In this document: positions 1 to 64,000 of the stretch, one piece after another | Layout of the letters: the number at the start of each line of letters is the position of its first letter | Position numbering within the stretch: position 1 is the stretch's first letter | Assembly: GCA_036496605.1 (NCBI GenBank) | Contig: DASXKV010000025.1 | Location: forward strand, 62,001-126,000 | Origin: Gemmatimonadaceae bacterium | GTDB taxonomy: Bacteria > Gemmatimonadota > Gemmatimonadetes > Gemmatimonadales > Gemmatimonadaceae | DNA length: 64,000 nt | Reading direction: 5' to 3' | The notes under the pieces: model-generated | What the model was told of the DNA's origin: nothing | Database searches by the model: none | Seen by the model: only the letters and a program-made list of their open reading frames with translations | Made by a program: the position numbers and the translations under genes

Positions 1-3000
1 CCACGCTCGGCGCAAGAGCGGCGATTGTGGTGCGCGCACGTCGTGGCGACGGACTCGCCGGCGAACGTACCGGTGACGTGTGAGACGGACCGCGCCCGCT
101 TTGTTGGGCGTGGACGAACGACCCGCGATCCCTGTGCGCTCGACCGAGATGGGCCACTCTCGGGCACAACCGGCCCCGTCCTCGATCCCGTCTTCGCGCT
201 GCGAACGAGAGTGGTCATCGAGCCTGGGGAATCGACGTCGGTCTCCTTCACGACGCTGGTCGCGACGACACGTGAGCAAGTATTCACACTCGCGGACCGC
301 TACCACCATCCCCACGCGGCACAGCGTGCGCTCGACCTCGCGTGGACGGCGACGCAAGTCGAGCTTCGAGAGCTCAACATCACACCGACCGATGCCGCCG
401 TGTTCCAGGATCTCGCGGGCGCGTTGTTCTACGCGAATCCGGCGGTGCGCGCGTCCAAGGAAGAGCTGCGCGCGAACCACGGCTCGCAGCCTTTGCTCTG
501 GGCACAGGGCGTGTCGGGCGACTGGCCGATCCTTCTCGCCGCCATCGATTCGAAAGACGGGCTGCCCACTTTGCGCGAGCTCTTCGCCGCGCACCGCTTC
601 TGGCGCCGCCGCGGGATGACGGTGGACCTTGTCGTGCTGAACGAGCACGGCCAGGGCTATGCACAAGAGCTGAACGACTCGATTACCGCGGCAATGTTCA
701 CTGCCACGGAATCGGCGCTCGTCGATCGGCCGGGCGGTGTGTTCGTCCGGCGGAGGGACACCATGAGTGGTGCCGACTTTCAGATGCTGCGCACCACGGC
801 GCGCATCTGTATCCAGTGTGACGGTCGTTCCATCTCGCGAATTCTCGACGCGGCACATGGCAAAGAGGAGGAGGAGGAGTCCCAGCTGCTCGAGCCCGCC
901 GAGAGTCTGCCTCGACCATCGGGCCGACATACGCCGGCGGCACTGAGCCGCGTGCGGCCGCGAAGCCCTGGCCTTGGCGTGCTACGCATCGAACCCTCGG
1001 GCGAGTCGTTAGGCGATCTGGGGGTGGACTCGCGCGAACGCTCGTTGGGCATTGGAGCCGCGGACCGCAACGGTGCGGTCGGCACACGCGCTCGGGTCAA
1101 TCGACACGTCGATCGCGTGGCAGCATCCATGTACGAGAACGCCGCGCTTCGCTTCGACAACGGCCTCGGCGCCGTTACGCCAGAAGGCGACTATCTCGTT
1201 CGTGTGCAGGGGGACGCGCTACCGCCCGCGCCGTGGGTGAACTGCATCGCGAACGCGCACGGCGGTTTCCTCGTGAGCGAGCGTGGCGCGAGCTGCACGT
1301 GGGCAGAGAACAGCCAGTTCTATCGCCTAACGCCGTGGCACAACGATCCGGTGAGCGATCCAGCGAGTGATGTCATCTATCTCTACGATCAGGACACCGA
1401 CGACAGCTGGAGCGCGACGCCGGCACCGGTGCGCCGAGACGCGCCGTACGAGGTGCGGCACGGCGTAGGCAAAACGTCATTTGTCCACGACGCCTTCGGT
1501 ATTGCCACTCATCTCACGCTGGGCATCGCCGAGGACGCGGCAATCAAGCTGTCGCTGCTCCGCGTCACGAACCGAAGTGCGAATACCCGCCATATTGCCG
1601 TGACCGCGTTCGTGGAGTGGGTGGCCGGTACTCTTCGTGAACACACACAACATCAGGTTCAGACCTCGTTCCGACCCGACACGGGCGCGATCTACGCGCG
1701 GAACTTCTTCGATCCACAATTTGCCTCGCGCGTCGGGTTCTGCGCGATCAGCGAACCGGTCGCGAGCTATACCGCCGACCGCCGCGAATTCATCGGACGC
1801 AATGGAACGGCGGCCGCTCCGTCGGGTCTTGCGCGACGACTCAGCGGAACGACAGGAGCCGGCATCGATCCATGCGCTGCGTTGCGGTGCGTGCTCACGC
1901 TGCGGCCCGGCGACACGCGTGAGCTGGTGGTAGTGTTGGGGGCTGCCGAAGGCGAAGAGGGCGCCGACCGCGCCGTCGCCGAATACCGCGACGTACGTTG
2001 CGCCCAAGCCGCACTCCAGCGCAACGTCGAGCGCTGGGAGAACCGGCTGTCGGTCGTCAGCGTACAAACGCCAGAGCCCACTTTCGATGTGATGCTCAAT
2101 CGATGGTGTCTGTATCAGGCGCTCGGCTGTCGGATGTGGGGGCGCACGGCGCTCTATCAGAGTAGCGGCGCGTTCGGCTTCCGCGACCAGCTCCAAGACT
2201 CGATGGCGTTTCTCTACGCGGAGCCGCAGGTTGCTCGCGAGCACATTCTGCGTGCGGCGTCGCGCCAGTTCGTCGAGGGAGACGTGCAGCACTGGTGGCA
2301 TCCCGAGAGCGGACGCGGCGTGCGCACCCGTTTCTCCGACGATCTGGCCTGGCTGCCTTACGTCGCGGATCATTACGTGCGCCTAACGGGCGACGCCGCG
2401 ATTCTCGATGAGCGCGTGCCGTTTCTCACGATGCGTGCGCTCGATCCGCACGAGCACGAGGCGTATGACCTGCCGCGCGTGAGCGATGAGCACGCGACCG
2501 TGTATGAGCACTGCGTGCGCGCGCTCCGGAAGGCGTGTACGACGGGAGTCCATGGACTGCCGCTCATGGGAATCGGCGACTGGAACGATGGGATGAATCG
2601 GGTCGGTGTCGAGGGTCGCGGGGAGAGTGTCTGGCTTGCGTGGTTCCTCATCACGACGCTGCGCGCGTTTGCCGAGCAGGCCGAGGTGCGGAGCGATCAC
2701 GAGACGGCGACCCAGCTCCGCGCGCGCGCTGATGGCTACGCAGCACAGGTCGAGGCGCACGGTTGGGATGGCGCCTGGTACCGTCGAGCCTATTTCGACG
2801 ACGGGTCGCCGTTAGGCTCGGCGTCGAGCGAGGAGTGCCGCATCGACGCCATCGCGCAGAGTTGGAGCGTCATCTCGAACGCGGGCTCTCCGGAACGCCA
2901 GGCACAGGCGATGGACTCCTTCGAGAAGTACCTGGTGCGCGAGGACGCGCGGCTCCTGATGCTCCTCACGCCGCCGTTCGACAGGACGCCGCGCGATCCT

Positions 3001-3579
3001 GGCTATATCAAGGGGTACGTTCCCGGCGTTCGCGAGAACGGCGCGCAATACACGCACGCCGCGCTCTGGTCCGTGTTGGCCACGGCGCTTCGCGGCGACG
3101 GCGACCGCGCCTTCGAGCTGTTTCAGATGCTCAACCCCCTCACGCACGCGCTCACGGCGGAGGATGTTGCCACGTACAAGGTCGAGCCGTACGTGGTCGC
3201 CGCTGACGTCTACACGGCCGCCAGTCAGCTCGGTCGCGGGGGGTGGACGTGGTACACGGGATCGGCAAGCTGGATGTATCGCGTTGGACTGGAAGCCATC
3301 GTAGGCTTGCACAAGCGCGGTGATAGGCTCGAGATTCGGCCCTGTGTTCCCGTGGCGTGGCCGAGTTTAACGATTACTTATCGCTATGGCGAGAGCACGT
3401 ACGAGCTGTACGTGGAGCGGCCGGGCGCGATTCGGAACGATACGCCCGATGTCGAGATCGATGGCCGGCGAGCGGAGGACGGTCAGATCACGCTGATCGA
3501 CGATGGAAAGGCGCACCGCATCCGAATGCGTCCGCGCGAGGGAGCGGCGAAGGACTCGCTCGCGCGCTCCTCGGGCTGA
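1..3579 (+). CDS. ndvB: Cyclic beta-1,2-glucan synthase-like GH94 protein, C-terminal part (5' end outside window)
   Basis: The reading frame is open to the first base, so this is the 3' part of a longer gene; full-length NdvB-type proteins are about 2,800 residues and this covers about 1,190. Visible GH94 features include FVGRGRT near the start, a second carbohydrate-binding beta region near 1140-1900 (ALRFDNGLGAVTPEGDY), the QDSMAFLYAEP and RTRFSDDLAWLPY segments, GIGDWNDGMN near 2569-2598 (containing the Asp expected to act in GH94 phosphorolysis-type chemistry), and GWTWYTGSASWMYR near 3240-3285. In the family this half trims or phosphorolyses the glucan made by the membrane glycosyltransferase half, which would lie upstream. 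A Glu run (KEEEEES) near 865-880 marks a linker. Four copies of the CGTTAGGC octamer lie inside it. The family call is confident; the exact activity is inferred. Confidence 0.9.
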   Translation, partial: PRSAQERRLWCAHVVATDSPANVPVTCETDRARFVGRGRTTRDPCALDRDGPLSGTTGPVLDPVFALRTRVVIEPGESTSVSFTTLVATTREQVFTLADRYHHPHAAQRALDLAWTATQVELRELNITPTDAAVFQDLAGALFYANPAVRASKEELRANHGSQPLLWAQGVSGDWPILLAAIDSKDGLPTLRELFAAHRFWRRRGMTVDLVVLNEHGQGYAQELNDSITAAMFTATESALVDRPGGVFVRRRDTMSGADFQMLRTTARICIQCDGRSISRILDAAHGKEEEEESQLLEPAESLPRPSGRHTPAALSRVRPRSPGLGVLRIEPSGESLGDLGVDSRERSLGIGAADRNGAVGTRARVNRHVDRVAASMYENAALRFDNGLGAVTPEGDYLVRVQGDALPPAPWVNCIANAHGGFLVSERGASCTWAENSQFYRLTPWHNDPVSDPASDVIYLYDQDTDDSWSATPAPVRRDAPYEVRHGVGKTSFVHDAFGIATHLTLGIAEDAAIKLSLLRVTNRSANTRHIAVTAFVEWVAGTLREHTQHQVQTSFRPDTGAIYARNFFDPQFASRVGFCAISEPVASYTADRREFIGRNGTAAAPSGLARRLSGTTGAGIDPCAALRCVLTLRPGDTRELVVVLGAAEGEEGADRAVAEYRDVRCAQAALQRNVERWENRLSVVSVQTPEPTFDVMLNRWCLYQALGCRMWGRTALYQSSGAFGFRDQLQDSMAFLYAEPQVAREHILRAASRQFVEGDVQHWWHPESGRGVRTRFSDDLAWLPYVADHYVRLTGDAAILDERVPFLTMRALDPHEHEAYDLPRVSDEHATVYEHCVRALRKACTTGVHGLPLMGIGDWNDGMNRVGVEGRGESVWLAWFLITTLRAFAEQAEVRSDHETATQLRARADGYAAQVEAHGWDGAWYRRAYFDDGSPLGSASSEECRIDAIAQSWSVISNAGSPERQAQAMDSFEKYLVREDARLLMLLTPPFDRTPRDPGYIKGYVPGVRENGAQYTHAALWSVLATALRGDGDRAFELFQMLNPLTHALTAEDVATYKVEPYVVAADVYTAASQLGRGGWTWYTGSASWMYRVGLEAIVGLHKRGDRLEIRPCVPVAWPSLTITYRYGESTYELYVERPGAIRNDTPDVEIDGRRAEDGQITLIDDGKAHRIRMRPREGAAKDSLARSSG

Positions 3580-3809
3580 GCCATGTCGTCACGATCCGCT
3601 GCTGTCCCCACAGAATTCCTTGTACCACCCGGCAGAGTTCGGCTGCGCGGATCTGGCGCATCGGCAGTCGCGGTTTGTCCGTTACGGTCGCGGCAATGAT
3701 GGCTGTTGCCGGTCGCCCGTCGAAATCCACGTCGTTCCGAACCGTCGCCACTACACTGTTTGTCGTCGATGCCAACGCGACGGACCCGACGCTCGCTGTT
3801 ACTCGATTT

Positions 3810-4034
3810 TCATCCGACGGTCGACGCGTGGACCTTGACGTCCGGCGTCGCCAGGGCCGTACGGAATCCCCACGTGGCGAGAGCAGCGGTTATGACCAAG
3901 GCGATCGCCGAAGCCCAGAGGGGGACACTGACGGAGGCCACCTGCACGGGCCATCCCAACACGAGTCGCGTGAGCTGAATGATCGCGAGTAGACAGAAGA
4001 ACGCTCCCGAGACTTTTTCGTAGCGGCGCATCAT
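3810..4034 (-). CDS. Small two-helix membrane protein, hypothetical
   Basis: About 74 residues with two hydrophobic segments (SGAFFCLLAIIQLTRLVLGW, then VPLWASAIALVITAALATWG). The frame is open to 4055, but AAGGAGG (rc of 4037-4043) sits directly before an ATGATG pair at 4034/4031, which makes MMRRYEKVSG the likely N-terminus. It converges with the glucan synthase. No family is recognised; it should lie in the inner membrane. Confidence 0.6.
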   Translation of the reverse strand: MMRRYEKVSGAFFCLLAIIQLTRLVLGWPVQVASVSVPLWASAIALVITAALATWGFRTALATPDVKVHASTVG

Positions 4035-4370
4035 GTCCTCCTTAGGAATCGACAATGAAACCTGCCGTCCGTCGAACGCCCAAGCTCAGCTGGGCGATCG
4101 GCTCAATGTGCGAAAGGAATTGAGAATCCGCTAACTTCCTAAAAGGCACGCAATCGTTTCGGGCGAAGAGTTGGTCCTCCGCCAGCCCCTGGTCGAACTT
4201 TGCCGGAAGTTCCACGAAGAATCGAGCGACTTCCAGGGCAGCCTCCCCCGCCTAAGCGCAATGGACCGGGTCGGCAAGCAATCCAGATCAACCGTGGTCA
4301 GATCCATCGACGGCGCTTCAGAACGCGATGTGTGTTGCCCTTTAACGCCTAGCGTCAGCTGCAAGCAACG
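4035..4370. other. Intergenic stretch without a convincing gene
   Basis: The short frames here show no credible protein composition. The only structure seen is an inverted TTTAACG...CGTTAAA pair near 4340-4376, which could form a weak hairpin between convergent units. Confidence 0.4.
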
Positions 4371-4592
4371 TTAAACGGCAGGTGATGGCAACAGTTCGTC
4401 GTCGGGCTGCGGCGTAGCCTCTGTCCAGCGGACTTCCCAGTTCGGCACGATGAAGCCTGGCTCGCGTGGAGCGCCGAGTGAGTGGAACTCCGCACGGACA
4501 ACGATACAGAGAGAGCGATCGAGTGTTAGGATGGGAATCAGGAGACGCTGCAGCTCGCGGCGGCGAGGACGATCCTCTGGTAGCACACGCAC
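4371..4592 (-). CDS. Possible small protein, hypothetical
   Basis: A 73-residue frame beginning at a GTG just after an in-frame TAA, with a non-random look (RAEFHSLGAPREPGF, VPNWEVRWTEATPQ). There is no recognised domain and no clear ribosome binding site. It is kept because the region is rich in short genuine genes; it could equally be a remnant. Confidence 0.35.
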   Translation of the reverse strand: MRVLPEDRPRRRELQRLLIPILTLDRSLCIVVRAEFHSLGAPREPGFIVPNWEVRWTEATPQPDDELLPSPAV

Positions 4593-4695
4593 TCGAACTT
4601 ATCAGCCATGCCTGTTCAAGAGTGTGTCGCGATCTAGCGCCGCAGCTAAGTCGCAAACCGATCACAATTCAATAGCCTCGTCAGCTTACGAGTCG

Positions 4696-5207
4696 TTAGG
4701 CTGCCGGTAGAGCGGCAGGACAGGTCACTCCAGGTGTCGCCAGCAGGGTGCGCCGACTGAAGAACGCGCCCGCCGCGGCCACGAGAAGTAACGCCGTAAC
4801 GACCAAGCGAACAGCCTGTACTGAGTAGGTTCTCCCGTAGTCCCGGCGCCGCGACAGCGCGGACCGACGACTGCGAGAAGATCGGCGCCTTTACCGAGCC
4901 ATATCCAAAAGAGAAGCGCCAGCGATTCAGCGACAATCACGCCAGAAGTGAGTGCGCGTGGAAGCGTATCGAACTCGAGCACACCTGCACAACAGGGTGA
5001 GGACCATCCGGCGGCCAGCGCGATAAGTCCAAGCAAGATCGGGCCGCCAATGAGCGATGCGGCGGCTCCCCGCAGAAACCGATCCACGTCATCCTGCTTC
5101 GCGCTTCCGCGACTCACTACGGTGCGAAGTCTTCGCCGCCAAATCACGATGTTCACCGACATGACGGCGGCGCAGAAGAACCAGAAGTATCGGAGTACGA
5201 GAAGCAT
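4696..5207 (-). pseudogene. Multi-pass membrane protein split by a frameshift
   Basis: The 5' frame from 5207 gives a typical membrane protein (MLLVLRYFWFFCAAVMSVNI, SLIGGPILLGLIALAAGW, VIVAESLALLFWIWLGKG). At about 4850-4875 the frame loses its character (RCRGAGTTGEPTQ). A different frame then continues with RRDYGRTYSVQAVRLV and the helix TALLLVAAAGAFF, ending at a TAA at 4698-4696. One indel would join the two halves into a protein of about 170 residues with four helices. The stop codon lies inside a GCCTAACG octamer. It may be a real frameshift or an assembly error; no family is recognised. Confidence 0.55.
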
Positions 5208-5596
5208 GCGGGGTGATTGAGGTCGCTGGCTGGCGAACGATAGTTAGTTAGTTAGAAAACAGCGATAGCCAAGTACGACGCGACAGGCTCGGGCCACATT
5301 AGAGCGTGCTAACATTCCCAGCCCGGACACGCTTGCGCGCGCTGGCTGACTACTCCGCTAGTTGCACAAAGAGCGTGCCTGGGACCAAAGCTCCGTTGCC
5401 AAGCCGGTCGATTCGCCCGGCGCGGCGAAATAAGTAATGAGAGTTCTTTAATCCAGGACTCCAGCGGGCTCTTGCGTGATGTCCGCGGAAATCGTAGCCT
5501 TGACCTCCCTCTCAGTCCCGACCTGGCTCGCCGCCTTATGGCACATGCATCGGGCGGCAGACACTTTACCGCCCGATGCACCGCGCCGAAACCAAG
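5208..5596. other. Intergenic stretch with a TTAG microrepeat
   Basis: It separates the divergent membrane protein and aspartic-protease-like genes. A short direct repeat of TAGT units is present near 5241-5255. No gene with credible composition was seen on either strand. Confidence 0.4.
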
Positions 5597-6766
5597 ATGA
5601 TTATCGCGATTGCATTGCTCGCTCTTGCAGCGTCGATGTGCGAGGCGCAAGCGCCATCTTCCGGAACAACGAGCTTCGTTCTCGAGGGCAATCGGGTTTA
5701 CGCGCTGCTCAACTTTCTCGCGGCCGACGGTACTGCGCATCCCGCCTACGCCTATGTCGACATGGGCGCGTCCGACATGGCGCTCGCGGGCGACTTTTAC
5801 GACTCACTCGGGGTGAACACCGGCGCGCCCGCTCGATTCAAGGTCGGAGACTATACTGTCGAAGTGCCCTCATCGAATATTCGGCGCGGTGGACGGACTC
5901 TGGTGCGCGGCTCCCGCCCGCAACTCGTGGGTTCGCTGCCGGCGTCGGTGCTCCAGCGCCACACGCTCATCCTCGACTACGCGCGCAAGACCCTGACGCT
6001 CGCCGGTCCCGGAGTCGTTGCGCCGAGCGGGACGCCAGTGCTGTTCCGGCTCGACACAGCGACGGGTCTCATTGTCGTCGACGTCGCGATCGACGGCGAG
6101 ACCTATCCCGTAACGATAGACAATGGCTCCGCCTACACCTGGTTTCGACAGGAGGCCGTCAAGCAGTGGCTGCGCCGTCATCCCGATTGGAAACGCGGTG
6201 TCGGCGCGGTCGGTACCGCGAACATGATGCTCCGAGGCGAGGAGCCCGAACGTGAGGGAATTCTCATTCGGATACCGGAGCTCTCGATTGGCTCGGTTCG
6301 GCTGACAGGAGTGGGCGTGGTCGGCGTCGCAGGCGCACGGGGCGCCGACACGACTCTTACGCTGATGGATTGGTACTCGAAGAAGAACGTCGTCCCCGTG
6401 CTGGGATGGCTCGGCGGCAACGTTCTCAAAGAATTCCAGATCACGGTCGACTACCAGCGGCGCGTGATGTATTGGCTGCGCGAGTCGGCCGCCGACACGA
6501 CGGACCTGCATCAGATCGGGTTGACGCTCCGCACAGCGAGCGGCGCCGTGTACGTCGCTGGGGTTGCGACGAAGAACGGAAGGCCGACGGTCGACGGCGT
6601 ATTGGCAGGCGACAAGTTGATCAGCGTCGGCGGCCACGAGCTCGTGGCGGGCACGATCGGTCAGATCTTTGAATCAATGCACGGTGTACCGGGCGAGACC
6701 CGCGAGCTGGTGCTCGAGCGCAATGGCGCGCGCTTCACAGTGAGAGCGACCATCACGGCGTTCTGA
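5597..6766 (+). CDS. Secreted retropepsin-like protein with C-terminal PDZ domain
   Basis: The start at 5597 gives a clean signal peptide (MIIAIALLALAASMCEAQA); seven more codons upstream are possible but spoil it. Two pepsin-like half-domains follow, with AYVDMGASDMA (about residue 60) and VTIDNGSAYTW (about residue 185) where active proteases carry D-T/S-G. A PDZ domain occupies the last 80 residues (DGVLAGDKLISVGGHELV). The catalytic Asp is kept in both lobes, but the second residue is Met or Asn. It is expected in the periplasm or outside the cell. It may be a divergent protease or a binding protein. Confidence 0.75.
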   Translation: MIIAIALLALAASMCEAQAPSSGTTSFVLEGNRVYALLNFLAADGTAHPAYAYVDMGASDMALAGDFYDSLGVNTGAPARFKVGDYTVEVPSSNIRRGGRTLVRGSRPQLVGSLPASVLQRHTLILDYARKTLTLAGPGVVAPSGTPVLFRLDTATGLIVVDVAIDGETYPVTIDNGSAYTWFRQEAVKQWLRRHPDWKRGVGAVGTANMMLRGEEPEREGILIRIPELSIGSVRLTGVGVVGVAGARGADTTLTLMDWYSKKNVVPVLGWLGGNVLKEFQITVDYQRRVMYWLRESAADTTDLHQIGLTLRTASGAVYVAGVATKNGRPTVDGVLAGDKLISVGGHELVAGTIGQIFESMHGVPGETRELVLERNGARFTVRATITAF

Positions 6767-6944
6767 ATGACAAGTGCCGCGTTAGGCGCATCTTGGATTC
6801 ACCCGCCGTGTCACTGCCGTCTTTGGCAGTATGCCTAACACGCTTCAAGAGTTTGTCCACTCGTTGGGCGCCGCGGCAGAACGAATCCGATATAGTGCGG
6901 GACTTCGATTTCCCTCTCTAACGTGGCGCAGCAGCGAGGTTATA

Positions 6945-7136
6945 ATGACTGTCAGACGAGTTCAAGCCCTACTCTGTGCTCTGCTGTTCGTGCCATTCAC
7001 GCAGAGGCTGTTGGCACAGACGAACCACACGGATAGCACAGCTGCCGCCAAGCGGTTCGCGCAGAGCTTCTACGACTGGTACACTCACTTTCTCTTGCCG
7101 ATTTGTGAACTTTCACTATCCACGGAGTCACGCTGA
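6945..7136 (+). pseudogene. Truncated secreted protein, DUF3828-like start
   Basis: 63 codons: a signal peptide (VQALLCALLFVPFTQRLLA) followed by KRFAQSFYDWYTHF, which resembles the start of DUF3828-type domains, and then a stop after about 20 more residues. A related-looking stretch (LIGTLKGLREGAPASIVYEIH) appears in another frame around 7137-7210, so the gene probably carries a frameshift or deletion. The function of the family is unknown. Confidence 0.4.
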
Positions 7137-7325
7137 TCTAATCGGCACACTCAAGGGTCTGAGGGAAGGAGCGCCGGCGAGTATCGTGTACGAGATCCAT
7201 CGCCCAACCCGGGTGCTCGGCGAAGCTGCCAGTCGGCGAAGCGAAGCGGTTGACCAAGGTTGAGTGAATGCTGAACATCGCCGAGAGGGTACCTGGATGC
7301 GGTGCTTCTGCCGTTGCGACTGGTA

Positions 7326-7628
7326 CTAGCTGCGCAGCTTCAGTCTCTCCGCAATGCGATCTGCCGCTTCGTCGAGCGCATCGAAAAACTCAGTGGCAAG
7401 ACGTGCGACGCGGCTCTTGCCTTGCCATCCCGGCTGACGCCAGGCATCCCTGAAGCGCCTCGGGTTGAACGGGAATGACGAGTCGGCGTCCGCACTCACA
7501 GCCGTGGGCGGCTTTCGTGGAGGCGGCACCAAGGCGCCCTGAGACTGCGTCGGCGGCGTGTCGTCTGCAGAGAATGCGTCTGGCCCTTCTGGACGTTTGC
7601 GGTCGGCGTGCTCGTTAGGTATCGACAC
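7326..7628 (-). CDS. Hypothetical 100-residue protein
   Basis: Starts at a GTG (7628) preceded by GGAGG about 8 nt upstream, a good ribosome binding site. The N-terminal half is Pro/Ala-rich and probably disordered; the C-terminal part is amphipathic helix (RVARLATEFFDALDEAADRIAERLKLRS). No signal peptide or known domain. A CGTTAGGT variant of the repeated octamer encodes residues 3-5. Confidence 0.65.
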   Translation of the reverse strand: MSIPNEHADRKRPEGPDAFSADDTPPTQSQGALVPPPRKPPTAVSADADSSFPFNPRRFRDAWRQPGWQGKSRVARLATEFFDALDEAADRIAERLKLRS

Positions 7629-7688
7629 GTATCTCGCCTCCAGTTAGCAAAATCAGCGATCGAGCGCGCGGAGCGCTTCTCACGAATA

Positions 7689-7904
7689 CTAGAAAATTCT
7701 GATCGTCTGATAGCGAAGGCCGCGACACGCTATCGACAGTGAGTCTTGCCGCCTCGCCGTCGAAGAGTCAGCGCCAGCAGGTGCAGGAGGCGGGCACTGG
7801 CGCGTCACCGATGTATTCGCTGACGACGGGGCGACCTGCACAGGCTTGTGAGTGCATCCGGACGCGATAGCCAGGACCACGGAGACGAGCGCTCGACGCG
7901 ACAT
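7689..7904 (-). CDS. Small lipoprotein, hypothetical
   Basis: 71 residues with a lipoprotein signal (ALVSVVLAIASGC) followed by a Ser/Pro/Ala-rich tail. Purines (GGCGGTAGG) precede the ATG. Same strand as the preceding small gene. No functional clue. Confidence 0.55.
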   Translation of the reverse strand: MSRRALVSVVLAIASGCTHKPVQVAPSSANTSVTRQCPPPAPAGADSSTARRQDSLSIACRGLRYQTIRIF

Positions 7905-8084
7905 AACCTACCGCCTCGCAGATTCGATAAAAGCAATGTATCGCAAGTGGTCATCACGAGCACGCGTGATTCATACCGCTCGAACGTGTAGCCGCGCCAC
8001 TTGTTATTGAAAGGTCTTCGACGAGCTGCCGTATGAGATTCTCACTGCGTTGCATCGCTCTCATATCCGCCGCCGCTTAAGTGC

Positions 8085-8261
8085 TCACCTTTGCCTCCAG
8101 CAGAACGGCAGCCCTCTCGACCTAACGATTCCCGTCGGCCTCGCCTTCGGCCATCCGAATTCGTACTCCCTCGCGGTGTATGCCGCCGTATGCCAGCTTG
8201 GTGTCGGCCGCGAACGGTACACCACGACGATAGCAAAAACGTCGATGATCACGTTAGGCAT
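8085..8261 (-). CDS. Hypothetical 58-residue protein, downstream partner of a family B gene
   Basis: Begins MPNVIIDVFAIVVVYRSRP, with ATG one base after the TAG of the family B gene at 8263-8586, so the two are very probably co-translated. The GCCTAACG octamer spans codons 2-4. The sequence looks beta-rich. No known family. Confidence 0.5.
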   Translation of the reverse strand: MPNVIIDVFAIVVVYRSRPTPSWHTAAYTAREYEFGWPKARPTGIVRSRGLPFCWRQR

Positions 8262-8262
8262 T

Positions 8263-8586
8263 CTACTCGACGACCGATTGCTCCGGCGGCGAGGGATTGG
8301 CCATCGCACACCAGGCTCGGAGTTGATCCGGCCTCGCCTCGGCCCAGCCGCCCGGCAGCTCGGGCATTGGCACGAGGCGGCGGCGTTCGCCATCTGCCGC
8401 CTCGAACGCCAGCCAACCCTTCCTCACCATCGGCCGGAGCTGCGCTCGACGATCTCGGAACCGTCGTCGGTCGCGCCTCCCTGAGGGGGGGCCCGCGTTC
8501 TTTTGGCGACGCTCGGCGAGCGTGGGGTAGACGTCCCAGACTACCCAGTAACGTCCGGCATCGTCGGTGAAATCGCGGCAAGCCAT
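8263..8586 (-). CDS. Family B small protein (107 aa), copy 1
   Basis: One of three paralogues in this window (with 9611-9934 and 11039-11362). Shared pattern in order: MA(C/S)R.F.D..GR.W.VWDV.PT.AERR, a basic RRR stretch, then GWLAFE..DGERRRL.P.PE.P.GW.....L..WC....P. There is no signal peptide or transmembrane helix, so it is probably cytosolic. It begins upstream of the small gene at 8085-8261. Unlike the other two copies it has no CGTTAGGC directly before its ATG. Function unknown. Confidence 0.7.
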   Translation of the reverse strand: MACRDFTDDAGRYWVVWDVYPTLAERRQKNAGPPSGRRDRRRFRDRRAQLRPMVRKGWLAFEAADGERRRLVPMPELPGGWAEARPDQLRAWCAMANPSPPEQSVVE

Positions 8587-8687
8587 CGTCGGCTATTCGG
8601 CGTGGGAGAATAGTCGACTATATAACGCTCCGAGTGTCAGTAAGGCCAGCTATTATTACCCGCCGAACGTTGCCCGAGTCCGAACAT

Positions 8688-8915
8688 TCACGGCCGGCCT
8701 TCGAGTGGACGCTCCGTCTCGGCGTTGTATCGGCCGATAGTGTCGTCCAATGACTGGAGCAAGAAGGCGAGTTCGAAGATTGCCATTACGGCGTGATCGG
8801 CAGCGCGACGAGCATTTTGGACGGCGACCTGTGCCGCCGTTGCCAGCGGGCCATTTACCATCTTCTCAACCTCGACACGGCTGACCGGCTCGGGGTCGCG
8901 GTGCTCTATCGACAT
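8688..8915 (-). CDS. Hypothetical helical protein (75 aa)
   Basis: Starts MSIEHRDPEPVSRVEVEKM (8915); the frame stays open 12 codons upstream. Mostly alpha-helical with an Ala-rich amphipathic segment (LATAAQVAVQNARRAADHAV) and ends RYNAETERPLEGRP. Likely cytosolic and possibly oligomeric. No family recognised. Confidence 0.55.
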   Translation of the reverse strand: MSIEHRDPEPVSRVEVEKMVNGPLATAAQVAVQNARRAADHAVMAIFELAFLLQSLDDTIGRYNAETERPLEGRP

Positions 8916-9091
8916 GTTTGATCCAGGAGCAGGCTCGGGAAAGGCGCGCAAGGTCGGTCACCGCTAGCGCCACCTGTCGTTCCTGTCGGTCACGACGATT
9001 GTATATGCGCGCAGCAACCTTCTGCTTGCGCACGGCAGGTGGCATGCCGCCGCGCGGCGCGTGGCCAGAGTGCCGCACCCGAGCTCGGTAG

Positions 9092-9502
9092 GTCTCGGAT
9101 GAGGGGCGACTCCCGACGCCTTACCCATTCATCGAGGCCATTGCTGAACGCATCCGCGCCGTCATTTCGCGGCAGCGCAGCCGTGCTGTCGAAGCAGAAG
9201 CCATCACCCTCGGCCTCGACCCGGCTGATTTCCGAGCACTCGCCGAGGGCCGACGTGGCATTGATGCGGCGTTCGTGGTTGACGCTGTTGCAGCGCTTGT
9301 TCGCGAGCACGCGATCGACCCGCACTGGCTGTTGACGGGTCGGTACGACGGCGCCATGCATCGGAGAGCGTTAGAGTTGGCTGAAGATGGAGGACAGCCC
9401 GACGTTCGCGGGTTGAAAAAGTTCATATCGGGGCACTATCGCCAGCTGCGTGCGGACTGGGTTTTGCTACGCTTCCTGCCCTTCCGACCATCGAGCGACT
9501 GA
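9092..9502 (+). pseudogene. Family A XRE-like small protein, copy 1 (start codon missing)
   Basis: This frame aligns along its length with the intact copy at 10538-10948: PF.EAIAERIRAVISRQ, then DAAFVVDAVAALVREHAIDPHWLLTG, YDGAMHRRALEL. The DPxWLLTG segment following a helix pair looks like the N-terminal region of XRE/CI-type helix-turn-helix proteins. After the in-frame stop at 9089 there is no ATG, GTG or TTG before 9275, while an ATG at 9099 is in another frame, so the 5' end probably carries an indel. If translated from 9275 the helix-turn-helix would be lost. It is followed by family B then C genes. Confidence 0.5.
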
Positions 9503-9610
9503 CTACTGCTCGAACCAGATGACGGCCGTGCGGGTTTGTTGTTCACGAGCGCCAATGGCGAGATGAAGTTCCTGGTTGGATGGTCATCCCCGCTCAATCG
9601 TTAGGCACCT

Positions 9611-9934
9611 ATGGCTTCCCGCGTGTTCACGGACGAAGGCGGACGACGGTGGACGGTCTGGGAGGTCCATCCGACGCTCGCCGAGCGTCGCGAGCGGAAT
9701 ACGGGTCCGCAGATAGGAACACGGGAGCGGCGGCGCGTGACCGGGCCGCGCGTATACGTCCCCTCGAAGATGGCGGACGGCTGGCTGGCCTTTGAGTCGA
9801 GTGACGGCGAGCGCCGTCGCCTTGCGCCCATTCCTGAGATCCCCAGTGGCTGGGACGCGGCGTCGGTTGACGAATTGTCTGCGTGGTGCGCGATAGCTAA
9901 CCCGGCACCATCGCCTCGAAGACTCCTCGAGTAA
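9611..9934 (+). CDS. Family B small protein (107 aa), copy 2
   Basis: Carries the family B pattern (WTVWEVHPTLAERR; GWLAFESSDGERRRLAPIPEIP; SGWDAASVDELSAWC). ATG is at 9611, 4 nt after a CGTTAGGC octamer (9599-9606). It lies between a family A and a family C gene on the same strand, with gaps of 108 and 49 bp. Soluble; function unknown. Confidence 0.7.
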   Translation: MASRVFTDEGGRRWTVWEVHPTLAERRERNTGPQIGTRERRRVTGPRVYVPSKMADGWLAFESSDGERRRLAPIPEIPSGWDAASVDELSAWCAIANPAPSPRRLLE

Positions 9935-9983
9935 ACGACTGTTCGCTTGTCCACGCTGGGCGCTCCAGCGAGGTTTTGGATCG

Positions 9984-10226
9984 ATGACCGAGCCATCGAA
10001 GCCTGCCGCCGAGTTACTCCGCGCAGCCCAACGAACCGCGCGACGGCTCATTGTCGACGGCGTCCCGTGGCTCGTGTATGAACTGCCGCCTCTGACGCTC
10101 GACCGCCGCAACACGCCGTCGCTCGTGTTCGAATCCGACACCTCGATCCGACGGGTTCGCGATTTTCCGCCCGATTGGCGGACGCTGAACGATGAGGATT
10201 TGTCGGCGTTGAGCTGGACAACCTGA
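9984..10226 (+). CDS. Family C small protein (80 aa), copy 1
   Basis: Family C pattern: a short N-terminal helix, a (V)PWLVYELP-type strand, SLVFESDTSIRRVRDFPPDW, and LNDEDLSALSW at the end. Relatives are at 11690-11893, 22739-22981 and 25374-25565. The order of motifs (W-V-Y/W-E, LxFE, RRV, P.W, L..LSW) mirrors a shortened family B protein. Function unknown. Confidence 0.65.
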   Translation: MTEPSKPAAELLRAAQRTARRLIVDGVPWLVYELPPLTLDRRNTPSLVFESDTSIRRVRDFPPDWRTLNDEDLSALSWTT

Positions 10227-10447
10227 GCTTGCCGATCGGAAGATCAGGAGTCACAGCCTGCACGTTTTCTGGACTGCGCCAATCAGGAGGATGGCCCTGT
10301 TGGGCAGTCTGCGGCGCCGCTCAGCGTGACCGCCTCAATTCGTGAAGCTCCTCGCCGGCGCCTAACGCGTCACTCGCGGGCAGCCGAGAGTGCAGAGGCT
10401 ACGACCCGAAATCCGTTCGGTTGCAGCGGCTCGGAAATGGGCCTTTC

Positions 10448-10463
10448 TGTGATCCGCGTCACA
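10448..10463. promoter_or_regulatory. CRP-type dyad TGTGA-N6-TCACA
   Basis: TGTGATCCGCGTCACA is a perfect match to the classical CRP half-site pair with 6-bp spacing. It lies about 75 bp upstream of the family A gene at 10538, in a 311-bp stretch that otherwise holds only a GCCTAACG octamer at 10360. A Crp/Fnr regulator is encoded at 26378, but its recognition helix differs from that of E. coli CRP, so the pairing is speculative. Confidence 0.4.
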
Positions 10464-10537
10464 CAGAGGTGCCCGGTCGTGTGCATCGATCTTGCACCAT
10501 TGTGCGTGTCGGCCCACCAGTTGCCTGAGGCCTCGCA

Positions 10538-10948
10538 GTGCTGTTCCCCTTCCTGAACGACCCCTACGCCGAAGCCATCGCGAAGCGCTGCCGCAGCGTA
10601 GTAGCACGCCAGCCAGGGAGTTGTCTCGACGCGGTCGCCGCCTCACTGAGCGTGCCGCGTGAGGCGCTCGGACAATTCATGAACGCGGAAGCGCGACGTA
10701 TCGATACCGTCTTTCTCATCGATCTCATGGCGGCATTCGTCTACGAGTGCGGCATCGATCCCACGTGGCTCCTCACGGGCGACTACGACGGCGAGATGCA
10801 CCGAAAGGCTCTCCTGCTCGGCGAAGACCGCGGCGCCCTCGGCGCGCGGGCCGTTCGCGATCTCGTCCAGCACGAATATCGAGAGTTACGTCCGGCGAAG
10901 CACTTCTTCTCACTCCCTGATCTGTGGGAGACTTCCCTCGGTAAGTAA
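10538..10948 (+). CDS. Family A XRE-like small protein, copy 2
   Basis: 136 residues from GTG. The segment LDAVAASLSVPREALGQF followed by RRIDTVFLIDLMAAFVYECGIDPTWLLTG reads like an XRE/CI helix-turn-helix: positioning helix, recognition-like helix, then the xxPxWLLTG exit common in phage-type repressors. The C-terminal 50 residues (YDGEMHRKALLLGED...HEYRELR) are shared only with copy 1. It may be a DNA-binding regulator of the neighbouring B genes; that role is inferred from position only. Confidence 0.65.
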   Translation: MLFPFLNDPYAEAIAKRCRSVVARQPGSCLDAVAASLSVPREALGQFMNAEARRIDTVFLIDLMAAFVYECGIDPTWLLTGDYDGEMHRKALLLGEDRGALGARAVRDLVQHEYRELRPAKHFFSLPDLWETSLGK

Positions 10949-11038
10949 GCAATGAGCGTTGTCAATATCTCCGCGAACGGCGCGCGCTGGCGTGCACTGG
11001 CCATTACGCGGGAAGACCTGCTGGTCGCTCGTTAGGCC

Positions 11039-11362
11039 ATGGCGTCGCGTGAGTTCGTTGACGGACGTGGACGGTCCTGGATTGTGTGGGATGTCCATCC
11101 GACGTTTGCAGAACGCCGTTATCGCCAGGAGGGACCGCCAGCGGGCGTCCGCGAGCGGCGACGCGTTGTCGACACGCGTCCGAAGCTCGCATCGAGCCTC
11201 AAGCAAGGTTGGCTCGCATTCGAAGCGAGCGATGGGGAGCGACGGCGACTCGCGCCGATCCCCGAGACGCCGCGAGGCTGGGCGGCCGCAACCGATGATC
11301 AACTGCGCACCTGGTGTGCACTGGCCAGTCCGGCGCCACCAGCTCGGCGACTCATCGAATAA
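11039..11362 (+). CDS. Family B small protein (107 aa), copy 3
   Basis: Closest in layout to copy 2: WIVWDVHPTFAERR, GWLAFEASDGERRRLAPIPETP, GWAAATDDQLRTWC. A CGTTAGGC octamer ends one base before its ATG. It follows a family A gene by 90 bp, repeating the A-B order of 9092-9934, and is followed after 4 bp by the next small gene. Confidence 0.7.
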   Translation: MASREFVDGRGRSWIVWDVHPTFAERRYRQEGPPAGVRERRRVVDTRPKLASSLKQGWLAFEASDGERRRLAPIPETPRGWAAATDDQLRTWCALASPAPPARRLIE

Positions 11363-11366
11363 GTGG

Positions 11367-11597
11367 ATGGCGAAACCATCCCTCACGCTCCTGCAGCGCA
11401 CCGTGATCCAGCGGCTACACGAGGCTGGCTTGGATGGCATCGCGGAATTCGCGAAGGACAACTGGTCCTTAGGCCAGCGGATTCCCGGTCACAGTAGACC
11501 TGAGTCGATGGATCCTCGAAACACGCAGTATCACGTACTCCTCGATGATTTCGAGCGCGCGAACGAGCAGGCCGACTCTACGGCCGTGGAAGATTAG
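11367..11597 (+). CDS. Hypothetical 76-residue protein
   Basis: ATG at 11367, four bases after the family B stop, so probably translationally coupled to it. Helical N-terminus (LLQRTVIQRLHEAGLDGIAEFAKDNW) and acidic C-terminus (LLDDFERANEQADSTAVED). No known domain. Confidence 0.55.
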   Translation: MAKPSLTLLQRTVIQRLHEAGLDGIAEFAKDNWSLGQRIPGHSRPESMDPRNTQYHVLLDDFERANEQADSTAVED

Positions 11598-11689
11598 AGC
11601 GCTCTCATTCCTGGTGCCGGCTCTCGCCGTGCCAAGCATGACGTGTTCAGCGCCCCAGCCCACCGCGTATAAGTCGCGGTCGGAAGCGG

Positions 11690-11893
11690 TCACCGTCCCC
11701 AACTGAGCTCATACAGCGCGGCGCTTGATAATTCGCGCCAATGTGGCGGATAGTCGCGCACGCGGCGTGCAACGCTCTCGGTCTCGAAGACGAGGGACTG
11801 ACCGCACGGCCATGGTCCCGCGTGCTCGTACACACACCACGCCACTTTGTCGACGACAAAGCGGCGCTCGTCCATGTGCGGTGTGATTCCCAT
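11690..11893 (-). CDS. Family C small protein (67 aa), copy 2
   Basis: MGITPHMDERRFVVDKVAW, then SLVFETESVARRVRDYPPHW and LSSAALYELSWGR. ATG 11893 lies one base after the TAA of the upstream gene (11895-12146), which fixes the start and suggests translational coupling. Family C pattern as in copy 1; function unknown. Confidence 0.65.
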   Translation of the reverse strand: MGITPHMDERRFVVDKVAWCVYEHAGPWPCGQSLVFETESVARRVRDYPPHWRELSSAALYELSWGR

Positions 11894-11894
11894 G

Positions 11895-12146
11895 TTACCG
11901 CTCGTCAATCAAATGGAAGAGGCGGCGCTCCCATTCGGTGAGCGCGGCGCGGCGCTCTCGCAGCGAGAGTGCCTGCATTTCGCGAAAGGTTTGCATCTGA
12001 GCGTGGGCCAACTCACAGAGCGAGCGAGCGCGTGTGATCGCCGCTCTGGAGTCCGCAACAATGTCTGCGCGTTGCTCTGCGCGGTCGCGGGCAACTGTTT
12101 GCTCAGCGTCGTCCAGAATACTCCACGTTTCCAATCTTTGAAACAT
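11895..12146 (-). CDS. Hypothetical helical protein (83 aa)
   Basis: Highly helical and charged (DDAEQTVARDRAEQRADIVADS; EMQALSLRERRAALTEWERRL), probably a short coiled coil. It lies directly upstream of family C copy 2 with a one-base gap. No family recognised. Confidence 0.55.
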   Translation of the reverse strand: MFQRLETWSILDDAEQTVARDRAEQRADIVADSRAAITRARSLCELAHAQMQTFREMQALSLRERRAALTEWERRLFHLIDER

Positions 12147-12268
12147 CGCTGCTTGCGCAGCGAACGGATAGCCTCACGTGAAGAAAGCCTGTAAGCCGTT
12201 ATGTGTGAGTGCCCTGACTATGAGCGCCGAGAAACCGAAGCCGTCCGTAGCCGTCCCTCCCTGTGTTG

Positions 12269-12454
12269 CTAGTCAATTCCTCGCGGCGTGAAATTGAACG
12301 CCATCTCGGCCTGTTGCTCATCGAGCTTCTGCCGAAGCTCGACTTGGTGCTTGACGGCCACGCGATGAGCGTGCATCTGAAACAGGCTGGAGAAAACGAG
12401 TGAGCCGAGAATGATGAGGACTGTCGCAATCCAGAGTGTGAGGGCCACTGTCAT
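12269..12454 (-). CDS. Single-helix membrane protein (61 aa)
   Basis: One N-terminal transmembrane segment (ALTLWIATVLIILGSLVFSSLF) followed by a charged cytosolic coiled-coil-like tail (VELRQKLDEQQAEMAF). Divergent from fabH. Hypothetical. Confidence 0.55.
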   Translation of the reverse strand: MTVALTLWIATVLIILGSLVFSSLFQMHAHRVAVKHQVELRQKLDEQQAEMAFNFTPRGID

Positions 12455-12568
12455 GGCTGGCGTCTCCCGGGAGGCGAGTCGGTGCGAACTCGAAGGTAGT
12501 ATCGAGAGACGAAGAGCTGGACGCGCAATTCAATAGCCACCTTTGTCGGGCTGGTATCAGTTTCCCTT

Positions 12569-13579
12569 GTGCGACGGGAGAATGCCTTGAGACGATCCAC
12601 TGCACGCAGCGGAGCAAGAATAGCGGCTCTCGGTGCCTACGTCCCAGAGCGTATCGTGACAAATCACGATCTCGAGCAAGTCTTCGATACCAGCGATGAG
12701 TGGATCGTCACTCGATCGGGCATACGCGAGCGACGCGTATCAGCCGACGACGAATTTACCAGCGACCTCTGTGTTCGCGCTGTACGTGATCTGCATTCGC
12801 GATCTCCCGACGGCCTAACGGGCGTTGAATTGATTATTGCCTGTACAACCACACCCGATTACGCCTTTCCCAGCGTTGCCTGCTTGGTCCAGGCTGAGCT
12901 GGGCCTTCGTAACACCGGAGCGATTGACCTCAATGCCACGTGTGCCGGCTTCGCCTACGGATTGCATATCGCCAACGGGCTGGTGACAGCGGGCATTCAC
13001 AAGAGAGTCCTCATTGTCGCTGGAGAAACACTCAGTAAGGTCGTCGACAATACGGATCGCGCGACTGCCATTCTCTTCGGTGACGGCGCCGGCGCGGCCC
13101 TCGTCGAATCGGATAAGCAAGGGCGCTTCCTCGCTAGCCACCTCGGCGCGGATGGAGAAGGCGCCGCGCATCTGTACCGCACAGGCCTTTCCTCTCGCCT
13201 GGCTCCCGTGGACAACACGGGATTGATCCGCCAAAACGGACGACAGGTGTACCGGTGGGCCGTGGAAACCGTTGCCGCCGGCGCGATGTGCCTGGTGAAG
13301 AAAGCGGGACTGAGAATAGACGAGATAGATTGGTTCGTTCCGCACAGCGCGAATCTGCGAATCACAGAGGCCGTGTGCGAACGAATTGGATTTCCGATCG
13401 AGCGAACCTTGAGCAGCCTCACCTACTATGGCAACACATCGTCAGCGACGATTCCACTCGCTCTCGTTGAGGGAGCTCGCGAAAGCACGATCAAGAACGG
13501 TGATCGCGTCCTCCTCTATGGTTTTGGCGGCGGCCTGGTCCACGCCGGCGTACTTGTGGAGTGGGCTCTTCATGAGTGA
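12569..13579 (+). CDS. fabH: 3-oxoacyl-ACP synthase III (KAS III)
   Basis: Thiolase-fold condensing enzyme of about 330 residues. The Cys-His-Asn triad is visible: DLNATCAGFAYG (Cys about 125), WFVPHSANLR (His) and YYGNTSSATIPLAL (Asn). N-terminal GAYVPERIVTNHDLE and WIVTRSGIRERR are typical of FabH, which starts fatty-acid synthesis from acyl-CoA and malonyl-ACP. GTG 12569 or TTG 12587 (after GGGAG) could start translation; TTG has the better ribosome binding site. It is not next to other fatty-acid genes, so it may be a second, specialised KAS III. Confidence 0.92.
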   Translation: MRRENALRRSTARSGARIAALGAYVPERIVTNHDLEQVFDTSDEWIVTRSGIRERRVSADDEFTSDLCVRAVRDLHSRSPDGLTGVELIIACTTTPDYAFPSVACLVQAELGLRNTGAIDLNATCAGFAYGLHIANGLVTAGIHKRVLIVAGETLSKVVDNTDRATAILFGDGAGAALVESDKQGRFLASHLGADGEGAAHLYRTGLSSRLAPVDNTGLIRQNGRQVYRWAVETVAAGAMCLVKKAGLRIDEIDWFVPHSANLRITEAVCERIGFPIERTLSSLTYYGNTSSATIPLALVEGARESTIKNGDRVLLYGFGGGLVHAGVLVEWALHE

Positions 13580-13669
13580 CGGAGTCGTTGCACCGATCGC
13601 GTAACGGGATCTCCTTGCGACCGGTCGCTTGACGATTTAAATCCGCGGTCCTATCCTTCCACTCACCTG

Positions 13670-14017
13670 ATGACTGGAAGCGCGATGAATCGCACGCCAC
13701 CTGAAATGCTGCAGGGAACAGTCGACATTCTCGTCCTTCGAGCGCTCGCCTGGCAAGCGATGCACGGCTACGCCATCTCACGGTGGCTCGACGGCCGCAG
13801 CGACGGCGTGCTCTCGGTCGAAGGCGCTGCGCTCTACCAGGCGCTGCATCGCCTCGAGCGACGGAAATGGATCATCTCCGAATGGGGACTCTCCGAGAAC
13901 AACCGGAAAGCGAAGTACTACTCGCTCACGACCGCCGGACGTAAGCAGCTTCGCACCGAGACGTCGACATGGATGGCGTACGCCGACGCCGTCCACAAAG
14001 TCCTCAGTCCAGCGTAG
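13670..14017 (+). CDS. PadR-family transcriptional regulator
   Basis: About 110 residues with the PadR winged helix: MLQGTVDILVLRALAWQAMHGYAIS, VEGAALYQALHRLERRKWI, WGLSENNRKAKYYSLTTAGR. ATG 13685 is an equally good start. It sits 12 bp upstream of an ADOP permease, the usual pairing in Acidobacteriota and Gemmatimonadota, and probably controls it. Confidence 0.9.
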   Translation: MTGSAMNRTPPEMLQGTVDILVLRALAWQAMHGYAISRWLDGRSDGVLSVEGAALYQALHRLERRKWIISEWGLSENNRKAKYYSLTTAGRKQLRTETSTWMAYADAVHKVLSPA

Positions 14018-14029
14018 CGGAGAACACCC

Positions 14030-16699
14030 ATGAGCATCGGTCGTCGCTTCTTCAAGCTGCCGTGGCGCTCGCGCACGACGATCGCTCGCGACGTCGACAC
14101 CGAGCTGTCGTTCCATCTCGACATGCGGATTGCCGAGCTACGCGCTCGTGGTCTGAGCGAAGACGCCGCACGCCAGCAGGCGATGGCTGAATTTGGAGAT
14201 CTCGACTTCACGCGCGTGTACTGCCGGCGACAGGACGAGCGCACCGAGCGCGACGATCGACACGCGGACCGACTCGCGGAGTGGCGGCAAGACTTGGCCT
14301 ACGCAGTGCGAACGCTCCGGCGAAGCCCGGCCTTTGCCATCGTGTCGCTTCTGACGCTTGCGATCGCGATCGGCGCGAACACCGCTGTGTTCACCGTGTC
14401 GCGGGCGGTGCTGCTGCAACCGCTTCCGTACGCCGACGCAGATCGCGTCTATCGGGTCTCCTCGAGCTGGCCGGGGCATCCAACGGATGTCGTCCCCCTA
14501 TCGCCGGCCGATTTCGCCGACTTTCAGCAGACTCAAACGAGCTTCAGCGGTCTGGGAGCCATCGTGCCGAGTCAATCGGTGATCTGGCGACCGAAGTCCG
14601 GCGATCCCAAATCACTCGACGCGCTCCTCGTCGGCTCGAATCTCTTCAGCGTCCTCGGCACGCCAGCACTGCTCGGCCGCGCGATCATCGCCGGTGATGA
14701 AATCCCTGGCAACGATCATAACGTCGTGCTGTCGTTCGACTGTTGGCAGCGGGACTTCGGTGGCGACGCGGGCATTGTCGGACAGTCGATCGAGCTCAGT
14801 GGTGCAACGTATCGAGTGATTGGCGTAATGCCGTACGGCTTCTTGATCGGACAACACGAGGACCTGTGGCTTCCGTACGATCAAGCCGGTACGCTCAAGG
14901 ACGTCGTTCGCGCGCGCAAACAACATTACGTCCACGCCATCGGCCGACTGAAGGCCGGAGTTACGCCGGCCCGCGCGCTCGCCGACCTCCGCACGGTTGC
15001 CGCTCGGCTCGCGCAGCAGTATCCCGAGGCGGACAGCGCACGGAGCGCGAGCATGCGCCCGGTGCGCGACATCATCAGCGGCGATCTCCGTCCCGCGCTC
15101 CTGCTGTTGCAAGGTGCCGTCGCTCTCGTGCTGCTCATCGCCTGCGCGAATCTTGCGAATCTGGCACTCTCCCGCACGATGGGCCGACGTCGCGAGCTCG
15201 CGACGCGCGCCGCACTCGGCGCCGGCCGAGCGCGACTCGTGCGACAGCTCGTCACGGAATCCCTCTTGTTGTCCATCATCGGCGGCGCGATGGGCGTCGG
15301 CCTGGCGATGGCGGCAACACGATTATTGTTGTCGGTCAATCCGACGACGCTGCCGCCGATGTTCGATGCGCGCGTCGACGCTGGCGTGCTCGCGTTCAGC
15401 CTCGCCGTCTCCCTCGTCACCGGTGTGCTGTTTGGCTTGCTGCCGGCGCTCGACGGCTCGAGCGCAAATCTTTATGAGTCTCTAAAGGACAGCGGCCGCG
15501 GAAATAGCGGCGGCCGAGCGAGCGGGCGCGTGCGGAAAACCCTGGTCGTCGCACAGGTGGCGCTCGCTCTCATTCTGCTGACTGGCGCCGGACTCCTCAT
15601 TCGGAGTTTCGGTGAGCTCACGCGCGTCACACTGGGCTTCGATCCACAGGGAGTCGTGACTGCAGGTCTTCGTGCGGCCGGCGATCAATACGAAGATCCT
15701 GTACGGGTCAATGCGTTCTACGATGGCGTCATCGACGATCTGTCGCACGCGCCAGGGGTGACGGCCGTCGGTGCGGTGAGTGACTTGCCGACTCGCGGCG
15801 GAAGCGGAACTGCGCTTCGCATCGAGGGCGAGCAGAATGACGAGGCGCGGTTGCCTGAGCTCACGTATCTCAGCGTCCGCGGTGATTTCTTCAAGGCGTT
15901 GCGCATTCCGATCATTGCCGGTCGCGGGTACGACGCGCGCGATCGTCCCGATATACCGGAAACGACGATCATCAACGAGACAACGGCCAAGCGCTTTTTC
16001 CCGAAGGGTGATGCCGTGGGTCGTCGGATCAGGATCGGGCCGGACCCGAACGGCACCTGGATGACCATCATCGGCGTGGCAGGCGACTTCCATTCCGAGG
16101 GACTCGATACTCCCGTCAAGCCGACGCTCTATGCGAACCATCGCCACGAAGCGTGGATGCGGTCGATGTCGCTCGTGATGCGCACGTCACGCACCGCCGC
16201 CGATGCCGGTGCATTGATCCGCCGAGCGATTCGCGCGCGCGATCCATCGCTTGCCGTCCGCGATGTGGAAACACTCAACGGCGTCGTCGGTGGCAGCCTC
16301 GCGTCGCGCCGATTCGCGCTCGGCTTGGCGACGTGCTTTGCGCTCATCGCGCTGACGCTCGCGGCCGTTGGCATCTACGGCGTTCTCGCCTACAACGTCG
16401 CCAATCGCACTCGCGAGTTCGGCGTCCGTATCGCACTCGGCGCCTCGTCGTCCCGCGTGGTCTCGCTGGTTGTGCGCCAGGGTGTGGTGGCGTCACTCGT
16501 GGGGATCGTTGCGGGTCTTGTTGGCGCACTACTCGGCGCGCGGCTCTTGAGTGGAATGTTGTTCGGCGTCACGACACTCGATGTGCGCACGTATGGGTCG
16601 GTCGTGCTGCTGGTGTTCATCGTTGCCATGATCGCGTGCATCGTGCCGGCGCTTCGCGCGACGCGCGTCGACCCGCTGACGAGTATGCGGGCGGACTGA
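14030..16699 (+). CDS. ADOP-type MacB/FtsX permease (889 aa)
   Basis: Layout in order: soluble prefix domain (residues 1-85, DVDTELSFHLDMRIAELRARG), one TM helix and MacB-like periplasmic core (about 100-350), an FtsX block of three helices with the cytosolic coupling loop RRRELATRAALGAGRARLV (about 370-480), a second periplasmic core, and a final FtsX block (VGIYGVLAYNVANRTREFGVRIALGASSSRV). This is the duplicated permease fold of Acidobacteriota/Gemmatimonadota; family members are presumed partners of MacB-like ATPases in mechanotransmission or export. No ATPase is nearby. Unlike most other permeases here it has no CGTTAGGC octamer. Confidence 0.9.
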   Translation: MSIGRRFFKLPWRSRTTIARDVDTELSFHLDMRIAELRARGLSEDAARQQAMAEFGDLDFTRVYCRRQDERTERDDRHADRLAEWRQDLAYAVRTLRRSPAFAIVSLLTLAIAIGANTAVFTVSRAVLLQPLPYADADRVYRVSSSWPGHPTDVVPLSPADFADFQQTQTSFSGLGAIVPSQSVIWRPKSGDPKSLDALLVGSNLFSVLGTPALLGRAIIAGDEIPGNDHNVVLSFDCWQRDFGGDAGIVGQSIELSGATYRVIGVMPYGFLIGQHEDLWLPYDQAGTLKDVVRARKQHYVHAIGRLKAGVTPARALADLRTVAARLAQQYPEADSARSASMRPVRDIISGDLRPALLLLQGAVALVLLIACANLANLALSRTMGRRRELATRAALGAGRARLVRQLVTESLLLSIIGGAMGVGLAMAATRLLLSVNPTTLPPMFDARVDAGVLAFSLAVSLVTGVLFGLLPALDGSSANLYESLKDSGRGNSGGRASGRVRKTLVVAQVALALILLTGAGLLIRSFGELTRVTLGFDPQGVVTAGLRAAGDQYEDPVRVNAFYDGVIDDLSHAPGVTAVGAVSDLPTRGGSGTALRIEGEQNDEARLPELTYLSVRGDFFKALRIPIIAGRGYDARDRPDIPETTIINETTAKRFFPKGDAVGRRIRIGPDPNGTWMTIIGVAGDFHSEGLDTPVKPTLYANHRHEAWMRSMSLVMRTSRTAADAGALIRRAIRARDPSLAVRDVETLNGVVGGSLASRRFALGLATCFALIALTLAAVGIYGVLAYNVANRTREFGVRIALGASSSRVVSLVVRQGVVASLVGIVAGLVGALLGARLLSGMLFGVTTLDVRTYGSVVLLVFIVAMIACIVPALRATRVDPLTSMRAD

Positions 16700-16776
16700 A
16701 TTCGTAGAGTCGACTGCTGTTAGCCGCTCGCGATTTCGCGGGTTGAACGAAAACCTGACGGCTCGCCGCTGGATGG

Positions 16777-16802
16777 CACGATGCTAGCATACTCGCATCG
16801 TG
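16777..16802. promoter_or_regulatory. Inverted repeat upstream of blaI, candidate BlaI operator
   Basis: CACGATGC and GCATCGTG form perfect 8-bp arms around a 10-bp spacer, 34 bp before the blaI start. BlaI/MecI repressors bind dyads in their own promoters and are removed when the M56 partner triggers cleavage. No other operator candidate is visible in this gap. Confidence 0.5.
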
Positions 16803-16835
16803 TCAATCGATTAGCATCCGACGCGGGCGGACTTC

Positions 16836-17222
16836 ATGGTCAAGTCACTCTCCGAGCTCGGCAGACGCGAACGTCAGATCATGGACATTGTCGTCCGTCG
16901 AGGGCGCGCGACCGCTGCCGACGTGTTGGCCGACCTTCCCGATCCCCCGAGCTACTCCTCGGTCCGCGGGATGCTTCGACTGCTCGAGGAGAAAGGATAC
17001 GTCAGCCACCAGTGGGACGGGCCGCGATACGTATATCTGCCTGGCGATCCGGCTCGCCTTCGTCGCGACGCCATTCGGCACTTCGTGAAGACGTTCTTCA
17101 ACGACTCCACAGAAGACGCGGTCGTCGCGCTGCTCGGACCGAACGGCAAATCGATGACACGCGAGGAGCTCGCTCGCCTCGGCGCGATCATCGAGCAGGC
17201 GAAGAAGGGCGGCCGCACATGA
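16836..17222 (+). CDS. blaI: BlaI/MecI-family repressor
   Basis: 128 residues with the penicillinase-repressor winged helix: LGRRERQIMDIVVRRGRATAADVL, SYSSVRGMLRLLEEKGYVSH and a C-terminal dimerisation segment. Its TGA overlaps the ATG of the M56 peptidase (ATGA), the normal BlaI-BlaR1-like arrangement. It probably represses this operon and perhaps distant genes. Confidence 0.9.
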   Translation: MVKSLSELGRRERQIMDIVVRRGRATAADVLADLPDPPSYSSVRGMLRLLEEKGYVSHQWDGPRYVYLPGDPARLRRDAIRHFVKTFFNDSTEDAVVALLGPNGKSMTREELARLGAIIEQAKKGGRT

Positions 17223-18808
17223 CCGCTCGTCGCGCTGTCGTCGTGCGTCTTACTCGCTCTGTCGTCGCTGGTCGTGCCGGCGATCCTGATTCACGCGCCG
17301 CTCTTCGCACAAAGCGGAGGTCCGGCCATATCACGCGCGACTGTCGCGCACCTGCACGCTCCGTCGCGGCGACGATCGCCGGCGCACCTCGCATGCAACG
17401 TCCGTTACCAAGTTCTCAATCCGCCTGGCGTTGGCCTGTCGGATCGATGCCGGCGCCCGCTCACCCGCTGCTCGCGATCTGGATCATCGGATGCGTTGTG
17501 TTGCTCGCTCGCGACGGCATCGGCTGGATCCGCGCGATGCAGCTCGCGCGGCGCGCCGTCGTCGCAAATGATCGCGATATGACGCGAGGGCTCGCCGAAG
17601 CTGCGAGGACTGTCGGATCGAGGCGCCAGATCGTATTGGCATACAGCGTCGACGTGGAATCGCCGATCGCATTCGGCATCGTGAAGCCCGTCGTGCTACT
17701 GCCGACCGAGGCGAGGTCGTGGTCGGCCGCACGTCTTGGAGCAGTGCTCGTTCACGAAGCCGCGCACGTGTCACGCCACGATTGTGTCTCGCAGGCCATC
17801 GGCCGACTGGCGTGTGCAATGTTCTGGTTTCATCCGCTCGCCTGGCGCGCGTTTGCTCACCTCTGCAGCGAGGCCGAGCGAGCCGCTGATGACTGTGTTC
17901 TCAACTCGGGAATTCCGGCGCTCGAATACGCGTCGCACTTGCTCGATCTCGCGCGCCGCGCGACCGACGCGAGACTCGACCTCGTCGCCGTCGGAATGAT
18001 CACGCAGACTGATCTCGAACGGAGGTTCATGAGTATGCTCGACGGTACGCGTTCTCGCGCCACGGTCACGGCCCGCGCTCAAGCCGCCACGATGGCCTTC
18101 GCGCTCATGATGATTGGTCCGTTGGCGTCGTTCCGCGTCACCGCGCCTGGCCTGCAGTCTCGCGCCTCGCTTCGGCAAGTGTTACCACCGCGTGCAGCGG
18201 CTGCGACGCGGCCGGCAATCGCCGAGCGGCGTGCTTCGCAGATTACAACCGTTGCGACGTTGCCCGCGATGAACGTGCGAGCGGCTGCGGTCGAGTCGCC
18301 AATCCCACCCGTCGCGGTCATTGCCAGCGTGACGCCGAACGCGGTCAGTCGCCCCAATTTCTCGGGCAAATGGACATCCGATACCACCCAGATTCACACC
18401 TTGGAATTTGACTGGGTCGTGGCGGATTCGACGATCCTCAGGCAGACGGACGACGCGATCTCGATAGAAGGCCGCGGTCACATCATGACTTCGCTGACTC
18501 GCCGTCTCTTGCAGACGCAGAATTCCTTTTCGAACATTACCTTCGATGGCGCACCGAGCACCGGTTACACCGTCAGGGGGAACGCGGAAGCGAATGTCAC
18601 TGTCGGGGCAGTCTGGATGGGGGACACGCTGATGCTCACGAGCCACTCCCGAGGCGGCCACGAATTTTATACGATCGAACGGATGTGGCTGAGCGCTGAT
18701 GGGCAGACGTTGTTCGAGACGAACCGGAGCTTCGTCGATGGCAAGGATCGCTGGGGCGGCCTGACATTCATTTGGCACCGCATGGCGCCGTCACCTAACG
18801 CACGTTGA
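17219..18808 (+). CDS. M56 (BlaR1-like) metallopeptidase with disturbed N-terminus
   Basis: The zinc-binding VHEAAHVSRHD (HExxH) is near 17750-17780, with the downstream EAERAADDC. TM-like PAHPLLAIWIIGCVVLLAR precedes it, and the C-terminal 170 residues are a beta-rich extracytoplasmic domain (NFSGKWTSDTT...). The first 70-80 residues in this frame look like random translation. A neighbouring frame from 17223 holds a proper hydrophobic stretch (LLALSSLVVPAILIHAPLF), and two or more helices usual for the family are missing. An N-terminal frameshift or deletion is likely, so signalling to BlaI may be impaired. Confidence 0.75.
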   Translation: MTARRAVVVRLTRSVVAGRAGDPDSRAALRTKRRSGHITRDCRAPARSVAATIAGAPRMQRPLPSSQSAWRWPVGSMPAPAHPLLAIWIIGCVVLLARDGIGWIRAMQLARRAVVANDRDMTRGLAEAARTVGSRRQIVLAYSVDVESPIAFGIVKPVVLLPTEARSWSAARLGAVLVHEAAHVSRHDCVSQAIGRLACAMFWFHPLAWRAFAHLCSEAERAADDCVLNSGIPALEYASHLLDLARRATDARLDLVAVGMITQTDLERRFMSMLDGTRSRATVTARAQAATMAFALMMIGPLASFRVTAPGLQSRASLRQVLPPRAAAATRPAIAERRASQITTVATLPAMNVRAAAVESPIPPVAVIASVTPNAVSRPNFSGKWTSDTTQIHTLEFDWVVADSTILRQTDDAISIEGRGHIMTSLTRRLLQTQNSFSNITFDGAPSTGYTVRGNAEANVTVGAVWMGDTLMLTSHSRGGHEFYTIERMWLSADGQTLFETNRSFVDGKDRWGGLTFIWHRMAPSPNAR

Positions 18809-18821
18809 GACTGGTTGAGCT

Positions 18822-19367
18822 GTGCCCGAACAGGTCCACTCTATAGTGCTCATACTTGTGGCACTCATTTGCGGGTGTGGTCGCGTCTCGTCGGATCAAG
18901 GCGAGCCGGATCAACATGTGATCGCATTCGATTCGACGTCGATGCGCCTCGTTTCCGGGCCTGATACCGTGCGATTGTCGGTCGAGCTGGCTGCGAGCCC
19001 TGCGCAAAGAACCATGGGTTTGATGGAAAGGCATCACTTGGCGGAAAACGCAGGAATGCTCTTTCTGTACGACTCGACCCAACCGCCCAACGCTGGCTAC
19101 TGGATGTTCAGAACGCGAATTCCCCTCGACATTGCGTACTTCGATGCAGCGGGAGTGGTGCGCGCCATACGCGCGATGCAGCCTTGCGAGTCCATTCTGG
19201 CACAGGGCTGCCCATCGTATCCGCCCGACGTGCCGCATCGCTACGCGCTCGAAGTAAATAGCGGCTTCTTTCAGCGGCACCGGATCGCTCTCGGTAGCAT
19301 TGCGCTGTTGTCCGACTTGCCTTCGAGGTACTCAGCGTCCGAACATCGTGCAACGTCATCAAAGTGA
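18822..19367 (+). CDS. DUF192 lipoprotein
   Basis: Lipoprotein signal (LILVALICGCG) and then the DUF192 pattern: MGLMERHHLAENAGMLFLYD, GYWMFRTRIPLDIAYFDAAG, YALEVNSGFFQRHRI.LGS. GTG start 13 bp after the M56 stop. DUF192 proteins are small extracytoplasmic proteins of unknown role. Probably co-transcribed with the BlaI operon. Confidence 0.85.
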   Translation: MPEQVHSIVLILVALICGCGRVSSDQGEPDQHVIAFDSTSMRLVSGPDTVRLSVELAASPAQRTMGLMERHHLAENAGMLFLYDSTQPPNAGYWMFRTRIPLDIAYFDAAGVVRAIRAMQPCESILAQGCPSYPPDVPHRYALEVNSGFFQRHRIALGSIALLSDLPSRYSASEHRATSSK

Positions 19368-19437
19368 TGACCGCGATGACACACCGGTCCCTCTCGGAGG
19401 ACCTCATGGCTCTGGTTTCGACGCTCGGCCGGTCGGT

Positions 19438-19605
19438 ATGCCTAACGACCAGCGTGCCGGGAGCGCGACGCCGACCATCGTGGTTTTCGCCGGGCCGGAG
19501 GACCTGGTCCTGCTGGGCGCGATCGGGCTCGAGGCGCTGAATCTGCGCGTGGACCTCGGGTGCAAGGAGCTGGTGCCTGGGGGCCCTGCCCGCGGCAGCC
19601 ATGCT
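19438..19605 (+). pseudogene. C-terminal fragment of a clan AA aspartic protease
   Basis: PTIVVFAGPEDLVLLGAIGLEALNLRVD followed by KELVPGGP matches the C-terminal flap and end of small bacterial clan AA (retropepsin-like) proteases. No D-T/S-G half is found upstream in any frame. The frame begins ATGCCTAACG, another case of the octamer at a start codon. Read as a decayed gene; the exact limits are uncertain. Confidence 0.45.
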
Positions 19606-19617
19606 CTCGCCTATCGA

Positions 19618-20406
19618 TTACGGCATCGGACGATGCTCCCTCAGATTCCAGAGCAGCTTCGAGCCGTTGCCGCGGCGCAGCGCGGCCACATCGGTGCGAT
19701 AGCCGAAGCCGGCGAAGCCGCCGAGCTCCCCGCGCGTCAGCGCGCGCGTGGCCGCGCTGTCGAGCCGCGGAACGTCCTCGAGTCTATAGACGATCACCGG
19801 CGCATAGGTCACGGCCGAGGCGTACTCGCCGGATGGCGGAGTGACTCCTTCGCTCAACTTCCGGCCCGCGAGCACGGCGACCTTGTTCGGCTGCGGGACC
19901 GGCGTCCGGTCGATGAACAGCTCGGGGTCGTAGAAATACTTCTGTAGCCCGTTCGCGCTGACGCGGTAGATCGTTAGGCTCTGCTGGCAGCATCCGGTCT
20001 TGGCGCCGAACAGAAAGACGAGCCGCCCGGCGCGATAGAAATCCGCCGCGTACACGAGATGTGACGTAAGGAGGTTGCCGAGTCCGTTGAACTCCTCCGG
20101 CGCCGGATCGTAGCGACTCGAGTCCTGAAGCACTCGCGTGCCGGCCCTCGACAGGTGCAACTCGATCTTGCTCGCCGCGCCTGGAGCGGAGCTGTCGCCG
20201 CGGAATACGAGGATGGAGTCGGGCACCGAATCGCCGTCGAGATCGAGCGCGTGGCGCTCGAGGACGGATGAGGCGCCGGCGCTGTCCTTCGCGGCTGGCT
20301 TGGCGGAGGAGCAGGCGGCCAATGTCATCCCCAAGAGCAGAGCGATGGAAGAAATGCTTCTGTGGTCGGCTACAGCACTCAACTTTGTGCTCCTCCAAGA
20401 TGCCAT
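19618..20406 (-). CDS. Lipoprotein with VCBS/FG-GAP-like segment, hypothetical
   Basis: Lipobox ALLLGMTLAACSS after a longer N-terminus (MASWRSTKLS), then DLDGDSVPDSILVFRG, a calcium-loop-like motif of repeat beta-propellers. The rest is a mixed beta domain with a GCCQQS Cys pair. Probably anchored to a membrane facing the periplasm. No specific function recognised. Confidence 0.7.
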   Translation of the reverse strand: MASWRSTKLSAVADHRSISSIALLLGMTLAACSSAKPAAKDSAGASSVLERHALDLDGDSVPDSILVFRGDSSAPGAASKIELHLSRAGTRVLQDSSRYDPAPEEFNGLGNLLTSHLVYAADFYRAGRLVFLFGAKTGCCQQSLTIYRVSANGLQKYFYDPELFIDRTPVPQPNKVAVLAGRKLSEGVTPPSGEYASAVTYAPVIVYRLEDVPRLDSAATRALTRGELGGFAGFGYRTDVAALRRGNGSKLLWNLREHRPMP

Positions 20407-20517
20407 GCAACCTTTGGCGCGCAGGCCGCGCCGAGGGCAAGCACTCGCGCACCGCATCCCACGTTGTCGTGACGAAACAGACTCTCTGGTGCCAATCGTA
20501 ACGACTGAATCGTTCTT

Positions 20518-21039
20518 TCAGCTCGATTGCTTCGCACGGATAACCTCGGCGCCACCGAGCTCCGCCGCGAATTGGTGGACCATGTCGCCATTGGCATCGT
20601 CAGCGCAGAACTCTACGAATTCGTCGTGTGAAACGAATGCTCGGTTGTACCCGACCAACGGGATCAAGTGTATGTCCCACCCGCAGAGAATGCCGACCTG
20701 GACGAAAGTCACGAGATCGGCGCCTTCGTAATCACGAAAGAGATGCGCTGGCGCATCTTCCAGCGGTCGTAGCTCTCCGTATGACTGCCGCAGTCGATAA
20801 TAGAGCTGCCAATTCTGCGAACTCCAAATGTCCCATGCCGTGACCCACAGCAAACAGGCTTCTCTCGGCCGAAGCGATCGCTCGAGATATTGGCAATAAC
20901 TGGTGAGCCCGACGAGCGATGGAAACGGTGCCCGAGCGTACAGCGGTTCCGAGCTCGGATGAGTCGGCCAGCCATGCTGGTCTAGCCTAAGGACACCGTC
21001 GCATCGTACGCGCGCTTCTTCAACGGTCAGGTAGTGCAT
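20518..21039 (-). CDS. Hypothetical protein (173 aa)
   Basis: Starts MHYLTVEEARVRCDGVLRL. The sequence is rich in aromatic residues (WVTAWDIWSSQNWQLYYRLRQS; VGILCGWDIHLIPLVGYNRAF; SHDEFVEFCADD) with no signal peptide, so it looks like a folded cytosolic protein. It resembles contact-dependent immunity-type small proteins only in general composition; no family is claimed. Confidence 0.6.
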   Translation of the reverse strand: MHYLTVEEARVRCDGVLRLDQHGWPTHPSSEPLYARAPFPSLVGLTSYCQYLERSLRPREACLLWVTAWDIWSSQNWQLYYRLRQSYGELRPLEDAPAHLFRDYEGADLVTFVQVGILCGWDIHLIPLVGYNRAFVSHDEFVEFCADDANGDMVHQFAAELGGAEVIRAKQSS

Positions 21040-21372
21040 CGTCGGAACGTTATTCTGGGGCTTAGTGGCATGGGGCAGCGCAAGGAGTGGATGATTGTCT
21101 GCTAACGATGCTGCTGGCAACTGCGTAACGAACCATCCGACTGCTTCATGAACTCGGCCGCGAGCAGAAGAGAAGGGGACTATAGCGCGGATGCGCGACG
21201 AGCCGCTCGACGCGGGCGATGTCGATGCCTGGATTTGTGCGATTGGTCGGATGCTCGATGACGCTACCCCATTCCTGGAACCCCTGCTCGCCGGCACGAA
21301 GGCGGCCCGGCACAACCTCTATGGTTTCTACGAGTGGAATCGTCGCGGAATCGAAAAGCGTTAGGCATGCCA
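21040..21372. other. Intergenic stretch, no gene supported
   Basis: Several short frames, none with convincing composition. A CGTTAGGC octamer is at 21359-21366, just beyond the stop of the YcxB-like gene; read on the minus strand it follows an ATG (ATGCCTAACG). Confidence 0.4.
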
Positions 21373-22437
21373 TTATTCCAGCAGTTCCGCCCTGCTCCCG
21401 AGCGCCGAGCGAGTGAGCTGGCGCACCTGTGCCGCCTCGGCATCACTCAAAAGCCGCTTCGGGATATACACCGGCTGAAGTTTGGATAAGAAAAAGAGGA
21501 AGAACTCTGGCGTCTCGATCGCCTTCATGACCGAGCTCCATCGCAATGTGCCGCTGGACATCGGTCCTCTGACCTCGAGCCCCCAATCGGCCACGCCGAC
21601 GTGCTGGGTGCCCTGGGAGCTCGAGCCGGTCCGGACCTGTCGCTTCGCGGCCCACCGCGCGGCCAACGGCGGGCCGACGATGATGATCAGCATCGGACTC
21701 AGTCCCAGGAGCAGGAGGGGAATGCTGATTGCGCCAAATCCGCCATGTCGCCATTGCCGGTATGTCACCGGCACGGTGTTGAACGAGACAATGACGAGCA
21801 TGAGAAGATACCAAACCCACATCGAGCCCGTCTTGTGCGCCGCGACCATCGCAACGCGCGTGACCTCGGTCGGATCCAGCGTGAATCTCGTCTGCACGAG
21901 CGGTGGAGACATCGACGCTGCCGGTGCCGGCGTCGTGGAAGCACCCGTCGTCCCCGGATACTCGCGGAAGAATCTGCGAAGCTGCTCCATCTCACTCGCT
22001 AGCAGGACACGCTTCGGAATGAATTGTCCTGCCTGAGCGGACGTGAAATACAGAAAGAACGCTCCTGTCTCTGTGGTGCGGACGACCGCTCGCCACTCCG
22101 TGAAGCCATCCGCGCCGACTGAGCCCGAGCGGATGCCCACGGGTGAGAACTCGGCGTGTAGATCCTGCGTCCAGTAGGCACTGTTCCGCCTCAACATCCA
22201 AGCCAGATAGAACGGCAGGCTCCAGAAGAGCAACACGACAAGACCGGGAACAAATAGCAGCGCGATCGCGAGAGGCGTCGCAACGACACCAGCGACGATC
22301 AAAACCGCGACGACAGCAATCATCGTCCAGGCCAGCCGTCGCACGGTTCGCACGATCGGAGTAGCGTAGTTGATCGCTCTCAGCGCGCGTGCCATCTCGG
22401 CGAGCGAGGTGGAAAAGAGAACCGATACTTTATCCAT
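21373..22437 (-). CDS. Membrane protein with two YcxB-like repeats
   Basis: 354 residues that read as a duplicated unit. Each half has two TM helices (WTMIAVVAVLIVAGVVATPLA / LLFVPGLVVLLFW; WYLLMLVIVSFNTVPVTY / PLLLLGLSPMLIIIVG). Each then carries a YcxB-like beta domain (TEWRAVVRTTETGAFFLYFT...FIPKR; LRWSSVMKAIETPEFFLFFL...YIPKR). Inner-membrane protein of unknown function; single-unit versions are the norm, so the tandem form is somewhat unusual. Confidence 0.75.
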   Translation of the reverse strand: MDKVSVLFSTSLAEMARALRAINYATPIVRTVRRLAWTMIAVVAVLIVAGVVATPLAIALLFVPGLVVLLFWSLPFYLAWMLRRNSAYWTQDLHAEFSPVGIRSGSVGADGFTEWRAVVRTTETGAFFLYFTSAQAGQFIPKRVLLASEMEQLRRFFREYPGTTGASTTPAPAASMSPPLVQTRFTLDPTEVTRVAMVAAHKTGSMWVWYLLMLVIVSFNTVPVTYRQWRHGGFGAISIPLLLLGLSPMLIIIVGPPLAARWAAKRQVRTGSSSQGTQHVGVADWGLEVRGPMSSGTLRWSSVMKAIETPEFFLFFLSKLQPVYIPKRLLSDAEAAQVRQLTRSALGSRAELLE

Positions 22438-22738
22438 TGGGTGCTGAGGAACCAGGAAAACTCATCAAAGAAACTCACACCGATGCCTACGATCCGATGG
22501 CGCGGGAGAGAACAAGCCAAAGAAGCGACGCGGCGCCGGATAAGAGGAGCAGCGGTGTGGCGCCATACTTTCAGCGACCGGGTGCTACCGTCGCTACTTG
22601 TGAATCGTTAGGCGCAACGAACATGGCGATCTCTTCACGCTCGTTCAAGCTGTCGGCTCGGGACGTAGGCGCACTAATGCGCCAGGGAACGGCACCGCCT
22701 GAATAGGCGCAGGAGTTGCAAGCCGTCCAGTCCCTTTG
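22438..22738. other. Intergenic stretch with an octamer copy
   Basis: Holds CGTTAGGC at 22606-22613, followed after 10 bases by an ATG opening a 27-codon frame (MAISSRSFKLSARDV...) that is too short to judge. Nothing else is supported. Confidence 0.35.
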
Positions 22739-22981
22739 ATGCGAGGCGGCACGTTGCCGCGGCGGCGATACGGTGATGACGGACGGCCACGAAGGCATCA
22801 GGCTGAGGTCCGCTTTGAAGTTGGCGGCGAAGCATGGGCCGTCTGGGAAGACCTTCGCAATCCGGCCTGCCCGTCGTTGGTGTTCGAAAATACGAAGAGC
22901 GCCCGCCGCGTATCCGAGTATCCTCCGCATTGGCGCCAGCTCCCGGCCGAGGAGCTCCATGCGCTCAGCTGGTCGCGCTAA
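22739..22981 (+). CDS. Family C small protein (80 aa), copy 3
   Basis: EVRFEVGGEAWAVWEDL, then SLVFENTKSARRVSEYPPHW and LPAEELHALSW. ATG 22739 is the first start after the preceding stop; the first 20 residues are basic and may not be original. It ends 16 bp before the PPC-domain gene. Family C pattern as at 9984 and 11690. Confidence 0.6.
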   Translation: MRGGTLPRRRYGDDGRPRRHQAEVRFEVGGEAWAVWEDLRNPACPSLVFENTKSARRVSEYPPHWRQLPAEELHALSWSR

Positions 22982-22997
22982 TCACCGGTGCCGGCCT

Positions 22998-23435
22998 ATG
23001 AAATCGAAGCTGATTCACAAGAACGGTGAAAGAACCTTCGCGCTCGTGTTCGATACCGGAGACGAGCCAATGACGTCGCTCTCGATCTTCGCCAATCAGC
23101 TAGGTCTCGCTGCTAGCCACTTTACGGGCATCGGCGCGTTCAGCGGGGTCGTGCTCGGCTATTTCGACTGGAAGCGAAAAGAATACGACCGAATCCCAAT
23201 AGATGAGCAAGTCGAAGTGCTTTCGCTAGTCGGCGACATCTCCCTTGCTGAAGGTAAGCCGACAGTGCACGCGCACGTTGTCGTCGGTAAGGCCGACGGC
23301 ACCGCGCACGGTGGACATCTCCTCGAGGCACATGTGCGACCGACGCTCGAGATCGTGCTCGTGGAATCGCCGGTCCATCTTCGGCGTGCGTACGACAGCG
23401 AGAGTGGTATTCCACTCATCGACCTCGACGCGTAA
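22998..23435 (+). CDS. PPC (PCC) domain protein
   Basis: 145 residues matching the plant/prokaryote conserved domain (PF03479): FANQLGLAASHFTGIGAFSGVVLGYFDW, KEYDRIPIDEQVEVLSLVGDIS, KPTVHAHVVVGKADGT and GGHLLEAHVRPTLEI. In plants the domain accompanies AT-hooks; bacterial stand-alone versions form trimers of unknown role. Soluble. Confidence 0.85.
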   Translation: MKSKLIHKNGERTFALVFDTGDEPMTSLSIFANQLGLAASHFTGIGAFSGVVLGYFDWKRKEYDRIPIDEQVEVLSLVGDISLAEGKPTVHAHVVVGKADGTAHGGHLLEAHVRPTLEIVLVESPVHLRRAYDSESGIPLIDLDA

Positions 23436-23456
23436 CGGTCCGACCCCTTCGAACGA

Positions 23457-24554
23457 ATGAGGCTCAATGCATTCACGTTCGTTGCCATCGCCTCCGCCGT
23501 CCAAGCGTTAGCCTGCGACCGCTCGGATGCGACGACGAGCCGGGCGCAGAAGGCCCACCTCCATCCGGCATACAGTCGCGCTGTCGCCGCGATCGCCCGG
23601 CGGCAAGCAGTTGACGACAGCGTCGCGGTTCCCGGAGCGCGAAGTATTCTGTTGACGGAAGGCACCAAGGCGCCGCGCGTGATCGTGCTTCTGCACGGCC
23701 TCACCGACTCGCCGCGGCAGTTCGAGGCGCTCGCATACCTGTTGCGCGCCGATGGGAACAACGTATACGTGCCGCGGCTCCCGCGGCACGCGCTCCGCGG
23801 CGGCAGCGTGAGCGCCCTCTCCGGCCTTACCGAGATGGAGTTGCGCGCAGCCGCGGACTCCGCGGTCGACGAGGCGCGCGGCCTCGGCGATTCGCTCGTA
23901 ATCGTCGGCCTGAGTATGGGCGCGACAATGGGCGCGTGGATCGCACAGGAGCGGCAAGTAACGCGGGTGGTCCTGATCGCGCCGGCGATCGAGCCGGGAG
24001 TAATCCCGTCGCTGCTCGACCGGCCGCTCGTGGGTCTCGCCGACCATCTGCCGAGCATCACGCGTCCGTGGCCGACCGACACGACCCGTCCAGACCGCGA
24101 ACCGGGATTCAATTCACGCGCGGCGGCGGCGATCTTCGAGCTTGGACGCTTCGTCCTGAGCGAAGCCACCAGCAGCGCTCCGCGCACGCGGGATATCGTC
24201 GTACTGGTGAACGCCAGCGATCGCACTGTGAAGGAGTCCGCGACGGAAGCGCTCGCGCGGGAGTGGTCGAAGCGCGGCGGACGGGTCTCGATCTTCGAGC
24301 TTCCGGACTCGCTGCGTCTTCAGCACAACATCTTCGATCCGATCCGCGGTCGCACCGGCGGCGGTGCCGTGCTCGCGCTGCTTCGCGAGCTCGCGTACGG
24401 CCGGCCGCCAACGGCACTGGTCGGGCGAATGACGGTCTCTCAGGCTCGCAAGCGCTCCGTCCTACTGGCCGTCGTTTCGTATGTGCTAAACGGGCGGGCT
24501 CTCGCTGGCGGCGTCAATGGCCGCGGTGGGAGGCGGTTATTCCGAGAGCGGTGA
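23457..24554 (+). CDS. Alpha/beta hydrolase, probably exported
   Basis: N-terminus with AIASAVQALAC suggests a lipoprotein signal. The hydrolase fold shows VIVLLHGLTDSP (oxyanion loop), VIVGLSMGATMG (Ser nucleophile), LVNASDRTV (Asp) and RLQHNIFDP (His). Similar to carboxylesterase/monoacylglycerol-lipase-like proteins. The 3' end overlaps a fragment on the other strand (24537-24640). Substrate unknown. Confidence 0.8.
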   Translation: MRLNAFTFVAIASAVQALACDRSDATTSRAQKAHLHPAYSRAVAAIARRQAVDDSVAVPGARSILLTEGTKAPRVIVLLHGLTDSPRQFEALAYLLRADGNNVYVPRLPRHALRGGSVSALSGLTEMELRAAADSAVDEARGLGDSLVIVGLSMGATMGAWIAQERQVTRVVLIAPAIEPGVIPSLLDRPLVGLADHLPSITRPWPTDTTRPDREPGFNSRAAAAIFELGRFVLSEATSSAPRTRDIVVLVNASDRTVKESATEALAREWSKRGGRVSIFELPDSLRLQHNIFDPIRGRTGGGAVLALLRELAYGRPPTALVGRMTVSQARKRSVLLAVVSYVLNGRALAGGVNGRGGRRLFRER

Positions 24555-24640
24555 TTCGGCGTAGTAATACTCGATGCAGAGCTTGATGGTATCAGCCCAG
24601 ACAGCCTCCCGTCGATCAAACGGCGCCCGTCAGTATTCTG
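24537..24640 (-). pseudogene. C-terminal fragment related to the protein at 25662-26057
   Basis: One frame reads APFDRREAVWADTIKLCIEYYYAESPLSE and stops. It resembles RDDFVARLVSRCIAEYYADSRP near the end of the protein at 25662-26057. No upstream part of the gene was found, so it is read as a remnant overlapping the hydrolase 3' end. Confidence 0.35.
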
Positions 24641-24684
24641 CGCTGCGACGTGACAGCACACGATGGTCTCCTCTATCATCCCGC

Positions 24685-24873
24685 CTACATGACCTCGCCG
24701 TTCTCCCGCGTATGCTCCTCCAAGCGGTCGAGTAATTCGTAGCTGTGCTCCAAGCGGGCCAAGCGGTTGACTGCCCCGTCGAATTCCTCTCGAGGCACGT
24801 TCGGGCAAACCGTTTTGAGACGTTTGGCGATTTCTTTCCGCAGTATGTCGACCGCGACCGCTTCCCCATTCAT
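24685..24873 (-). CDS. Family D small helical protein (62 aa), copy 1
   Basis: ILRKEIAKRLKTVCPNVPREEFDGAVNRLARLEHSYELLDRL aligns with the protein at 24953-25156 (LRVAIRSSVASICSRIPRAEFEELVDQLARSQRWHQAIEHA). Probably three short helices around a central Cys-x-x-(N/R)-(V/I)-P turn. Function unknown. Confidence 0.5.
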   Translation of the reverse strand: MNGEAVAVDILRKEIAKRLKTVCPNVPREEFDGAVNRLARLEHSYELLDRLEEHTRENGEVM

Positions 24874-24952
24874 TGGCCGTCCCGGCTTTCGCGCGAAGTG
24901 TTGTTCTGAGCGCGTCGAGTATGAGTTGGATCACCAGAATTTGGTTCGCTAG

Positions 24953-25156
24953 TCATTCATGGCCCTCGGTCCCGCTTTCAGAACTTGTCGTCGCGTGTTC
25001 GATCGCCTGATGCCACCGCTGCGAACGAGCGAGCTGGTCGACCAACTCTTCGAACTCTGCTCGTGGAATCCTGGAGCAAATCGAGGCGACAGAACTCCTG
25101 ATGGCCACACGAAGGGATCCGAGTGACTCTTCGTCTGCGTGCTCTTCAGCGCCCAC
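24953..25156 (-). CDS. Family D small helical protein (67 aa), copy 2
   Basis: GTG 25156 preceded by GAGGGC gives MGAEEHADEESLGS followed by the family D core (SICSRIPRAEFEELVDQLARSQ). The frame is open further upstream but without protein-like composition. Paralogue of 24685-24873, suggesting local duplication. Confidence 0.5.
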   Translation of the reverse strand: MGAEEHADEESLGSLRVAIRSSVASICSRIPRAEFEELVDQLARSQRWHQAIEHATTSSESGTEGHE

Positions 25157-25373
25157 ATTGCCCTCAGCGACAGGTCGCGCTTCGGTACGGCACAGAACGG
25201 ACCGCGCCACAAACGATTCGTGGCCTTTCTCCACATTGCTGCGTGGGGAACCACGTTTGTGACGGTGACATGACGACCTTCGCGCAGTATTTTCGCGGTA
25301 TGCCGATGGAGATTGCCCTCGCTTCTCCTGGGCTGTGTACGATCGAACCCTCACCGTGCGCGACGGAGCGACC

Positions 25374-25565
25374 ATGGATGCCCGAACGCGAGTGTTTCCC
25401 TTCGACGGCGAGATCTGGACGGTTCGCGAGCAGCTGGCGCCACCGGACTGGGTGCCGACCCTGATGTTCAGCACGGATCTTCGGGCCCGGCGCGTCCGCA
25501 GATACCCTGACGCGTGGTACGAGCTCACGGAGCGAGAGCTGAACGTCCTCGCGTGGGGCCGTTAG
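25374..25565 (+). CDS. Family C small protein (63 aa), copy 4
   Basis: MDARTRVFPFDGEIWTVREQL, TLMFSTDLRARRVRRYPDAWYEL and LTERELNVLAWGR give the family C pattern. GTG 25335 is a possible longer start. The TAG stop is part of a CGTTAGGC octamer (25560-25567), and a second octamer follows 68 bp later. Confidence 0.6.
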   Translation: MDARTRVFPFDGEIWTVREQLAPPDWVPTLMFSTDLRARRVRRYPDAWYELTERELNVLAWGR

Positions 25566-25661
25566 GCAAGGAGAGCCAGCGCTGGCGTGACCGACGCAAA
25601 GCGCGGAGCTCCTGGTGCAACATCGTTCGTTAGGCAGCCCACCATCGACGCGTAGTTACGG

Positions 25662-26057
25662 CTACGGCGCGAGATCCGGATTGCCAGGCAGCGAGTTCCG
25701 TCGTGTCTCGGCTGCCATGGGCCGAGAATCGGCGTAATACTCGGCGATGCAGCGCGACACGAGGCGCGCCACGAAGTCATCGCGGTCCGGTCCGCGCGCC
25801 AGGCGTTGCACGGCGGGGACCGTCTCCAGCGCCTTTTTGAATGCGATGAGGAGCAATTCGGGAGGCCAATTCTTCAGCTCCGCTTCGCGGCAGAGGTACC
25901 GCAGCGCGTCCCTGACTCGCGACGATGACTTCGGATCGCGGTCGGCGATCCTGTCGCCTAACGCCGCGTGCAGCGCCGCCACCCCTTCAATGCTGAACAT
26001 GGGTTTCGGGTGCGCCGTGCCCGCGACCACGTTCCCGGATCGAACCGATTCCATCAT
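25662..26057 (-). CDS. Hypothetical helical protein (131 aa)
   Basis: ATG 26057 has TGGAG 8 nt upstream. Helical domain: RVRDALRYLCREAELKNWPPELLLIAFKKAL, then DDFVARLVSRCIAEYYADS. A related fragment lies at 24537-24640. Cytosolic; recurring in this region but of unknown function. A GCCTAACG octamer is inside the gene (25956). Confidence 0.65.
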   Translation of the reverse strand: MMESVRSGNVVAGTAHPKPMFSIEGVAALHAALGDRIADRDPKSSSRVRDALRYLCREAELKNWPPELLLIAFKKALETVPAVQRLARGPDRDDFVARLVSRCIAEYYADSRPMAAETRRNSLPGNPDLAP

Positions 26058-26162
26058 AACGACTCCAGGTCGATTCAAATTGTACGGGATAACGACCTAC
26101 GGTACGCTTTTCCCGTGACCGACGCAACTACATATCTACCATTCGCTTAGGGGCGTGGTTTG

Positions 26163-26203
26163 GTGCGATTTCGTACAAAATTGTGTCTTGTACGAGGTCG
26201 CAC
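26163..26203. promoter_or_regulatory. Long dyad upstream of the Crp/Fnr gene
   Basis: GTGCGA-tt-TCGTACAA and TTGTACGA-gg-TCGCAC form 14 of 16 matched arm positions around a 9-bp spacer. It lies in an AT-richer gap between the divergent genes at 26057 and 26378. It could be an operator for either gene, or a structured RNA leader. Confidence 0.5.
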
Positions 26204-26377
26204 AAATCGAAATCTCCTGTTACGGCGAGCGTAAACGTTTAGTTTATGTAAGCGCGCCGACGTCCGCCGCCGGCGCGCTCATCAGCCTTCGACATCAGGC
26301 TCGGGTTGTCGTGAGTCCCTCCTCCTGCCGTCCGACTGGATTTTCCAGTTCTCGCCTGGCGGACGAGGAGACTTACA

Positions 26378-27106
26378 ATGCAATCCCGATTGTCCGCCTC
26401 GGCGGAGCCAGCACGCAATGCGCTGCTGACTGCGCTAGAAGCTGCGGAGTATTCGCAGCTTCTCGAATACTCTGAAAGCGTCGAGCTGAAGCTTCGGGAA
26501 GTCCTGTACGAAGCCAATGGTCCGATCACGCACGTGTACTTTCTCGCTCGCGGTGTCGCCTCGATTATTGCGCCCGTCGGCGACAACACGAGCGTGGAAG
26601 TGGGTACGGTGGGAAACGAAGGGCTCGTCGGACTTCCGTTGCTCTTCGGCGTCGATCGCGAGCCCGCCAAGGCGTTCATTCAAGTGGCGGACGGCGGGAT
26701 ACGCGTGACTGCCGCGGCATTTCAGAAGGCGGTCGCCGAGAGCGTTCCGCTGCGCGCGCTCTTCCTTCGATATGCGCAAAGCTACATGAGCCAGGTAAGC
26801 CAGTCGTCGGCGTGCAACCGGGCACACTCCATCGAAGAGCGTTGCGCGCGGTGGCTCCTGATGACCCACGACCGCGTGGCCGCCGATGAGTTTCCGCTAA
26901 CGCACGAATTCCTTTCGCTCATGCTCGGAGTTCGTCGCGCGGGCGTGACGGTTGCAGCCGGTGTGTTGCAAAAGGCCGGTTTCATCGAGTACACGCACGG
27001 CCACATCAAGATTGTCGATCGGAAAGGGCTCGAAGGTGCGGCTTGCGCGTGCTACCGAATCATTCGCGACAGTTACGACGGCTTATCTCGGCCCCTCAGT
27101 TCCTGA
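26378..27106 (+). CDS. Crp/Fnr-family transcriptional regulator
   Basis: 242 residues: cNMP-binding-like beta-roll (residues 30-130, VLYEANGPITHVYFLARGVASII, VGTVGNEGLVGLPLLFG), a long dimer helix with SSACNRAHSIEERCARWLLMTHDR, and a C-terminal Crp-type winged helix (LTHEFLSLMLGVRRAGVTVAAGVLQ). Typical of the one-component group with no obvious Fe-S cysteines. The dyad at 26163 may be its own operator. Confidence 0.88.
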   Translation: MQSRLSASAEPARNALLTALEAAEYSQLLEYSESVELKLREVLYEANGPITHVYFLARGVASIIAPVGDNTSVEVGTVGNEGLVGLPLLFGVDREPAKAFIQVADGGIRVTAAAFQKAVAESVPLRALFLRYAQSYMSQVSQSSACNRAHSIEERCARWLLMTHDRVAADEFPLTHEFLSLMLGVRRAGVTVAAGVLQKAGFIEYTHGHIKIVDRKGLEGAACACYRIIRDSYDGLSRPLSS

Positions 27107-27168
27107 TCGGGCGCAGCGTTCGTTCACTCATTGCCCAAGATCGCGCGACCTTCTTTGCGAAAGGTCGC

Positions 27169-27477
27169 TTACTTGAACCGCTCGACCGGGGCTTGCAAGT
27201 GAGTGCGAGTCTGATCCGACTCGTACAGCATTGCCGCGCCAACCAGGCCTCGCAGCCGGTGCCCCATTCGAGCAAGCGGTGGCACTTTCTCTATCAAGAA
27301 CGCGGCGAGGCGTAATTGCCCGTCAGCCGACATCGGTAACTGGCTCGCCACGTACGCCTCGAGCGTCGGTACCGTCACCCCAAGCTCGACCGCCAACTCT
27401 TCCTTCTCGAACCAACCCGCTTCTACAACTTTCGTTAGCAAGCGGCTCGCATACGTCGACCCAGATTTGTACGTCAT
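27169..27477 (-). CDS. Hypothetical protein with weak helix-turn-helix character (102 aa)
   Basis: KEELAVELGVTVPTLEAYVASQLPMSADGQLRLAAFLIEKVPPLAR looks like a degenerate helix-turn-helix with a continuing helix. ATG 27477. It converges with the Crp/Fnr gene. A DNA-binding role is only a guess. Confidence 0.5.
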   Translation of the reverse strand: MTYKSGSTYASRLLTKVVEAGWFEKEELAVELGVTVPTLEAYVASQLPMSADGQLRLAAFLIEKVPPLARMGHRLRGLVGAAMLYESDQTRTHLQAPVERFK

Positions 27478-27982
27478 AACGAGTTTTCAATGGTGGAAAT
27501 GGCGTATACAAGAACGGTGCCGAGAGGCTCGAAGGAGCTCACACACATGAAGCATTAACTGATCAAGCTCGAAAGGCTTTACGAGAAATGTTGTGGCATA
27601 ATCGCAATGCCGTCGGCGTAAGTCGCGAGCTCGCGTAGGAACTTCCCATCGAACTGGCGCGACCTTCGTGACACGGTGCTCTTCGAGGTACGCTTCTCAC
27701 GCGAGAGCGCGAGCCGGATGACAACGCATCCAATCCGATGTGGCGCCTGACTTGCAAACAAAACGGGGCTTCGCCAGTGCGGTGGCGAGACTGCTGCGCG
27801 CAAAACAGTTCTTTGGTGTCGGCGAGGAGTTCCTGACCATCCAGCAACTAAGACTTCACCGTCGCGAGCAGCACTCGCAGACGTCACCTGCTGCGCCGCA
27901 AATCCAGTCGCAAAACGACGAAAACGGCGAAGTGTTCTGAGCGCTACACGTGTTATCCCTAGCGCGACTGCTGTCGGAGGCG

Positions 27983-28038
27983 GGAACCGCATATAAAGCG
28001 GAACCGCGTATAAAGCGGAACCGTGTATGAAGCGGAAC
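27983..28038 (+). repeat. 17-bp tandem repeats, about 3.3 units
   Basis: Units start at 27983, 28000 and 28017, each GGAACCGYRTATRAAGC, plus a partial unit. They are related in inverse orientation to the 18-bp array 58 bp downstream. Confidence 0.75.
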
Positions 28039-28095
28039 GAATTCGGACTGTCGGCGCGGGAAGCGCGCCTTCCTTGTTCGCGCCGCTGTTCAAGC

Positions 28096-28184
28096 GGCTC
28101 CGCAATTCACGCGGTTTCCGCCCCACACGTGGTTTCCGCCGTTCACCCGGTTTCCGCCATTCACTCGGTTTCCGTCGTTTAAGC
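28096..28184 (-). repeat. 18-bp tandem repeats, about 5 units, inverse orientation
   Basis: GGTTTCCG begins at 28113, 28131, 28149 and 28167, exactly 18 bp apart, with a degenerate unit at 28096. On the minus strand the unit reads GCGGAAACCGNGTGAA, matching GCGGAACCGCGTATAA of the first array. The two arrays together can fold into a long hairpin. If translated, the minus strand would give a six-residue NGGNRV repeat. Confidence 0.75.
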
Positions 28185-28329
28185 AGAAAAAGTCAAACCG
28201 TCGAAGTTGAGCGAGACTAGGCGCGAGGAGATGGACACCCAGCGGCTCAGTCGCGAGCCATAGCACTCGAGCGAGGTGAGGAGCACGCGTGCGCGTCGGG
28301 GCGCACGGGCGAAATGAGGCGACATCGCG

Positions 28330-28632
28330 ATGCGAAACTGGGGAACGACAAGAGATCGACGTGCGGGACCATCGCGACTGTCGACGTGGAGCGCGAGACG
28401 GATCGCCGTGTTCTGGATCGTTTGGCCAGTCGCCATTCTGGCGATTGTCGCCCTGGCAGCTCTCGTGAGCCGGCACATCTACGGCGATTTCGTGGAAGTA
28501 CGAATGGATCTTAGACGAGGGAATCTGATCGGACTTAGTGGCGCGGCGATCCTTCCTCCGATGGCTCTCACGATCCTCTGGAGGCAGATGCGAGGGCGTC
28601 GCCGCTCACGATCGAAAGCACGTCGACGATGA
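28330..28632 (+). CDS. Two-helix membrane protein, hypothetical (100 aa)
   Basis: Two transmembrane segments (VFWIVWPVAILAIVALAALV and NLIGLSGAAILPPMALTILW) between basic ends (RRAGPSRLSTWSARR; RRRSRSKARRR). Both termini are probably cytosolic. No family recognised. Confidence 0.55.
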   Translation: MRNWGTTRDRRAGPSRLSTWSARRIAVFWIVWPVAILAIVALAALVSRHIYGDFVEVRMDLRRGNLIGLSGAAILPPMALTILWRQMRGRRRSRSKARRR

Positions 28633-28663
28633 GCGGCGCCCTGCGAAGGCGAGAGCCGCTCTC

Positions 28664-28687
28664 TTGACCTTATACCATGGTACAAGG
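28664..28687 (+). promoter_or_regulatory. MerR-type promoter/operator
   Basis: A TTGACC -35 element runs into a near-perfect palindrome, CCTTATACC-AT-GGTACAAGG (one mismatch, 28668-28687), the layout of MerR-family metal-responsive operators, which sit between -35 and -10. A -10 element at the expected 19-20 bp spacing is weak (CATGCT). It precedes the residual merR start and the MerA-like gene. Confidence 0.55.
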
Positions 28688-28719
28688 CGCATGCTCCTAT
28701 CGGCAGCAGGATTCGAACT

Positions 28720-28746
28720 ATGCGCATCGGTGAACTCACTCATCGC
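28720..28746 (+). pseudogene. Residual MerR-family start (MRIGELTH)
   Basis: ATGCGCATCGGTGAACTC encodes MRIGEL, the usual first residues of MerR-family regulators, and lies just after a MerR-type operator. The sequence then departs from the family and stays in frame with the flavoprotein gene, as if the body of a merR gene had been deleted. Confidence 0.45.
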
Positions 28747-28773
28747 AAGCGCGATTCGAGCGCAGAGCGTCCG

Positions 28774-30156
28774 ATGAGCCAGACGATGGCCGAAAAGGAT
28801 ACGGAATCGGTGGATCTGGTCGTCATCGGCACGGGAGCAGCGGGAACCGCTGCGGCAACGCGCTGCCGAAAAGAGGGTTGGCGCGTTGCCATCGTCGATG
28901 ACGAGCCCTTTGGCGGAACATGTGCCTTACGAGGCTGCGATCCGAAGAAGGTGCTGGTGGGGGAGGCCGACATTCTCGATGCATATCGTCGCATGCGTGG
29001 ATTCGGTCTCCATGGTGACGACGCGCGGATCGATTGGCCTGCGCTCATGCGGTTCAAGCGAACCTTTACCGAGCCGGTTCCAGAAAAGCGCGCGGCGGCA
29101 TTCCGCGAGGCGGGCATCAACGCCTATCACGGACCGGCGCGCTTCGCAGATGAAAATACGCTGCTCGTCGGCACGGAGCGGATAGACGCGCGTCACTTCC
29201 TCGTCGCAAGCGGCGCCGAACCGCGACCGCTCGGAATTCCCGGTGAGGAGCATGTCAAGACGAGCACCGACTTTCTCGAGCTCGATGTTCTGCCGAAGCG
29301 ACTCGTGTTGATCGGGGCAGGCTACATCGCATTCGAGTTTGCTCACATCGCTCGACGCGCTGGTGTCGATGTCGTGATGTTCGGACGGGGCAGGGCACTG
29401 ACGCAGTTTGACGAGGACCTCGTTGACCGACTGGTCGATCACACGACCGCGATTGGTGTCGACGTCCGCCTCAACGCGCCAGTCACATCAGTTGTCCCGA
29501 AAGGCGGAGAGCTCCGAGTACACTTCCAGCGTGGAATTGGACATGATGATTCCGTGAGCGCGAACCTGGTCATCCACGCCGCGGGCCGAGTGCCGAAGAC
29601 ACGGCACCTCGCCCTCGACCGAGCAAGCGTGAAGACCGACAATCGCGGAGCCGTCGACGTGAACGAGTACCTGCAGAGTGTATCGAACCCTCGGGTATAC
29701 GCGGCGGGTGACGCGGCCCTGCCTAACGGGTCGGTGCCGCTCACGCCGGTGGCAGCGCACGAAGGACTGATCGTCGCGTCGAACCTCCTCCACGGCAACA
29801 CGAACAAGTCAAACTATCGGGGCGTGCCGAGCGTCGTGTTCACGGTGCCGCCGCTGGCGCGCGTCGGGATGAGCGAGAGTGACGCGAGAGCCCAGGGCCT
29901 GGCCGTTCGCGTCAAGTCGGACAACACCGGTGAATGGTTATCGAACCGCCGGACTCGCCAAACCGCCGCCATGTTCAAGACGATTGTCGAAGAGGATACC
30001 GATCGAGTCTTGGGCGCACATCTCCTGGGACCGGGGGCCGAAGAGGTCATCAATCTCTTCGCGCTAGCCATTCGCCACGAGATCAAAGCGCGGGATCTTG
30101 CCCACATGCTCTACGCGTATCCGACGAGCACTTCCGATATCGCATATATGTTGTGA
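28774..30156 (+). CDS. MerA/dihydrolipoamide dehydrogenase-like flavoprotein
   Basis: About 460 residues of the pyridine nucleotide-disulfide oxidoreductase class I family: FAD site VVIGTGAAGTAAA, redox-active GGTCALRGCDPKK (CxxxxC), NAD(P)H-binding VLIGAGYIAFEFAH, second FAD motif VYAAGDAALPNG and C-terminal dimer domain (PPLARVGMSE...HEIKARDLAHMLYAYPT). No N-terminal metal-binding domain and no C-terminal Cys pair, so a true mercuric reductase is not proven; glutathione/mycothione-reductase-like roles are alternatives. The frame is open in phase back to 28720. The MerR-type operator upstream suggests metal control. Confidence 0.88.
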   Translation: MSQTMAEKDTESVDLVVIGTGAAGTAAATRCRKEGWRVAIVDDEPFGGTCALRGCDPKKVLVGEADILDAYRRMRGFGLHGDDARIDWPALMRFKRTFTEPVPEKRAAAFREAGINAYHGPARFADENTLLVGTERIDARHFLVASGAEPRPLGIPGEEHVKTSTDFLELDVLPKRLVLIGAGYIAFEFAHIARRAGVDVVMFGRGRALTQFDEDLVDRLVDHTTAIGVDVRLNAPVTSVVPKGGELRVHFQRGIGHDDSVSANLVIHAAGRVPKTRHLALDRASVKTDNRGAVDVNEYLQSVSNPRVYAAGDAALPNGSVPLTPVAAHEGLIVASNLLHGNTNKSNYRGVPSVVFTVPPLARVGMSESDARAQGLAVRVKSDNTGEWLSNRRTRQTAAMFKTIVEEDTDRVLGAHLLGPGAEEVINLFALAIRHEIKARDLAHMLYAYPTSTSDIAYML

Positions 30157-30299
30157 GCGCAAAGGAGAGGTCGACATCCCGGCTCTGGCCGGTTCTACTT
30201 AAGCTCTGCGTATGGGCAGGTGTGGGGCATCGTGGAACTCCTCTATCCTGAGCTGCACTAGATCTAACGACTCTCAACATACCGTACGCGAGCTCGATC

Positions 30300-30923
30300 A
30301 TGCTGCGTTCAATCGTTAGGCTCGTGAGTGCGATGGGCTACTGGGGCATCGGGCTGCTCATGGCCGTCGAGAACGTCGTGTTGCCCCTTCCGTCGGAGCT
30401 CATCATGCCCTTGGGCGGCTTTCAATGCGCGCGAGGCCGTCTGAACCTGCTCGAGACAATTCTCGCCGGCACGATCGGCTCTGTCGTCGGCGCCTTACCA
30501 CTCTACGGCGTGGGCCGCGCGCTGGGCCAGGAGCGCGTCACGCGCTGGGTGGGCAGACATGGCAAATGGATCCTTCTCCGCGGGCGGGATCTCGAGCGTG
30601 CCGGCGAGCGCTTCGAACGACACGGCGGCTGGGCTGTCTTCTTCAGTCAGTTATTACCCGGACTCCGCGGGCTCATCTCGCTGCCAGCCGGCTTTGCCGG
30701 AATGAACATCGCACTCTTCATTGCGAGCAATTTCGCGGGAACGCTCGTCTGGTGCGGCGTGCTTGCTTACCTGGGCTTCTTGCTTGGCGTCAACTATCAG
30801 CGGGTCCACACGTACATAGGTCCAGTCGTGTGGATTGCTCTCGGTGGGCTGATCGGTTGGGCGATGCTATGGCTGGTGAGTCGCCGGCTGGCGGCAAAGA
30901 AGCGAAAGAGATCGAGCGGGTGA
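30300..30923 (+). CDS. DedA-family membrane protein
   Basis: 207 residues with the DedA/SNARE-associated pattern: YWGIGLLMAVENVVLPLPSELIMPLGG, GTIGSVVGALPLYGVGRALG and FFSQLLPGLRGLISLPAGFAGM. DedA proteins act in membrane homeostasis, some as undecaprenyl-phosphate or lipid flippases. It lies 144 bp after the flavoprotein on the same strand. Confidence 0.88.
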   Translation: MLRSIVRLVSAMGYWGIGLLMAVENVVLPLPSELIMPLGGFQCARGRLNLLETILAGTIGSVVGALPLYGVGRALGQERVTRWVGRHGKWILLRGRDLERAGERFERHGGWAVFFSQLLPGLRGLISLPAGFAGMNIALFIASNFAGTLVWCGVLAYLGFLLGVNYQRVHTYIGPVVWIALGGLIGWAMLWLVSRRLAAKKRKRSSG

Positions 30924-30993
30924 AGGCAGGGCGCTTTCACGGATTTCCTGGAATGACCACGGTGCGCCTCGCCTTGACAAAGCCGCAGTTGCT

Positions 30994-31338
30994 TTGGCCC
31001 GACGTGGCGTAGGGCATGAGCAGTGCAGACCATTCGACTATGACCGCCGCGTCGCCGAGGCGTGGGTCCAACAGAGCATCGGCGATGCGGCCGCAGAAAG
31101 CGGCTTTCAGTTCGCGATTCTTGACGCGGCGGACGCGCTCGTCGGTGTCGTTTGGGCACGACGGCGACCTGCGCTCCGGACGATTTTGGCGGTTGTGGCG
31201 GAGCCGAATCGAGCAAGTCGCCGCGTGCTCGAGGTGAATGGCTTTCGGCTCGTCGGAACGCGCGGCGTGGACGAACGGGGGGATGCCGCATTGATTTATG
31301 AGCTCGAGCTCTCTAACCAGCTGCCTAACGAACTCTGA
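30994..31338 (+). pseudogene. GNAT acetyltransferase with internal deletion
   Basis: N-terminal part AEAWVQQSIGDAAAESGFQFAILDAADALVGVV and C-terminal part AEPNRASRRVLEVNGFRLVGT are typical of ribosomal-protein-type GNATs. The roughly 35 residues carrying the acetyl-CoA-binding Q/RxxGxG/A loop are missing, and the N-terminus is short. Almost certainly inactive. Confidence 0.55.
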
Positions 31339-31391
31339 AACCTGTTCCCGCACAGCTGTTGCCCAACGATCTACAACGTCGAGAGCGCCCG

Positions 31392-33830
31392 ATGCGCCTG
31401 CAATCCATTCCGTCGGCATTGATCGCAGGACTCCCGCAGGATTTCCGCCTCGCCACGAGGCGAATTCTGCGAGCCCCCACCCTCGCGACCGGCATTGTTC
31501 TGACCATCGGCCTCGGCCTGGGATCTGCGGCTGCAATTTTCGCGACCTCGGAGGCTGCACTGCTGGATGCCGTTCCGTTCCCGCGGCCAGATCGGCTCGT
31601 GCACCTCTGGGAGCTTCGCGCGCACTCGGACGAGGGGAGCCCGACTTCGTACCCGACGCTGCTCGCGTGGCGGGCGCGCGCGAAGAGCTTCAGCGCGCTC
31701 GAGGGCTACGATCCTTCCAACTTCATCGTGGGCCTTGGCGACGCTGCGAACATGGTGCGTGGCGCGGAAGTCACCACCGGGCTCTTCAGGCTCCTAGATG
31801 TGCCGATGGCTCGCGGTCGCGACTTTGTCGCCGAGGATGCGACACAGGGCACCGATGTCGCCATCGTCAGCGAGCGCTTCGTCCGCTCCGCAAACGGCCG
31901 GAACCCGCTCGGCATGACGGTGAGGGTCAACGGCGCCCCGCACGTCGTCATCGGCATCCTGCCGAGCACCTTCAGCTTCGCACTCCTCCAGGATGCCGAC
32001 ATCTTCGTGCCGCTCGCGGCGGATGCGCAGCGACGTGCGGACTGGACGAATCGCTCGATCCGCGTCATCGGACGGCTGCGCGATGGCGTCTCGCTCGCGC
32101 GAGCGCAGGCAGATCTCGGGTCGGTGATGGCGGCGCTGGCGCGCGAGCAGCCCGCGGCGCTGTCGGGTCGAGGTGTCATGGCTCTGACGCTGCGCGAGGC
32201 GTTCCTCGGCAACCTAACGACGATCATGGCGACGCTCCTCGGCGCGGTGATGCTCCTGCTCGTCGTCATGGGAACCAACCTCGCGTTGCTCATGCTCACG
32301 CAGTACGTGTCGCGGCGGCCGGAGCTCAGCATGCGATCCGCGTTAGGCGCGACGCGCGCTCGCATCCTCCGTCAGTTGCTCGTCGAGAGCCTGCCGCCCA
32401 GCCTCCTCGGCGCCGCGCTCGCGATGGTGATCGGGCAGATGATCGCAGGGGAGCTGGTGTCGACGATTCCGGACGGGGTCAGGATCGGCATGCCGTACCT
32501 CGCGCACGCCGGCCTCGATGCGAGGGTGATCGCCGTCATGCTCGGCATTGCTATCGTGCTGCCGGTCGGATTCGGCCTTTGCCCGGCGCTACTCACGACG
32601 AAGCGGCAGATCCACGTCCTCGGCGCGCGCATCACGAGCTCGCGCGGCGATCGGCGGCTCCGGCAGGGACTCGTGGCCGCACAACTTGCGCTCACGGTCG
32701 TGCTGCTCGTCGCTTCGGGCCTGCTCATCGTGAGCTTCCGCAATCTGGTGGGACGCGACGTGGGCTTTCGAAATCCAGAACAGATCGTAACCGCTCGCGC
32801 GCCTCTCGCCGGACCGCGCTACGCGGCGCCTGTCGCGCAGCAGCAGTTCTACGAGGAGGTGATTGCTCGCGCTGCGTCGCTGCCAGGCGTGCACAACGCC
32901 GGCATGATCGACGAAGTGCCAGGCGGTGGTCGCGGGTTCACCACGTTCGAGCCGTCGGATCGACCGACACCGAGGTCGGAGCAGCCGCGCGCAATGATGC
33001 GAATCGTCGGCGGTCGGTACTTCGCGACGATGGACATCCAGATTGTCGCGGGGCGCGTTTTCGACTCGGGGGATCGCGCCGATACGCGGCGCGTCGCGGT
33101 GGTGAGCGCGGCATTCGCGAAGCTGCTCGCGACGGATGGCGCGACGCTGGGGCGCATGGTGCGATTGGCTGGCGCGGGCGACAGTACGTGGGAGGTGGTC
33201 GGCATTGTCGGCGACGTGCAGGTCACGGCGCTCGACATCGATGCGCCGCCCACCGTCTACCTGACCCACCTGCAGTGGCCGGAGAACCGCATGACGCTCG
33301 TGCTGCGCACGAGCGTTGGAGCGGCATCAATCGGCACGCAGTTGCGGGCGATCGTGAAGAACATCGATTCGGACGTCCCAGTGTATGCGGTGACGACGAT
33401 CGCCGAACAGCTCAGCCAGTCCCGGGCGGTGTTCAGCCGAAAGTTTCCGATGATCTTGTGCGTCCTATTTGGTGCGGCCGCGCTCGCGCTCTCGCTCGTC
33501 GCCTTGTACGCGATCTGTCTCCACGACGTCCTCGCGAGGCGCCGCGAATTCGGCATCCGCATCGCGCTGGGTGGTGCACCCAGCTCGATCCGACGATTGA
33601 TCCTCAAGGACGCGCTCATCGTTAGCGGAATCGGTAGCGTCGCCGGCGTGCTCGTGGCTATGATGGCCACGCGATCGATGCAGGCCGTGCTGTTCGGCAT
33701 CGCCGCGTTCGACTGGCGCGTGTACGGTCTCGTCGTGACGAGCGTTCTCACGGCAGCGGTGGTGGCGACGATCGCGCCGGTAGTGCGCGGCGGCTCGGTC
33801 AATCCTATCGCCGCGCTGCGCGCCGATTAG
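31392..33830 (+). CDS. ADOP-type MacB/FtsX permease (about 812 aa)
   Basis: Starts MRLQSIPSALIAGLPQDFRLATRRILRAP without a prefix domain; the frame is open 11 codons upstream. Order: TM1 (LATGIVLTIGLGLGSAAAIFATSEAALLD), periplasmic core, three-helix FtsX block with RRPELSMRSALGATRARILRQ, second core (residues about 430-660), and a final FtsX block (ALSLVALYAICLHDVLARRREFGIRIALGG). The CGTTAGGC octamer encodes the conserved A-L-G of the first coupling loop. No ATPase gene adjoins. Confidence 0.88.
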   Translation: MRLQSIPSALIAGLPQDFRLATRRILRAPTLATGIVLTIGLGLGSAAAIFATSEAALLDAVPFPRPDRLVHLWELRAHSDEGSPTSYPTLLAWRARAKSFSALEGYDPSNFIVGLGDAANMVRGAEVTTGLFRLLDVPMARGRDFVAEDATQGTDVAIVSERFVRSANGRNPLGMTVRVNGAPHVVIGILPSTFSFALLQDADIFVPLAADAQRRADWTNRSIRVIGRLRDGVSLARAQADLGSVMAALAREQPAALSGRGVMALTLREAFLGNLTTIMATLLGAVMLLLVVMGTNLALLMLTQYVSRRPELSMRSALGATRARILRQLLVESLPPSLLGAALAMVIGQMIAGELVSTIPDGVRIGMPYLAHAGLDARVIAVMLGIAIVLPVGFGLCPALLTTKRQIHVLGARITSSRGDRRLRQGLVAAQLALTVVLLVASGLLIVSFRNLVGRDVGFRNPEQIVTARAPLAGPRYAAPVAQQQFYEEVIARAASLPGVHNAGMIDEVPGGGRGFTTFEPSDRPTPRSEQPRAMMRIVGGRYFATMDIQIVAGRVFDSGDRADTRRVAVVSAAFAKLLATDGATLGRMVRLAGAGDSTWEVVGIVGDVQVTALDIDAPPTVYLTHLQWPENRMTLVLRTSVGAASIGTQLRAIVKNIDSDVPVYAVTTIAEQLSQSRAVFSRKFPMILCVLFGAAALALSLVALYAICLHDVLARRREFGIRIALGGAPSSIRRLILKDALIVSGIGSVAGVLVAMMATRSMQAVLFGIAAFDWRVYGLVVTSVLTAAVVATIAPVVRGGSVNPIAALRAD

Positions 33831-33932
33831 CCGCGTCGATGGTGCGGCGAAGGTCGCCACATCCAGTGTCAACACGCCGAAAAGCAGGGTCCGCAGTGTC
33901 CGTGTTACCCCCGAACGCGCCGTCCAGACCGA

Positions 33933-34589
33933 TCACGAAGGGCGGTCCATGAAGAGCGCGTGATAGATGAGGTGCACGCTAGCCGCGACGGCACGTTGGA
34001 GATTTCTGTCGCGACGCCGCGATGCTTGCGCCAGAAGATCCCAGAACGTCGAATCCAGTACACGCGCCAACGCATCGACGTCGACGTCCTCGCGCGCGCC
34101 CGGAAGCTGCTGCAGCCGGCGGAAGACCGCGGCGACGCGCGCACTCGTCCACGCGTGAATCCGTGCCTGCTTCGCGGCCAAGTCTTCGTCGGTCAACACG
34201 GCTTCGCGCCAGGCGCGGTACGCGCCCAGGTAGTGAAGATCGCGCTCGAAGGCGCGCTGCAGGAGCTGGTGCAGAAGCCCACGAGCGTCCTGTCCGGGCT
34301 CCGGCTCGAGACGCAGGGTGCTCAGGCCGGTTAATAAGTCACTCATCAATGACAAGAGCAGTTGACGCTTCGACCGATAGTGCTGATACACGGCGCCGAC
34401 CGGCATGTCCGCTTCTTGTGCAATGGCTTCCATCGAAGCCGCCGTGTAGCCGACTTTGCCGAAGAGGCGCAGTGCTGCCGCCTCGAGACGTTGGCGGCGT
34501 TTCATGCTCCTCGCCTGCTTCGGTGGCCCTGGCAGGTCCTCCGACGCGAGCAGCTCCGGCTGCTCAGGGATCGCTGCCGAGCGTTTCAC
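33933..34589 (-). CDS. TetR-family transcriptional regulator
   Basis: 218 residues; helix-turn-helix RRQRLEAAALRLFGKVGYTAASMEAIAQEADMPVGAVYQHYRSKRQLL and a ligand domain. GTG start directly follows the TGA of the DUF5367 gene, so the two form one unit reading away from the dyad at 34968. It probably represses this small operon. Confidence 0.9.
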   Translation of the reverse strand: MKRSAAIPEQPELLASEDLPGPPKQARSMKRRQRLEAAALRLFGKVGYTAASMEAIAQEADMPVGAVYQHYRSKRQLLLSLMSDLLTGLSTLRLEPEPGQDARGLLHQLLQRAFERDLHYLGAYRAWREAVLTDEDLAAKQARIHAWTSARVAAVFRRLQQLPGAREDVDVDALARVLDSTFWDLLAQASRRRDRNLQRAVAASVHLIYHALFMDRPS

Positions 34590-34958
34590 TCAGCGGTTGA
34601 ACACCCACGCGCTCACGACCGCGCCGGCAGCGGAGATGAGCATGAGCCCACCGAATGTCGGCGCCGCGGCTGGCGCGAGATTCGGGAAGACTGCAGGAAA
34701 GAATGCAGTAGCGAACGCGTCGAGCACCAGCGTCGGCAGGATAAAGAGCGTTACGGCGCTCGGCCAGCTCTCGCGTGGCACGCGGAGCAATGGAAAGGCG
34801 AGACGGACGACGAGTCCCGCCAACAGAAAATTCAGCGCGTAAGCAGGGATGGTCCGGCCGACCGACGGCGGGTGAATCGTGGCTGGCCCGGCGAACCGGA
34901 ACACGATGGTTCCGAGCACCCAGAGGGCAACACCGGCCAGTAGCGCTCTGCTGAACAT
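34590..34958 (-). CDS. DUF5367-like four-helix membrane protein
   Basis: 122 residues with four hydrophobic helices (LLAGVALWVLGTIVFRFAG; YALNFLLAGLVVRLAFPLL; AVTLFILPTLVLDAFATAFF; GGLMLISAAGAVVSAWVF). DUF5367-type proteins are often encoded with TetR regulators. First gene of the pair. Confidence 0.75.
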   Translation of the reverse strand: MFSRALLAGVALWVLGTIVFRFAGPATIHPPSVGRTIPAYALNFLLAGLVVRLAFPLLRVPRESWPSAVTLFILPTLVLDAFATAFFPAVFPNLAPAAAPTFGGLMLISAAGAVVSAWVFNR

Positions 34959-34967
34959 GCCGAGAAT

Positions 34968-34983
34968 ATGAATAAAGATTCAT
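34968..34983. promoter_or_regulatory. TetR-type operator candidate
   Basis: ATGAATAAAGATTCAT is a perfect 6-bp-arm dyad with 4-bp spacer, 10 bp upstream of the DUF5367 start. Size and position fit autoregulation by the TetR protein of the same unit. Confidence 0.55.
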
Positions 34984-35030
34984 GTTTCGACAAGAGACGC
35001 GCGCGAGCCCCTTGCAGTGACGGGTCGTGC

Positions 35031-37502
35031 CTACTCCGCGCGCAACGCAATCACCGGATCGACGCGTGCCGCTCGTCGCCCGGGAATCCAGCTTGCCAAC
35101 ACGGCTGTTATGACGAGCACGATCACGATTCCGACATACGTTATCGGGTCGCTCGGCGTGAGATCGAACAGGAACGTCCGCAACACTCGAGTCGCGGCGA
35201 ACGCACCGGCCAGGCCGAGCGCGATTCCGACGCCGACTAGCGCAACCCCCTCGCCGATCACGAGGCGCTGGACTTTCGCGCGCTCGGCGCCGAGCGCGAT
35301 GCGAATGCCCATCTCGCGAGTGCGCGCAGTCACCACGAACGAGAGCACGCCGTAGATCCCGATGGCGGCGAGCGAGAGCGCCGCGATTGCGAACGCCGTG
35401 AGCAACGCGGCCCGGAAGCGCTCCTCGGCGGTCGCCGCGGCAGCGCGCTGCGTCATCGTCTGCATGTCGTACAGGGGAAGTTGTGGCGCTACGTCGTGGA
35501 CGGCACGGCGAACTTCGTTACCGATCGATGCGGCGTCTCGCGACGTTCGGACGAAGACGATCACGCGGGGCTGCGGCGACTGCGACTCGAGCACGTAGGT
35601 GGTAGGGCCCGGCGTCGAGTCGGGCAACTGCCGCACGCGGGCGACGATGCCGATCACCTCGGCATCTCTCACGCCACCCATGCCGACCGAAACGCGCTTG
35701 CCGATCGGGTCCTGGGTGCCGAAGAACATCTTTGCCGCGCTCTCGTTGAGCAAAACGACCTTCGGAGTGCTGGCGCGATCCTCGGCGGTGAACGGCCGCC
35801 CACGCAGCAGGCGAACACGCATCAGCGAGAACCAATTCGGCGTGACCCAGTCGACGCCGGTCAGCTGCGCGTAAACGTTGCCTAACTGCGGAACGTCGGG
35901 CCGAAGCAGTGTTGTCATTACGCATACTCTAGTCATCGGCGCGCAACTGTCGAGCGCGGCGTCGGTGACCCCGGGAACGGCGCGGACGCGATCCAGGATC
36001 TGCGAGTAAAAACCCGGCATGGATTCGAGAGCGACCGAGCCGGGTGGCAACGTGACGCGGAACGTGAGCACGTTCCTCGCGTCAAAGCCAAGACTCACGG
36101 ACAGAAGGTTCGCCAAGCTGCGAACCATGAGCCCCGATCCCGCGAGGAGCACGAGCGTCAACGCGACCTCGGCGACGACGAGTGTGCGTCGGCCGATGCC
36201 TGCACCCGCCGAGCTTCGAACATTCTTGAGGTCGTCCGTGAGCGACGCGCGCACGGCTCCGAGCGCCGGGGCCAGGCCGAAGAGAACGCCCACCACGAGC
36301 GACGTGGCCAGAGTGAAGGCGAGCGCGCGCCCGTCGAGTGCGATCGACGAAAATGCAATCGCGCCGATCGTCTCCGTCAGGCGGCTCGAACCGCGGAGGA
36401 CAGCGGATGGGTCGATCGTGCCGAGTGCGTGCACCCCGACCCACGCGACGGCGATGCTCGCGAGCGCACCAAGCAACGCGAGCAGCAAACTCTCAACGAG
36501 GAACAGTCGAACGAGCCGGCCGCGGCCGGCGCCGATCGCCATTCGCACGGCAATCTCGCGTCGCCGGGCACTCGCGCGTCCGAGCAGAAGATTCGCGACG
36601 TTGACGCAGGCGATGCCGAGTACGAGCCAGGCCGCACCGAAGAGGATGAGCAGCGATCGCTTGACCGAGGGGTCTAGTCGTGCGTTGTCGAGCGAAGACG
36701 CGGCGACCTGCCACGCGAGCTTGCCCATCGGGTTCGGGAATGCGTTCGCGGCGCGAGCGCCGAGCGTGGCCATTTCATCAGTTGCCTGCGACTCGGAGAC
36801 GCCGGGCGCGCGGCGAGCGACGAGGGAGAAGGGGTACCACTGCGGTCCAAGAGTCGCGGTTGGCTCGGCCATCACCGGAAGAAAGACGTCCGCCTGACCG
36901 GTCAGTCCGCGAAAATCGTGCGGCCCGACGGCGATGATCGTCCACGGCTCGCGATCGATGTCGATGGTGCGGCCCACGATCGACGGATCGGCGTTGTATC
37001 GACTCTGCCAGAGCGCATACGAAACGATCGCCTCGTGCGGCGCGCCGACGTGGGCGTCGATTCGCCGGTCGAAGTCGCGTCCGCGGTTAGGCGAGAGCCC
37101 CAGCGTGCGCAGATAAGTGGCGCCGACGTATTCGCCGTTGATGCGCTCGACGTCGCCGCTGGTGAGCGTGAGCTGTGAGCTGGTATAGACGGCGAGCTCG
37201 CTGAAGCTCCGCTGGGCCTCGCGGAGCGTCGTGAACATCGGGTACGCGAAGCCGATGGTCTGGCTCGGCCGACCGTCTTCCGCGGGAAGTATCAATGAGA
37301 CTTTCATCAACTCGTTTGGCCGCGCGTACGGGAGAGGGCGGAGCAGCAGCACGTTCACAGCGCTGAAGATCGCCGTCGTCGCGCCGACGCCGATGGCGAG
37401 CGTGAGGATAGAGACGGCCGTGAACGCCGGACGCCGCGCGAGTCCGCGGGCCGCGTAGCGAATGTCCTGCATCACGCTCTCGATGAATTCGTTGAGTCGC
37501 AT
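35031..37502 (-). CDS. ADOP-type MacB/FtsX permease (823 aa)
   Basis: MRLNEFIESVMQDIRYAARGLARRPAFTAVSILTLAIGVG starts the protein (no prefix domain). Coupling loops read RRREIAVRMAIGAGRGRLVRL and TREMGIRIALGAERAKVQRL; the C-terminus RAARVDPVIALRAE is the usual ADOP ending. Divergent from arsR, sharing a 144-bp gap. Variants of the octamer occur at 35880 and 37085. Confidence 0.88.
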   Translation of the reverse strand: MRLNEFIESVMQDIRYAARGLARRPAFTAVSILTLAIGVGATTAIFSAVNVLLLRPLPYARPNELMKVSLILPAEDGRPSQTIGFAYPMFTTLREAQRSFSELAVYTSSQLTLTSGDVERINGEYVGATYLRTLGLSPNRGRDFDRRIDAHVGAPHEAIVSYALWQSRYNADPSIVGRTIDIDREPWTIIAVGPHDFRGLTGQADVFLPVMAEPTATLGPQWYPFSLVARRAPGVSESQATDEMATLGARAANAFPNPMGKLAWQVAASSLDNARLDPSVKRSLLILFGAAWLVLGIACVNVANLLLGRASARRREIAVRMAIGAGRGRLVRLFLVESLLLALLGALASIAVAWVGVHALGTIDPSAVLRGSSRLTETIGAIAFSSIALDGRALAFTLATSLVVGVLFGLAPALGAVRASLTDDLKNVRSSAGAGIGRRTLVVAEVALTLVLLAGSGLMVRSLANLLSVSLGFDARNVLTFRVTLPPGSVALESMPGFYSQILDRVRAVPGVTDAALDSCAPMTRVCVMTTLLRPDVPQLGNVYAQLTGVDWVTPNWFSLMRVRLLRGRPFTAEDRASTPKVVLLNESAAKMFFGTQDPIGKRVSVGMGGVRDAEVIGIVARVRQLPDSTPGPTTYVLESQSPQPRVIVFVRTSRDAASIGNEVRRAVHDVAPQLPLYDMQTMTQRAAAATAEERFRAALLTAFAIAALSLAAIGIYGVLSFVVTARTREMGIRIALGAERAKVQRLVIGEGVALVGVGIALGLAGAFAATRVLRTFLFDLTPSDPITYVGIVIVLVITAVLASWIPGRRAARVDPVIALRAE

Positions 37503-37613
37503 GCGGCGCTCCCGTCGATTGGCGGTCGTATGGAGTTGAAGATAGACCTGGTCGAGCGTTTACAAAACGAGCACGCGAACTGGCGCCTTGTCGAACTGTG
37601 AGCTCGGTGAGGC

Positions 37614-37641
37614 TTGACATAACAACAAACGTTGATATAAT
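37614..37641 (+). promoter_or_regulatory. Consensus sigma-70 promoter of arsR
   Basis: TTGACA (37614-37619), 16-bp spacer, TATAAT (37636-37641): both boxes are perfect. The spacer holds an imperfect dyad (AACAAACGTTGATA) that could be the ArsR site. The predicted transcription start falls on or next to the ATG at 37647, so the message may be leaderless. Confidence 0.7.
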
Positions 37642-37646
37642 GGATC

Positions 37647-37979
37647 ATGGGCATCAACAGCATTGCCGACGTCTCCCGCTCGGCGCAGCTGTTTCACGCG
37701 CTGTCCGATGAGACTCGGCTCGGTATACTCGAGAAGCTGCGGAACGGTGAACACTGCGTTTGCGACTTGCAGGATGATCTGGACGCAGCGCAGTCGCGCC
37801 TCTCGTTCCACCTTCGCGTGCTGAAGGAAGCGGGTCTCGTGGCCGATCGAAAGGAAGGTCGCTGGTCATACTACAGCATCTTGCCCGAAGCCCTCACCGA
37901 AGTGCACGACCTCGCCGTCGCCATGCAGCCGTCGAAGTTGAGAGTGCTCGCGCGCGCAAACGGGCGCTGCTGCGGCTGA
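37647..37979 (+). CDS. arsR: ArsR-family metalloregulator
   Basis: 110 residues with a winged helix (SAQLFHALSDETRLGILEKLRNG, QSRLSFHLRVLKEAGLVADRKEGRW). It carries EHCVCDL, the CxC arsenite-binding motif of classical ArsR, and a C-terminal RCCG that may add thiols. First gene of the arsenic cluster. It should leave its operator when As(III) binds. Confidence 0.9.
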   Translation: MGINSIADVSRSAQLFHALSDETRLGILEKLRNGEHCVCDLQDDLDAAQSRLSFHLRVLKEAGLVADRKEGRWSYYSILPEALTEVHDLAVAMQPSKLRVLARANGRCCG

Positions 37980-38049
37980 GTCCCCATCGTCTAACGAATC
38001 CAGCTTGTACTCCACAGATCAACGTTTCTTGATTATCGAGGATGAGCCC

Positions 38050-38967
38050 ATGACACCACTGTCAACGCAGCAAAGCGACGACCTGACGGCCGCGGTGAAG
38101 GAGAAATACGGCGCCGCGGCACGACGCGTCCTCTCGGGCGAAGGAGTTCCTGCCGAGTGCTGCGGCTCGAGCGGGTGTTGTGGCGGCGCCGCCACCGCAT
38201 CCTGCGATCCGATCTCATCGAACCTCTATGTCTCTGGCGAGACCGACGCCCTGCCCGAGGCGGCGGTCCTTGCCTCGTTAGGCTGCGGGAACCCGACGGC
38301 ACTCGCGGAGCTTCGCGAGGGCGAGGTTGCGCTCGATCTGGGCTCGGGCGGCGGGATCGACGTGCTCCTCTCGGCACGGCGTGTGGGTCCGACCGGAAAG
38401 GCGTACGGTCTGGACATGACCGATGACATGCTCGCGCTCGCACGGAAGAACGCCGCTGATGCGGGCGTGACGAATGTCGAGTTCCTTCGCGGCCGAATCG
38501 AAGAGATTCCGTTACCCTCGAACTCCGTCGACGTGATCATCTCGAATTGCGTCGTGAACCTTTCCGGCGACAAGCAGCGGGTCATCGCGGAAGCCTTCCG
38601 CGTGCTCAAGCCGGGCGGCCGATTCGCCGTCTCTGACGTGGTCGTTCAAGGCGAGCTGCCGCCGGATGTGAAGCGCAGCATGGAGCTCTGGGTCGGCTGC
38701 GTTGCTGGTGCGCTCTCCGATGCGGAATTTGTGAAGCTCCTGAGCGATGCCGGATTCGAGAACGCGAGCGTCGAGGTCACGCGGACATATGAGGTCGAGG
38801 ACGCAAGAGCCTTCCTCGTGAACACCGGCGTCGACGCCGATCGCATTGCGCGTGACGTCGCCGGTCGCATTGGGGCGGCCTTCATCCGTGCAACGAAATC
38901 TGCGGTCGCACCAGTGAAGCCGAAGTCGAGTCGTACCTGCGGCTGCGCCGATGACTGTTGCACCTAA
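38050..38967 (+). CDS. arsM: Arsenite S-adenosylmethionine methyltransferase
   Basis: ATG 38050 follows GAGGATGAG; a TTG at 38005 is less likely. SAM site VALDLGSGGGIDVLLSA and post-I segments (GRIEEIPLPSNSVDVIISNCVVNL). Arsenite-binding cysteines are present: ISNCVVNL and WVGCVAGAL correspond to the conserved catalytic pair, with an N-terminal CCGSSGCC cluster. It methylates As(III), yielding less toxic or volatile species. Directly downstream of arsR. Confidence 0.92.
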   Translation: MTPLSTQQSDDLTAAVKEKYGAAARRVLSGEGVPAECCGSSGCCGGAATASCDPISSNLYVSGETDALPEAAVLASLGCGNPTALAELREGEVALDLGSGGGIDVLLSARRVGPTGKAYGLDMTDDMLALARKNAADAGVTNVEFLRGRIEEIPLPSNSVDVIISNCVVNLSGDKQRVIAEAFRVLKPGGRFAVSDVVVQGELPPDVKRSMELWVGCVAGALSDAEFVKLLSDAGFENASVEVTRTYEVEDARAFLVNTGVDADRIARDVAGRIGAAFIRATKSAVAPVKPKSSRTCGCADDCCT

Positions 38968-39008
38968 CGGCGATACACTCCTTATCGCGGAGGAACTCCG
39001 CTGTGATC

Positions 39009-39473
39009 ATGACTGATACTCTCACCGCCGGGGCGAAGCTGCGCTCCGCGCAGCCCAGCGATCTCCCGGGAATTGAGCAACTGCTCACGGCATCACATCT
39101 TCCGCTTGCGGGCGTGGCCGAAACGCTTCCCGGGTTTGTCGTCGCCGAGTTCCACGGCGCGATCGTGGGCACCGCCGCCCTCGACGTGTGCTCCGACGAT
39201 GCGCTCCTCCGCTCAGTCGCTGTCGCGCCCGAGTGGCGCTCTCGCGGTCTTGGCCGCGCCCTCGTCACTCGCGTGATCGCCGATGCCGAAGCGCGTGGGC
39301 TTCGTGCACTCTATCTCCTCACGACGACCGCCGAGCACTACTTCCCGAGCTTTGGATTCCGGCAAATCAGGCGGGATGAGGTGCCGGCTGATATCCAGGC
39401 CACCGAAGAATTCCACGGTGCCTGTCCTGCTTCGGCCGTCGCGATGTGTCGCGACTGCGCTGCGAGGTCCTGA
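39009..39473 (+). CDS. arsN2: GNAT acetyltransferase of arsenic clusters (ArsN2-like)
   Basis: 155 residues; GNAT fold with LLRSVAVAPEWRSRGLGRALVTRVIADAEARGL (acetyl-CoA loop) and YFPSFGFRQIRRDEVPADI. Size and the H.PLAGV..TLPGFVVAE start match ArsN2-type acetyltransferases found with arsM/arsR; ArsN1 relatives acetylate phosphinothricin-like arsenicals. Substrate inferred from context. Confidence 0.8.
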   Translation: MTDTLTAGAKLRSAQPSDLPGIEQLLTASHLPLAGVAETLPGFVVAEFHGAIVGTAALDVCSDDALLRSVAVAPEWRSRGLGRALVTRVIADAEARGLRALYLLTTTAEHYFPSFGFRQIRRDEVPADIQATEEFHGACPASAVAMCRDCAARS

Positions 39474-39527
39474 CTTCAGCACTGAGTACCACTCACTGTT
39501 CGCGCCCCGCGATCGGGAGCTGCATCG

Positions 39528-40295
39528 ATGCGATACGCGCTGATCTCCGACATTCACGCCAACCTGCCGGCGCTCGAGGCGGTGCTGGCGGACATCGACG
39601 CACGATCCGATATCGCAGCGACGTATCACCTCGGTGACCTCGTCGGATACGCGCCGTGGCCTAACGAGACAGTGGAGCTGCTACGCGAGAGAAAGATCCC
39701 GGGTGTGGCGGGGAACTACGATTCTACCGTTGCCACGGACTACAAGCACTGCGGTTGCAGGTACGAGGATGCACGGCAAGAGGAGCTGTCGCACCTCTCC
39801 TACGAATGGACTCGCAAGCACGTCTCGGCCGAGACGAAGGAATTCCTTGGTGGGCTCCCCTTTCGCATCGACCTCCGGCCGCTTGGTGGACATATCGCTG
39901 GGCCAACGGTGACGCTGCTGCACGGCAATTCGGTGCTCAACACGGTGTATGTCTACGAAGAGCGGCCGGACTCCTTTCTCGAGAAGATATGCGGCGCGGT
40001 TGGCGCGCGGGCAGGGGACATCATCTGCTTCGGGCACACGCACAAGCCGTGGCGACGCGTCGTGAGCGGCGTCCGCTTCGTGAATACCGGGAGCGTCGGC
40101 CGGCCGAAGGACGCCGACTGGCGAGCCGGGTATGTGTTGTTCGACGTTGGGATTGGTGAGCCGCGCGCGGAGTTCGTGCGTGTCGTGTACGATGTCGAGC
40201 GAGCGGCGCGAGCGATCCTCGAGAGCGACCTCCCTAACGACTTCGCCGACTATCTCCGAACGGGCGGGAAGATCACGGCAGCTGTGAATGGCTGA
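39528..40295 (+). CDS. Calcineurin-type metallophosphoesterase
   Basis: 255 residues: SDIHANLPALEAVL (D-x-H), YHLGDLVGYAPWP (G-D), GVAGNYDSTV (G-N-x-D/H position), TLLHGN and CFGHTHKPWRR (GHTH), the five metal-binding blocks of YfcE/MJ0936-like phosphodiesterases. Overlaps the aquaporin start by 8 bp, so co-translated. Substrate unknown. Confidence 0.85.
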   Translation: MRYALISDIHANLPALEAVLADIDARSDIAATYHLGDLVGYAPWPNETVELLRERKIPGVAGNYDSTVATDYKHCGCRYEDARQEELSHLSYEWTRKHVSAETKEFLGGLPFRIDLRPLGGHIAGPTVTLLHGNSVLNTVYVYEERPDSFLEKICGAVGARAGDIICFGHTHKPWRRVVSGVRFVNTGSVGRPKDADWRAGYVLFDVGIGEPRAEFVRVVYDVERAARAILESDLPNDFADYLRTGGKITAAVNG

Positions 40296-41043
40296 TCGCG
40301 CGCGGTACGACTGGCGCCGATACGCCGCCGAGGCGCTGGGAACGTTCGCGCTCGTTGCGGTTGGACCAGGTGCGGTTATGGTCGCCGCGAAAACCGGCGC
40401 GTTCGGAGTTGAAGGCGTCGCGCTCGCGTTCGGGCTGGTGATCACCGTCGCGGTTGCTGCGACGGGGCACCTCGGCGGAGCACACATCAACCCGGCAGTC
40501 ACGATCGGATTCTGGTCAGTGCGGCGGTTTCCTGGACACGACGTCGTGCCCTATGTCGTAGCGCAGTGCGCCGGCGCAATCGCCGCGTCGGCCGTCCTGT
40601 CATGGATCCTCGGTCCGGTTGGAAATCTCGGCGCAACGATTCCGGCGCTAACACTCGGCCGCTCCTTCGCGGTGGAGGCAGGGTATTCCGCCTTGCTTGG
40701 ATTCGTCATCATGGGCGTGGCGACGGATGCGCGCACGCCGGCCTCCGTTGCGCCCTTTGCAATCGGTGCCACGGTCTTCGCTGGTGCGCTGGTGACCGGG
40801 CCACTCACTGGGGGGAGCTTCAATCCAGCGCGCTCGCTGGGACCGGCCATTGTCGGTGGGATTTGGACCGCCCATTGGCTCTACTGGGCGGCGCCGATTC
40901 TCGGGATGATCCTCGCAATGCGGTGTTATGAAGTGCTCCGCGGCGCGAGTGTGCCGTTAGGGTCGTCTGAATCCCCGTTGGGCGTTGAAGGGCCGCTAGA
41001 CGCTGTTCCCGCGAGTCAACGCGCTGCCGCCGACCAGCTATGA
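40288..41043 (+). CDS. Major intrinsic protein (aquaporin), possibly arsenite channel
   Basis: 251 residues with both pore motifs, GGAHINPAVT and GGSFNPARS, and six helices. In Sinorhizobium the aquaporin AqpS replaces an efflux pump by letting As(III) leak out; placement here behind arsR-arsM-arsN suggests a similar role or uptake/efflux of methylated species. The start overlaps the phosphoesterase stop. Confidence 0.88.
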   Translation: MADRARYDWRRYAAEALGTFALVAVGPGAVMVAAKTGAFGVEGVALAFGLVITVAVAATGHLGGAHINPAVTIGFWSVRRFPGHDVVPYVVAQCAGAIAASAVLSWILGPVGNLGATIPALTLGRSFAVEAGYSALLGFVIMGVATDARTPASVAPFAIGATVFAGALVTGPLTGGSFNPARSLGPAIVGGIWTAHWLYWAAPILGMILAMRCYEVLRGASVPLGSSESPLGVEGPLDAVPASQRAAADQL

Positions 41044-41111
41044 CAAAAAAATCTCAGTTGGCGCAAGGGCGTCCTCACACGCCGCTCCGTAGTGTCCGTC
41101 TCGCTCCGCGA

Positions 41112-42458
41112 TTAGCGATCGAAGATCAACCGCGACTTCGTTCGCAGCAGACGATAGTCGGAGGGCTCGAGATGTCGCGCGGTAACGGAGAGTGGGTCGC
41201 CCGCGAATGTACCCTCCAGCTGCACCACGTTGCCGGTGCGCGTCCAACGGAGTGTACCCTTCCGGTCGGCGCCGCAGTCGAGAGAAATCGTACTCGACCC
41301 GGCCGACGCTGCTCGCTGACAGTAGATGAGCGAATCGCTCTCCAAGCGAATGCTGATGCCGAAGGGCTCCATGAAGATGCGGCGCCATCGCGGTGCGCTC
41401 GCGGAGTTGGATGTCGCGTTCGCGCCTTGCCGCGTGACGACCCAGCCTCCGTCGAGCGCCGTCGATGGGAGCGAGTATCCAGACGCGAACTTGCGCGCCA
41501 CGACGATCGACGAAAGCATCACGCTGCCGACGACCAGGAATTTCACCGTCCAGCGAACCGGCGTGGCGATCCGCTCGTGCAGCGGCGACGGCAGCGCGGG
41601 CACCGCGACACGGTTAAGGATGAAGACCGCATACAGCCGCGGAAGCTCATAGACTACGAGCACCGCGGCGGAGAGCACGATCATCGTCGCGTACAGCTTG
41701 ACCTGGACGCCATATGCGATGTTGAGCATCGCCACGTTGCCCATCACCGCGAGACAGAGCAAGGCGCCGAGCGTCGCGGTGCGGCGGAAGCAGAGGAGGA
41801 GCACAACCGCCAGCTCCATCACTCCAGCGAAGAAGCTGTAGGGATAGGAGTACTGCATGAAGCTCCACAACAAGCTCATTGGCGTCAGGTCGCCGACGCG
41901 CTGGTCGAGCGTAGTCGGGAAGAGCGGTGGAAATTGCTCTCGCCAGAGCTTGGAGACGGCGTAGCTCGCTATGCCGAGCGCGATCGAATACCGAAGCAGC
42001 ACTTTCAGCGCCTCGCCGAGCCACCTCCCGCGCGCGCGCCGGCGATCGGCGAAGGTCCACGCCGCAGCGCCTAACGCGGCGATCAGGATGGAGAGCAGGA
42101 GCCGGCCGAACTCCTCGCCGACGTCGCCGTTGTCGCCTTGATAGGCGTACGGCATCGGCCCCGTCATGTGGAAGAGATGCCGCGCCACCCAGACGCCCGG
42201 CGGCGTGAAGACGTGGCCCCATGAGATCGCGAGCCCTTTCTCACTCGAGCCGCCGCCGCCTAGCGAGGGATAGTTGTTGAGGAGGAGCGGCAGGTGGTAG
42301 AGGGCGAATGCGATGAACGCGAAGCGCTCGACCAGCCGACGCAGAATGCCGTCGCTGTTCGCTGGTGCGACGGGGTCACCACTCGGCCGGGAATCACCAG
42401 TGGGTGTCTTCAGCTCCGTTAGCGTCGCGGCTTGACGCGTATCGATCGTTACGGACAT
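41112..42458 (-). CDS. Multi-pass membrane protein with C-terminal soluble domain, DoxX-like
   Basis: 448 residues. Around eight TM helices, including the FAFIAFALYHLPLLL start typical of these proteins and MELAVVLLLCFRRTATLGALLCL (DoxX-like core). A C-terminal extracytoplasmic domain follows (WRRIFMEPFGISIRLESDSLIYC, LRWTRTGNVVQLEGTF). Convergent with the aquaporin and divergent from the small DoxX gene. Function unknown. Confidence 0.65.
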   Translation of the reverse strand: MSVTIDTRQAATLTELKTPTGDSRPSGDPVAPANSDGILRRLVERFAFIAFALYHLPLLLNNYPSLGGGGSSEKGLAISWGHVFTPPGVWVARHLFHMTGPMPYAYQGDNGDVGEEFGRLLLSILIAALGAAAWTFADRRRARGRWLGEALKVLLRYSIALGIASYAVSKLWREQFPPLFPTTLDQRVGDLTPMSLLWSFMQYSYPYSFFAGVMELAVVLLLCFRRTATLGALLCLAVMGNVAMLNIAYGVQVKLYATMIVLSAAVLVVYELPRLYAVFILNRVAVPALPSPLHERIATPVRWTVKFLVVGSVMLSSIVVARKFASGYSLPSTALDGGWVVTRQGANATSNSASAPRWRRIFMEPFGISIRLESDSLIYCQRAASAGSSTISLDCGADRKGTLRWTRTGNVVQLEGTFAGDPLSVTARHLEPSDYRLLRTKSRLIFDR

Positions 42459-42565
42459 GGATGCAGATGCAGTGGCTGCGCGAGACTTCGACGACTGCCG
42501 ACGACGAGCCGAGTGCGCTATTCGCCGGCATCTCGGCTCGATTATGCACCACCGCGTCGGTGGCC

Positions 42566-42608
42566 GGGTAGAGGGTCGCGACCCCTACCCTCCGCCCTCT
42601 ACCCCTCC
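42566..42608. repeat. Purine/pyrimidine hairpin tract, short copy
   Basis: GGGTAGAGGGTCGCGACCC followed by CTACCCTCCGCCCTCTACC: the same wording as the long tract at 59045-59215 and the copy at 59767-59825. It lies between divergent DoxX-type genes. Confidence 0.6.
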
Positions 42609-42678
42609 ACAGATTCCCTCAGCCTCGCCGCCGTGTGCGAGTCTCCCCAAGCCCGGCCCGACCCTAACCACTTCTCTC

Positions 42679-43107
42679 ATGTCTACCGCGACATTGCCTC
42701 GAAGCTCCCGAACGAACCTGTGGCTCTGGATCGCCCAGGGAGTGCTCGCTCTGGTGTTTCTCTTCACCGGCGGATCGAAGATGGCGATGCCCGCCGACGT
42801 CCTCGCCGCGCAATCACATCTGCCCGGGATGTTCATGAAGTTCATCGGCGTGTGCGAGATTCTTGGCGCCTTCGGTCTTATTCTCCCGGGACTGCTCCAC
42901 GTGCGGCCCGGATTGACGCCCCTCGCTGCCGCATGCTTACTAATCATCATGATCGGTGCAACGGTGAGCACGGCGATCCTACTGCCGGTAGCGCTGCCGA
43001 TGCCAATCGTTGTTGGGCTGCTCACGGCATACGTCGCCTATGGGCGCTGGCGGCTCGCGCCTCTCGACGGCGCCGCGCGGCCGAGCGAGGTCGGGGCGGC
43101 GCGCTAG
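42679..43107 (+). CDS. DoxX-like four-helix membrane protein
   Basis: 142 residues; LWIAQGVLALVFLFTGGSKM, FIGVCEILGAFGLILPGLL, LAAACLLIIMIGATVST and IVVGLLTAYVAYGRW. Matches the DoxX-like family (PF13564-type). The start is chosen at MSTATLPRSS, just after the pyrimidine tract. Confidence 0.8.
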   Translation: MSTATLPRSSRTNLWLWIAQGVLALVFLFTGGSKMAMPADVLAAQSHLPGMFMKFIGVCEILGAFGLILPGLLHVRPGLTPLAAACLLIIMIGATVSTAILLPVALPMPIVVGLLTAYVAYGRWRLAPLDGAARPSEVGAAR

Positions 43108-43116
43108 GCGTCGATT

Positions 43117-43190
43117 CTATTCCGACCGCAGCGCGATCGAGGGATCCACGCGCGTCGCGGAGACTGGCGTCACGGTGCTTCGCGCCGCCT
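43117..43190 (-). pseudogene. 3' fragment of an ADOP permease
   Basis: On the minus strand the sequence reads SATRVDPSIALRSE and stop, the standard C-terminus of the ADOP permeases in this window, preceded by only a few related residues. The body of the gene is missing and the heptad-repeat region begins a few hundred bases away. Confidence 0.6.
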
Positions 43191-43374
43191 GAAGCCGCGG
43201 TCGTGCCCGACGTCCCGTGTGCTCCGCTGATACTGCCATGACGCGAGCGCAATGGCCGTCGCGACAATGGGTTCCGGCTTGAGGGGCAGCATGCGGTGCG
43301 ACCTCCAGGCAAGAGGTGAGCGTTCTATATATAGTCGGATCAAAAGATTTCTTTGGTCGGCGTTAGGGTGTCCC

Positions 43375-43408
43375 AAAAATTGACTCTTGCGCGGAGGGGT
43401 CGATTTTT
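43375..43408. terminator. Candidate bidirectional hairpin terminator
   Basis: AAAAATTGAC and GTCGATTTTT form arms ending in A and T runs around a 14-bp loop, in an AT-richer stretch between the ADOP fragment and the heptad array. Confidence 0.4.
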
Positions 43409-43494
43409 GCTCTAGGAGAGTAGGGGTTCGATGTGAAAGTCGAACACCGAGCCGTTCGCGAACGGCAGTGCTCAGCGACTCGAGGGCTCCTGAG

Positions 43495-43623
43495 TGCGAT
43501 GCGAGTCAGCTCACTCGATAACGTGGTCAGCTGACTCGATAAACGTGGTCAGTGACTCGATAACGTGGTCAGCTGACTGAGCGCGGTGGTCAGCACACAT
43601 CACGACTCGGCCACCTGACTGAT
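43495..43623 (-). repeat. Decaying end of the 21-bp repeat array
   Basis: The GGTCAGCTGACTCGATAAC-type units continue beyond the stop at 43624 with stop codons and 1-bp indels (CGATAAACG beside CGATAACG), so the repeat is no longer in one frame here. Confidence 0.6.
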
Positions 43624-44115
43624 TCAGTCGGCCACTTGACCGAGTCGGTTGGACAGGCGATGTGACGCATCGGCCACCTTGCCGAGCGGCGCGTGCAGCT
43701 GACCGTGCGCCTCGGCCACCTCACGAGTCGGTCTCGCCACCTCGCTGATCCGCGCGGCCAGGCGAGCGAGAGACGTGGTCAGCGCATCGGGCAGCTCGGC
43801 CACTTCATCGGGCAACTCGGCCACTTCATCGTGCCGCGCCGCCACTCGACCAGACGTGACGGCCAGCTCACCGAACGGAGTGGTCAGCTCACCTGGCGGC
43901 GCGGTTAGGCGACCGAGCGAGTCGGCCACCTGATCGTACCGGCACGCCAGCTGACGAGGCGCCGTGGTCAGGCGACGCGGCGACGCCGCCACTCGAGTGA
44001 ACCAGCTCGCCACTTGACGAAGCGCCTCGGCCATCTGAGCGATCCGGCCGGCCACTTCATTGTACCGAAAAGATACCGGAAGATGCCTCACGATTCGCCG
44101 CCGCGATGGACGCAC
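43624..44115 (-). CDS. Heptad-repeat protein encoded by a 21-bp tandem array
   Basis: After 15 N-terminal residues the protein is exactly 21 consecutive heptads ending V/L-A/T: FRYNEVA, GRIAQMA, EALRQVA, SWFTRVA ... ELPDEVA, ELPDALT, TSLARLA, down to NRLGQVA-D. Hydrophobic residues recur at the sixth position only and a charged or polar residue precedes, so it may be a helical or beta-solenoid-like rod rather than a classical two-position coiled coil. GTG start at 44115; no strong ribosome binding site. Whether it is expressed is unknown. Confidence 0.5.
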   Translation of the reverse strand: MRPSRRRIVRHLPVSFRYNEVAGRIAQMAEALRQVASWFTRVAASPRRLTTAPRQLACRYDQVADSLGRLTAPPGELTTPFGELAVTSGRVAARHDEVAELPDEVAELPDALTTSLARLAARISEVARPTREVAEAHGQLHAPLGKVADASHRLSNRLGQVAD

Positions 44116-44170
44116 GCGGCCGCGCGGTTCTCCTCGTTGCGTCCACTACCATATAGACAGGAGACGTGTT

Positions 44171-44251
44171 ATGAAAAACCGGGAAGAAGCCGTCCTCGAG
44201 ACGCTGCGCGGGGCGGATCGTGGTCCGAGTCATCGTCAGGCGAGTCGGTAG
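44171..44251 (+). CDS. Possible very small protein (26 aa)
   Basis: MKNREEAVLETLRGADRG..., ATG with CAGGAG 8-9 nt upstream, a better start signal than most genes here. Lies between the heptad array and the ADOP pair. Too short to assign. Confidence 0.3.
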   Translation: MKNREEAVLETLRGADRGPSHRQASR

Positions 44252-44504
44252 AGCCCGAGAGTTCGCGTGTGACTAAGACTCGGCAGCAGGAGTGAGCTTT
44301 AACCGCTGCGTCCCTTGTTCCTACGCGCGCGTGTTTCGGTGATGGGACGCCGAGTCCCAGAGCTGAACACTCGTGTCGCGTTCCGGCGAGATCGCGAGCT
44401 CGGTAACGCTCGTTGAGACAACAGCTTGAGGCCGGGGCGCCGTTGGCATACGGGCTGCTCTCCGTCGGGTCGTTCTCAGTCCGAACCCCCCAGCCTCTCT
44501 CGCC

Positions 44505-46934
44505 GTGGATTCTCTCCTCAACGACGTCCGGTTCGCGTTCCGTACGCTGCTCAAGCAGCCTGCCTTTACCGCCGCCGTCGTCGCGACGCTCGCGCTCGCG
44601 ATCGGCGCGAGTACGGCAATCTTCAGCGTTGTCGAAGCCACGCTGCTCCGCTCGCTGCCGTTCCGGACACCTGAGCGACTCGCCTTTCTCTGGGGCGTGG
44701 CCGGGCCGGGGCGCGCCGTGCGCGGGGCTTCCGTGATCGAGGTGCAGGATTGGGCGCGGCGCACCCATACCCTCCAGAACATCGCGATCTACGATGAGAC
44801 GTCGCTCAACCTGCGCACGACCGAAGGCGCGGATCGCGTCCAGGCGGAAATGGTTTCGGCGTCCTTCTTCCCGATGCTCGGAGCGAGCGCGCAGCGCGGT
44901 CGCGTCTTCACGCCGGACCAGGATCGCGTTCCAGACGCCCATGCCGTCGCGGTCATCAGCGATGCGATGTGGACGACGCGCTTCGCCCGCGACCCGCAGA
45001 TCGTCGGCCGTAATGTGGTTCTGAACGAGACGCCGTTCACCATCATCGGCGTGATGCAGCCGTGGTTTAGAGGTCTCTCATTCGATACCGACGTCTGGTT
45101 CCCGGCGATGATGGCCCACGTCGCCGGGGCACCGACCGATCTGACCGACCGTGGTACGCGGTGGTTGGGCGCGGTCGGGCGGCTCGAGGACGGCGTGTCG
45201 ATGACGACGGCGCAGGCGGACATGGACCGGGTCGCAGGCGAGCTGGCGGCAGAATTCCCGCGCAGCAACCATGATCGGGGCGTGCAGCTCTCGTCCCTCC
45301 GCACGTCGTATCTGGGCTCGACCGAGACGGTGTTCCTCGCTGTCTTCGCCGCTGTTTCACTGCTCCTTCTCATTGCCTGTGCAAACGTCGTTGGACTTCA
45401 GCTCGTCCGCGCCTCCGGTCGCCGCCGCGAATTCGCGCTGCGCATTGCCATTGGCGCCGACCGCGGCCGACTCATTCAGCAGCTGACGGTGGAAGGCCTG
45501 GTCATCGCGCTTGCGTCGGCGATCGTCGGATTGATCGTCGCGCAGTACGCGCTGCAGGCACTCATTGCCCTCTCGCCGCCGGGGCTGCTGCCTAACTATG
45601 CGACGCCGACGATCGACGTCGTCGCGTTCGCCTTCGCGTTCGTGGTCGCGGTTGGATGTGGTGTGGTCTTCGGTTTGGTCCCAGCCATTCGGAGCGCGCG
45701 GGTGAGTCTTACCGAGTCCCTCAAAGAAGGGGCCCGTGGCTCGGCGACGAGCACGGGAGGCGGCCGTCGTCTCGGTGCGCAACAGTTCCTCGTCGTCGGC
45801 GAGACGGCGATTTCTTTGTTACTCCTCGTTGGAGCAGGATTGTACGTTCGGAGTCTAGCGAATCAGTTAGCGGTGTCGCCGGGCTTCGACCCGCAGAACG
45901 TTCTTCGCGCCCGCTTTTCCTTTCCGAGCAGCTATTCGTCCGAAGCGCGGCTGCAGTTCCTCGATCGCCTGCAGGCGCGTCTCACAGCGCTGCCCTCCGT
46001 GCGTGCTGTTGCATTCGCGTCCGACATGCCGCTCGCCGGATCGACGGATGCGTCATTCATCTACATCATCGACGCCAATCAGTCGGTTCGGTACTATCGC
46101 CATGCGGTGACGCCCGACTACTTCTCGACGCTTCACGTGCGACTGGTCGCCGGACGAACGTTCACGCCTAACGATCGTGCGGGGATGCCGCTCGTTGTCG
46201 TGATCAACGAAGCGACGGCGCGCCGTTTCTGGCCTGGCCAGCAGCCGGTCGGCAAGACCATTCGTCTTGGCAGCGATTCCGCGCCACCGGCCACGATCGT
46301 CGGCGTGGTCGGCGATGTGCGGCAGCGCGACCTCACGACCGCGCTCACGACGAGCGAGCCCGACGTCTATCTGCCGCTCGCTCAGCGTGCGTCGTCCAGC
46401 ATCCATGTCGCCATTCGTGCCGATCGCGCTCCCGAAGCGCTCGTTGCGCCCGTCAGGCACGAACTGGCGAGGCTCGATCCAACGATCTCGCTCTTCGGCA
46501 TTCAGACGCTCGAGTCGCTGCTCACTCGTCAGACGGCATCGGGTCGCTTCGCGTCCACGGTGCTCGGCGTCTTCGGCATCGCGGCGCTGCTCCTCACGGG
46601 GATCGGTCTGTATGGGGTTCTCGCCTTCACCGTCGCGCTTCGTCGGCGTGAGATCGGCATTCGGATGGCGCTAGGCGCGACGAACCAACGGGTCTCGCGT
46701 GTCATCGTGAGCCAGGGATTGCGACTTGTCCTCATCGGCGTCATGGCCGGCGTAGTCGCGTCGTTGCTTCTCACCCGCTGGATCGCGAGCCAGCTGTACG
46801 GTATCACCGCGCATGACCCGGCCGTGTTTGCTGCCGTTCCGTTGACGATGCTGGGCGTCGCCGCGCTCGCGAGCTGGTTGCCCGCACGACGCGCCGCACA
46901 GGTCGACCCGCAGATTGCGCTCCGCTCCGAGTAG
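44505..46934 (+). CDS. ADOP-type MacB/FtsX permease (809 aa)
   Basis: GTG start, MDSLLNDVRFAFRTLLKQPAFTAAVVATLALAIGA. Coupling loops SGRRREFALRIAIGADRGRLIQQ and LRRREIGIRMALGATNQRVSR; ends RRAAQVDPQIALRSE. Two periplasmic MacB-like cores lie between. Followed after 189 bp by a second permease in the same direction. Contains one exact octamer (46166) and one variant (45590). Confidence 0.88.
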   Translation: MDSLLNDVRFAFRTLLKQPAFTAAVVATLALAIGASTAIFSVVEATLLRSLPFRTPERLAFLWGVAGPGRAVRGASVIEVQDWARRTHTLQNIAIYDETSLNLRTTEGADRVQAEMVSASFFPMLGASAQRGRVFTPDQDRVPDAHAVAVISDAMWTTRFARDPQIVGRNVVLNETPFTIIGVMQPWFRGLSFDTDVWFPAMMAHVAGAPTDLTDRGTRWLGAVGRLEDGVSMTTAQADMDRVAGELAAEFPRSNHDRGVQLSSLRTSYLGSTETVFLAVFAAVSLLLLIACANVVGLQLVRASGRRREFALRIAIGADRGRLIQQLTVEGLVIALASAIVGLIVAQYALQALIALSPPGLLPNYATPTIDVVAFAFAFVVAVGCGVVFGLVPAIRSARVSLTESLKEGARGSATSTGGGRRLGAQQFLVVGETAISLLLLVGAGLYVRSLANQLAVSPGFDPQNVLRARFSFPSSYSSEARLQFLDRLQARLTALPSVRAVAFASDMPLAGSTDASFIYIIDANQSVRYYRHAVTPDYFSTLHVRLVAGRTFTPNDRAGMPLVVVINEATARRFWPGQQPVGKTIRLGSDSAPPATIVGVVGDVRQRDLTTALTTSEPDVYLPLAQRASSSIHVAIRADRAPEALVAPVRHELARLDPTISLFGIQTLESLLTRQTASGRFASTVLGVFGIAALLLTGIGLYGVLAFTVALRRREIGIRMALGATNQRVSRVIVSQGLRLVLIGVMAGVVASLLLTRWIASQLYGITAHDPAVFAAVPLTMLGVAALASWLPARRAAQVDPQIALRSE

Positions 46935-47123
46935 GTTTGCCCAGTCGTTAGTAGACGCTCATCCGGCACCCAGGGGCAGCGGAATTTGTCCCAGCCGCCC
47001 CGATTCTGAAACTTCCTGCTTTGCGGAATCGATCTACCCTGGTGACGCCCTCGGCCCAACCCCGAGCGCGGGCCGAGTGTCCAACGACCAATCGTTGGAC
47101 GACACCAGACGTTGAGATAATCG

Positions 47124-49619
47124 ATGCGGAACGTGAAGCTGGCGCTGCGGACCCTGTTCCGAGCCCCGTTCGTCACCATTGTCGCGATCCTGTCACTCGC
47201 CCTGGGCATCGGGGCGAACGCGGCCATCTACTCCCTCTTCGACCAAATCCTGCTCCAGCCGCTTCCCGTAGCGCAGCCCGATCGACTCGTCAATTTCGTC
47301 GGCCCCGGTCCCCAGTATGGCTCGAACTCCTGCAATTCGGCCGGCGACTGCGACGAAGTGTTCTCGTATCCGATGTTCCGCGATCTCGAGCGAGCGAAGA
47401 CCGCCTTCAGCGGCATCGCGGGACACTTCCTGTTCGGCGCCAACGTCGCGATGGCGGGGAAGACGGCGATCAACGGGCGTGGCGTGTTCGTCTCCGGATC
47501 GTATTTCCCGTTGCTCGGCATCCGCCCCGCGGTCGGCCGGCTGCTGACGCCTAACGACGACCAGACTGTCGGGGCCCACTATGTCGTCGTGCTGAGCTAC
47601 GACTACTGGGCGAACCAGCTCGGCGCCGACCCCAGCGTCGCTGGGCGGCAGCTCCAGGTGAACGGCCACCCGATGACGATTCTCGGCGTGGCGCCCGAAG
47701 GGTTCTTCGGTACGACGAAAGGCGAGCGGCCGTACGTCTTCGTGCCGATCACGATGCGGGCGGTGATGAACACCGGCTTCACCGGCTTCGAGGATCGGAC
47801 AAGCTATTGGATCTATCTCTTCGGGCGGCTCAAGCCCGGTGCCACCATCGCGCAGGGCTCGGCGTCGATCAACACCGTCTACTCGCACCTCATCAACGAT
47901 ATCGAGGTGCCGTTGCAGAAAGGGATGAGCGCGAAGACGCTCGCACAGTTCAAGGCGAAGAAGCTCGTTCTCAACGATGGCCGGAAGGGGCAGAGCTCGA
48001 TGATACGGACGTCGCGGACGCCGCTCACACTCCTCTTCTCGATCACCGCGATCGTCCTGTTGATCGCGTGCGCGAACATCGCGAACCTGTTGTTGGCGCG
48101 CGCGGCGAACCGCACGATGGAGATGGCGGTGCGGCTCTCGTTAGGTGCGACGCGCCGGCAGCTCATCGTGCAGGTGCTCACCGAGTCCGTGCTGCTAGCG
48201 ATCCTCGGCGGCCTGGCGAGCGTGCTCGTGGCGCACTGGACGCTCGTGGGGATTACGGCGATGCTGCCACCGCAGGAAGGCGTCAACATGCAGCTTCAGT
48301 TGAGCGTGCCCGTGCTGGTCTTCACGGCGTTGGTGTCGCTCGCAACGGGACTCGCCTTCGGCATCGTACCGGCGCTGCAAAGCACGCGTCCCGACCTTGT
48401 GACGGAGCTGCGCAACAATTCCGGGAAGCTCACCGGAGGTCGCGGCGCCGCGCGATTCCGCAGCAGCCTCGTGACCGCGCAGATCGCGCTCTCGATGGCG
48501 CTCCTCATCGCGGCGGGGCTGTTCATCGAGAGTCTGCGCAACATCAGCCGCGTGGACCTCGGGATCAGGATCGACAACGTGGTGTCGTTCGCGATCTCGC
48601 CCGGCAAGAATGCGTACGACTCGGTGCGTACCGCCACACTGTACGCGCGTGTTGGGGAGGAGCTGGCAGCACTGCCCGGCGTCTCTGGGGTCACGTCCGC
48701 AACCGTGCCGTTGCTCGCCGGCAGCAATTGGGGAACGAGCGTGTCGGTCGAAGGCTTTCACAAGGATCTCGACACCGATGCCGGGTCGCGCTTCAACGTC
48801 GTCGGCCCCGACTACTTTCACGTCATCGGCGTGCCGCTCGTCGCCGGCCGTGATTTCACCGCTGCTGACAACGCGAACGGCCTTCGCGTGGCGATCGTGA
48901 ACGAGGCATTCGCCAAGAAATTCAATCTAGGCGTAAACGCCGTCGGCAAACGTCTCTCCGTTGGTAATGATTCGCTCAACGTAACAATTGTCGGCCTGGC
49001 GAAGGACGCCAAGTACTCGCAGGTGAAGGACAAGATCCCTCCGGTGTTTGTGCAGCCTTACCGTCAGATGGGAAGCATGGGCCAGATGTATTTCTATGTC
49101 CGGAGTACGCTGCCAACCGAGCAGCTTCTTCAGGCGATTCCGAGAGTCATCAAGAAGCTCGATGCGAATCTCCCGGTCGAGTCGTTGACGACCCTACCGC
49201 AGCAGGTGCGGAACAACGTGTTCCTGGATCGGATGATCAGCACCCTCTCCGCAGCGTTCGCGGTGCTGGCAACGCTCCTCGCCGCGGTCGGACTCTACGG
49301 CGTGCTCGCCTATTCCGTCGCGCAGCGTACGCGCGAGATCGGGGTGCGGATGGCGTTAGGCGCGACCGCGGGTGCCGTCAGCCGCATGGTGCTGCGGCAG
49401 GTGGGAATCATGACGCTGATCGGCGGCGTGGTCGGCATCGCGGGCGCGATCGTGTTGGGCAGAGGGGCGCAGTCGCTGCTCTATGAGCTCAAGGGCTGGG
49501 ATCCGATGGTGATCGCGCTCTCCGCTATCCTGCTGACGCTGGTCGCCCTCGGCGCGGCGCTGGTCCCTGCGCTTCGCGCCTCGCATGTCGATCCGATGCA
49601 AGCGTTGCGATACGAGTAA
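47124..49619 (+). CDS. ADOP-type MacB/FtsX permease (831 aa)
   Basis: MRNVKLALRTLFRAPFVTIVAILSLALGIGANAAIYSLFD; coupling loops NRTMEMAVRLSLGATRRQLIVQ and QRTREIGVRMALGATAGAVSR; ends RASHVDPMQALRYE. The octamer (or its CGTTAGGT variant) encodes the L-G of both loops (48139 and 49354). Convergent with the next permease with 17 bp between the stops. A stretch SNSCNSAGDCDEVF in the first core adds an unusual Cys pair. Confidence 0.88.
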   Translation: MRNVKLALRTLFRAPFVTIVAILSLALGIGANAAIYSLFDQILLQPLPVAQPDRLVNFVGPGPQYGSNSCNSAGDCDEVFSYPMFRDLERAKTAFSGIAGHFLFGANVAMAGKTAINGRGVFVSGSYFPLLGIRPAVGRLLTPNDDQTVGAHYVVVLSYDYWANQLGADPSVAGRQLQVNGHPMTILGVAPEGFFGTTKGERPYVFVPITMRAVMNTGFTGFEDRTSYWIYLFGRLKPGATIAQGSASINTVYSHLINDIEVPLQKGMSAKTLAQFKAKKLVLNDGRKGQSSMIRTSRTPLTLLFSITAIVLLIACANIANLLLARAANRTMEMAVRLSLGATRRQLIVQVLTESVLLAILGGLASVLVAHWTLVGITAMLPPQEGVNMQLQLSVPVLVFTALVSLATGLAFGIVPALQSTRPDLVTELRNNSGKLTGGRGAARFRSSLVTAQIALSMALLIAAGLFIESLRNISRVDLGIRIDNVVSFAISPGKNAYDSVRTATLYARVGEELAALPGVSGVTSATVPLLAGSNWGTSVSVEGFHKDLDTDAGSRFNVVGPDYFHVIGVPLVAGRDFTAADNANGLRVAIVNEAFAKKFNLGVNAVGKRLSVGNDSLNVTIVGLAKDAKYSQVKDKIPPVFVQPYRQMGSMGQMYFYVRSTLPTEQLLQAIPRVIKKLDANLPVESLTTLPQQVRNNVFLDRMISTLSAAFAVLATLLAAVGLYGVLAYSVAQRTREIGVRMALGATAGAVSRMVLRQVGIMTLIGGVVGIAGAIVLGRGAQSLLYELKGWDPMVIALSAILLTLVALGAALVPALRASHVDPMQALRYE

Positions 49620-49636
49620 CGAATCAATGCGGCTCC

Positions 49637-52090
49637 CTAGCCGCGCAGCGCTATTGTGGGATCCACACGCGCCGCGCGCCAGGATGGAATCAGCGCCGCC
49701 GTCAACGCGATGGCAAGCAATGCGAGTGATACACCGACGAACGTCGCCGGATCGCCCGCGGTCACGCGATACAGCATCGCCGTCAGCAATCGTGCGAACA
49801 GCGATCCGCCCACCACCCCGAACACGATGCCCACCATCGTCAGCTTCACGGCGCCGGCGGCGATCTGCATGAGGATGTCGGCCCGACGAGCGCCCAGTGC
49901 GATGCGCACGCCGATCTCCCGCCTCCGCTGCGCCACGCCGTAGGCGATCAGGCCGTACAAACCGACCGCCGCGATCGTCATCGTCACGATCGCCAGGACG
50001 GCGAGCACGCCCGCCATCATCGTGAACGCCGAGACGTGTCGCGCCTGCATCTCGATCATCGTCATCATGTCACCGACGGCGACGCTCGGTTCGGTGCGCG
50101 CGACGACGCTCCGAACCGCGTCGCGCATCGCTGCCGGGTCGCCATCCGTCCACACCGCGACCGACGCGTATGAGCTCGGCGACTGATAGATCGACCGGTA
50201 CACGGTATTTCGCAGTGGCTCGTCGAGCCCACCGTGATACACGTTCGACGCGACGCCCACGACCGTCCACTGTGCGTCGCCGATCACCACCACTCGGCCG
50301 ATGGCGCTCTCGTGCGGCCATATCGCGTTCGCCATGTAGCGGTTGACGACGATCGCGCGCTGCGCCGTCGGCGACGCTTCGTCCTGCGCGCCGATCATTC
50401 GCCCTTCCTCGATGTGCATGCCGGCGGCTTCCGCGTAGCCAGGTGTGACATGCTGATCGTTCGCGCTCAACCCATGTCCGTTCGGTTCAGGCGGTCGGCT
50501 TGGAATCCGGAACAACACCCCCGAGTAGTTGTTGCTCAACGGCGTCGTCGACGTGACGCCCCCTGCGCGAATACCGGGCTCTCCGTGGAGATTCGCGTTG
50601 AGCCGTCGATAGAAATCGACCTGCGCCGAATCGTTCATCTGTAGCGGCAGTGTCAGGTGCATCACCAGCGCGTGGTCGAGCCGTACTCCCGCATCACCGC
50701 GAATCATGTTGCGCACACTGCGCGTGAGTAACGTTGCGCCGGTGAGCAATACGAGCGCGATGCTCACCTCGAGCACGATGAGCGTTGCTCGAACGCGCGT
50801 GCTCCGCACGCCACCCGTGCTCGCGCGTCCTCCCTCCGATAGCAAACCGGCGAGATTGACGCGTGTCGCGCGCAGTACCGGCAGTGCGGCGAACGCCATC
50901 GTCGCCAGGACCGCGGCCGCGAACGCGAACGCCAATGTGCGTCCGTCGAGTCCGAGCCGCGCCCATCCCGGGATGAACGCGGAGAAATTCGCGGGGATTG
51001 CATCGCGCATCGCGTGCACGCCCCACCATGCGAGCGCCGCGCCGGCCGCACCGGCGACGAGCGACAACAGCAGTGATTCGGCGAGCAGATGGCGCGCGAG
51101 ACGCCAGCGGCGCACGCCGAGTGCGGTGCGCAGTGCCAATTCGTGGCGGCGCGCTGCGAGACGCGACAGCGCGAGGTTCGCGGCGCTCATGCAGGCCGCG
51201 AGAAACACGAGAAACGCGGCGATCGCAGAAATCTGCACGAGAATCGAGACGTCATCGGTATGATAGGCGGCGATTGGACGCGCGCGCAGCACCCAACCGC
51301 TGTCGGTCTTCGGCGATTCGCGCACCAACTGCGCGCCGATGGTGTTCACTTCGGCCGCTGCCTTGGCAAACGACGTCCCCGGCGCAATCCGCGCGAAGAC
51401 GTCGTAATACCGCGACGCGTAATTCGAGGCGTCCTCGGCCCGGAGGGCATGCGGCATATATACGTCTGCTGCAGTCGGAAAGATCACGTCCTTGCCAAGT
51501 ACGCCGGTCACGGTGAACGGTCGCTCGCCGAGCGTGATCGTGGAATCGACTACTCCACGGCTGCCACCGAACCGTCGCTGCCAGAGGTCATATGAGAGTA
51601 TTACAAAGTCCGGCGCGCCAACGTGACCCGCCTCTCTGGGGAATCCGCGTCCCATGGCGAACGGGGCTTCGATCGTCTCGAAAGCGTTCGGGGAGACTTC
51701 GAATCCCTTGAGTGCCTCGCTTCCGTTCGACGAGCGCAGCGCAACGCTCGAATTGGACACGCCGATCGCGATGATCGACGGCGCGCGAGTCTCGAGCGCT
51801 GCGAGCGCCGCGGGCGATGTCTGCGTGCAGTCGACACCGCACGACGCGTTGGCTTGCGTGATCCAGAGCAGGCGGTCCGATGGCAGACGGGGGAACGGGT
51901 TGTGGATGGCGAGGGAGAAACTGTAGACCGCCGACGCCGCGCCGATGCCCATTGCCAGCGTGCTCACCACGGCCGCCGCGTAGAGCGGACTACGCGTAAT
52001 CGCGCGCAGTCCGTGGCGGACGTCCTGCTCGAGCTGCTCGAGCCATGTCCATTGCCACACGTCGCGCACTGTCTCGCTCACGTTGGTCAT
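49637..52090 (-). CDS. ADOP-type MacB/FtsX permease (about 817 aa)
   Basis: Start at MTNVSETVRDVWQWTWLEQLEQDVRHGLRAI; the frame is open 13 codons upstream. Coupling loops ARRHELALRTALGVRRWRLAR and QRRREIGVRIALGARRADILMQ; ends RAARVDPTIALRG. A CGVDCTQT segment lies in the first core. Divergent from the PadR gene at 52348, with four PadR-type dyads in the 257-bp gap, so probably controlled by that PadR. Confidence 0.88.
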   Translation of the reverse strand: MTNVSETVRDVWQWTWLEQLEQDVRHGLRAITRSPLYAAAVVSTLAMGIGAASAVYSFSLAIHNPFPRLPSDRLLWITQANASCGVDCTQTSPAALAALETRAPSIIAIGVSNSSVALRSSNGSEALKGFEVSPNAFETIEAPFAMGRGFPREAGHVGAPDFVILSYDLWQRRFGGSRGVVDSTITLGERPFTVTGVLGKDVIFPTAADVYMPHALRAEDASNYASRYYDVFARIAPGTSFAKAAAEVNTIGAQLVRESPKTDSGWVLRARPIAAYHTDDVSILVQISAIAAFLVFLAACMSAANLALSRLAARRHELALRTALGVRRWRLARHLLAESLLLSLVAGAAGAALAWWGVHAMRDAIPANFSAFIPGWARLGLDGRTLAFAFAAAVLATMAFAALPVLRATRVNLAGLLSEGGRASTGGVRSTRVRATLIVLEVSIALVLLTGATLLTRSVRNMIRGDAGVRLDHALVMHLTLPLQMNDSAQVDFYRRLNANLHGEPGIRAGGVTSTTPLSNNYSGVLFRIPSRPPEPNGHGLSANDQHVTPGYAEAAGMHIEEGRMIGAQDEASPTAQRAIVVNRYMANAIWPHESAIGRVVVIGDAQWTVVGVASNVYHGGLDEPLRNTVYRSIYQSPSSYASVAVWTDGDPAAMRDAVRSVVARTEPSVAVGDMMTMIEMQARHVSAFTMMAGVLAVLAIVTMTIAAVGLYGLIAYGVAQRRREIGVRIALGARRADILMQIAAGAVKLTMVGIVFGVVGGSLFARLLTAMLYRVTAGDPATFVGVSLALLAIALTAALIPSWRAARVDPTIALRG

Positions 52091-52139
52091 GTTGCCGAAT
52101 CTCCGTTTGCCGAAAACGCGTGGCGGCATGGGCGCGATA

Positions 52140-52173
52140 GTAGAGGCTCTACCACTGACGGTAGACGCTCTAC
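52140..52173. promoter_or_regulatory. Two PadR-type dyads near the permease start
   Basis: GTAGAGGCTCTAC (52140-52152) and GTAGACGCTCTAC (52161-52173), spaced 21 bp start to start (two helical turns), 50-83 bp upstream of the permease start. The same motif recurs at 52304 and 52327. Confidence 0.6.
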
Positions 52174-52303
52174 CAACGGTCGTCCGCGGCGGCAGGTTTC
52201 AACGGTCCAACGGCCCCGTTGACATGGGCTTCACCGCCACCCGATGGGGGCGGTCAAGGGAGCGCTTCAACTTCCAATGCCCATTGACTTCCGGGACCAA
52301 GTT

Positions 52304-52339
52304 GTAGACACTCTACTTAACGTAATGTAGGCCGTCTAC
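52304..52339. promoter_or_regulatory. Two PadR-type dyads before padR
   Basis: GTAGACACTCTAC (52304-52316) and GTAGGCCGTCTAC (52327-52339; with flanks ATGTAGGCCGTCTACAT, the ATGT...ACAT form known for PadR boxes). The second ends 8 bp before the padR ATG, fitting autorepression. Confidence 0.65.
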
Positions 52340-52347
52340 ATACACGC

Positions 52348-52710
52348 ATGCCAAGTAAAGATCCCGCGACCTCACGCCTCGAGGTGCTTCAGGGCACGCT
52401 CGACTTCATCGTGCTCCAGGCGCTGCGCTGGGGACCATGCCACGGCTACGGCCTCCTCCATCTCATTCGCTCGCAGTCGCAGAATGTGCTCCAGGTCGAG
52501 ACGGGCTCCCTCTATCCCGCTCTCCAGCGCCTGATGCGTCAGGGCGCGATCACCCCTGAATGGGGTGTATCGGACAAGGATCGGCGAGTTCGCATGTACA
52601 AGCTCACGGCAAAAGGACGGAAGCGACTGGCCGCCGAGCGATCGCGGTGGGAACAACTGAGTCAGGCGATTGCGGGCATGATGCTCCCGCCGGCTAAGGA
52701 AGAACGATGA
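52348..52710 (+). CDS. PadR-family transcriptional regulator
   Basis: 120 residues: LEVLQGTLDFIVLQALRWGPCHGYGLL, QVETGSLYPALQRLMRQGAITPEWG and DKDRRVRMYKLTAKGRKRL. Its stop overlaps the start of the phosphotriesterase-like gene (ATGA). Likely repressor of itself, the downstream genes and the divergent permease through the GTAGA-N3-TCTAC sites. Confidence 0.9.
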   Translation: MPSKDPATSRLEVLQGTLDFIVLQALRWGPCHGYGLLHLIRSQSQNVLQVETGSLYPALQRLMRQGAITPEWGVSDKDRRVRMYKLTAKGRKRLAAERSRWEQLSQAIAGMMLPPAKEER

Positions 52711-53732
52711 GCACTCCCCTCACGCGTCGCGATGCGATTCGCATCCTTGGTGCCGGCGCCGGCATGGCCGCGGTTGGCGCGACCTATCGTGACTTATACG
52801 CCGCGACCCAAAATCGAACAATCATCCGCACAATCCACGAAGACATCCCGCCCGATCGTCTCACCGGCATAACGCTCGTTCACGAGCACCTGTCGCTATC
52901 GAGCCGCGACGGGTCCCCGATGTTTTACGACGACGTCGGGCTGATTGCCGACGAAGTGAAGGCGTGCGCGAATGACGGGGTCAGCTGCATCGTTGACACG
53001 GGCAACGCCGACCTCGGTCGCAAGATCGATTCGCTTCGAACCATCGCGACTCGATCCGGCATGCACATCGTGGCATCGGGCGGCCGATATCGGAAAGTGC
53101 GCTATCCACCAGATGTGTTCCAGAAGACGGCCGATCAGATCGCCGACGACCTCGTCGAGCAAGCAAATTTGGAACGCTGGGGGGCGCTCGGCGAAATCGG
53201 GACGAGCGTGGATGTTCCCACGGATCCCGTCGAGCGCAAAGTGCTACAAGCCGTGGCGAAGGCGCATGCGCGGACCGGGCTGCCGATCATCACGCACGTG
53301 GATAACGGCTGCGCGCAGTGCGCGCTCGATCAGGTCGACATCTTCGAGGCGGCCGGCGCGGATCTCCATCATGTCGTGATTGGCCATTTGAACGACATCA
53401 AAGATCAACCGACGGTCGTCCCCATCGCGATTGCTAAGCGCGGCGCCTACCTCGGCTTCGATCATTCCGGCAGACCAGACGATCCCCGTCTCGACGAATA
53501 CGTTCGAACGCTTCGTGCAATCATCGATGCCGGTTTCACCGATCGCATTTGCCTATCGTCGGACTTTGGCAATGCGAAATATTTGCGAAGGAATGGCGGA
53601 CCGGGCATCGACATGATCATGACCACGATCGTGCCCAAGCTCCGGCGAGCCGGAGTTCCCGACAACACGCTGCATACGATTCTCGTCGAGAACCCGCGGC
53701 GCGTTCTCGCATTTGAGCCAAAGGCCGCGTAG
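52707..53732 (+). CDS. Phosphotriesterase-family amidohydrolase, Tat-exported
   Basis: 341 residues. Twin-arginine signal TRRDAIRILGAGAGMAAVGA. Metal ligands of the PTE family: LVHEHL (residues 59 and 61), GEIGTS (Glu where true PTEs have a carboxylated Lys; also seen in PHP-type homologues), ITHVD, VIGHLND and LSSDFG. A hydrolase of an organophosphate, lactone or related ester in the periplasm. Co-translated with PadR. Confidence 0.85.
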   Translation: MSTPLTRRDAIRILGAGAGMAAVGATYRDLYAATQNRTIIRTIHEDIPPDRLTGITLVHEHLSLSSRDGSPMFYDDVGLIADEVKACANDGVSCIVDTGNADLGRKIDSLRTIATRSGMHIVASGGRYRKVRYPPDVFQKTADQIADDLVEQANLERWGALGEIGTSVDVPTDPVERKVLQAVAKAHARTGLPIITHVDNGCAQCALDQVDIFEAAGADLHHVVIGHLNDIKDQPTVVPIAIAKRGAYLGFDHSGRPDDPRLDEYVRTLRAIIDAGFTDRICLSSDFGNAKYLRRNGGPGIDMIMTTIVPKLRRAGVPDNTLHTILVENPRRVLAFEPKAA

Positions 53733-53752
53733 GACAACTGACCGGAGCATCC

Positions 53753-54682
53753 ATGCGGATCTCGCTTTTCGTCGCCGTCGCTGTCGTCGCATACGGCGCG
53801 TTGGCTTCGCGCGGTGACGCGCAGCAGGCGCGAGCAGCATCGGGCCGGGCACCAGGCGCCACCTTTCGCGACTGCGATGACTGTCCTGAGATGGTCGTCG
53901 TCGGCGCCGGTCATTTCGTGATGGGTTCGTCGAGCGAGGAAAAGACGTGGGCGGCATCGCACGGCGGTAACCTGGCGTCCGTCGCGGACGAGGCTCCGCA
54001 GCACGACGTTCGGATCAAATCATTTGCCATTGGCAAGTTCCCAGTCACGCGCGGCGAGTATGCGCTCTTCGCCCGTGCGACCGGCCACGCGTACGCCGAT
54101 GGCTGCGGTTACGATGGCGCGAAGTGGGATAAGCGTCCGACCGCGACATGGGAGTCGCCTGGCTATGCGCAGACGGATCGCGATCCGGTAGTCTGCGTGA
54201 GCTGGAATGATGCGCGCGCGTACGTCGACTGGCTCAACACCAAGTTCCGTCGCGAATCCGTGAACGACGGCTCGGGCCCTTATCGGCTGCCGACGGAAGC
54301 CGAATGGGAGTATGCCGCGCGCGCAGGAACGACGACGCGATTCTGGTGGGGCGACGCCGAGGAAGCGGCGAACTATGCGTGGTACGCTTCAAACGCCGGA
54401 GGCGCGACGCACGCTGTCGGGACGCGGACGGCGAATCCCTTCGGCCTCTTCGACATGAGCGGCAACGTTTGGCAGTGGACGCAGGACTGCTACGAAGACA
54501 GCTACGCTGGTGCCCCGAGCGATGGCGCATCGGTGGAGCGGCCGGCGCCGTGCCTGCGCGTGGACCGCGGCGGCTCGTGGCACCAGCCCGCGTGGCTGCT
54601 TCGGCCGGCCGCGCGCGAGCGAAATCCGGAAGATTATCGTTACGCCATGCTCGGATTCCGCGTGGCGCGTTCAGAACGATGA
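53753..54682 (+). CDS. Secreted FGE-sulfatase (SUMF1) domain protein
   Basis: 309 residues with signal peptide (ISLFVAVAVVAYGALASRGDAQ). The formylglycine-generating-enzyme fold is visible: MVVVGAGHFVMGSSSEE, IGKFPVTRGEYALFAR, PVVCVSWNDARAYVDWL, YRLPTEAEWEYAARAG, NPFGLFDMSGNVWQWTQDCY, RGGSW and GFRVARS. No sulfatase gene adjoins, so it may be a binding or other-function member. 20 bp after the PTE-like gene, probably the same operon. Confidence 0.88.
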   Translation: MRISLFVAVAVVAYGALASRGDAQQARAASGRAPGATFRDCDDCPEMVVVGAGHFVMGSSSEEKTWAASHGGNLASVADEAPQHDVRIKSFAIGKFPVTRGEYALFARATGHAYADGCGYDGAKWDKRPTATWESPGYAQTDRDPVVCVSWNDARAYVDWLNTKFRRESVNDGSGPYRLPTEAEWEYAARAGTTTRFWWGDAEEAANYAWYASNAGGATHAVGTRTANPFGLFDMSGNVWQWTQDCYEDSYAGAPSDGASVERPAPCLRVDRGGSWHQPAWLLRPAARERNPEDYRYAMLGFRVARSER

Positions 54683-54776
54683 CGGGACTTTGTCACGCTT
54701 GCGCTCCCCTAGAGCGCTTGTACTCGATGACCCCGCTCACGGATCCATCAGTGCACGACGCATATTGATAGGTCTC

Positions 54777-57389
54777 CTATTCTGCCCGGACGGCGATCAC
54801 CGGATCGACTCCAGTCGCGCGCCACATGGGAATGACGCACGCGACAACCGCGACTGCGAGCAACAAAACGGCGCCCGCGCTAAAGGCGAATGGATCGAGG
54901 CGCGGCACGCCGTACAGCACGCCCTCAATGAGCCGCGTGCCCGCCACCCCGCCGATGAGTCCGACGACGATACCGATCACGGCGAGCCGCAGCCCGTCGC
55001 CGACGACGAGCCGCGCAATCGACGCGCGCGTCGCGCCTAACGTCATCCGGACACCGATCTCGCGCGTGCGCTGGGCGACGCTGTACGAGATCACACCGAA
55101 GAGACCAATCGCGGCGAGCAGGACGCCGAGCGACGCGAAGATGATCATGATCCGCATCGCGAACCGCGGCTCGGCGGCGGTCTGATCGATCTTGTCGCGC
55201 ACGCTCTCGATCACGGGCTTGGAGCCCGACGGCTGTATCGACGCTGCGAGGTGCGCCAGCGATTCCGCCGAGGAGTTGTTTGACAGCCTAACGTACAGCG
55301 TTACCATGCCGGGAGCGTTCGGGCCGATCGGTTGATAAAGCCGCGGCTGAGGCGCCGGCACGAGCAGGTTGTCGACGACGTCCGGCACGACGCCAATGAC
55401 GGTCATCCAATCTTTCAGAAATCCTATTGGACGCGAGTTGCGGAATCGGCGACCGAGCGGACTCCCGTGGGGCGCGAGCATACGTGCGAGTGTGGTGTTG
55501 ACGATCACCTCGTTGCCCGATCGCGACCCGTCGTCGAAGATCCGGCCAGCGAGGAGCGGAATGCCGAGGACAGTGAAATAGTCGGCATCAACGTTATCCA
55601 CGCCAATTGGCAAAGGCGCTTGATTGACGGTCGCCCGATCCGGCGTCTGGAGAGTCGCGAACACGCCGTGTCCACCGTCGTCCACCGTGATACGTTGCGC
55701 TCCGGGGATGGCCTTGGCGCGCTCGCGCACCAGATCGACCAGCGACGCCTGCTGTGCCGCCGCCGGCATTCGCGGCGGGCGAAAGGAGACCGAGTACAAT
55801 CCGCCGGCATCGAAGCCGAGCTGCTTCGCTTCCAGAGTATACAACGCATGCGTGAGGAGCAGCGCGCCAACCAGCAGGGTGGTCGACAGGCCGATTTCGC
55901 CGATGACGAGTGCGCCACGCAGGCGACGTCCGGCCATCGCCGTGCCTGACGAGTTGGCGCGCAACGCAAGACCCGGATCTCGTCGCGCGTTGCGCAGCGC
56001 GGAAGCGAGGCCGATCGCCAGTCCCGCGCCGATCGCCAAGAGCGCCGTCAGGGAGATGACGCTATCCTCGTTAGGCCCGGCCGCGAGTGCAGCGAGCGTC
56101 TGCGGCCGCGCCGCTTGCATCACGTGCAGTCCGATCCATGCGACGGCTGTCGCGAAGGCGCCGCCGATCACGGCGATGACGAGCGTTTCGGTGACGAGCT
56201 GCCTGACGAGTCGCCACCGGCTGGCGCCCAACGCGTGCCGAACGGCGATCTCGCGTTGGCGTGCGGCGCCGCGGGCGAGCAGCAGGTGCGCGACGTTCGT
56301 GCACGCGACGAGCAGCAAGAGCGCGACGGCGCCGGTGAGCATCGCCAGTGCGCCGCGAAACGAGAGCATGTCCTGTGGACGCTGGAGGCGCATGTGATAG
56401 CGCATGTCACGCCACCAGGACGAATCGGTCGCTGCACGAGTCAGAATGCCCGCGAGCTCCTCGGTCGCCGCATCACGTGGGACGCCGGGTTTGAGCCGCA
56501 CCGCCACGGCATCGACGAGATCATCATCGTAAGGCACCCAGATGTCGATGCGTCCGTCCCTGGCGTCCGGCAGCGTTACCGAGGACGGCATCACGCCGAT
56601 GATCGTGCGCGAATCTCCGTTGAGCTTGACGACGCTGCCGATGACGCTGGTCGACGCGCCGAACTGCTGCCGCCACATGTCCTCGCCGAGCATAGCCACG
56701 ACGCCCGGCCCGTTCGGCCTTGCGTCCTCGGCGGCAAAGCTCCGCCCGATCACAGGATGCGCGCCCGCGAGCGGGAGGAAATCCGTATCGATGATCGCCA
56801 CATGCACCGGAATCGTATCGGGCGCGGTACCGAGCATGCCGAGCCGGAAGTGGAAGGCAGCCGCGACCTCGATCGATCGAGACTCCTTTCGGAACGCGTC
56901 GACCACGTGGGCAGAGAAGGGTGATGCCAGCTGGCGCTCGGGGACGTCGAACAGCCGGCGGAAGACGAACACGCGCGATGCATCTGGATAGCGGATCGGC
57001 CTAACGATCAACCGGTCGGCGACGCGGAACACGGCCGTCGTCGCGCCGACGCCGAGAGCAATCGTGAGGAGCGCGACCGTCGTCCAGCCGGGCGTGCGGC
57101 CTAACGAGCGAAGCGTGTAGCGAATATCGGCGCGCACGCCCTCGAGGACATCTGCGTTGCGCGCGTGCGTTGCGCGCACCTTGCCGAGCTCGACGCACTC
57201 CTCGCGGGCAGCGTCGACGTCGCCGAGTCGTGCCGCGACGGCGCGGCGGGCTTCGTCTTCGGTCATGCCGCGCGCGACGAACTCTTCGACGCGCATGTCG
57301 GCGTGGAAGCGGAGCTCATCGTCGACGTCGCCACGGATATCGGGACGCCAGAAACGGAGATAGCGGCGCCAAGGTGGAGTTTTCGTCAT
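54777..57389 (-). CDS. ADOP-type MacB/FtsX permease with prefix domain (870 aa)
   Basis: ATG 57389 overlaps the PadR stop (ATGA). Prefix domain 1-85 (DVDDELRFHADMRVEEFVARGMTEDEARRAV), then TM1 and core; coupling loops AARQREIAVRHALGASRWRLVRQ and QRTREIGVRMTLGATRASIAR; ends RATGVDPVIAVRAE. Five octamers lie inside, one again on the L-G of the last coupling loop (55035). PadR-permease operon. Confidence 0.9.
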   Translation of the reverse strand: MTKTPPWRRYLRFWRPDIRGDVDDELRFHADMRVEEFVARGMTEDEARRAVAARLGDVDAAREECVELGKVRATHARNADVLEGVRADIRYTLRSLGRTPGWTTVALLTIALGVGATTAVFRVADRLIVRPIRYPDASRVFVFRRLFDVPERQLASPFSAHVVDAFRKESRSIEVAAAFHFRLGMLGTAPDTIPVHVAIIDTDFLPLAGAHPVIGRSFAAEDARPNGPGVVAMLGEDMWRQQFGASTSVIGSVVKLNGDSRTIIGVMPSSVTLPDARDGRIDIWVPYDDDLVDAVAVRLKPGVPRDAATEELAGILTRAATDSSWWRDMRYHMRLQRPQDMLSFRGALAMLTGAVALLLLVACTNVAHLLLARGAARQREIAVRHALGASRWRLVRQLVTETLVIAVIGGAFATAVAWIGLHVMQAARPQTLAALAAGPNEDSVISLTALLAIGAGLAIGLASALRNARRDPGLALRANSSGTAMAGRRLRGALVIGEIGLSTTLLVGALLLTHALYTLEAKQLGFDAGGLYSVSFRPPRMPAAAQQASLVDLVRERAKAIPGAQRITVDDGGHGVFATLQTPDRATVNQAPLPIGVDNVDADYFTVLGIPLLAGRIFDDGSRSGNEVIVNTTLARMLAPHGSPLGRRFRNSRPIGFLKDWMTVIGVVPDVVDNLLVPAPQPRLYQPIGPNAPGMVTLYVRLSNNSSAESLAHLAASIQPSGSKPVIESVRDKIDQTAAEPRFAMRIMIIFASLGVLLAAIGLFGVISYSVAQRTREIGVRMTLGATRASIARLVVGDGLRLAVIGIVVGLIGGVAGTRLIEGVLYGVPRLDPFAFSAGAVLLLAVAVVACVIPMWRATGVDPVIAVRAE

Positions 57390-57733
57390 GTGCGAAGCGG
57401 TGGGGCTTCGAGCGCAGTGAACACGGCGTTGGCGAAGCGCGTCCAGGTCGCCGTCTCGAGCCGAAGCTGTGCGCGCCCCTTGGAGGTGAGCGTGTAGTAC
57501 TTCGCGCGGCGATTGTTCTCGGACGCGCCCCACTCGGCGGCGATCCAGCCACGCGTCTCGAGGCGGTGGAGGGCAGGGTAGAGCGAGCCTTCTTCGATGC
57601 GCAGGACGTCGTCGGTGGACTGCTCGATCCATCGCGCGACAGCGTAGCCGTGACTCGGCCCCCAACTCACGGCTTTGAGGATCAGGAGATCGAGTGTCCC
57701 GCGCAGAACTTCGACGTTATGCGGCTGGGCCAT
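57386..57733 (-). CDS. PadR-family transcriptional regulator
   Basis: 115 residues: VLRGTLDLLILKAVSWGPSHGYAVA, RIEEGSLYPALHRLETRGWIAAEWG and ENNRRAKYYTLTSKGRAQL. First gene of the PadR-ADOP pair, with an inverted repeat 12 bp upstream. Confidence 0.9.
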   Translation of the reverse strand: MAQPHNVEVLRGTLDLLILKAVSWGPSHGYAVARWIEQSTDDVLRIEEGSLYPALHRLETRGWIAAEWGASENNRRAKYYTLTSKGRAQLRLETATWTRFANAVFTALEAPPLRT

Positions 57734-57744
57734 TGTCCCATAGG

Positions 57745-57783
57745 GTTTCTATGTGTAGAGGTTGGTCGATCTCACGTAGAAAC
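57745..57783. promoter_or_regulatory. Inverted repeat upstream of padR (57733)
   Basis: GTTTCTATGTG and CACGTAGAAAC are arms of 11 bp with one mismatch around a 17-bp spacer. Position and ATGTG/CACGT halves suggest a PadR operator for this operon. It differs in sequence from the GTAGA-type sites at 52 kb. Confidence 0.5.
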
Positions 57784-57836
57784 GCAAGGGGAGGCAACAA
57801 CGCCGCCGTCTAACTGAAAGAAGCCAACCGGATCGA

Positions 57837-59045
57837 CTACGCCGGTGCTTCTGATCGCGTGCGACGAGCGGCGACCAGTCCGAAGCCAGCGGCCAGCAGA
57901 CAGACAACACCGCCGAACACGATCGGAGCTCGGCCGCCGGCAACGTCCGCGAGCCATCCGCAGAGCGGTCCGCCAATGAGTCCAGTGCCGGCGACGAACA
58001 CGGTTTGAAGCGCGAGCAGACGTCCCTGCAACTCGCGCTTCGTACCGACCTGCACGATCGCGGTCGTCGATGTCATGTAGAGAATACTCGCCATGCCAAC
58101 GAGAAACGCCGCCGGCATAGCCGTCGCGATCCCGCGCGTGGCCGACAGCAGCAACATCGCGATCCCCATCGAGGCTGCGCCGAAAACGATCTGCGAGAGC
58201 TGCACCTTGCCGCGCCGCGCTATGATCAGCGCGCTCACGACGGCACCAACGCTGAAGATTGAATAGAGAATCGTGAACACGCCTTCGCTCCGGTGCAGCG
58301 ATCGCGTGACGAACAGCGGCAGCGTGACGTTGAAGTTGTACGAGAGCGTGCCGATGGCCGCGAGCATGCTGAAGCTGATCCACAACATCGGCGTCGCGAG
58401 AATGTATCGAATGCCTTCGCGGACCTCGCCCTTTGCGCGCGGTGGCGCAGGCGTGCGGTGCAGCTCGTCCGGATTCATGACCCACACGCAGTAAAGCACG
58501 GCCACGTAGGTGCTCGCGTCGATCGCGAAGCACCATCCATAGCCAAGCGTCACTGCGAGCAACCCGGCGAGCGCAGGCCCGAAGACGCGTGAGATGTTCA
58601 CAATGGTGCTGTACAAGACGATGGCGTTCGGAAGATCCGTCTCTGGCACCATCTCGCTGACGAACGAGCGACGCAGCGGATTGTCGAGCGACAGCACCAT
58701 GCCGCCGGCGGCCGCGAGCCCATAGAGTCCCACGAGCGGCGGGTGCGGAAGAAACGCGAGCACCGCGAGACCGACCGACTGCATCATCTCGAGCGCTTGC
58801 GTCGCGAGCAATGCGCGGCGCTTGTCGACACGGTCGGCGATCGCGCCACCGAAAGGCGAGAGAAAGAGGATCGGACCGTACTGACATGCCAAGACGCCGC
58901 CGACCGCCAACCCGCTCGACGTTAGGCGAAGCACGAGCAGCACGAGCGCGACGTTGGTGAGCCAGTTGCCGGTATTCGAGATCGACTGCCCGATGAAGAA
59001 CAGCCGAAAGTTCCGGTTTCTGAGCGAGATGAAAGTCTTGCGCAG
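57837..59045 (-). CDS. MFS exporter (EntS-like), start displaced by a repeat tract
   Basis: Twelve-helix transporter of the MFS_3 group: KTFISLRNRNFRLFFIGQSISNTGNWLTNVALVLLVL, GPILFLSPFGGAIADRVDKRR and NPLRRSFVSEMVP. The family start (normally M-R-x-F-x-S-L) is complete only if translation begins at CTG 59045; no ATG, GTG or TTG exists in frame before GTG 58943, which would delete helix 1. The purine/pyrimidine tract begins exactly at codon 1, as if it replaced the native start. Efflux of a small molecule is likely. Confidence 0.8.
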   Translation of the reverse strand: MRKTFISLRNRNFRLFFIGQSISNTGNWLTNVALVLLVLRLTSSGLAVGGVLACQYGPILFLSPFGGAIADRVDKRRALLATQALEMMQSVGLAVLAFLPHPPLVGLYGLAAAGGMVLSLDNPLRRSFVSEMVPETDLPNAIVLYSTIVNISRVFGPALAGLLAVTLGYGWCFAIDASTYVAVLYCVWVMNPDELHRTPAPPRAKGEVREGIRYILATPMLWISFSMLAAIGTLSYNFNVTLPLFVTRSLHRSEGVFTILYSIFSVGAVVSALIIARRGKVQLSQIVFGAASMGIAMLLLSATRGIATAMPAAFLVGMASILYMTSTTAIVQVGTKRELQGRLLALQTVFVAGTGLIGGPLCGWLADVAGGRAPIVFGGVVCLLAAGFGLVAARRTRSEAPA

Positions 59046-59215
59046 AGGGGTAGAGGGCAGAGGGTGGAGAGTAGAGGGCGTGGGACAGAGGGCGCGTGGG
59101 GCAGAGGGCGTGGGGCAGAGAGTAGAGGGTGGGGTTTCTACTCTCTACTCTCTACACTCAACTCTCCCCACTCAACTCTCTACCCTCCACCCTCTACCCT
59201 CTACCTCTACCCTCC
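59045..59215. repeat. Purine/pyrimidine hairpin tract, long copy
   Basis: About 90 bp of GTAGAGGGCAGAGGGTGG-type purine-rich sequence followed by about 80 bp of CTCTACCCTCCACCCTCTACC-type pyrimidine-rich sequence, a 170-bp imperfect inverted repeat. It fills the whole gap between the divergent MFS and isochorismatase-like genes. Capable of a long hairpin or triplex-type structure. Confidence 0.8.
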
Positions 59216-59220
59216 CGGCC

Positions 59221-59769
59221 ATGACCTCACATGACTCCGATCAGGCCCTGCTCGTGATGGACGTCCAGTCCGGCGTCGTCGTGCGCATTCCCGATGGCGA
59301 CGCGTACGTCGCACGGGTACGCTCGGCAGTTGAATTTGCGCGCAGGCGCCGGATTCCCGTCATCTACGTGGTCGTCGGCTTCCGGGCCGGCGCGCCCGAG
59401 GTGAGCACGCGGAACAAGGCGTTCAGCAACGCGCTCAAGCAGGGCGCCACGTTTCCCGACGCGCAACCAGTGATCAGGCCGGAAGACGGCGACGTCGTCG
59501 TGGTGAAGCGACGCGTCAGCGCATTCACGGGCAGCGATCTCGAGGTCGTGCTGCGCGCGAAGAACATCCAGCATCTCGTGCTCACGGGAATCGCGACGGG
59601 CGGTGTGGTGCTCTCCACACTCCGCGAGGCGGCCGACAAGGACTATCGGCTCACTGTCCTCTCGGATCTGTGCGCGGATTCAGACGCGGAAGTGCACAAT
59701 GTTCTAATCAACAAGATATTCCCGCGTCAGGCGGACGTCGTGAGCTCGGCAGAGTGGATGATCGGGTAG
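59221..59769 (+). CDS. Isochorismatase-family protein lacking the catalytic Cys
   Basis: 182 residues: ALLVMDVQSGVV (Asp), VVVKRRVSAFTGSDL (Lys) and HLVLTGIATGGVVLSTLREAADKDY, where the nucleophilic Cys of cysteine hydrolases is Gly. Some family subgroups share this loss. The start at 59221 lies 5 bp after the pyrimidine tract and the stop TAG is the first base triplet of the next tract. Role unknown. Confidence 0.82.
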   Translation: MTSHDSDQALLVMDVQSGVVVRIPDGDAYVARVRSAVEFARRRRIPVIYVVVGFRAGAPEVSTRNKAFSNALKQGATFPDAQPVIRPEDGDVVVVKRRVSAFTGSDLEVVLRAKNIQHLVLTGIATGGVVLSTLREAADKDYRLTVLSDLCADSDAEVHNVLINKIFPRQADVVSSAEWMIG

Positions 59770-59825
59770 AGGGCAGAGGCCAGAGGGTAGAGGGTAGAGG
59801 TGTCTACCCTCCGCCCTTAACCCTA
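59767..59825. repeat. Purine/pyrimidine hairpin tract, third copy
   Basis: TAGAGGGCAGAGGCCAGAGG... followed by CTACCCTCCGCCCTTAACCC; begins at the stop codon of the isochorismatase-like gene. Same wording as 59045-59215 and 42566-42608. Confidence 0.7.
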
Positions 59826-59911
59826 GCGGCGCGACCCCGCACTAGAACAACTGCTGAACTAGAGGCTCAGCATCCGTCATGAGCGCTTGCTCGTGACTCG
59901 CAATAGCGGCG

Positions 59912-60286
59912 TCATTGTCGGGTGTAGAGCCAGGCGCTGCTTGCGCCTCCCTGGACGAGCAGGAGCTGCGATCCGGCGAGCATCCCGCGGTATACCCTTG
60001 TGTCCGACCTCATGAGAAGCGAATCCGCTGTCAGCGTCCAAGCTCCGAAGTCTGCCGTAGCTTCGTTAGGCGCTCCTGGTGTCGCGGGGAAGCTGTCCAC
60101 CCGAGAATACAAAAACACGCCATTGCTCTGAAGGGTCACCGAACTCCGGACGACGAACGCCCCGTCATCAGAAGTCGGAATCGCGCGTCCGTCGATGGTG
60201 GCGAGCGCGTAAGTGCCAACAGGACTTGTCGCCTCGCTTGGACTGAGGCAGGCCGTCAGTAGTGCCATCACGATCACAGCTCGCAT
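59912..60286 (-). CDS. Small lipoprotein, lipocalin-like
   Basis: Start at MRAVIVMALLTACLSP gives a lipobox. The remainder is a single beta domain (SPVGTYALATIDGRAIP, SVTLQSNGVFLYSRVDSF, ADFGAWTLTADSLLM), similar in outline to small lipocalin-like lipoproteins. Hypothetical. Confidence 0.65.
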   Translation of the reverse strand: MRAVIVMALLTACLSPSEATSPVGTYALATIDGRAIPTSDDGAFVVRSSVTLQSNGVFLYSRVDSFPATPGAPNEATADFGAWTLTADSLLMRSDTRVYRGMLAGSQLLLVQGGASSAWLYTRQ

Positions 60287-60473
60287 CGTCAGCGCCCCAC
60301 GTCGCCAGGTTTTGACCGTTCGGCACGGTGGTGGTTCGGAGAATGCTTCAGCAAATGAGGTGCCCAACTAAAGCCTTCTCTCGAGTTGTTGCTCCCTGTC
60401 CGTCTCATGCGATTTGCAAAATTGGCGCGAAGCGTGCGGTCGAAGTTAGCAACTCCTCGCCTAACGCTAAGCC

Positions 60474-61465
60474 ATGGGCCCAGCCCGACCGCCGCAACGC
60501 ACGCATCGTACAAACGTGACTCCAACACGTTGGCTAACGAGCGGCGCGTGGGTGGCCCTTCTTCTGCATGCCGTGGTCGGCGTAGCCGCACTTGGGCTCG
60601 CGCAGCGCGCATGGATGGGCGGGCGGGTTCTGCCTGCATCGGTAACGGGACGCGCGGCACGGGACGTGGGCGATAGCGGTGTCTTCGCCTCGCCTGTTTT
60701 GCCGCGCAACGTGCGCTCTACAATTCCGCATGCCGACGCCGAGTCGGCGGCGGTGGCGATGGGATACTGGGAAGCACCGTCAGTCCAGGACCTGACGGTG
60801 CGGTATTTCAGGGAGATTCCGACCGAGCGCCGCCATTTCTGCGGGCGGTCTTACTATGTGCGCCCCGTCATCGCAATGCCGGATAGGACGGTGGTGAATT
60901 CCAACATTGGCAACGACTGGGCGATGTGGGCGGCGACATGGGTCGTGCCCATCTGCGACGATGCGGGGCGAGTTCGAACGTCCGTGCATTTTTCGGATAT
61001 CCGGTCGGGGCTCCGAGTGATCCTTGGCGACGGGCCGGGCGATGTCCCCGTTCTGGTTCCCGCGCCGCGGACATTTCCCCACATCGGACTTTGGCACGCG
61101 CGGTTCTTCCCCGATTGGGAGCGCGGTATCGGCATGACACCGGAGACGGCCGTCGGCGTGGCGGTGACTTGGCTCCGAGGCACCGGAGCGCGCGTGGCGG
61201 AGGTGCCGGAGGCGTTCACGATCATCGCGGCTCCCGAAGTGTCGCCCACGCACTCATCGCGGCCCTTCGCTTCGACGCCGCAGTGCGCCCGCTGGCGGCT
61301 CGCGACTCTGACTTGCCGGCGATTGTTCACTCGCGCAAGCCTTCGAATCCGGAATTTCGGTGGACCACGCTCCGTGTCATCGAACCGATCAGGTTCGAGA
61401 CTGCGCGAACACTGCGGCGGCGTGCCGCCGCGCAACCATCAGCAACCAACTTAAAAAGATACTGA
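60474..61465 (+). pseudogene. Membrane-anchored protein with a late frameshift
   Basis: From ATG 60474: one TM helix (VALLLHAVVGVAALGLA) and an extracytoplasmic domain (VRYFREIPTERRHFCGRSYYVRP; WAMWAATWVVPICDDAGRV). Near 61236-61250 the frame changes character. The next frame continues HALIAALRFDAAVRPLAARDSDLPAIVH...RWTTLRVIEPIRFETA and stops at 61465. One indel separates them. Function unknown; an octamer lies 7 nt before the start. Confidence 0.55.
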
Positions 61466-61587
61466 ACATGGTCGGCCGGCCTTTGCAGAATTCAATGCGG
61501 CAGAGATGGGAGGCCATGCCATCGCGCCGTCGGTCGTTCCGGATCCACCGCGCGTCGCGCACGCGTGCGTGCCCCGGTCGCCTCACA

Positions 61588-61607
61588 GTTAGGCATCGAT
61601 CCCTAAC
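61588..61607. repeat. Inverted pair of octamer-like elements
   Basis: GTTAGG-CATCGATC-CCTAAC: two head-to-head copies of the repeated heptamer with an 8-bp loop, forming a small hairpin upstream of the next promoter. Confidence 0.55.
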
Positions 61608-61613
61608 GAGGCA

Positions 61614-61642
61614 TTGACAGAGTTGACCTCGGGTCGTAGAGT
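61614..61642 (+). promoter_or_regulatory. Sigma-70-type promoter
   Basis: TTGACA (61614-61619), 17-bp spacer, TAGAGT (61637-61642). It would drive the leader at about 61649-61780 and perhaps the haloperoxidase gene. Confidence 0.5.
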
Positions 61643-61648
61643 TGAGCA

Positions 61649-61780
61649 CTCTCAGATGCCATGATGCTCGGGGCGCGCCGCAGAGAGCTTTCAGGTCGCC
61701 CATGCCCCGGGCGGAGCAAATCGCGAAACCGGCTGAGGGGGATGCCACGACGACGGCACCCCTCAGCCGCTTTTGTTTTC
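61649..61780 (+). ncRNA. Structured leader or small RNA, unassigned
   Basis: Between a good promoter and an intrinsic terminator. Local helices are visible (GAGCA...TGCTC near 61650-61675; GGGGC...GCCCC near 61675-61715), followed by the terminator hairpin. It does not match, by eye, the cores of SAM, TPP, FMN, cobalamin, glycine or c-di-GMP riboswitches. Either an attenuator for the downstream gene or a free small RNA of about 130 nt. Confidence 0.35.
61731..61777 (+). terminator. Intrinsic terminator
   Basis: GGCTGAGGGG-GATGCC, loop, GGCA-CCCCTCAGCC, then GCTTTTGTTTT: a long GC stem with a T tract, 41 bp upstream of the haloperoxidase start. Confidence 0.75.
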
Positions 61781-61817
61781 CCATCGTCGGTATCCGGCCG
61801 CAGGCCCGGAGGAACGA

Positions 61818-63215
61818 ATGAACTGGAGTGGACCGAAGCACCTCATGCGCCTCGCAGCGGTGGCGCCACTCGCGGTCTCGGTCGCGACGCTCTTCGCGTG
61901 TTCCGAGCGGCCCACCGACCCGTCGAGCTTTCCGTCTGTCGCGCGCGCCGATGCTGTTGCCGACCGGTTAGGCAATGACCGTTTCGACGGTGCCGCGACC
62001 ACACTCGCCTGGGAGCAAACCACCCGCGACCTCGTCGCGAATCGTAAAGCAACGCCGATAAACGCCGTGCGCTTGTACGCGCTGCACAGCCTCGCCGTCT
62101 ATGCCGCGGTGGTCGCCGTCCAGGACGGCGACAACGACGACGCCGACGATCAGGGTGGTGGGCGCGCGGCGTTCGAAGCCCGACGCGGCGCGATTGGCGG
62201 CGCATCGGCGCAACTCCTCTCCGCCCTGTCTCCGCCCGATGCACCCGCGCTCGAAGCGCAGCTCGCTGCTTCGGGGCGAGATGCGTCCGGTCGCACGTCT
62301 CCGCAGTTCACGCGTGGCGTGAGCGTCGGACGAGGAGTGGGTGCCGTGCTGATCGCCTGGGCGAATAACGACGGATTCTCGTTGGCGTGGAACGAGAGCA
62401 TGCGAAACGCGTCGGGACCCGGCATCTGGGAGGGAGCCCCAGCAGTAGGAACAGTTCCCCGGCCGGCGCCGGCCGGTTATCAATTCCCCACGATGACGCC
62501 CTACTTCTTGACAGCGTTAGGCGGTCACACGGCGCAGAGCCAGTTCCGGTCGTCACCACCGCCCGCGTTCTCGATGGCGCTGGGTAGCCCGTACAGGATT
62601 GCCCTCGACGAGGTGAGAGCGATCTCCGATACTCGAACGCTGGAGCAGACCGACATCGCTTACTTCTGGAATCTCGCGGCGGGCACGATGACGGCGCTCG
62701 GCTATTGGGATAATCAGGCTGCGTCGTTCATCGAATCGCGCGGGCTCGACGAGCAATCCGCGTCGCACCTGTTCGCTCTCTTGAATGCCGCGGCGATGGA
62801 CGCGACGATCGGCTGCTGGGAGGCGAAGGTCCATTACTTCATGCTGCGTCCGTCCATGGCGGATCCGTTGATCACGCGGCCGACGCTCGAGCGGCCGAAT
62901 GGGCCACCTGCTTTCCCGTACACACTACCGAACCATCCGTCATATCCTTCGGGACACTCCTGCGTCTCGTCTGCCGCGGCCACGGTGCTCTCGCAATACT
63001 TCCCGGATCAGGCCGCGCAGCTCCAAGCGCAGGTAATCCAAGCGGGATTGTCGCGCATCTATGGCGGCATCCATTACCGGTTCGACGTCGAGGCGGGACA
63101 GGTGCTTGGCCGCTCGACCGCGGAATGGGCGATGGCCTATGACCGTCGGCACGGTCTCCTCGCGGCCATTGGACTCGGTGGACACAAGGAGGGCGGGGAC
63201 GACGGCCGCGAATGA
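61818..63215 (+). CDS. Vanadium-dependent haloperoxidase/PAP2-family lipoprotein
   Basis: 465 residues from ATG after GGAGGAAC. Lipoprotein signal (APLAVSVATLFACSE). Vanadate/phosphate-binding residues are in order: K-VHYFML-RP (KX6RP), YPSGHSCVS (PSGH) and SRIYGGIHYRFD (SRX5H). The family oxidises halides or acts as acid phosphatase; which applies cannot be told from sequence alone. The terminator and leader upstream suggest regulated expression. Confidence 0.88.
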   Translation: MNWSGPKHLMRLAAVAPLAVSVATLFACSERPTDPSSFPSVARADAVADRLGNDRFDGAATTLAWEQTTRDLVANRKATPINAVRLYALHSLAVYAAVVAVQDGDNDDADDQGGGRAAFEARRGAIGGASAQLLSALSPPDAPALEAQLAASGRDASGRTSPQFTRGVSVGRGVGAVLIAWANNDGFSLAWNESMRNASGPGIWEGAPAVGTVPRPAPAGYQFPTMTPYFLTALGGHTAQSQFRSSPPPAFSMALGSPYRIALDEVRAISDTRTLEQTDIAYFWNLAAGTMTALGYWDNQAASFIESRGLDEQSASHLFALLNAAAMDATIGCWEAKVHYFMLRPSMADPLITRPTLERPNGPPAFPYTLPNHPSYPSGHSCVSSAAATVLSQYFPDQAAQLQAQVIQAGLSRIYGGIHYRFDVEAGQVLGRSTAEWAMAYDRRHGLLAAIGLGGHKEGGDDGRE

Positions 63216-63301
63216 CGGCCGATAACTAATGTGCGAGCGAATGCGGGTCGAATCCAATCGCGGGGCGGTCGAACTGCAATCGCGCCCATCCAACGCCTTG
63301 C

Positions 63302-64000
63302 TTAGTCGGCGCTGAGCGCGCGCGCCGGATCGACGCGCGCGGCGCGCCGAGCTGGCACCCACGTAGCGCCCGCCGCGATGATGGCGACGGATAGCACCGC
63401 CGCGACGAGCGTCGTTAGGTCGATCGGGCTGACCTCGAATGTCATGGTCGTGAGGAGTCTCGCAAAGACGAGAAACACGAGCAGACCTAGGAATGCGCCA
63501 ATAGCGACAATGGCTCCGCCCTGGCGCAGAATCATCCTCGTTGCTGCGGCGGGAGTGAGACCGACGGCAATACGAATGCTGATCTCGCGCGAACGCAGAC
63601 TGACGACGTAAGCGATCACCCCATACAGCCCGACCACACCGAGCGCGAGCGTCGTCAGCGCGCCGACCGTGAGCACCAGGAGGGCGAATGTCAATCCGGC
63701 GCGCGCGTCGCTCACGATCTGCTCCATCGCCGCTGGGCGATGGAAGGGGAGCTCCGAATCGAGCGCGTGCAGCTCCTGTCGAAGACGCTGCGGGAGGCCG
63801 GGCATCGGCACGCGCGTGCGAACCACAAATGCCATGTCGCGCGCGGTCGTCGACGACGACGCATCGGGGTTTGCCGAGATCGGCTCTTCGGGAACATACA
63901 CCTCGGCGATCGGCGGCTGTGTCAGCGTTGAGTCGCGCAGGTCGCCCACGACGCCGACGATCGTGAACCAATCGCCGTAAGCCGTTAGGCGCAGCCGTTT
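63302..64000 (-). CDS. ADOP-type MacB/FtsX permease, C-terminal part (5' end outside window)
   Basis: The frame is open to the window edge (GDWFTIVGVVGDLRDST...). Second periplasmic core, then the final FtsX block: LALGVVGLYGVIAYVVSLRSREISIRIAVGLTPAAATRM, IGAFLGLLVFLVFARLL, and the ending RRAARVDPARALSAD. Octamer copies at 63983 and (variant) 63413. Confidence 0.85.
   Translation of the reverse strand, partial: KRLRLTAYGDWFTIVGVVGDLRDSTLTQPPIAEVYVPEEPISANPDASSSTTARDMAFVVRTRVPMPGLPQRLRQELHALDSELPFHRPAAMEQIVSDARAGLTFALLVLTVGALTTLALGVVGLYGVIAYVVSLRSREISIRIAVGLTPAAATRMILRQGGAIVAIGAFLGLLVFLVFARLLTTMTFEVSPIDLTTLVAAVLSVAIIAAGATWVPARRAARVDPARALSAD

Follow-up and report, generated by a model that had tools for sequence, protein, structure and literature searches.

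The question raised by this locus is what kind of unit is formed by a repressor-like gene and the small, rapidly diverging genes that follow it, when the same arrangement is found twice in a row. The locus lies in a window of 64,000 nucleotides (by the window we mean the whole stretch of DNA that was analysed) from a Gemmatimonadaceae bacterium, a soil organism of the Gemmatimonas type. The original prediction left three kinds of module side by side, regulatory, toxin-antitoxin and defence-type. The most likely answer is that the module is real, recurrent, undescribed and of a regulatory type; the evidence speaks against reading it as a toxin-antitoxin system, a defence system or a set of integron cassettes.

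The two tandem units

Two putative mini-operons, A1-B1-C1 and A2-B2-X, lie adjacent and in tandem at 9.1-11.6 kb of the window. They and the related features of the window are the following:

8263..8586, minus strand: B3, third 107-aa B paralogue, on the opposite strand, without an adjoining same-strand A gene
9101..9502 (open frame 9092-9502), plus strand: A1, XRE-like regulator gene; the stop codon ends at 9502
9599..9606, plus strand: CGTTAGGC directly 5' of B1, one of about 3,400 genomic copies
9611..9934, plus strand: B1, 107-aa small protein of the B/C superfamily
9984..10226, plus strand: C1, 80-aa small protein, short form of the B/C superfamily
10446..10467, strand not given: TCTGTGATCCGCGTCACACAGA, a TGTG-N8-CACA inverted repeat 5' of A2
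10527..10948, plus strand: A2, regulator of XRE-like type, with GAGG at 10527-10530 and a GTG start codon at 10538; the stop codon ends at 10948
11030..11037, plus strand: CGTTAGGC directly 5' of B2, a genome-wide motif
11039..11362, plus strand: B2, 107-aa paralogue of B1, 64% identical to it
11367..11597, plus strand: X, 76-aa small ORF, 4 bp past B2
11690..11908, minus strand: C paralogue on the opposite strand, convergent with X
22736..22981, plus strand: C paralogue elsewhere in the window
25374..25565, plus strand: C paralogue elsewhere in the window, with its TAG stop codon inside CGTTAGGC (25560-25567)
27622..27747, plus strand: perhaps what is left of a C gene (E-values 0.002-0.005, and 1e-4 in one further search)

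When the coordinates were re-checked, the open reading frames, their order and their spacing were as originally described, with A-B gaps of 108 bp in the first unit and 90 bp in the second. Scans for promoters and terminators gave signals at chance level.

Towards the end of the window a c-di-GMP-II-GAG riboswitch (Rfam RF03169, 53 bits) is found at 61645-61743, upstream of a 480-aa ORF at 61773-63215.

The A protein

A1 and A2 are 45% identical (E 6e-26). The A proteins of the window give nothing beyond noise when compared with Pfam, and sequence searches of the PDB with A, B and C gave no credible match. There are weak matches of A1 to phage-repressor-type profiles (phrog_9710, 1e-4; phrog_2328, 0.013). 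The copy of A in G001, a genome of the same genus, matches HTH_19 with an E-value of 8e-6 (26.1 bits, gathering cut-off 30.2), and relatives of A match HTH_31 with E-values of 4e-4 (21.2 bits, cut-off 27) and 0.012, and HTH_3/HTH_19 with E-values of about 0.05-0.08; all XRE matches of A and its relatives are thus under the curated cut-offs. The AlphaFold model of A2, built from seven sequences (pLDDT 83), has the XRE helix order, and the structures closest to it are nearly all XRE/CI proteins, at Z values up to 5.8 over 70-84 residues and Foldseek E-values of 0.5 or worse; for a helical protein, Z values of 5-6 are modest. The sub-threshold XRE profile matches, the repressor-type phrogs and the predicted fold together point to an XRE-like character of A. 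The suggestion that A is repressor-like is supported, and our reading of A is that of a diverged member of the XRE (Cro/CI) helix-turn-helix regulators, one which would bind DNA. It is found in 10 of the 179 genomes of the family, spread over four genera, with five copies in the genome of the window, and is much rarer than B and C.

Conservation at the protein level had been set beforehand as a test of the open reading frames. In the B pairs identity ranges from 0.72 to 0.84 at second codon positions and from 0.36 to 0.50 at third ones, except for the closest pair (B3 and its counterpart in G002), where the values are 0.85 and 0.72; dN is 0.16-0.38 and lies below dS in every pair. The A genes show the same pattern, with second codon positions far better conserved than third and dN well below dS, and for C dN is below dS with lower confidence, the more distant C pairs being too short and saturated to judge well. 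It should be added that dS is often saturated in the comparisons of A, B and C. Since second positions are better conserved than third and dN is lower than dS, A and B are evolving as proteins under purifying selection, and so, with lower confidence, is C.

The start of A is unusual. A1 has no ATG, GTG or TTG in frame between the upstream stop codon and the helix-turn-helix core; a Shine-Dalgarno-like GAGG is found at 9101-9104, and the codon aligned with the starts of the other A genes is a CTC at 9110. In all six A genes of the genus a GGAG or GAGG lies 5-8 nt 5' of the aligned start codon, which is CTC in A1, GTG in A2, CTG in three genes and TTG in one (the other loci of the genus with such a sequence before an aligned non-ATG codon are L042, L043, L113 and L115). 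The background rate of such a sequence is 4.6%; the pattern was noticed, and its probability computed, after the fact. Three of the six genes lack any canonical start codon ahead of the core, and a fourth has only a TTG, 29 codons upstream. The pattern suggests that A genes of the genus habitually initiate at non-AUG codons, and frequent use of CTG may explain why A1 has no normal start, its CTC being the least convincing of the six and perhaps decayed. That A1 is a broken gene was considered and set aside, since its third and second codon positions behave as in the other A genes and the Shine-Dalgarno sequence is kept before the aligned start in all six; weak non-AUG initiation of a regulator needed at low level fits the sequences better.

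The B/C superfamily

B and C were originally described as two families. They are indeed real and related proteins, but profile searches unite them in one superfamily, with the signature D..G..W.VWEV.P ... GWL.FES..ERRRL.PIP..W....L. The small partners do diversify as claimed: B1 is 64% identical to B2 and 55% to B3 (range among the three 55-64%, E 1e-36 to 1e-45), and C1 is related to the ORFs at 11690, 22736 and 25374 with E-values from 1e-13 to 2e-5. The genome of the window carries about 22 B-like and about 19 C-like genes as compared to the five A genes. Among 395 Gemmatimonadota genomes 56 contain B-like genes; they belong to the host family and to a second family of its class. C-like genes are present in 51 of the 179 family genomes. 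A B search with a narrower alignment found matches in Gemmatimonadota only. Many B and C genes are solitary or arranged as B-B and B-C pairs, and some proteins consist of two B domains. X has a relative next to a C-C pair on contig C49 (E 1.6e-7), so that both units take their small genes from a common pool.

That the set of families is undescribed is also supported, as B and C fit no family in Pfam or NCBIfam and ten proteins compared with the PADLOC models gave no match up to an E-value of 1. Relatives of B were absent from the phage, plasmid and viral-contig collections searched, and relatives of A from the viral contigs searched. The AlphaFold model of B (pLDDT 77) has four strands, short helices and a disordered basic linker. 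A fold search with it against the PDB and viral structures gave no convincing match (best Z 3.7), an absence that proves nothing. The most conserved residues are W, G, P and R, which look structural and form no clear catalytic set.

Linkage of A with B and C

A B or C gene is found within 700 bp of nine of the 18 A-like loci, in eight cases on the same strand, where chance would give a neighbour at about 1.2% of the loci (41 B/C genes in 5.97 Mb; P about 3e-13). This probability was calculated after the pattern had been seen, some of the loci are orthologous and not independent, and one A gene lies at a contig end. The association is clear and non-random. Since the other half of the A-like genes stand without a B/C neighbour, and the majority of B and C genes without an A, B and C must also act without A.

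The original prediction asked for a survey of the gene order in Gemmatimonadota, and the order does recur. The full A-B-C order is present in a second species of the genus (G001, contig JAJKIR010000112.1: A 5644-6027, B 6287-6607, C 6713-6889), and A followed by B in two genomes of another genus, g15 (G381:C47 and G420:C71). B followed by A is seen at what is apparently one orthologous locus in three species, and contigs C38 and C35 of the window's genome, as well as G002, carry B-C pairs with no A gene. The neighbouring fabH-like gene, looked for as an anchor for synteny, has no close copy in the relatives.

Two observations on the surroundings of these genes may be recorded. In three genomes of the genus (L034, L114, L118) a B gene, in two of them a B-C pair, adjoins the same large downstream gene, and this is an old conserved site of the family. 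The CRP/FNR-like TGTG-N8-CACA repeat 5' of A2 has a similar counterpart 5' of the A gene of G001, i.e. it is present at two of the six A genes only.

The octamer CGTTAGGC

The octamer in front of each B start, ending 4 nt 5' of B1 and 1 nt 5' of B2, is where it was said to be, but as a feature of the module it is not borne out. It is an iterated motif and the most over-represented octamer of the whole genome, with 38 copies in the window against 1.2 expected (among them those at 1007, 8252, 9599, 11030 and 49354), 311 against 8.5 expected in a 522-kb sample (36-fold), and 3411 genome-wide against 408 for the reversed pattern. Every stretch sampled has 1.5-9.5 copies per 10 kb. Some 74% of the copies lie inside genes, where the octamer supplies 84 of 246 TTA codons, which are rare, and 19 of 207 TAA/TAG stop codons of the predicted genes. 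It ranks first also in samples of four other genomes (G018, G022, G029, G032), and so in several related genera though not in all; in many genera of the family no more than a handful of copies is present. A further copy lies 5' of the B gene on contig C38. The octamer is found at the starts of three of 42 A/B/C genes and of five of 438 other genes (p 0.026, the paralogues not being independent).

Several functions were considered for the octamer. A ribosome-binding site or a toxin-antitoxin operator was rejected, as most copies are inside genes. As a strand-polar signal of the Chi or KOPS type it lacks strand bias (1661 against 1750 copies, a comparison limited by the draft assembly). By its pattern it could be an uptake-sequence-like or HIP1-like motif; no paper on it in Gemmatimonas was found in the literature. 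The octamer is the most surprising side finding of the analysis and merits its own study. It could be a new signal, for uptake or of genome architecture, or else something that connects transformation with integrons.

A possible regulatory operon and the alternatives

Our preferred reading, to which we give a probability of roughly 0.45, is that each unit is a small regulatory operon made up of an XRE regulator and small swappable co-regulators. It rests on the families and their homology, the selection on the proteins, the linkage of A and B, its recurrence, and the XRE-like character of A in sequence and fold. A would be an XRE (Cro/CI-type) DNA-binding regulator, co-transcribed with its partners and perhaps autoregulated. 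Within its genus its level of translation would be low, with a weak start codon, probably often CTG, placed behind a good Shine-Dalgarno sequence. The downstream B and C proteins, small, beta-rich, rich in arginine and tryptophan and belonging to one phylum-specific superfamily, would act as co-regulators which bind A or each other and in this way alter DNA binding by A and the regulatory output; possibly they act in trans on other XRE proteins too. Duplication and shuffling would then have given the combinations A-B-C, A-B-X, B-C and B-A and the many stand-alone B and C genes. If this is right, a phylum of common and little-studied soil bacteria would have evolved independently a large XRE network with small interchangeable partners, comparable to the one controlling development and antibiotics in Streptomyces, and the B/C superfamily, which the libraries used here do not describe, would obtain a function and testable partners.

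The strongest competitor, which we regard as a plausible but distinctly weaker explanation, is that the B and C proteins form a phylum-specific family of adaptors or stress proteins with a job of its own, A being simply a local repressor of some copies. The distribution speaks for it, since B reaches 56 of the 395 Gemmatimonadota genomes and C 51 of the 179 family genomes, but A just 10 of 179, and so do the many stand-alone genes, the B-B and B-C pairs and the two-domain B-B proteins; against it stands an A-B linkage far above chance that is seen in two genera and in both orders. A type II toxin-antitoxin system, with A as the XRE antitoxin-repressor and B, C or X as the toxin, is unlikely. 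In such systems a small gene often comes after an XRE-like one, the genes here are small, fast-diverging and multi-copy, and the non-homologous XRE-DUF397 pairs were once proposed to be such systems (PMC10364602). The same XRE-DUF397 analogue failed the toxin-antitoxin tests (PMC10364602), however, and the obligate two-gene pairing of a type II system is not seen, most B and C genes being without A (about 41 B/C against five A in the genome of the window) and half of the A genes without B or C; nor is there a PADLOC, NCBIfam or Pfam match or, among the structural-looking W, G, P and R, a clear catalytic set. For an anti-phage defence module, which we consider very improbable, one can point to a repressor-like gene with small diversifying genes in a variable, gene-poor region, but PADLOC gave no match, none of the products was recognised as an effector, a nuclease or a membrane protein, and B was not found in the phage, plasmid and viral collections searched, nor A in the viral contigs. 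Of the three kinds of module first proposed, the regulatory one is favoured, and the toxin-antitoxin and defence-type ones are poorly supported.

The integron reading, which sees mobile cassettes in the small genes and attC core sites in the CGTTAGGC boxes, was favoured at first since GTTAGGC is the attC core, and was rejected on the pairing tests and the genome-wide counts; we give it as little credit as the defence module. The box is identical to the attC R' core and lies directly 5' of the start in three of the six close B genes, two IntI-type integrases are encoded in the genome, and the related genome G036 has true cassette arrays with canonical attC hairpins. Yet the octamer is spread over the genome, mostly within ordinary genes, without attC pairing: inverted pairs of the attC type number 18 and the opposite arrangement also 18, and strict attC hairpins are near chance level. 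No integrase is nearby, the matches over the cut-off being confined to contigs C50 and C31 and the window being on C25. These integron-integrase genes (TIGR02249; G000:C50:76280-78461 and C31:12830-13738; L053, L055) have no attC-spaced array beside them. The array in G036 (L133, G036:C95:1-20000) is long, with the same box and canonical hairpins about every 600 bp. Right after B3 there is an attC-like inverted octamer pair 140 nt apart (8120-8259); in the genome sample such pairs are no more frequent than chance predicts.

A more far-reaching combination of our findings is improbable, ranking just below the toxin-antitoxin system. It holds that B and C are a new phylum-specific class of small swappable co-regulators, that the XRE proteins which they serve start at CTG and are weakly translated, that the whole arose independently in Gemmatimonadota as a counterpart of the XRE-DUF397 network of Streptomyces, and also that CGTTAGGC at the gene edges is an uptake or recombination signal which spreads such small genes.

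Comparison with known systems

The octamer resembles DNA uptake sequences and HIP1-type motifs in being short, present in thousands of copies on both strands and mostly inside genes; it differs from them in sequence and host group and in coinciding with the attC core. Like an integron cassette array, the locus has small genes unrelated to each other and a box that equals the attC R' core, but here there is no attC hairpin and no array, and the box is genome-wide.

A is like the XRE/Cro-CI superfamily (HTH_3, HTH_19, HTH_31) in its predicted helix order, in the conserved WLLTG-type end of the DNA-binding domain and in its weak but repeated profile and fold matches. It is unlike it in lying under every curated cut-off, in its extra C-terminal helix and in the frequent non-ATG start position within the genus.

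The closest parallel is offered by the XRE-DUF397 pairs (WhiJ/BldB-type) of actinomycetes. In Streptomyces coelicolor 14 such pairs are pleiotropic regulators and not toxin-antitoxin systems (PMC10364602); the small partners have a median of 19 paralogues per genome, and BldB hetero-oligomerises with its paralogues (PMC10294661). In both cases an XRE gene is followed by a small partner (here in the window, G001, G381 and G420), and there is lineage-specific growth to dozens of paralogues (about 22 B and 19 C here). The differences are that B and C have no DUF397 domain and no Pfam match, that the motifs KSSYSG, CVEVA and VRDSK (PMC10294661) are missing from their alignments, that A is about 136 aa long without the DUF5753 C-terminal domain, and that the phylum is another one and often has two small partners in a row. 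As B and C are not DUF397 proteins, the relation is one of analogy and not of membership, the partner side not being homologous. By this analogy we propose that the working principle is the same: A would bind DNA, and B and C would modulate A and one another.

Follow-up and report, generated by a model that had tools for sequence, protein, structure and literature searches.

The window (the whole 64,000-nucleotide stretch of a Gemmatimonadaceae genome that was analysed) contains two divergent genes, one for a PadR regulator of the acidobacterial type and one for an ADOP permease. Both proteins pass the curated cut-offs of their families: the PadR reaches 128.7 bits for TIGR03433 (padR_acidobact; cut-off 101.8), and the permease 684.4 bits for TIGR03434 (cut-off 622.3), with two stretches that each match MacB_PCD plus FtsX. 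The arrangement differs from the usual TIGR03433/TIGR03434 pairs, since a phosphotriesterase-family gene comes after this padR and the ADOP lacks a padR of its own. PadRs are designated below by residues 51 and 52, the window protein being E-T. The features are these:

49637-52129, minus strand: ADOP permease gene, 830-aa open reading frame, TIGR03434; its first four codons (MPPR) match those of a padR that was probably lost
52119-52122, minus strand: putative deletion junction, CACG microhomology; 480 bp absent relative to contig 3 of genome G016 (G016:C3)
52140-52152, no strand: dyad A, GTAGAGGCTCTAC, exact GTAGA-N3-TCTAC; permease side; outer bases TAG/TGG, as in the class of E-H PadRs
52161-52173, no strand: dyad B, GTAGACGCTCTAC, exact GTAGA-N3-TCTAC; permease side; outer bases CGG/TGG, as in the class of E-H PadRs
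52284-52289, plus strand: TTGACT, presumed -35-like element of padR (in orthologs, by eye, dyad 1 has a TTGAC upstream)
52304-52316, no strand: dyad C, GTAGACACTCTAC, exact GTAGA-N3-TCTAC; padR side; predicted operator of the adjacent E51-T52 PadR
52327-52339, no strand: dyad D, GTAGGCCGTCTAC, GTAGG-N3-TCTAC, one mismatch; padR side, 8 bp 5' of the padR start codon
52348-52710, plus strand: padR, 120 aa, acidobacterial type, TIGR03433
52498-52503, plus strand: codons for E51 and T52, the residues at which the predicted recognition helix begins and which track variable operator bases
52707-53732, plus strand: phosphotriesterase-family gene (PF02126), 4-bp overlap with padR
53753-54682, plus strand: FGE-sulfatase-domain gene (PF03781), the next gene on the padR strand

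The padR and phosphotriesterase-family genes are probably co-transcribed, and the 4-bp overlap together with gene order suggests an operon that also includes the FGE-sulfatase-domain gene. The phosphotriesterase-family gene has a match in only two of the 25 genomes searched, its own included; other hits are 32-37% identical.

Four dyads in the divergent promoter region

A first-pass annotation had described four dyads here. Three of them are exact and one has a single mismatch, and both the positions and the centre-to-centre spacings (21 bp for A-B; 23 bp for C-D) are as it gave them. It had also seen the frame of known PadR boxes, ATGT...ACAT, in one dyad. That frame is present: dyad D widens to ATGTAGGCCGTCTACAT, which is ATGT-N9-ACAT. 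However, the arms of the canonical box (ATGT-N8-10-ACAT) surround D only, being absent from A, B, and C, and the frame is one variant among many, as outer bases differ between paralogs.

Mononucleotide shuffling of the region (52130-52347, 218 bp) produced one or more exact sites in 3 of 20,000 trials, against three sites observed. A loose search of the whole window, allowing two mismatches, found 19 sites where 10.7 were expected; this enrichment is only mild, so the signal resides in the exact, paired sites. The slightly shorter TAGA-N3-TCTA occurs at eight places in the 5.97-Mb genome, and six of these precede a TIGR03433 padR gene by no more than about 260 bp: three at the window locus, one before C25:43871, and two before the padR on C30. 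With padR-upstream stretches making up 0.25% of the genome, the binomial probability comes to 6.5e-15 when sites are counted and 1.5e-7 when clusters are.

Across 41 genomes, the exact GTAGAN3TCTAC sequence is found at 24 places, 17 of which adjoin a padR. The other seven, with no detected padR nearby, all lack a second dyad in the surrounding 70 bp or so; the paired structure is padR-specific. (These seven were considered as further orphan operators and set aside, none being paired.) The earlier reading of the dyads as PadR operators is supported by the sequence evidence, as is their arrangement in tandem pairs about two helical turns apart.

Repeats were noted near two other sites in this genome (G000). 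On C16 (L043), a single ATGTAGCATTTCTACAT dyad is separated from the start of padR C16:19594 by a tandem array of (CAACCCT)n-like repeats, located some 150 bp upstream of the gene. At G000:C33:214878 (L065), an exact GTAGACCCTCTAC lies away from any padR, in surroundings that resemble GAGGGTAGAG/CTCTACCC-type repeats; by eye, these also precede other padR genes.

Predicted tandem operators and a residue-base code

Fifty-seven padR genes in this genome score above the TIGR03433 cut-off, and many have an upstream dyad pair with a common T-n-G-A core and other outer bases. The exact window motif was rejected as a general padR operator, as most paralogs differ from it in these outer bases. Within this genome the unguided tandem-dyad score is weak (18/57 upstreams at p<=1/31). 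In a sample of 205 deduplicated padR upstreams from the genomes studied, a score of at least 9 is reached by 73 (36%), compared with 0.9% of local shuffles. The half-site columns over these upstreams reveal T at -5 (83%), G at -3 (87%), and A at -2 (62%), with variable bases from -8 to -6. A core-weighted score that carries no base preference at -8 to -6 places 100 of the 205 above the 99% null; the same core model does so for 37 of 74 held-out upstreams, collected in phylum-wide searches with four PadR queries. Only 25 of the 57 paralogs in this genome exceed that threshold, so many operators here are either unseen or unlike the model. The operator signal emerges clearly only when further genomes are added and the score takes the core into account.

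Assigned pairs fall into two spacing classes. The long class has 94 pairs, with 33 bp as the commonest spacing. Of its 81 promoters with an identified TTGAC or TTGC, 74 have the TTGA of the -35 box as the left half-site of dyad 1. Because this box feeds the core, the core was tabulated again from the three remaining half-sites, and also within the short class; it persists in both. In the short class (42 pairs; spacing at most 27 bp), TTGAC precedes the centre of dyad 1 by 24 bp in 14 of 37. In the favoured model, each acidobacterial-type PadR binds a tandem dyad pair in its own promoter, with half-site nnn-T-n-G-A: the family has T, G, and A in common, and the bases at -8 to -6 and at -4 vary between paralogs.

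Which protein residues follow these variable bases was analysed in 137 regulator-operator pairs, 100 for training and 37 from the held-out loci. Residue numbering is that of the window PadR, residue 52 corresponding to alignment column 42; the recognition helix comprises residues 52-64 in an AlphaFold2 model (mean pLDDT 87). In the training pairs, mutual information with the operator is highest at residue 52, among all columns, for -7 and for -6; for -4 it peaks at residue 51. The counts below exclude pairs without a clear majority base at the column concerned:

C at -7: 34/35 training and 17/17 held-out pairs when residue 52 is E; 3/31 and 0/16 when it is T, Q, or H
G at -6: 23/23 training and 4/4 held-out pairs when residue 52 is T or H; 0/28 and 1/18 when it is E
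A at -4: 47/52 training and 19/20 held-out pairs when residue 51 is E or D; 4/15 and 1/9 when it is G or N

The held-out lineages are not independent of the training set, as only 15 of the 37 proteins are below 70% identity to every training protein, and two below 60%. Operators assigned without base preference follow the same trend (C at -7 with E in 36/37). In the closest disjoint contrasts, the prediction for -7 holds in 43 of 47; for -4, A stands against C in 15 of 24, and no contrast goes the opposite way. Among identity-matched pairs (0.40-0.60), residue 52 ranks first of 97 columns for -7 and fourth of 98 for -6, while residue 51 ranks fifth of 96 for -4, below G6, G23, Y24, and Y46 (alignment columns). 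Shared ancestry is a caveat, as only 19 training representatives are left below 60% identity; with these, residue 52 remains at the top for -7, though not for -6, and residue 51 is outside the top six columns for -4.

As a correlation between sequences, the relation of residue 52 to base -7 is firm; that to base -6 is likely, and that of residue 51 to base -4 is probable. Overall, the first helix residue (T52) tracks -7 and -6, and the one preceding it (E51) tracks -4.

Applied to the padR side of the window, the code fits dyads C and D, which lie in the promoter of the E-T padR itself. Gemmatimonadaceae PadRs 57-77% identical to the window protein keep two tandem TGTAGRC-N-TCTAC-type dyads downstream of TTGAC, mostly 21 to 26 bp apart. 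The proposal of autoregulation gains from both observations, and the search for loss of the motif in orthologous regions does not overturn it on this side, as the ortholog upstreams retain the pair. The identification of C/D as the autoregulatory operator is supported; through it, the window PadR would repress its own promoter and probably, along with padR, the downstream phosphotriesterase-family and FGE-sulfatase-domain genes.

Origin of dyads A and B

The first-pass annotation had one PadR repressing both sides of the divergent promoter. Models of the outer bases (-8 to -6) were built for two operator classes: E-T-ALQ, with eight members (the window left out); and E-H/D-H, with seven. Leave-one-out scoring gives the correct sign for 8/8 and 7/7 operators, respectively. 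Scored for E-T over E-H, C+D receives +19.2 bits and A+B -15.0 bits; without the G016:C3 ortholog, the values are +18.1 and -14.7. The A/B difference derives mostly from the outermost base, -8. Among 12 divergent padR-ADOP arrangements, the window alone has an additional permease-side pair, and three orthologs from the same genus (L027, L070, L071) have padR-side dyads only; the two-sided arrangement was therefore rejected as a conserved feature.

Synteny that supports this classification of A/B was found only after it had been made. Contig 3 of G016, from the same family, carries an E-H padR preceded by a dyad pair at 21-bp spacing, as in A/B, and followed after 3 bp by an ADOP that shares 81% identity with the window permease. 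On its minus strand, the window matches this operator and the start codon of the padR (CATGCCGCCACGCG), past which the alignment jumps straight into the 5' coding sequence of the G016 ADOP. The absent 480 bp, from CACG to CACG, contain 113 of the 117 padR codons along with the first 43 ADOP codons. Their absence keeps the frame: the open reading frame from 52129 opens with the MPPR of padR and runs on into the permease. Between the window and G016, substitutions affect one of 28 half-site positions in A/B, compared with four of 12 positions in centres and linker (p 0.022).

E-H padRs are also found elsewhere, in nine of 298 genomes at E<=1e-38 with this one counted. Behind six further E-H padRs are ADOPs 47-64% identical to that of the window. 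Among the matches to the window permease listed from 25 genomes, the remaining ADOPs reach at most 37%, apart from an 87% relative in G002. Most operators of these further E-H padRs have TGG/TAG-TAGA half-sites (printed upstreams, by eye). The G002 relative (C234), the nearest to the window ADOP, has no dyads and no padR within the 340 bp that extend to the contig end. The G016 locus (L287) consists of two head-to-head padR genes, each before an ADOP; the region shared by the two is the counterpart of the stretch that faces the E-T padR in the window.

These comparisons lead to a specific model, in which the region is a head-to-head junction of two regulatory units of the acidobacterial PadR/ADOP type. 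An E-H padR would formerly have lain between A/B and the ADOP, and an in-frame deletion of 480 bp (the reading adopted here for the difference from G016) would have taken that padR together with the N-terminal prefix of the permease, fusing the padR start codon to the permease and leaving the ADOP operator without its cis regulator. It is likely that C/D is the operator of the window PadR and A/B the retained operator of a deleted E-H PadR. (An ADOP start at 52090, behind a Shine-Dalgarno-like GGAG, is doubtful: the same bases are coding in the G016 ADOP, so the former padR start at 52129 appears at least as likely.) The permease may now be free of repression or, speculatively, be repressed in trans through the H-type paralogs that remain.

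That A/B are served in trans by such a paralog is compatible with the deletion, and is a serious possibility that falls just short of being probable. The genome has two H-type candidates, an E-H PadR (G000:C67:5322-5624) and a D-H PadR (G000:C48:104244-104543). The C67 protein has a recognition helix, EHGSLYPALHRL, identical to that of the G016:C3 PadR, and an operator, TAGTAGACATTCGACTA, similar though not identical to A/B. The pair upstream of the C48 gene scores 4.9, below threshold, which favours a trans role. The near-constancy of the A/B half-sites since G016 also counts in its favour, but may predate the deletion. The C48 gene (L020) lies directly behind an ADOP, and its product is possibly a trans-acting paralog. 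The candidates for acting on A/B are thus the C67 E-H PadR, the C48 D-H PadR, nobody, or, weakly, the neighbouring PadR.

Cooperative binding of all four dyads by the adjacent PadR alone, repressing both itself and the divergent ADOP, has proximity in its favour, and the GTAGA-N3-TCTAC core is common to all four dyads (with one mismatch in D). Moreover, at -7 the nearest E-T orthologs have G or A besides T, which would leave room for the adjacent PadR to bind A/B as well. Nevertheless, the opposite class scores of A+B (15 bits toward E-H) and C+D (19 bits toward E-T), the homology of A/B to an E-H padR operator, and the confinement of permease-side dyads to the window among the 12 divergent pairs make this reading unlikely, and two-sided repression by a single PadR is probably wrong.

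Still less likely is an assembly artefact, with an intact E-H padR in the real genome. The assembly is in 70 contigs, and a 4-bp microhomology marks the junction; yet this junction is exactly in frame (480 mod 3 = 0) within an uninterrupted 830-aa open reading frame, and elsewhere in the assembly no E-H padR is as close to that of G016:C3 (best 66-67% identity).

Finally, the dyads are scarcely credible as palindromes arisen by chance, as hairpins in a transcript, or as binding sites for some unrelated regulator: the five-base arms are short, and 7 of the 24 exact sites are not near a detected padR, but the other 17 adjoin one, the non-padR sites are unpaired, and the outer bases follow the PadR recognition helix.

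The ADOP prefix and known systems

In this genome, at least 29 of the 57 padR genes have an ADOP directly downstream (69 ADOPs compared). Among the best 67 of 168 ADOP matches, every one of the 32 that directly follow a padR has an open frame extending at least 76 residues beyond the family match, compared with 13 of the remaining 35 that have an extension of more than 60; open-frame length is only a proxy for the prefix. The NCBIfam model perm_prefix_1 scores 27.8 bits in the G016 ADOP, just below its cut-off of 30, and has no match in the window ADOP (49637-52129); Pfam has no match to the perm_prefix_1 region. Two further ADOP permeases are encoded in the window: one at 47124-49619 has no prefix hit and no adjacent padR; the other, at 54777-57665, matches perm_prefix_1 with 52 bits and adjoins padR C25:119410.

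A survey proposing a HAAS-PadR dyad describes HAAS fused to FtsX/MacB_PCD, among others, and always beside a stand-alone PadR (PMC11237479). Similarly, PadRs here adjoin FtsX/MacB_PCD permeases with an N-terminal cytoplasmic prefix, whereas the window ADOP, which has neither a perm_prefix_1 match nor its own padR, appears to have lost both in one deletion. A broader reading, offered tentatively, is that PadR/ADOP units are dozens of one-gene switches, largely kept apart by the 51/52 code, and that the deletion rewired the permease to a trans paralog; the prefix would have been removed in the same step as the PadR because the two work only as a couple.

Literature searches found no operator for an acidobacterial-type (TIGR03433) PadR. 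Operators of PadR-s1/s2 members such as LmrR and bcPadR1 are described as ATGT-N8-10-ACAT (PMC3506622), and LftR recognizes a partial palindrome within its own promoter (PMC6457526). With the first of these, the present systems share winged helix-turn-helix PadR dimers, inverted repeats in the regulators' own promoters, autoregulation, and a recognition helix alpha-3 with the EGTLYPxLxRLE motif. In contrast, the common part here is T-n-G-A-N3-T-C-n-A rather than ATGT/ACAT; dyads form tandem pairs at about 22 or 33 bp; and outer bases vary with residues 51 and 52. For the MerR and LacI families, mutual information between regulator and operator columns identified recognition-helix residues 1, 2, and 6 as most important (PMC5045206); the MerR paper makes no mention of PadR. 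The present analysis differs in its application to PadR, with a held-out test and with synteny backing a predicted operator class.

Together, these results equip this large PadR family with a predicted set of operators and a residue-to-base code that can be tested, making the targets of dozens of paralogs per genome predictable from sequence and showing a way in which paralogous repressors might coexist in one cell without cross-talk. The window would represent a natural experiment on circuit rewiring, with the operator kept and both the repressor and the permease prefix lost. It also carries a caution: opposing sites in a divergent promoter do not necessarily belong to the neighbouring regulator. 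If the rewiring proposal is true, a deletion can leave behind an operator that is addressed to a class of regulators, not to its neighbour.
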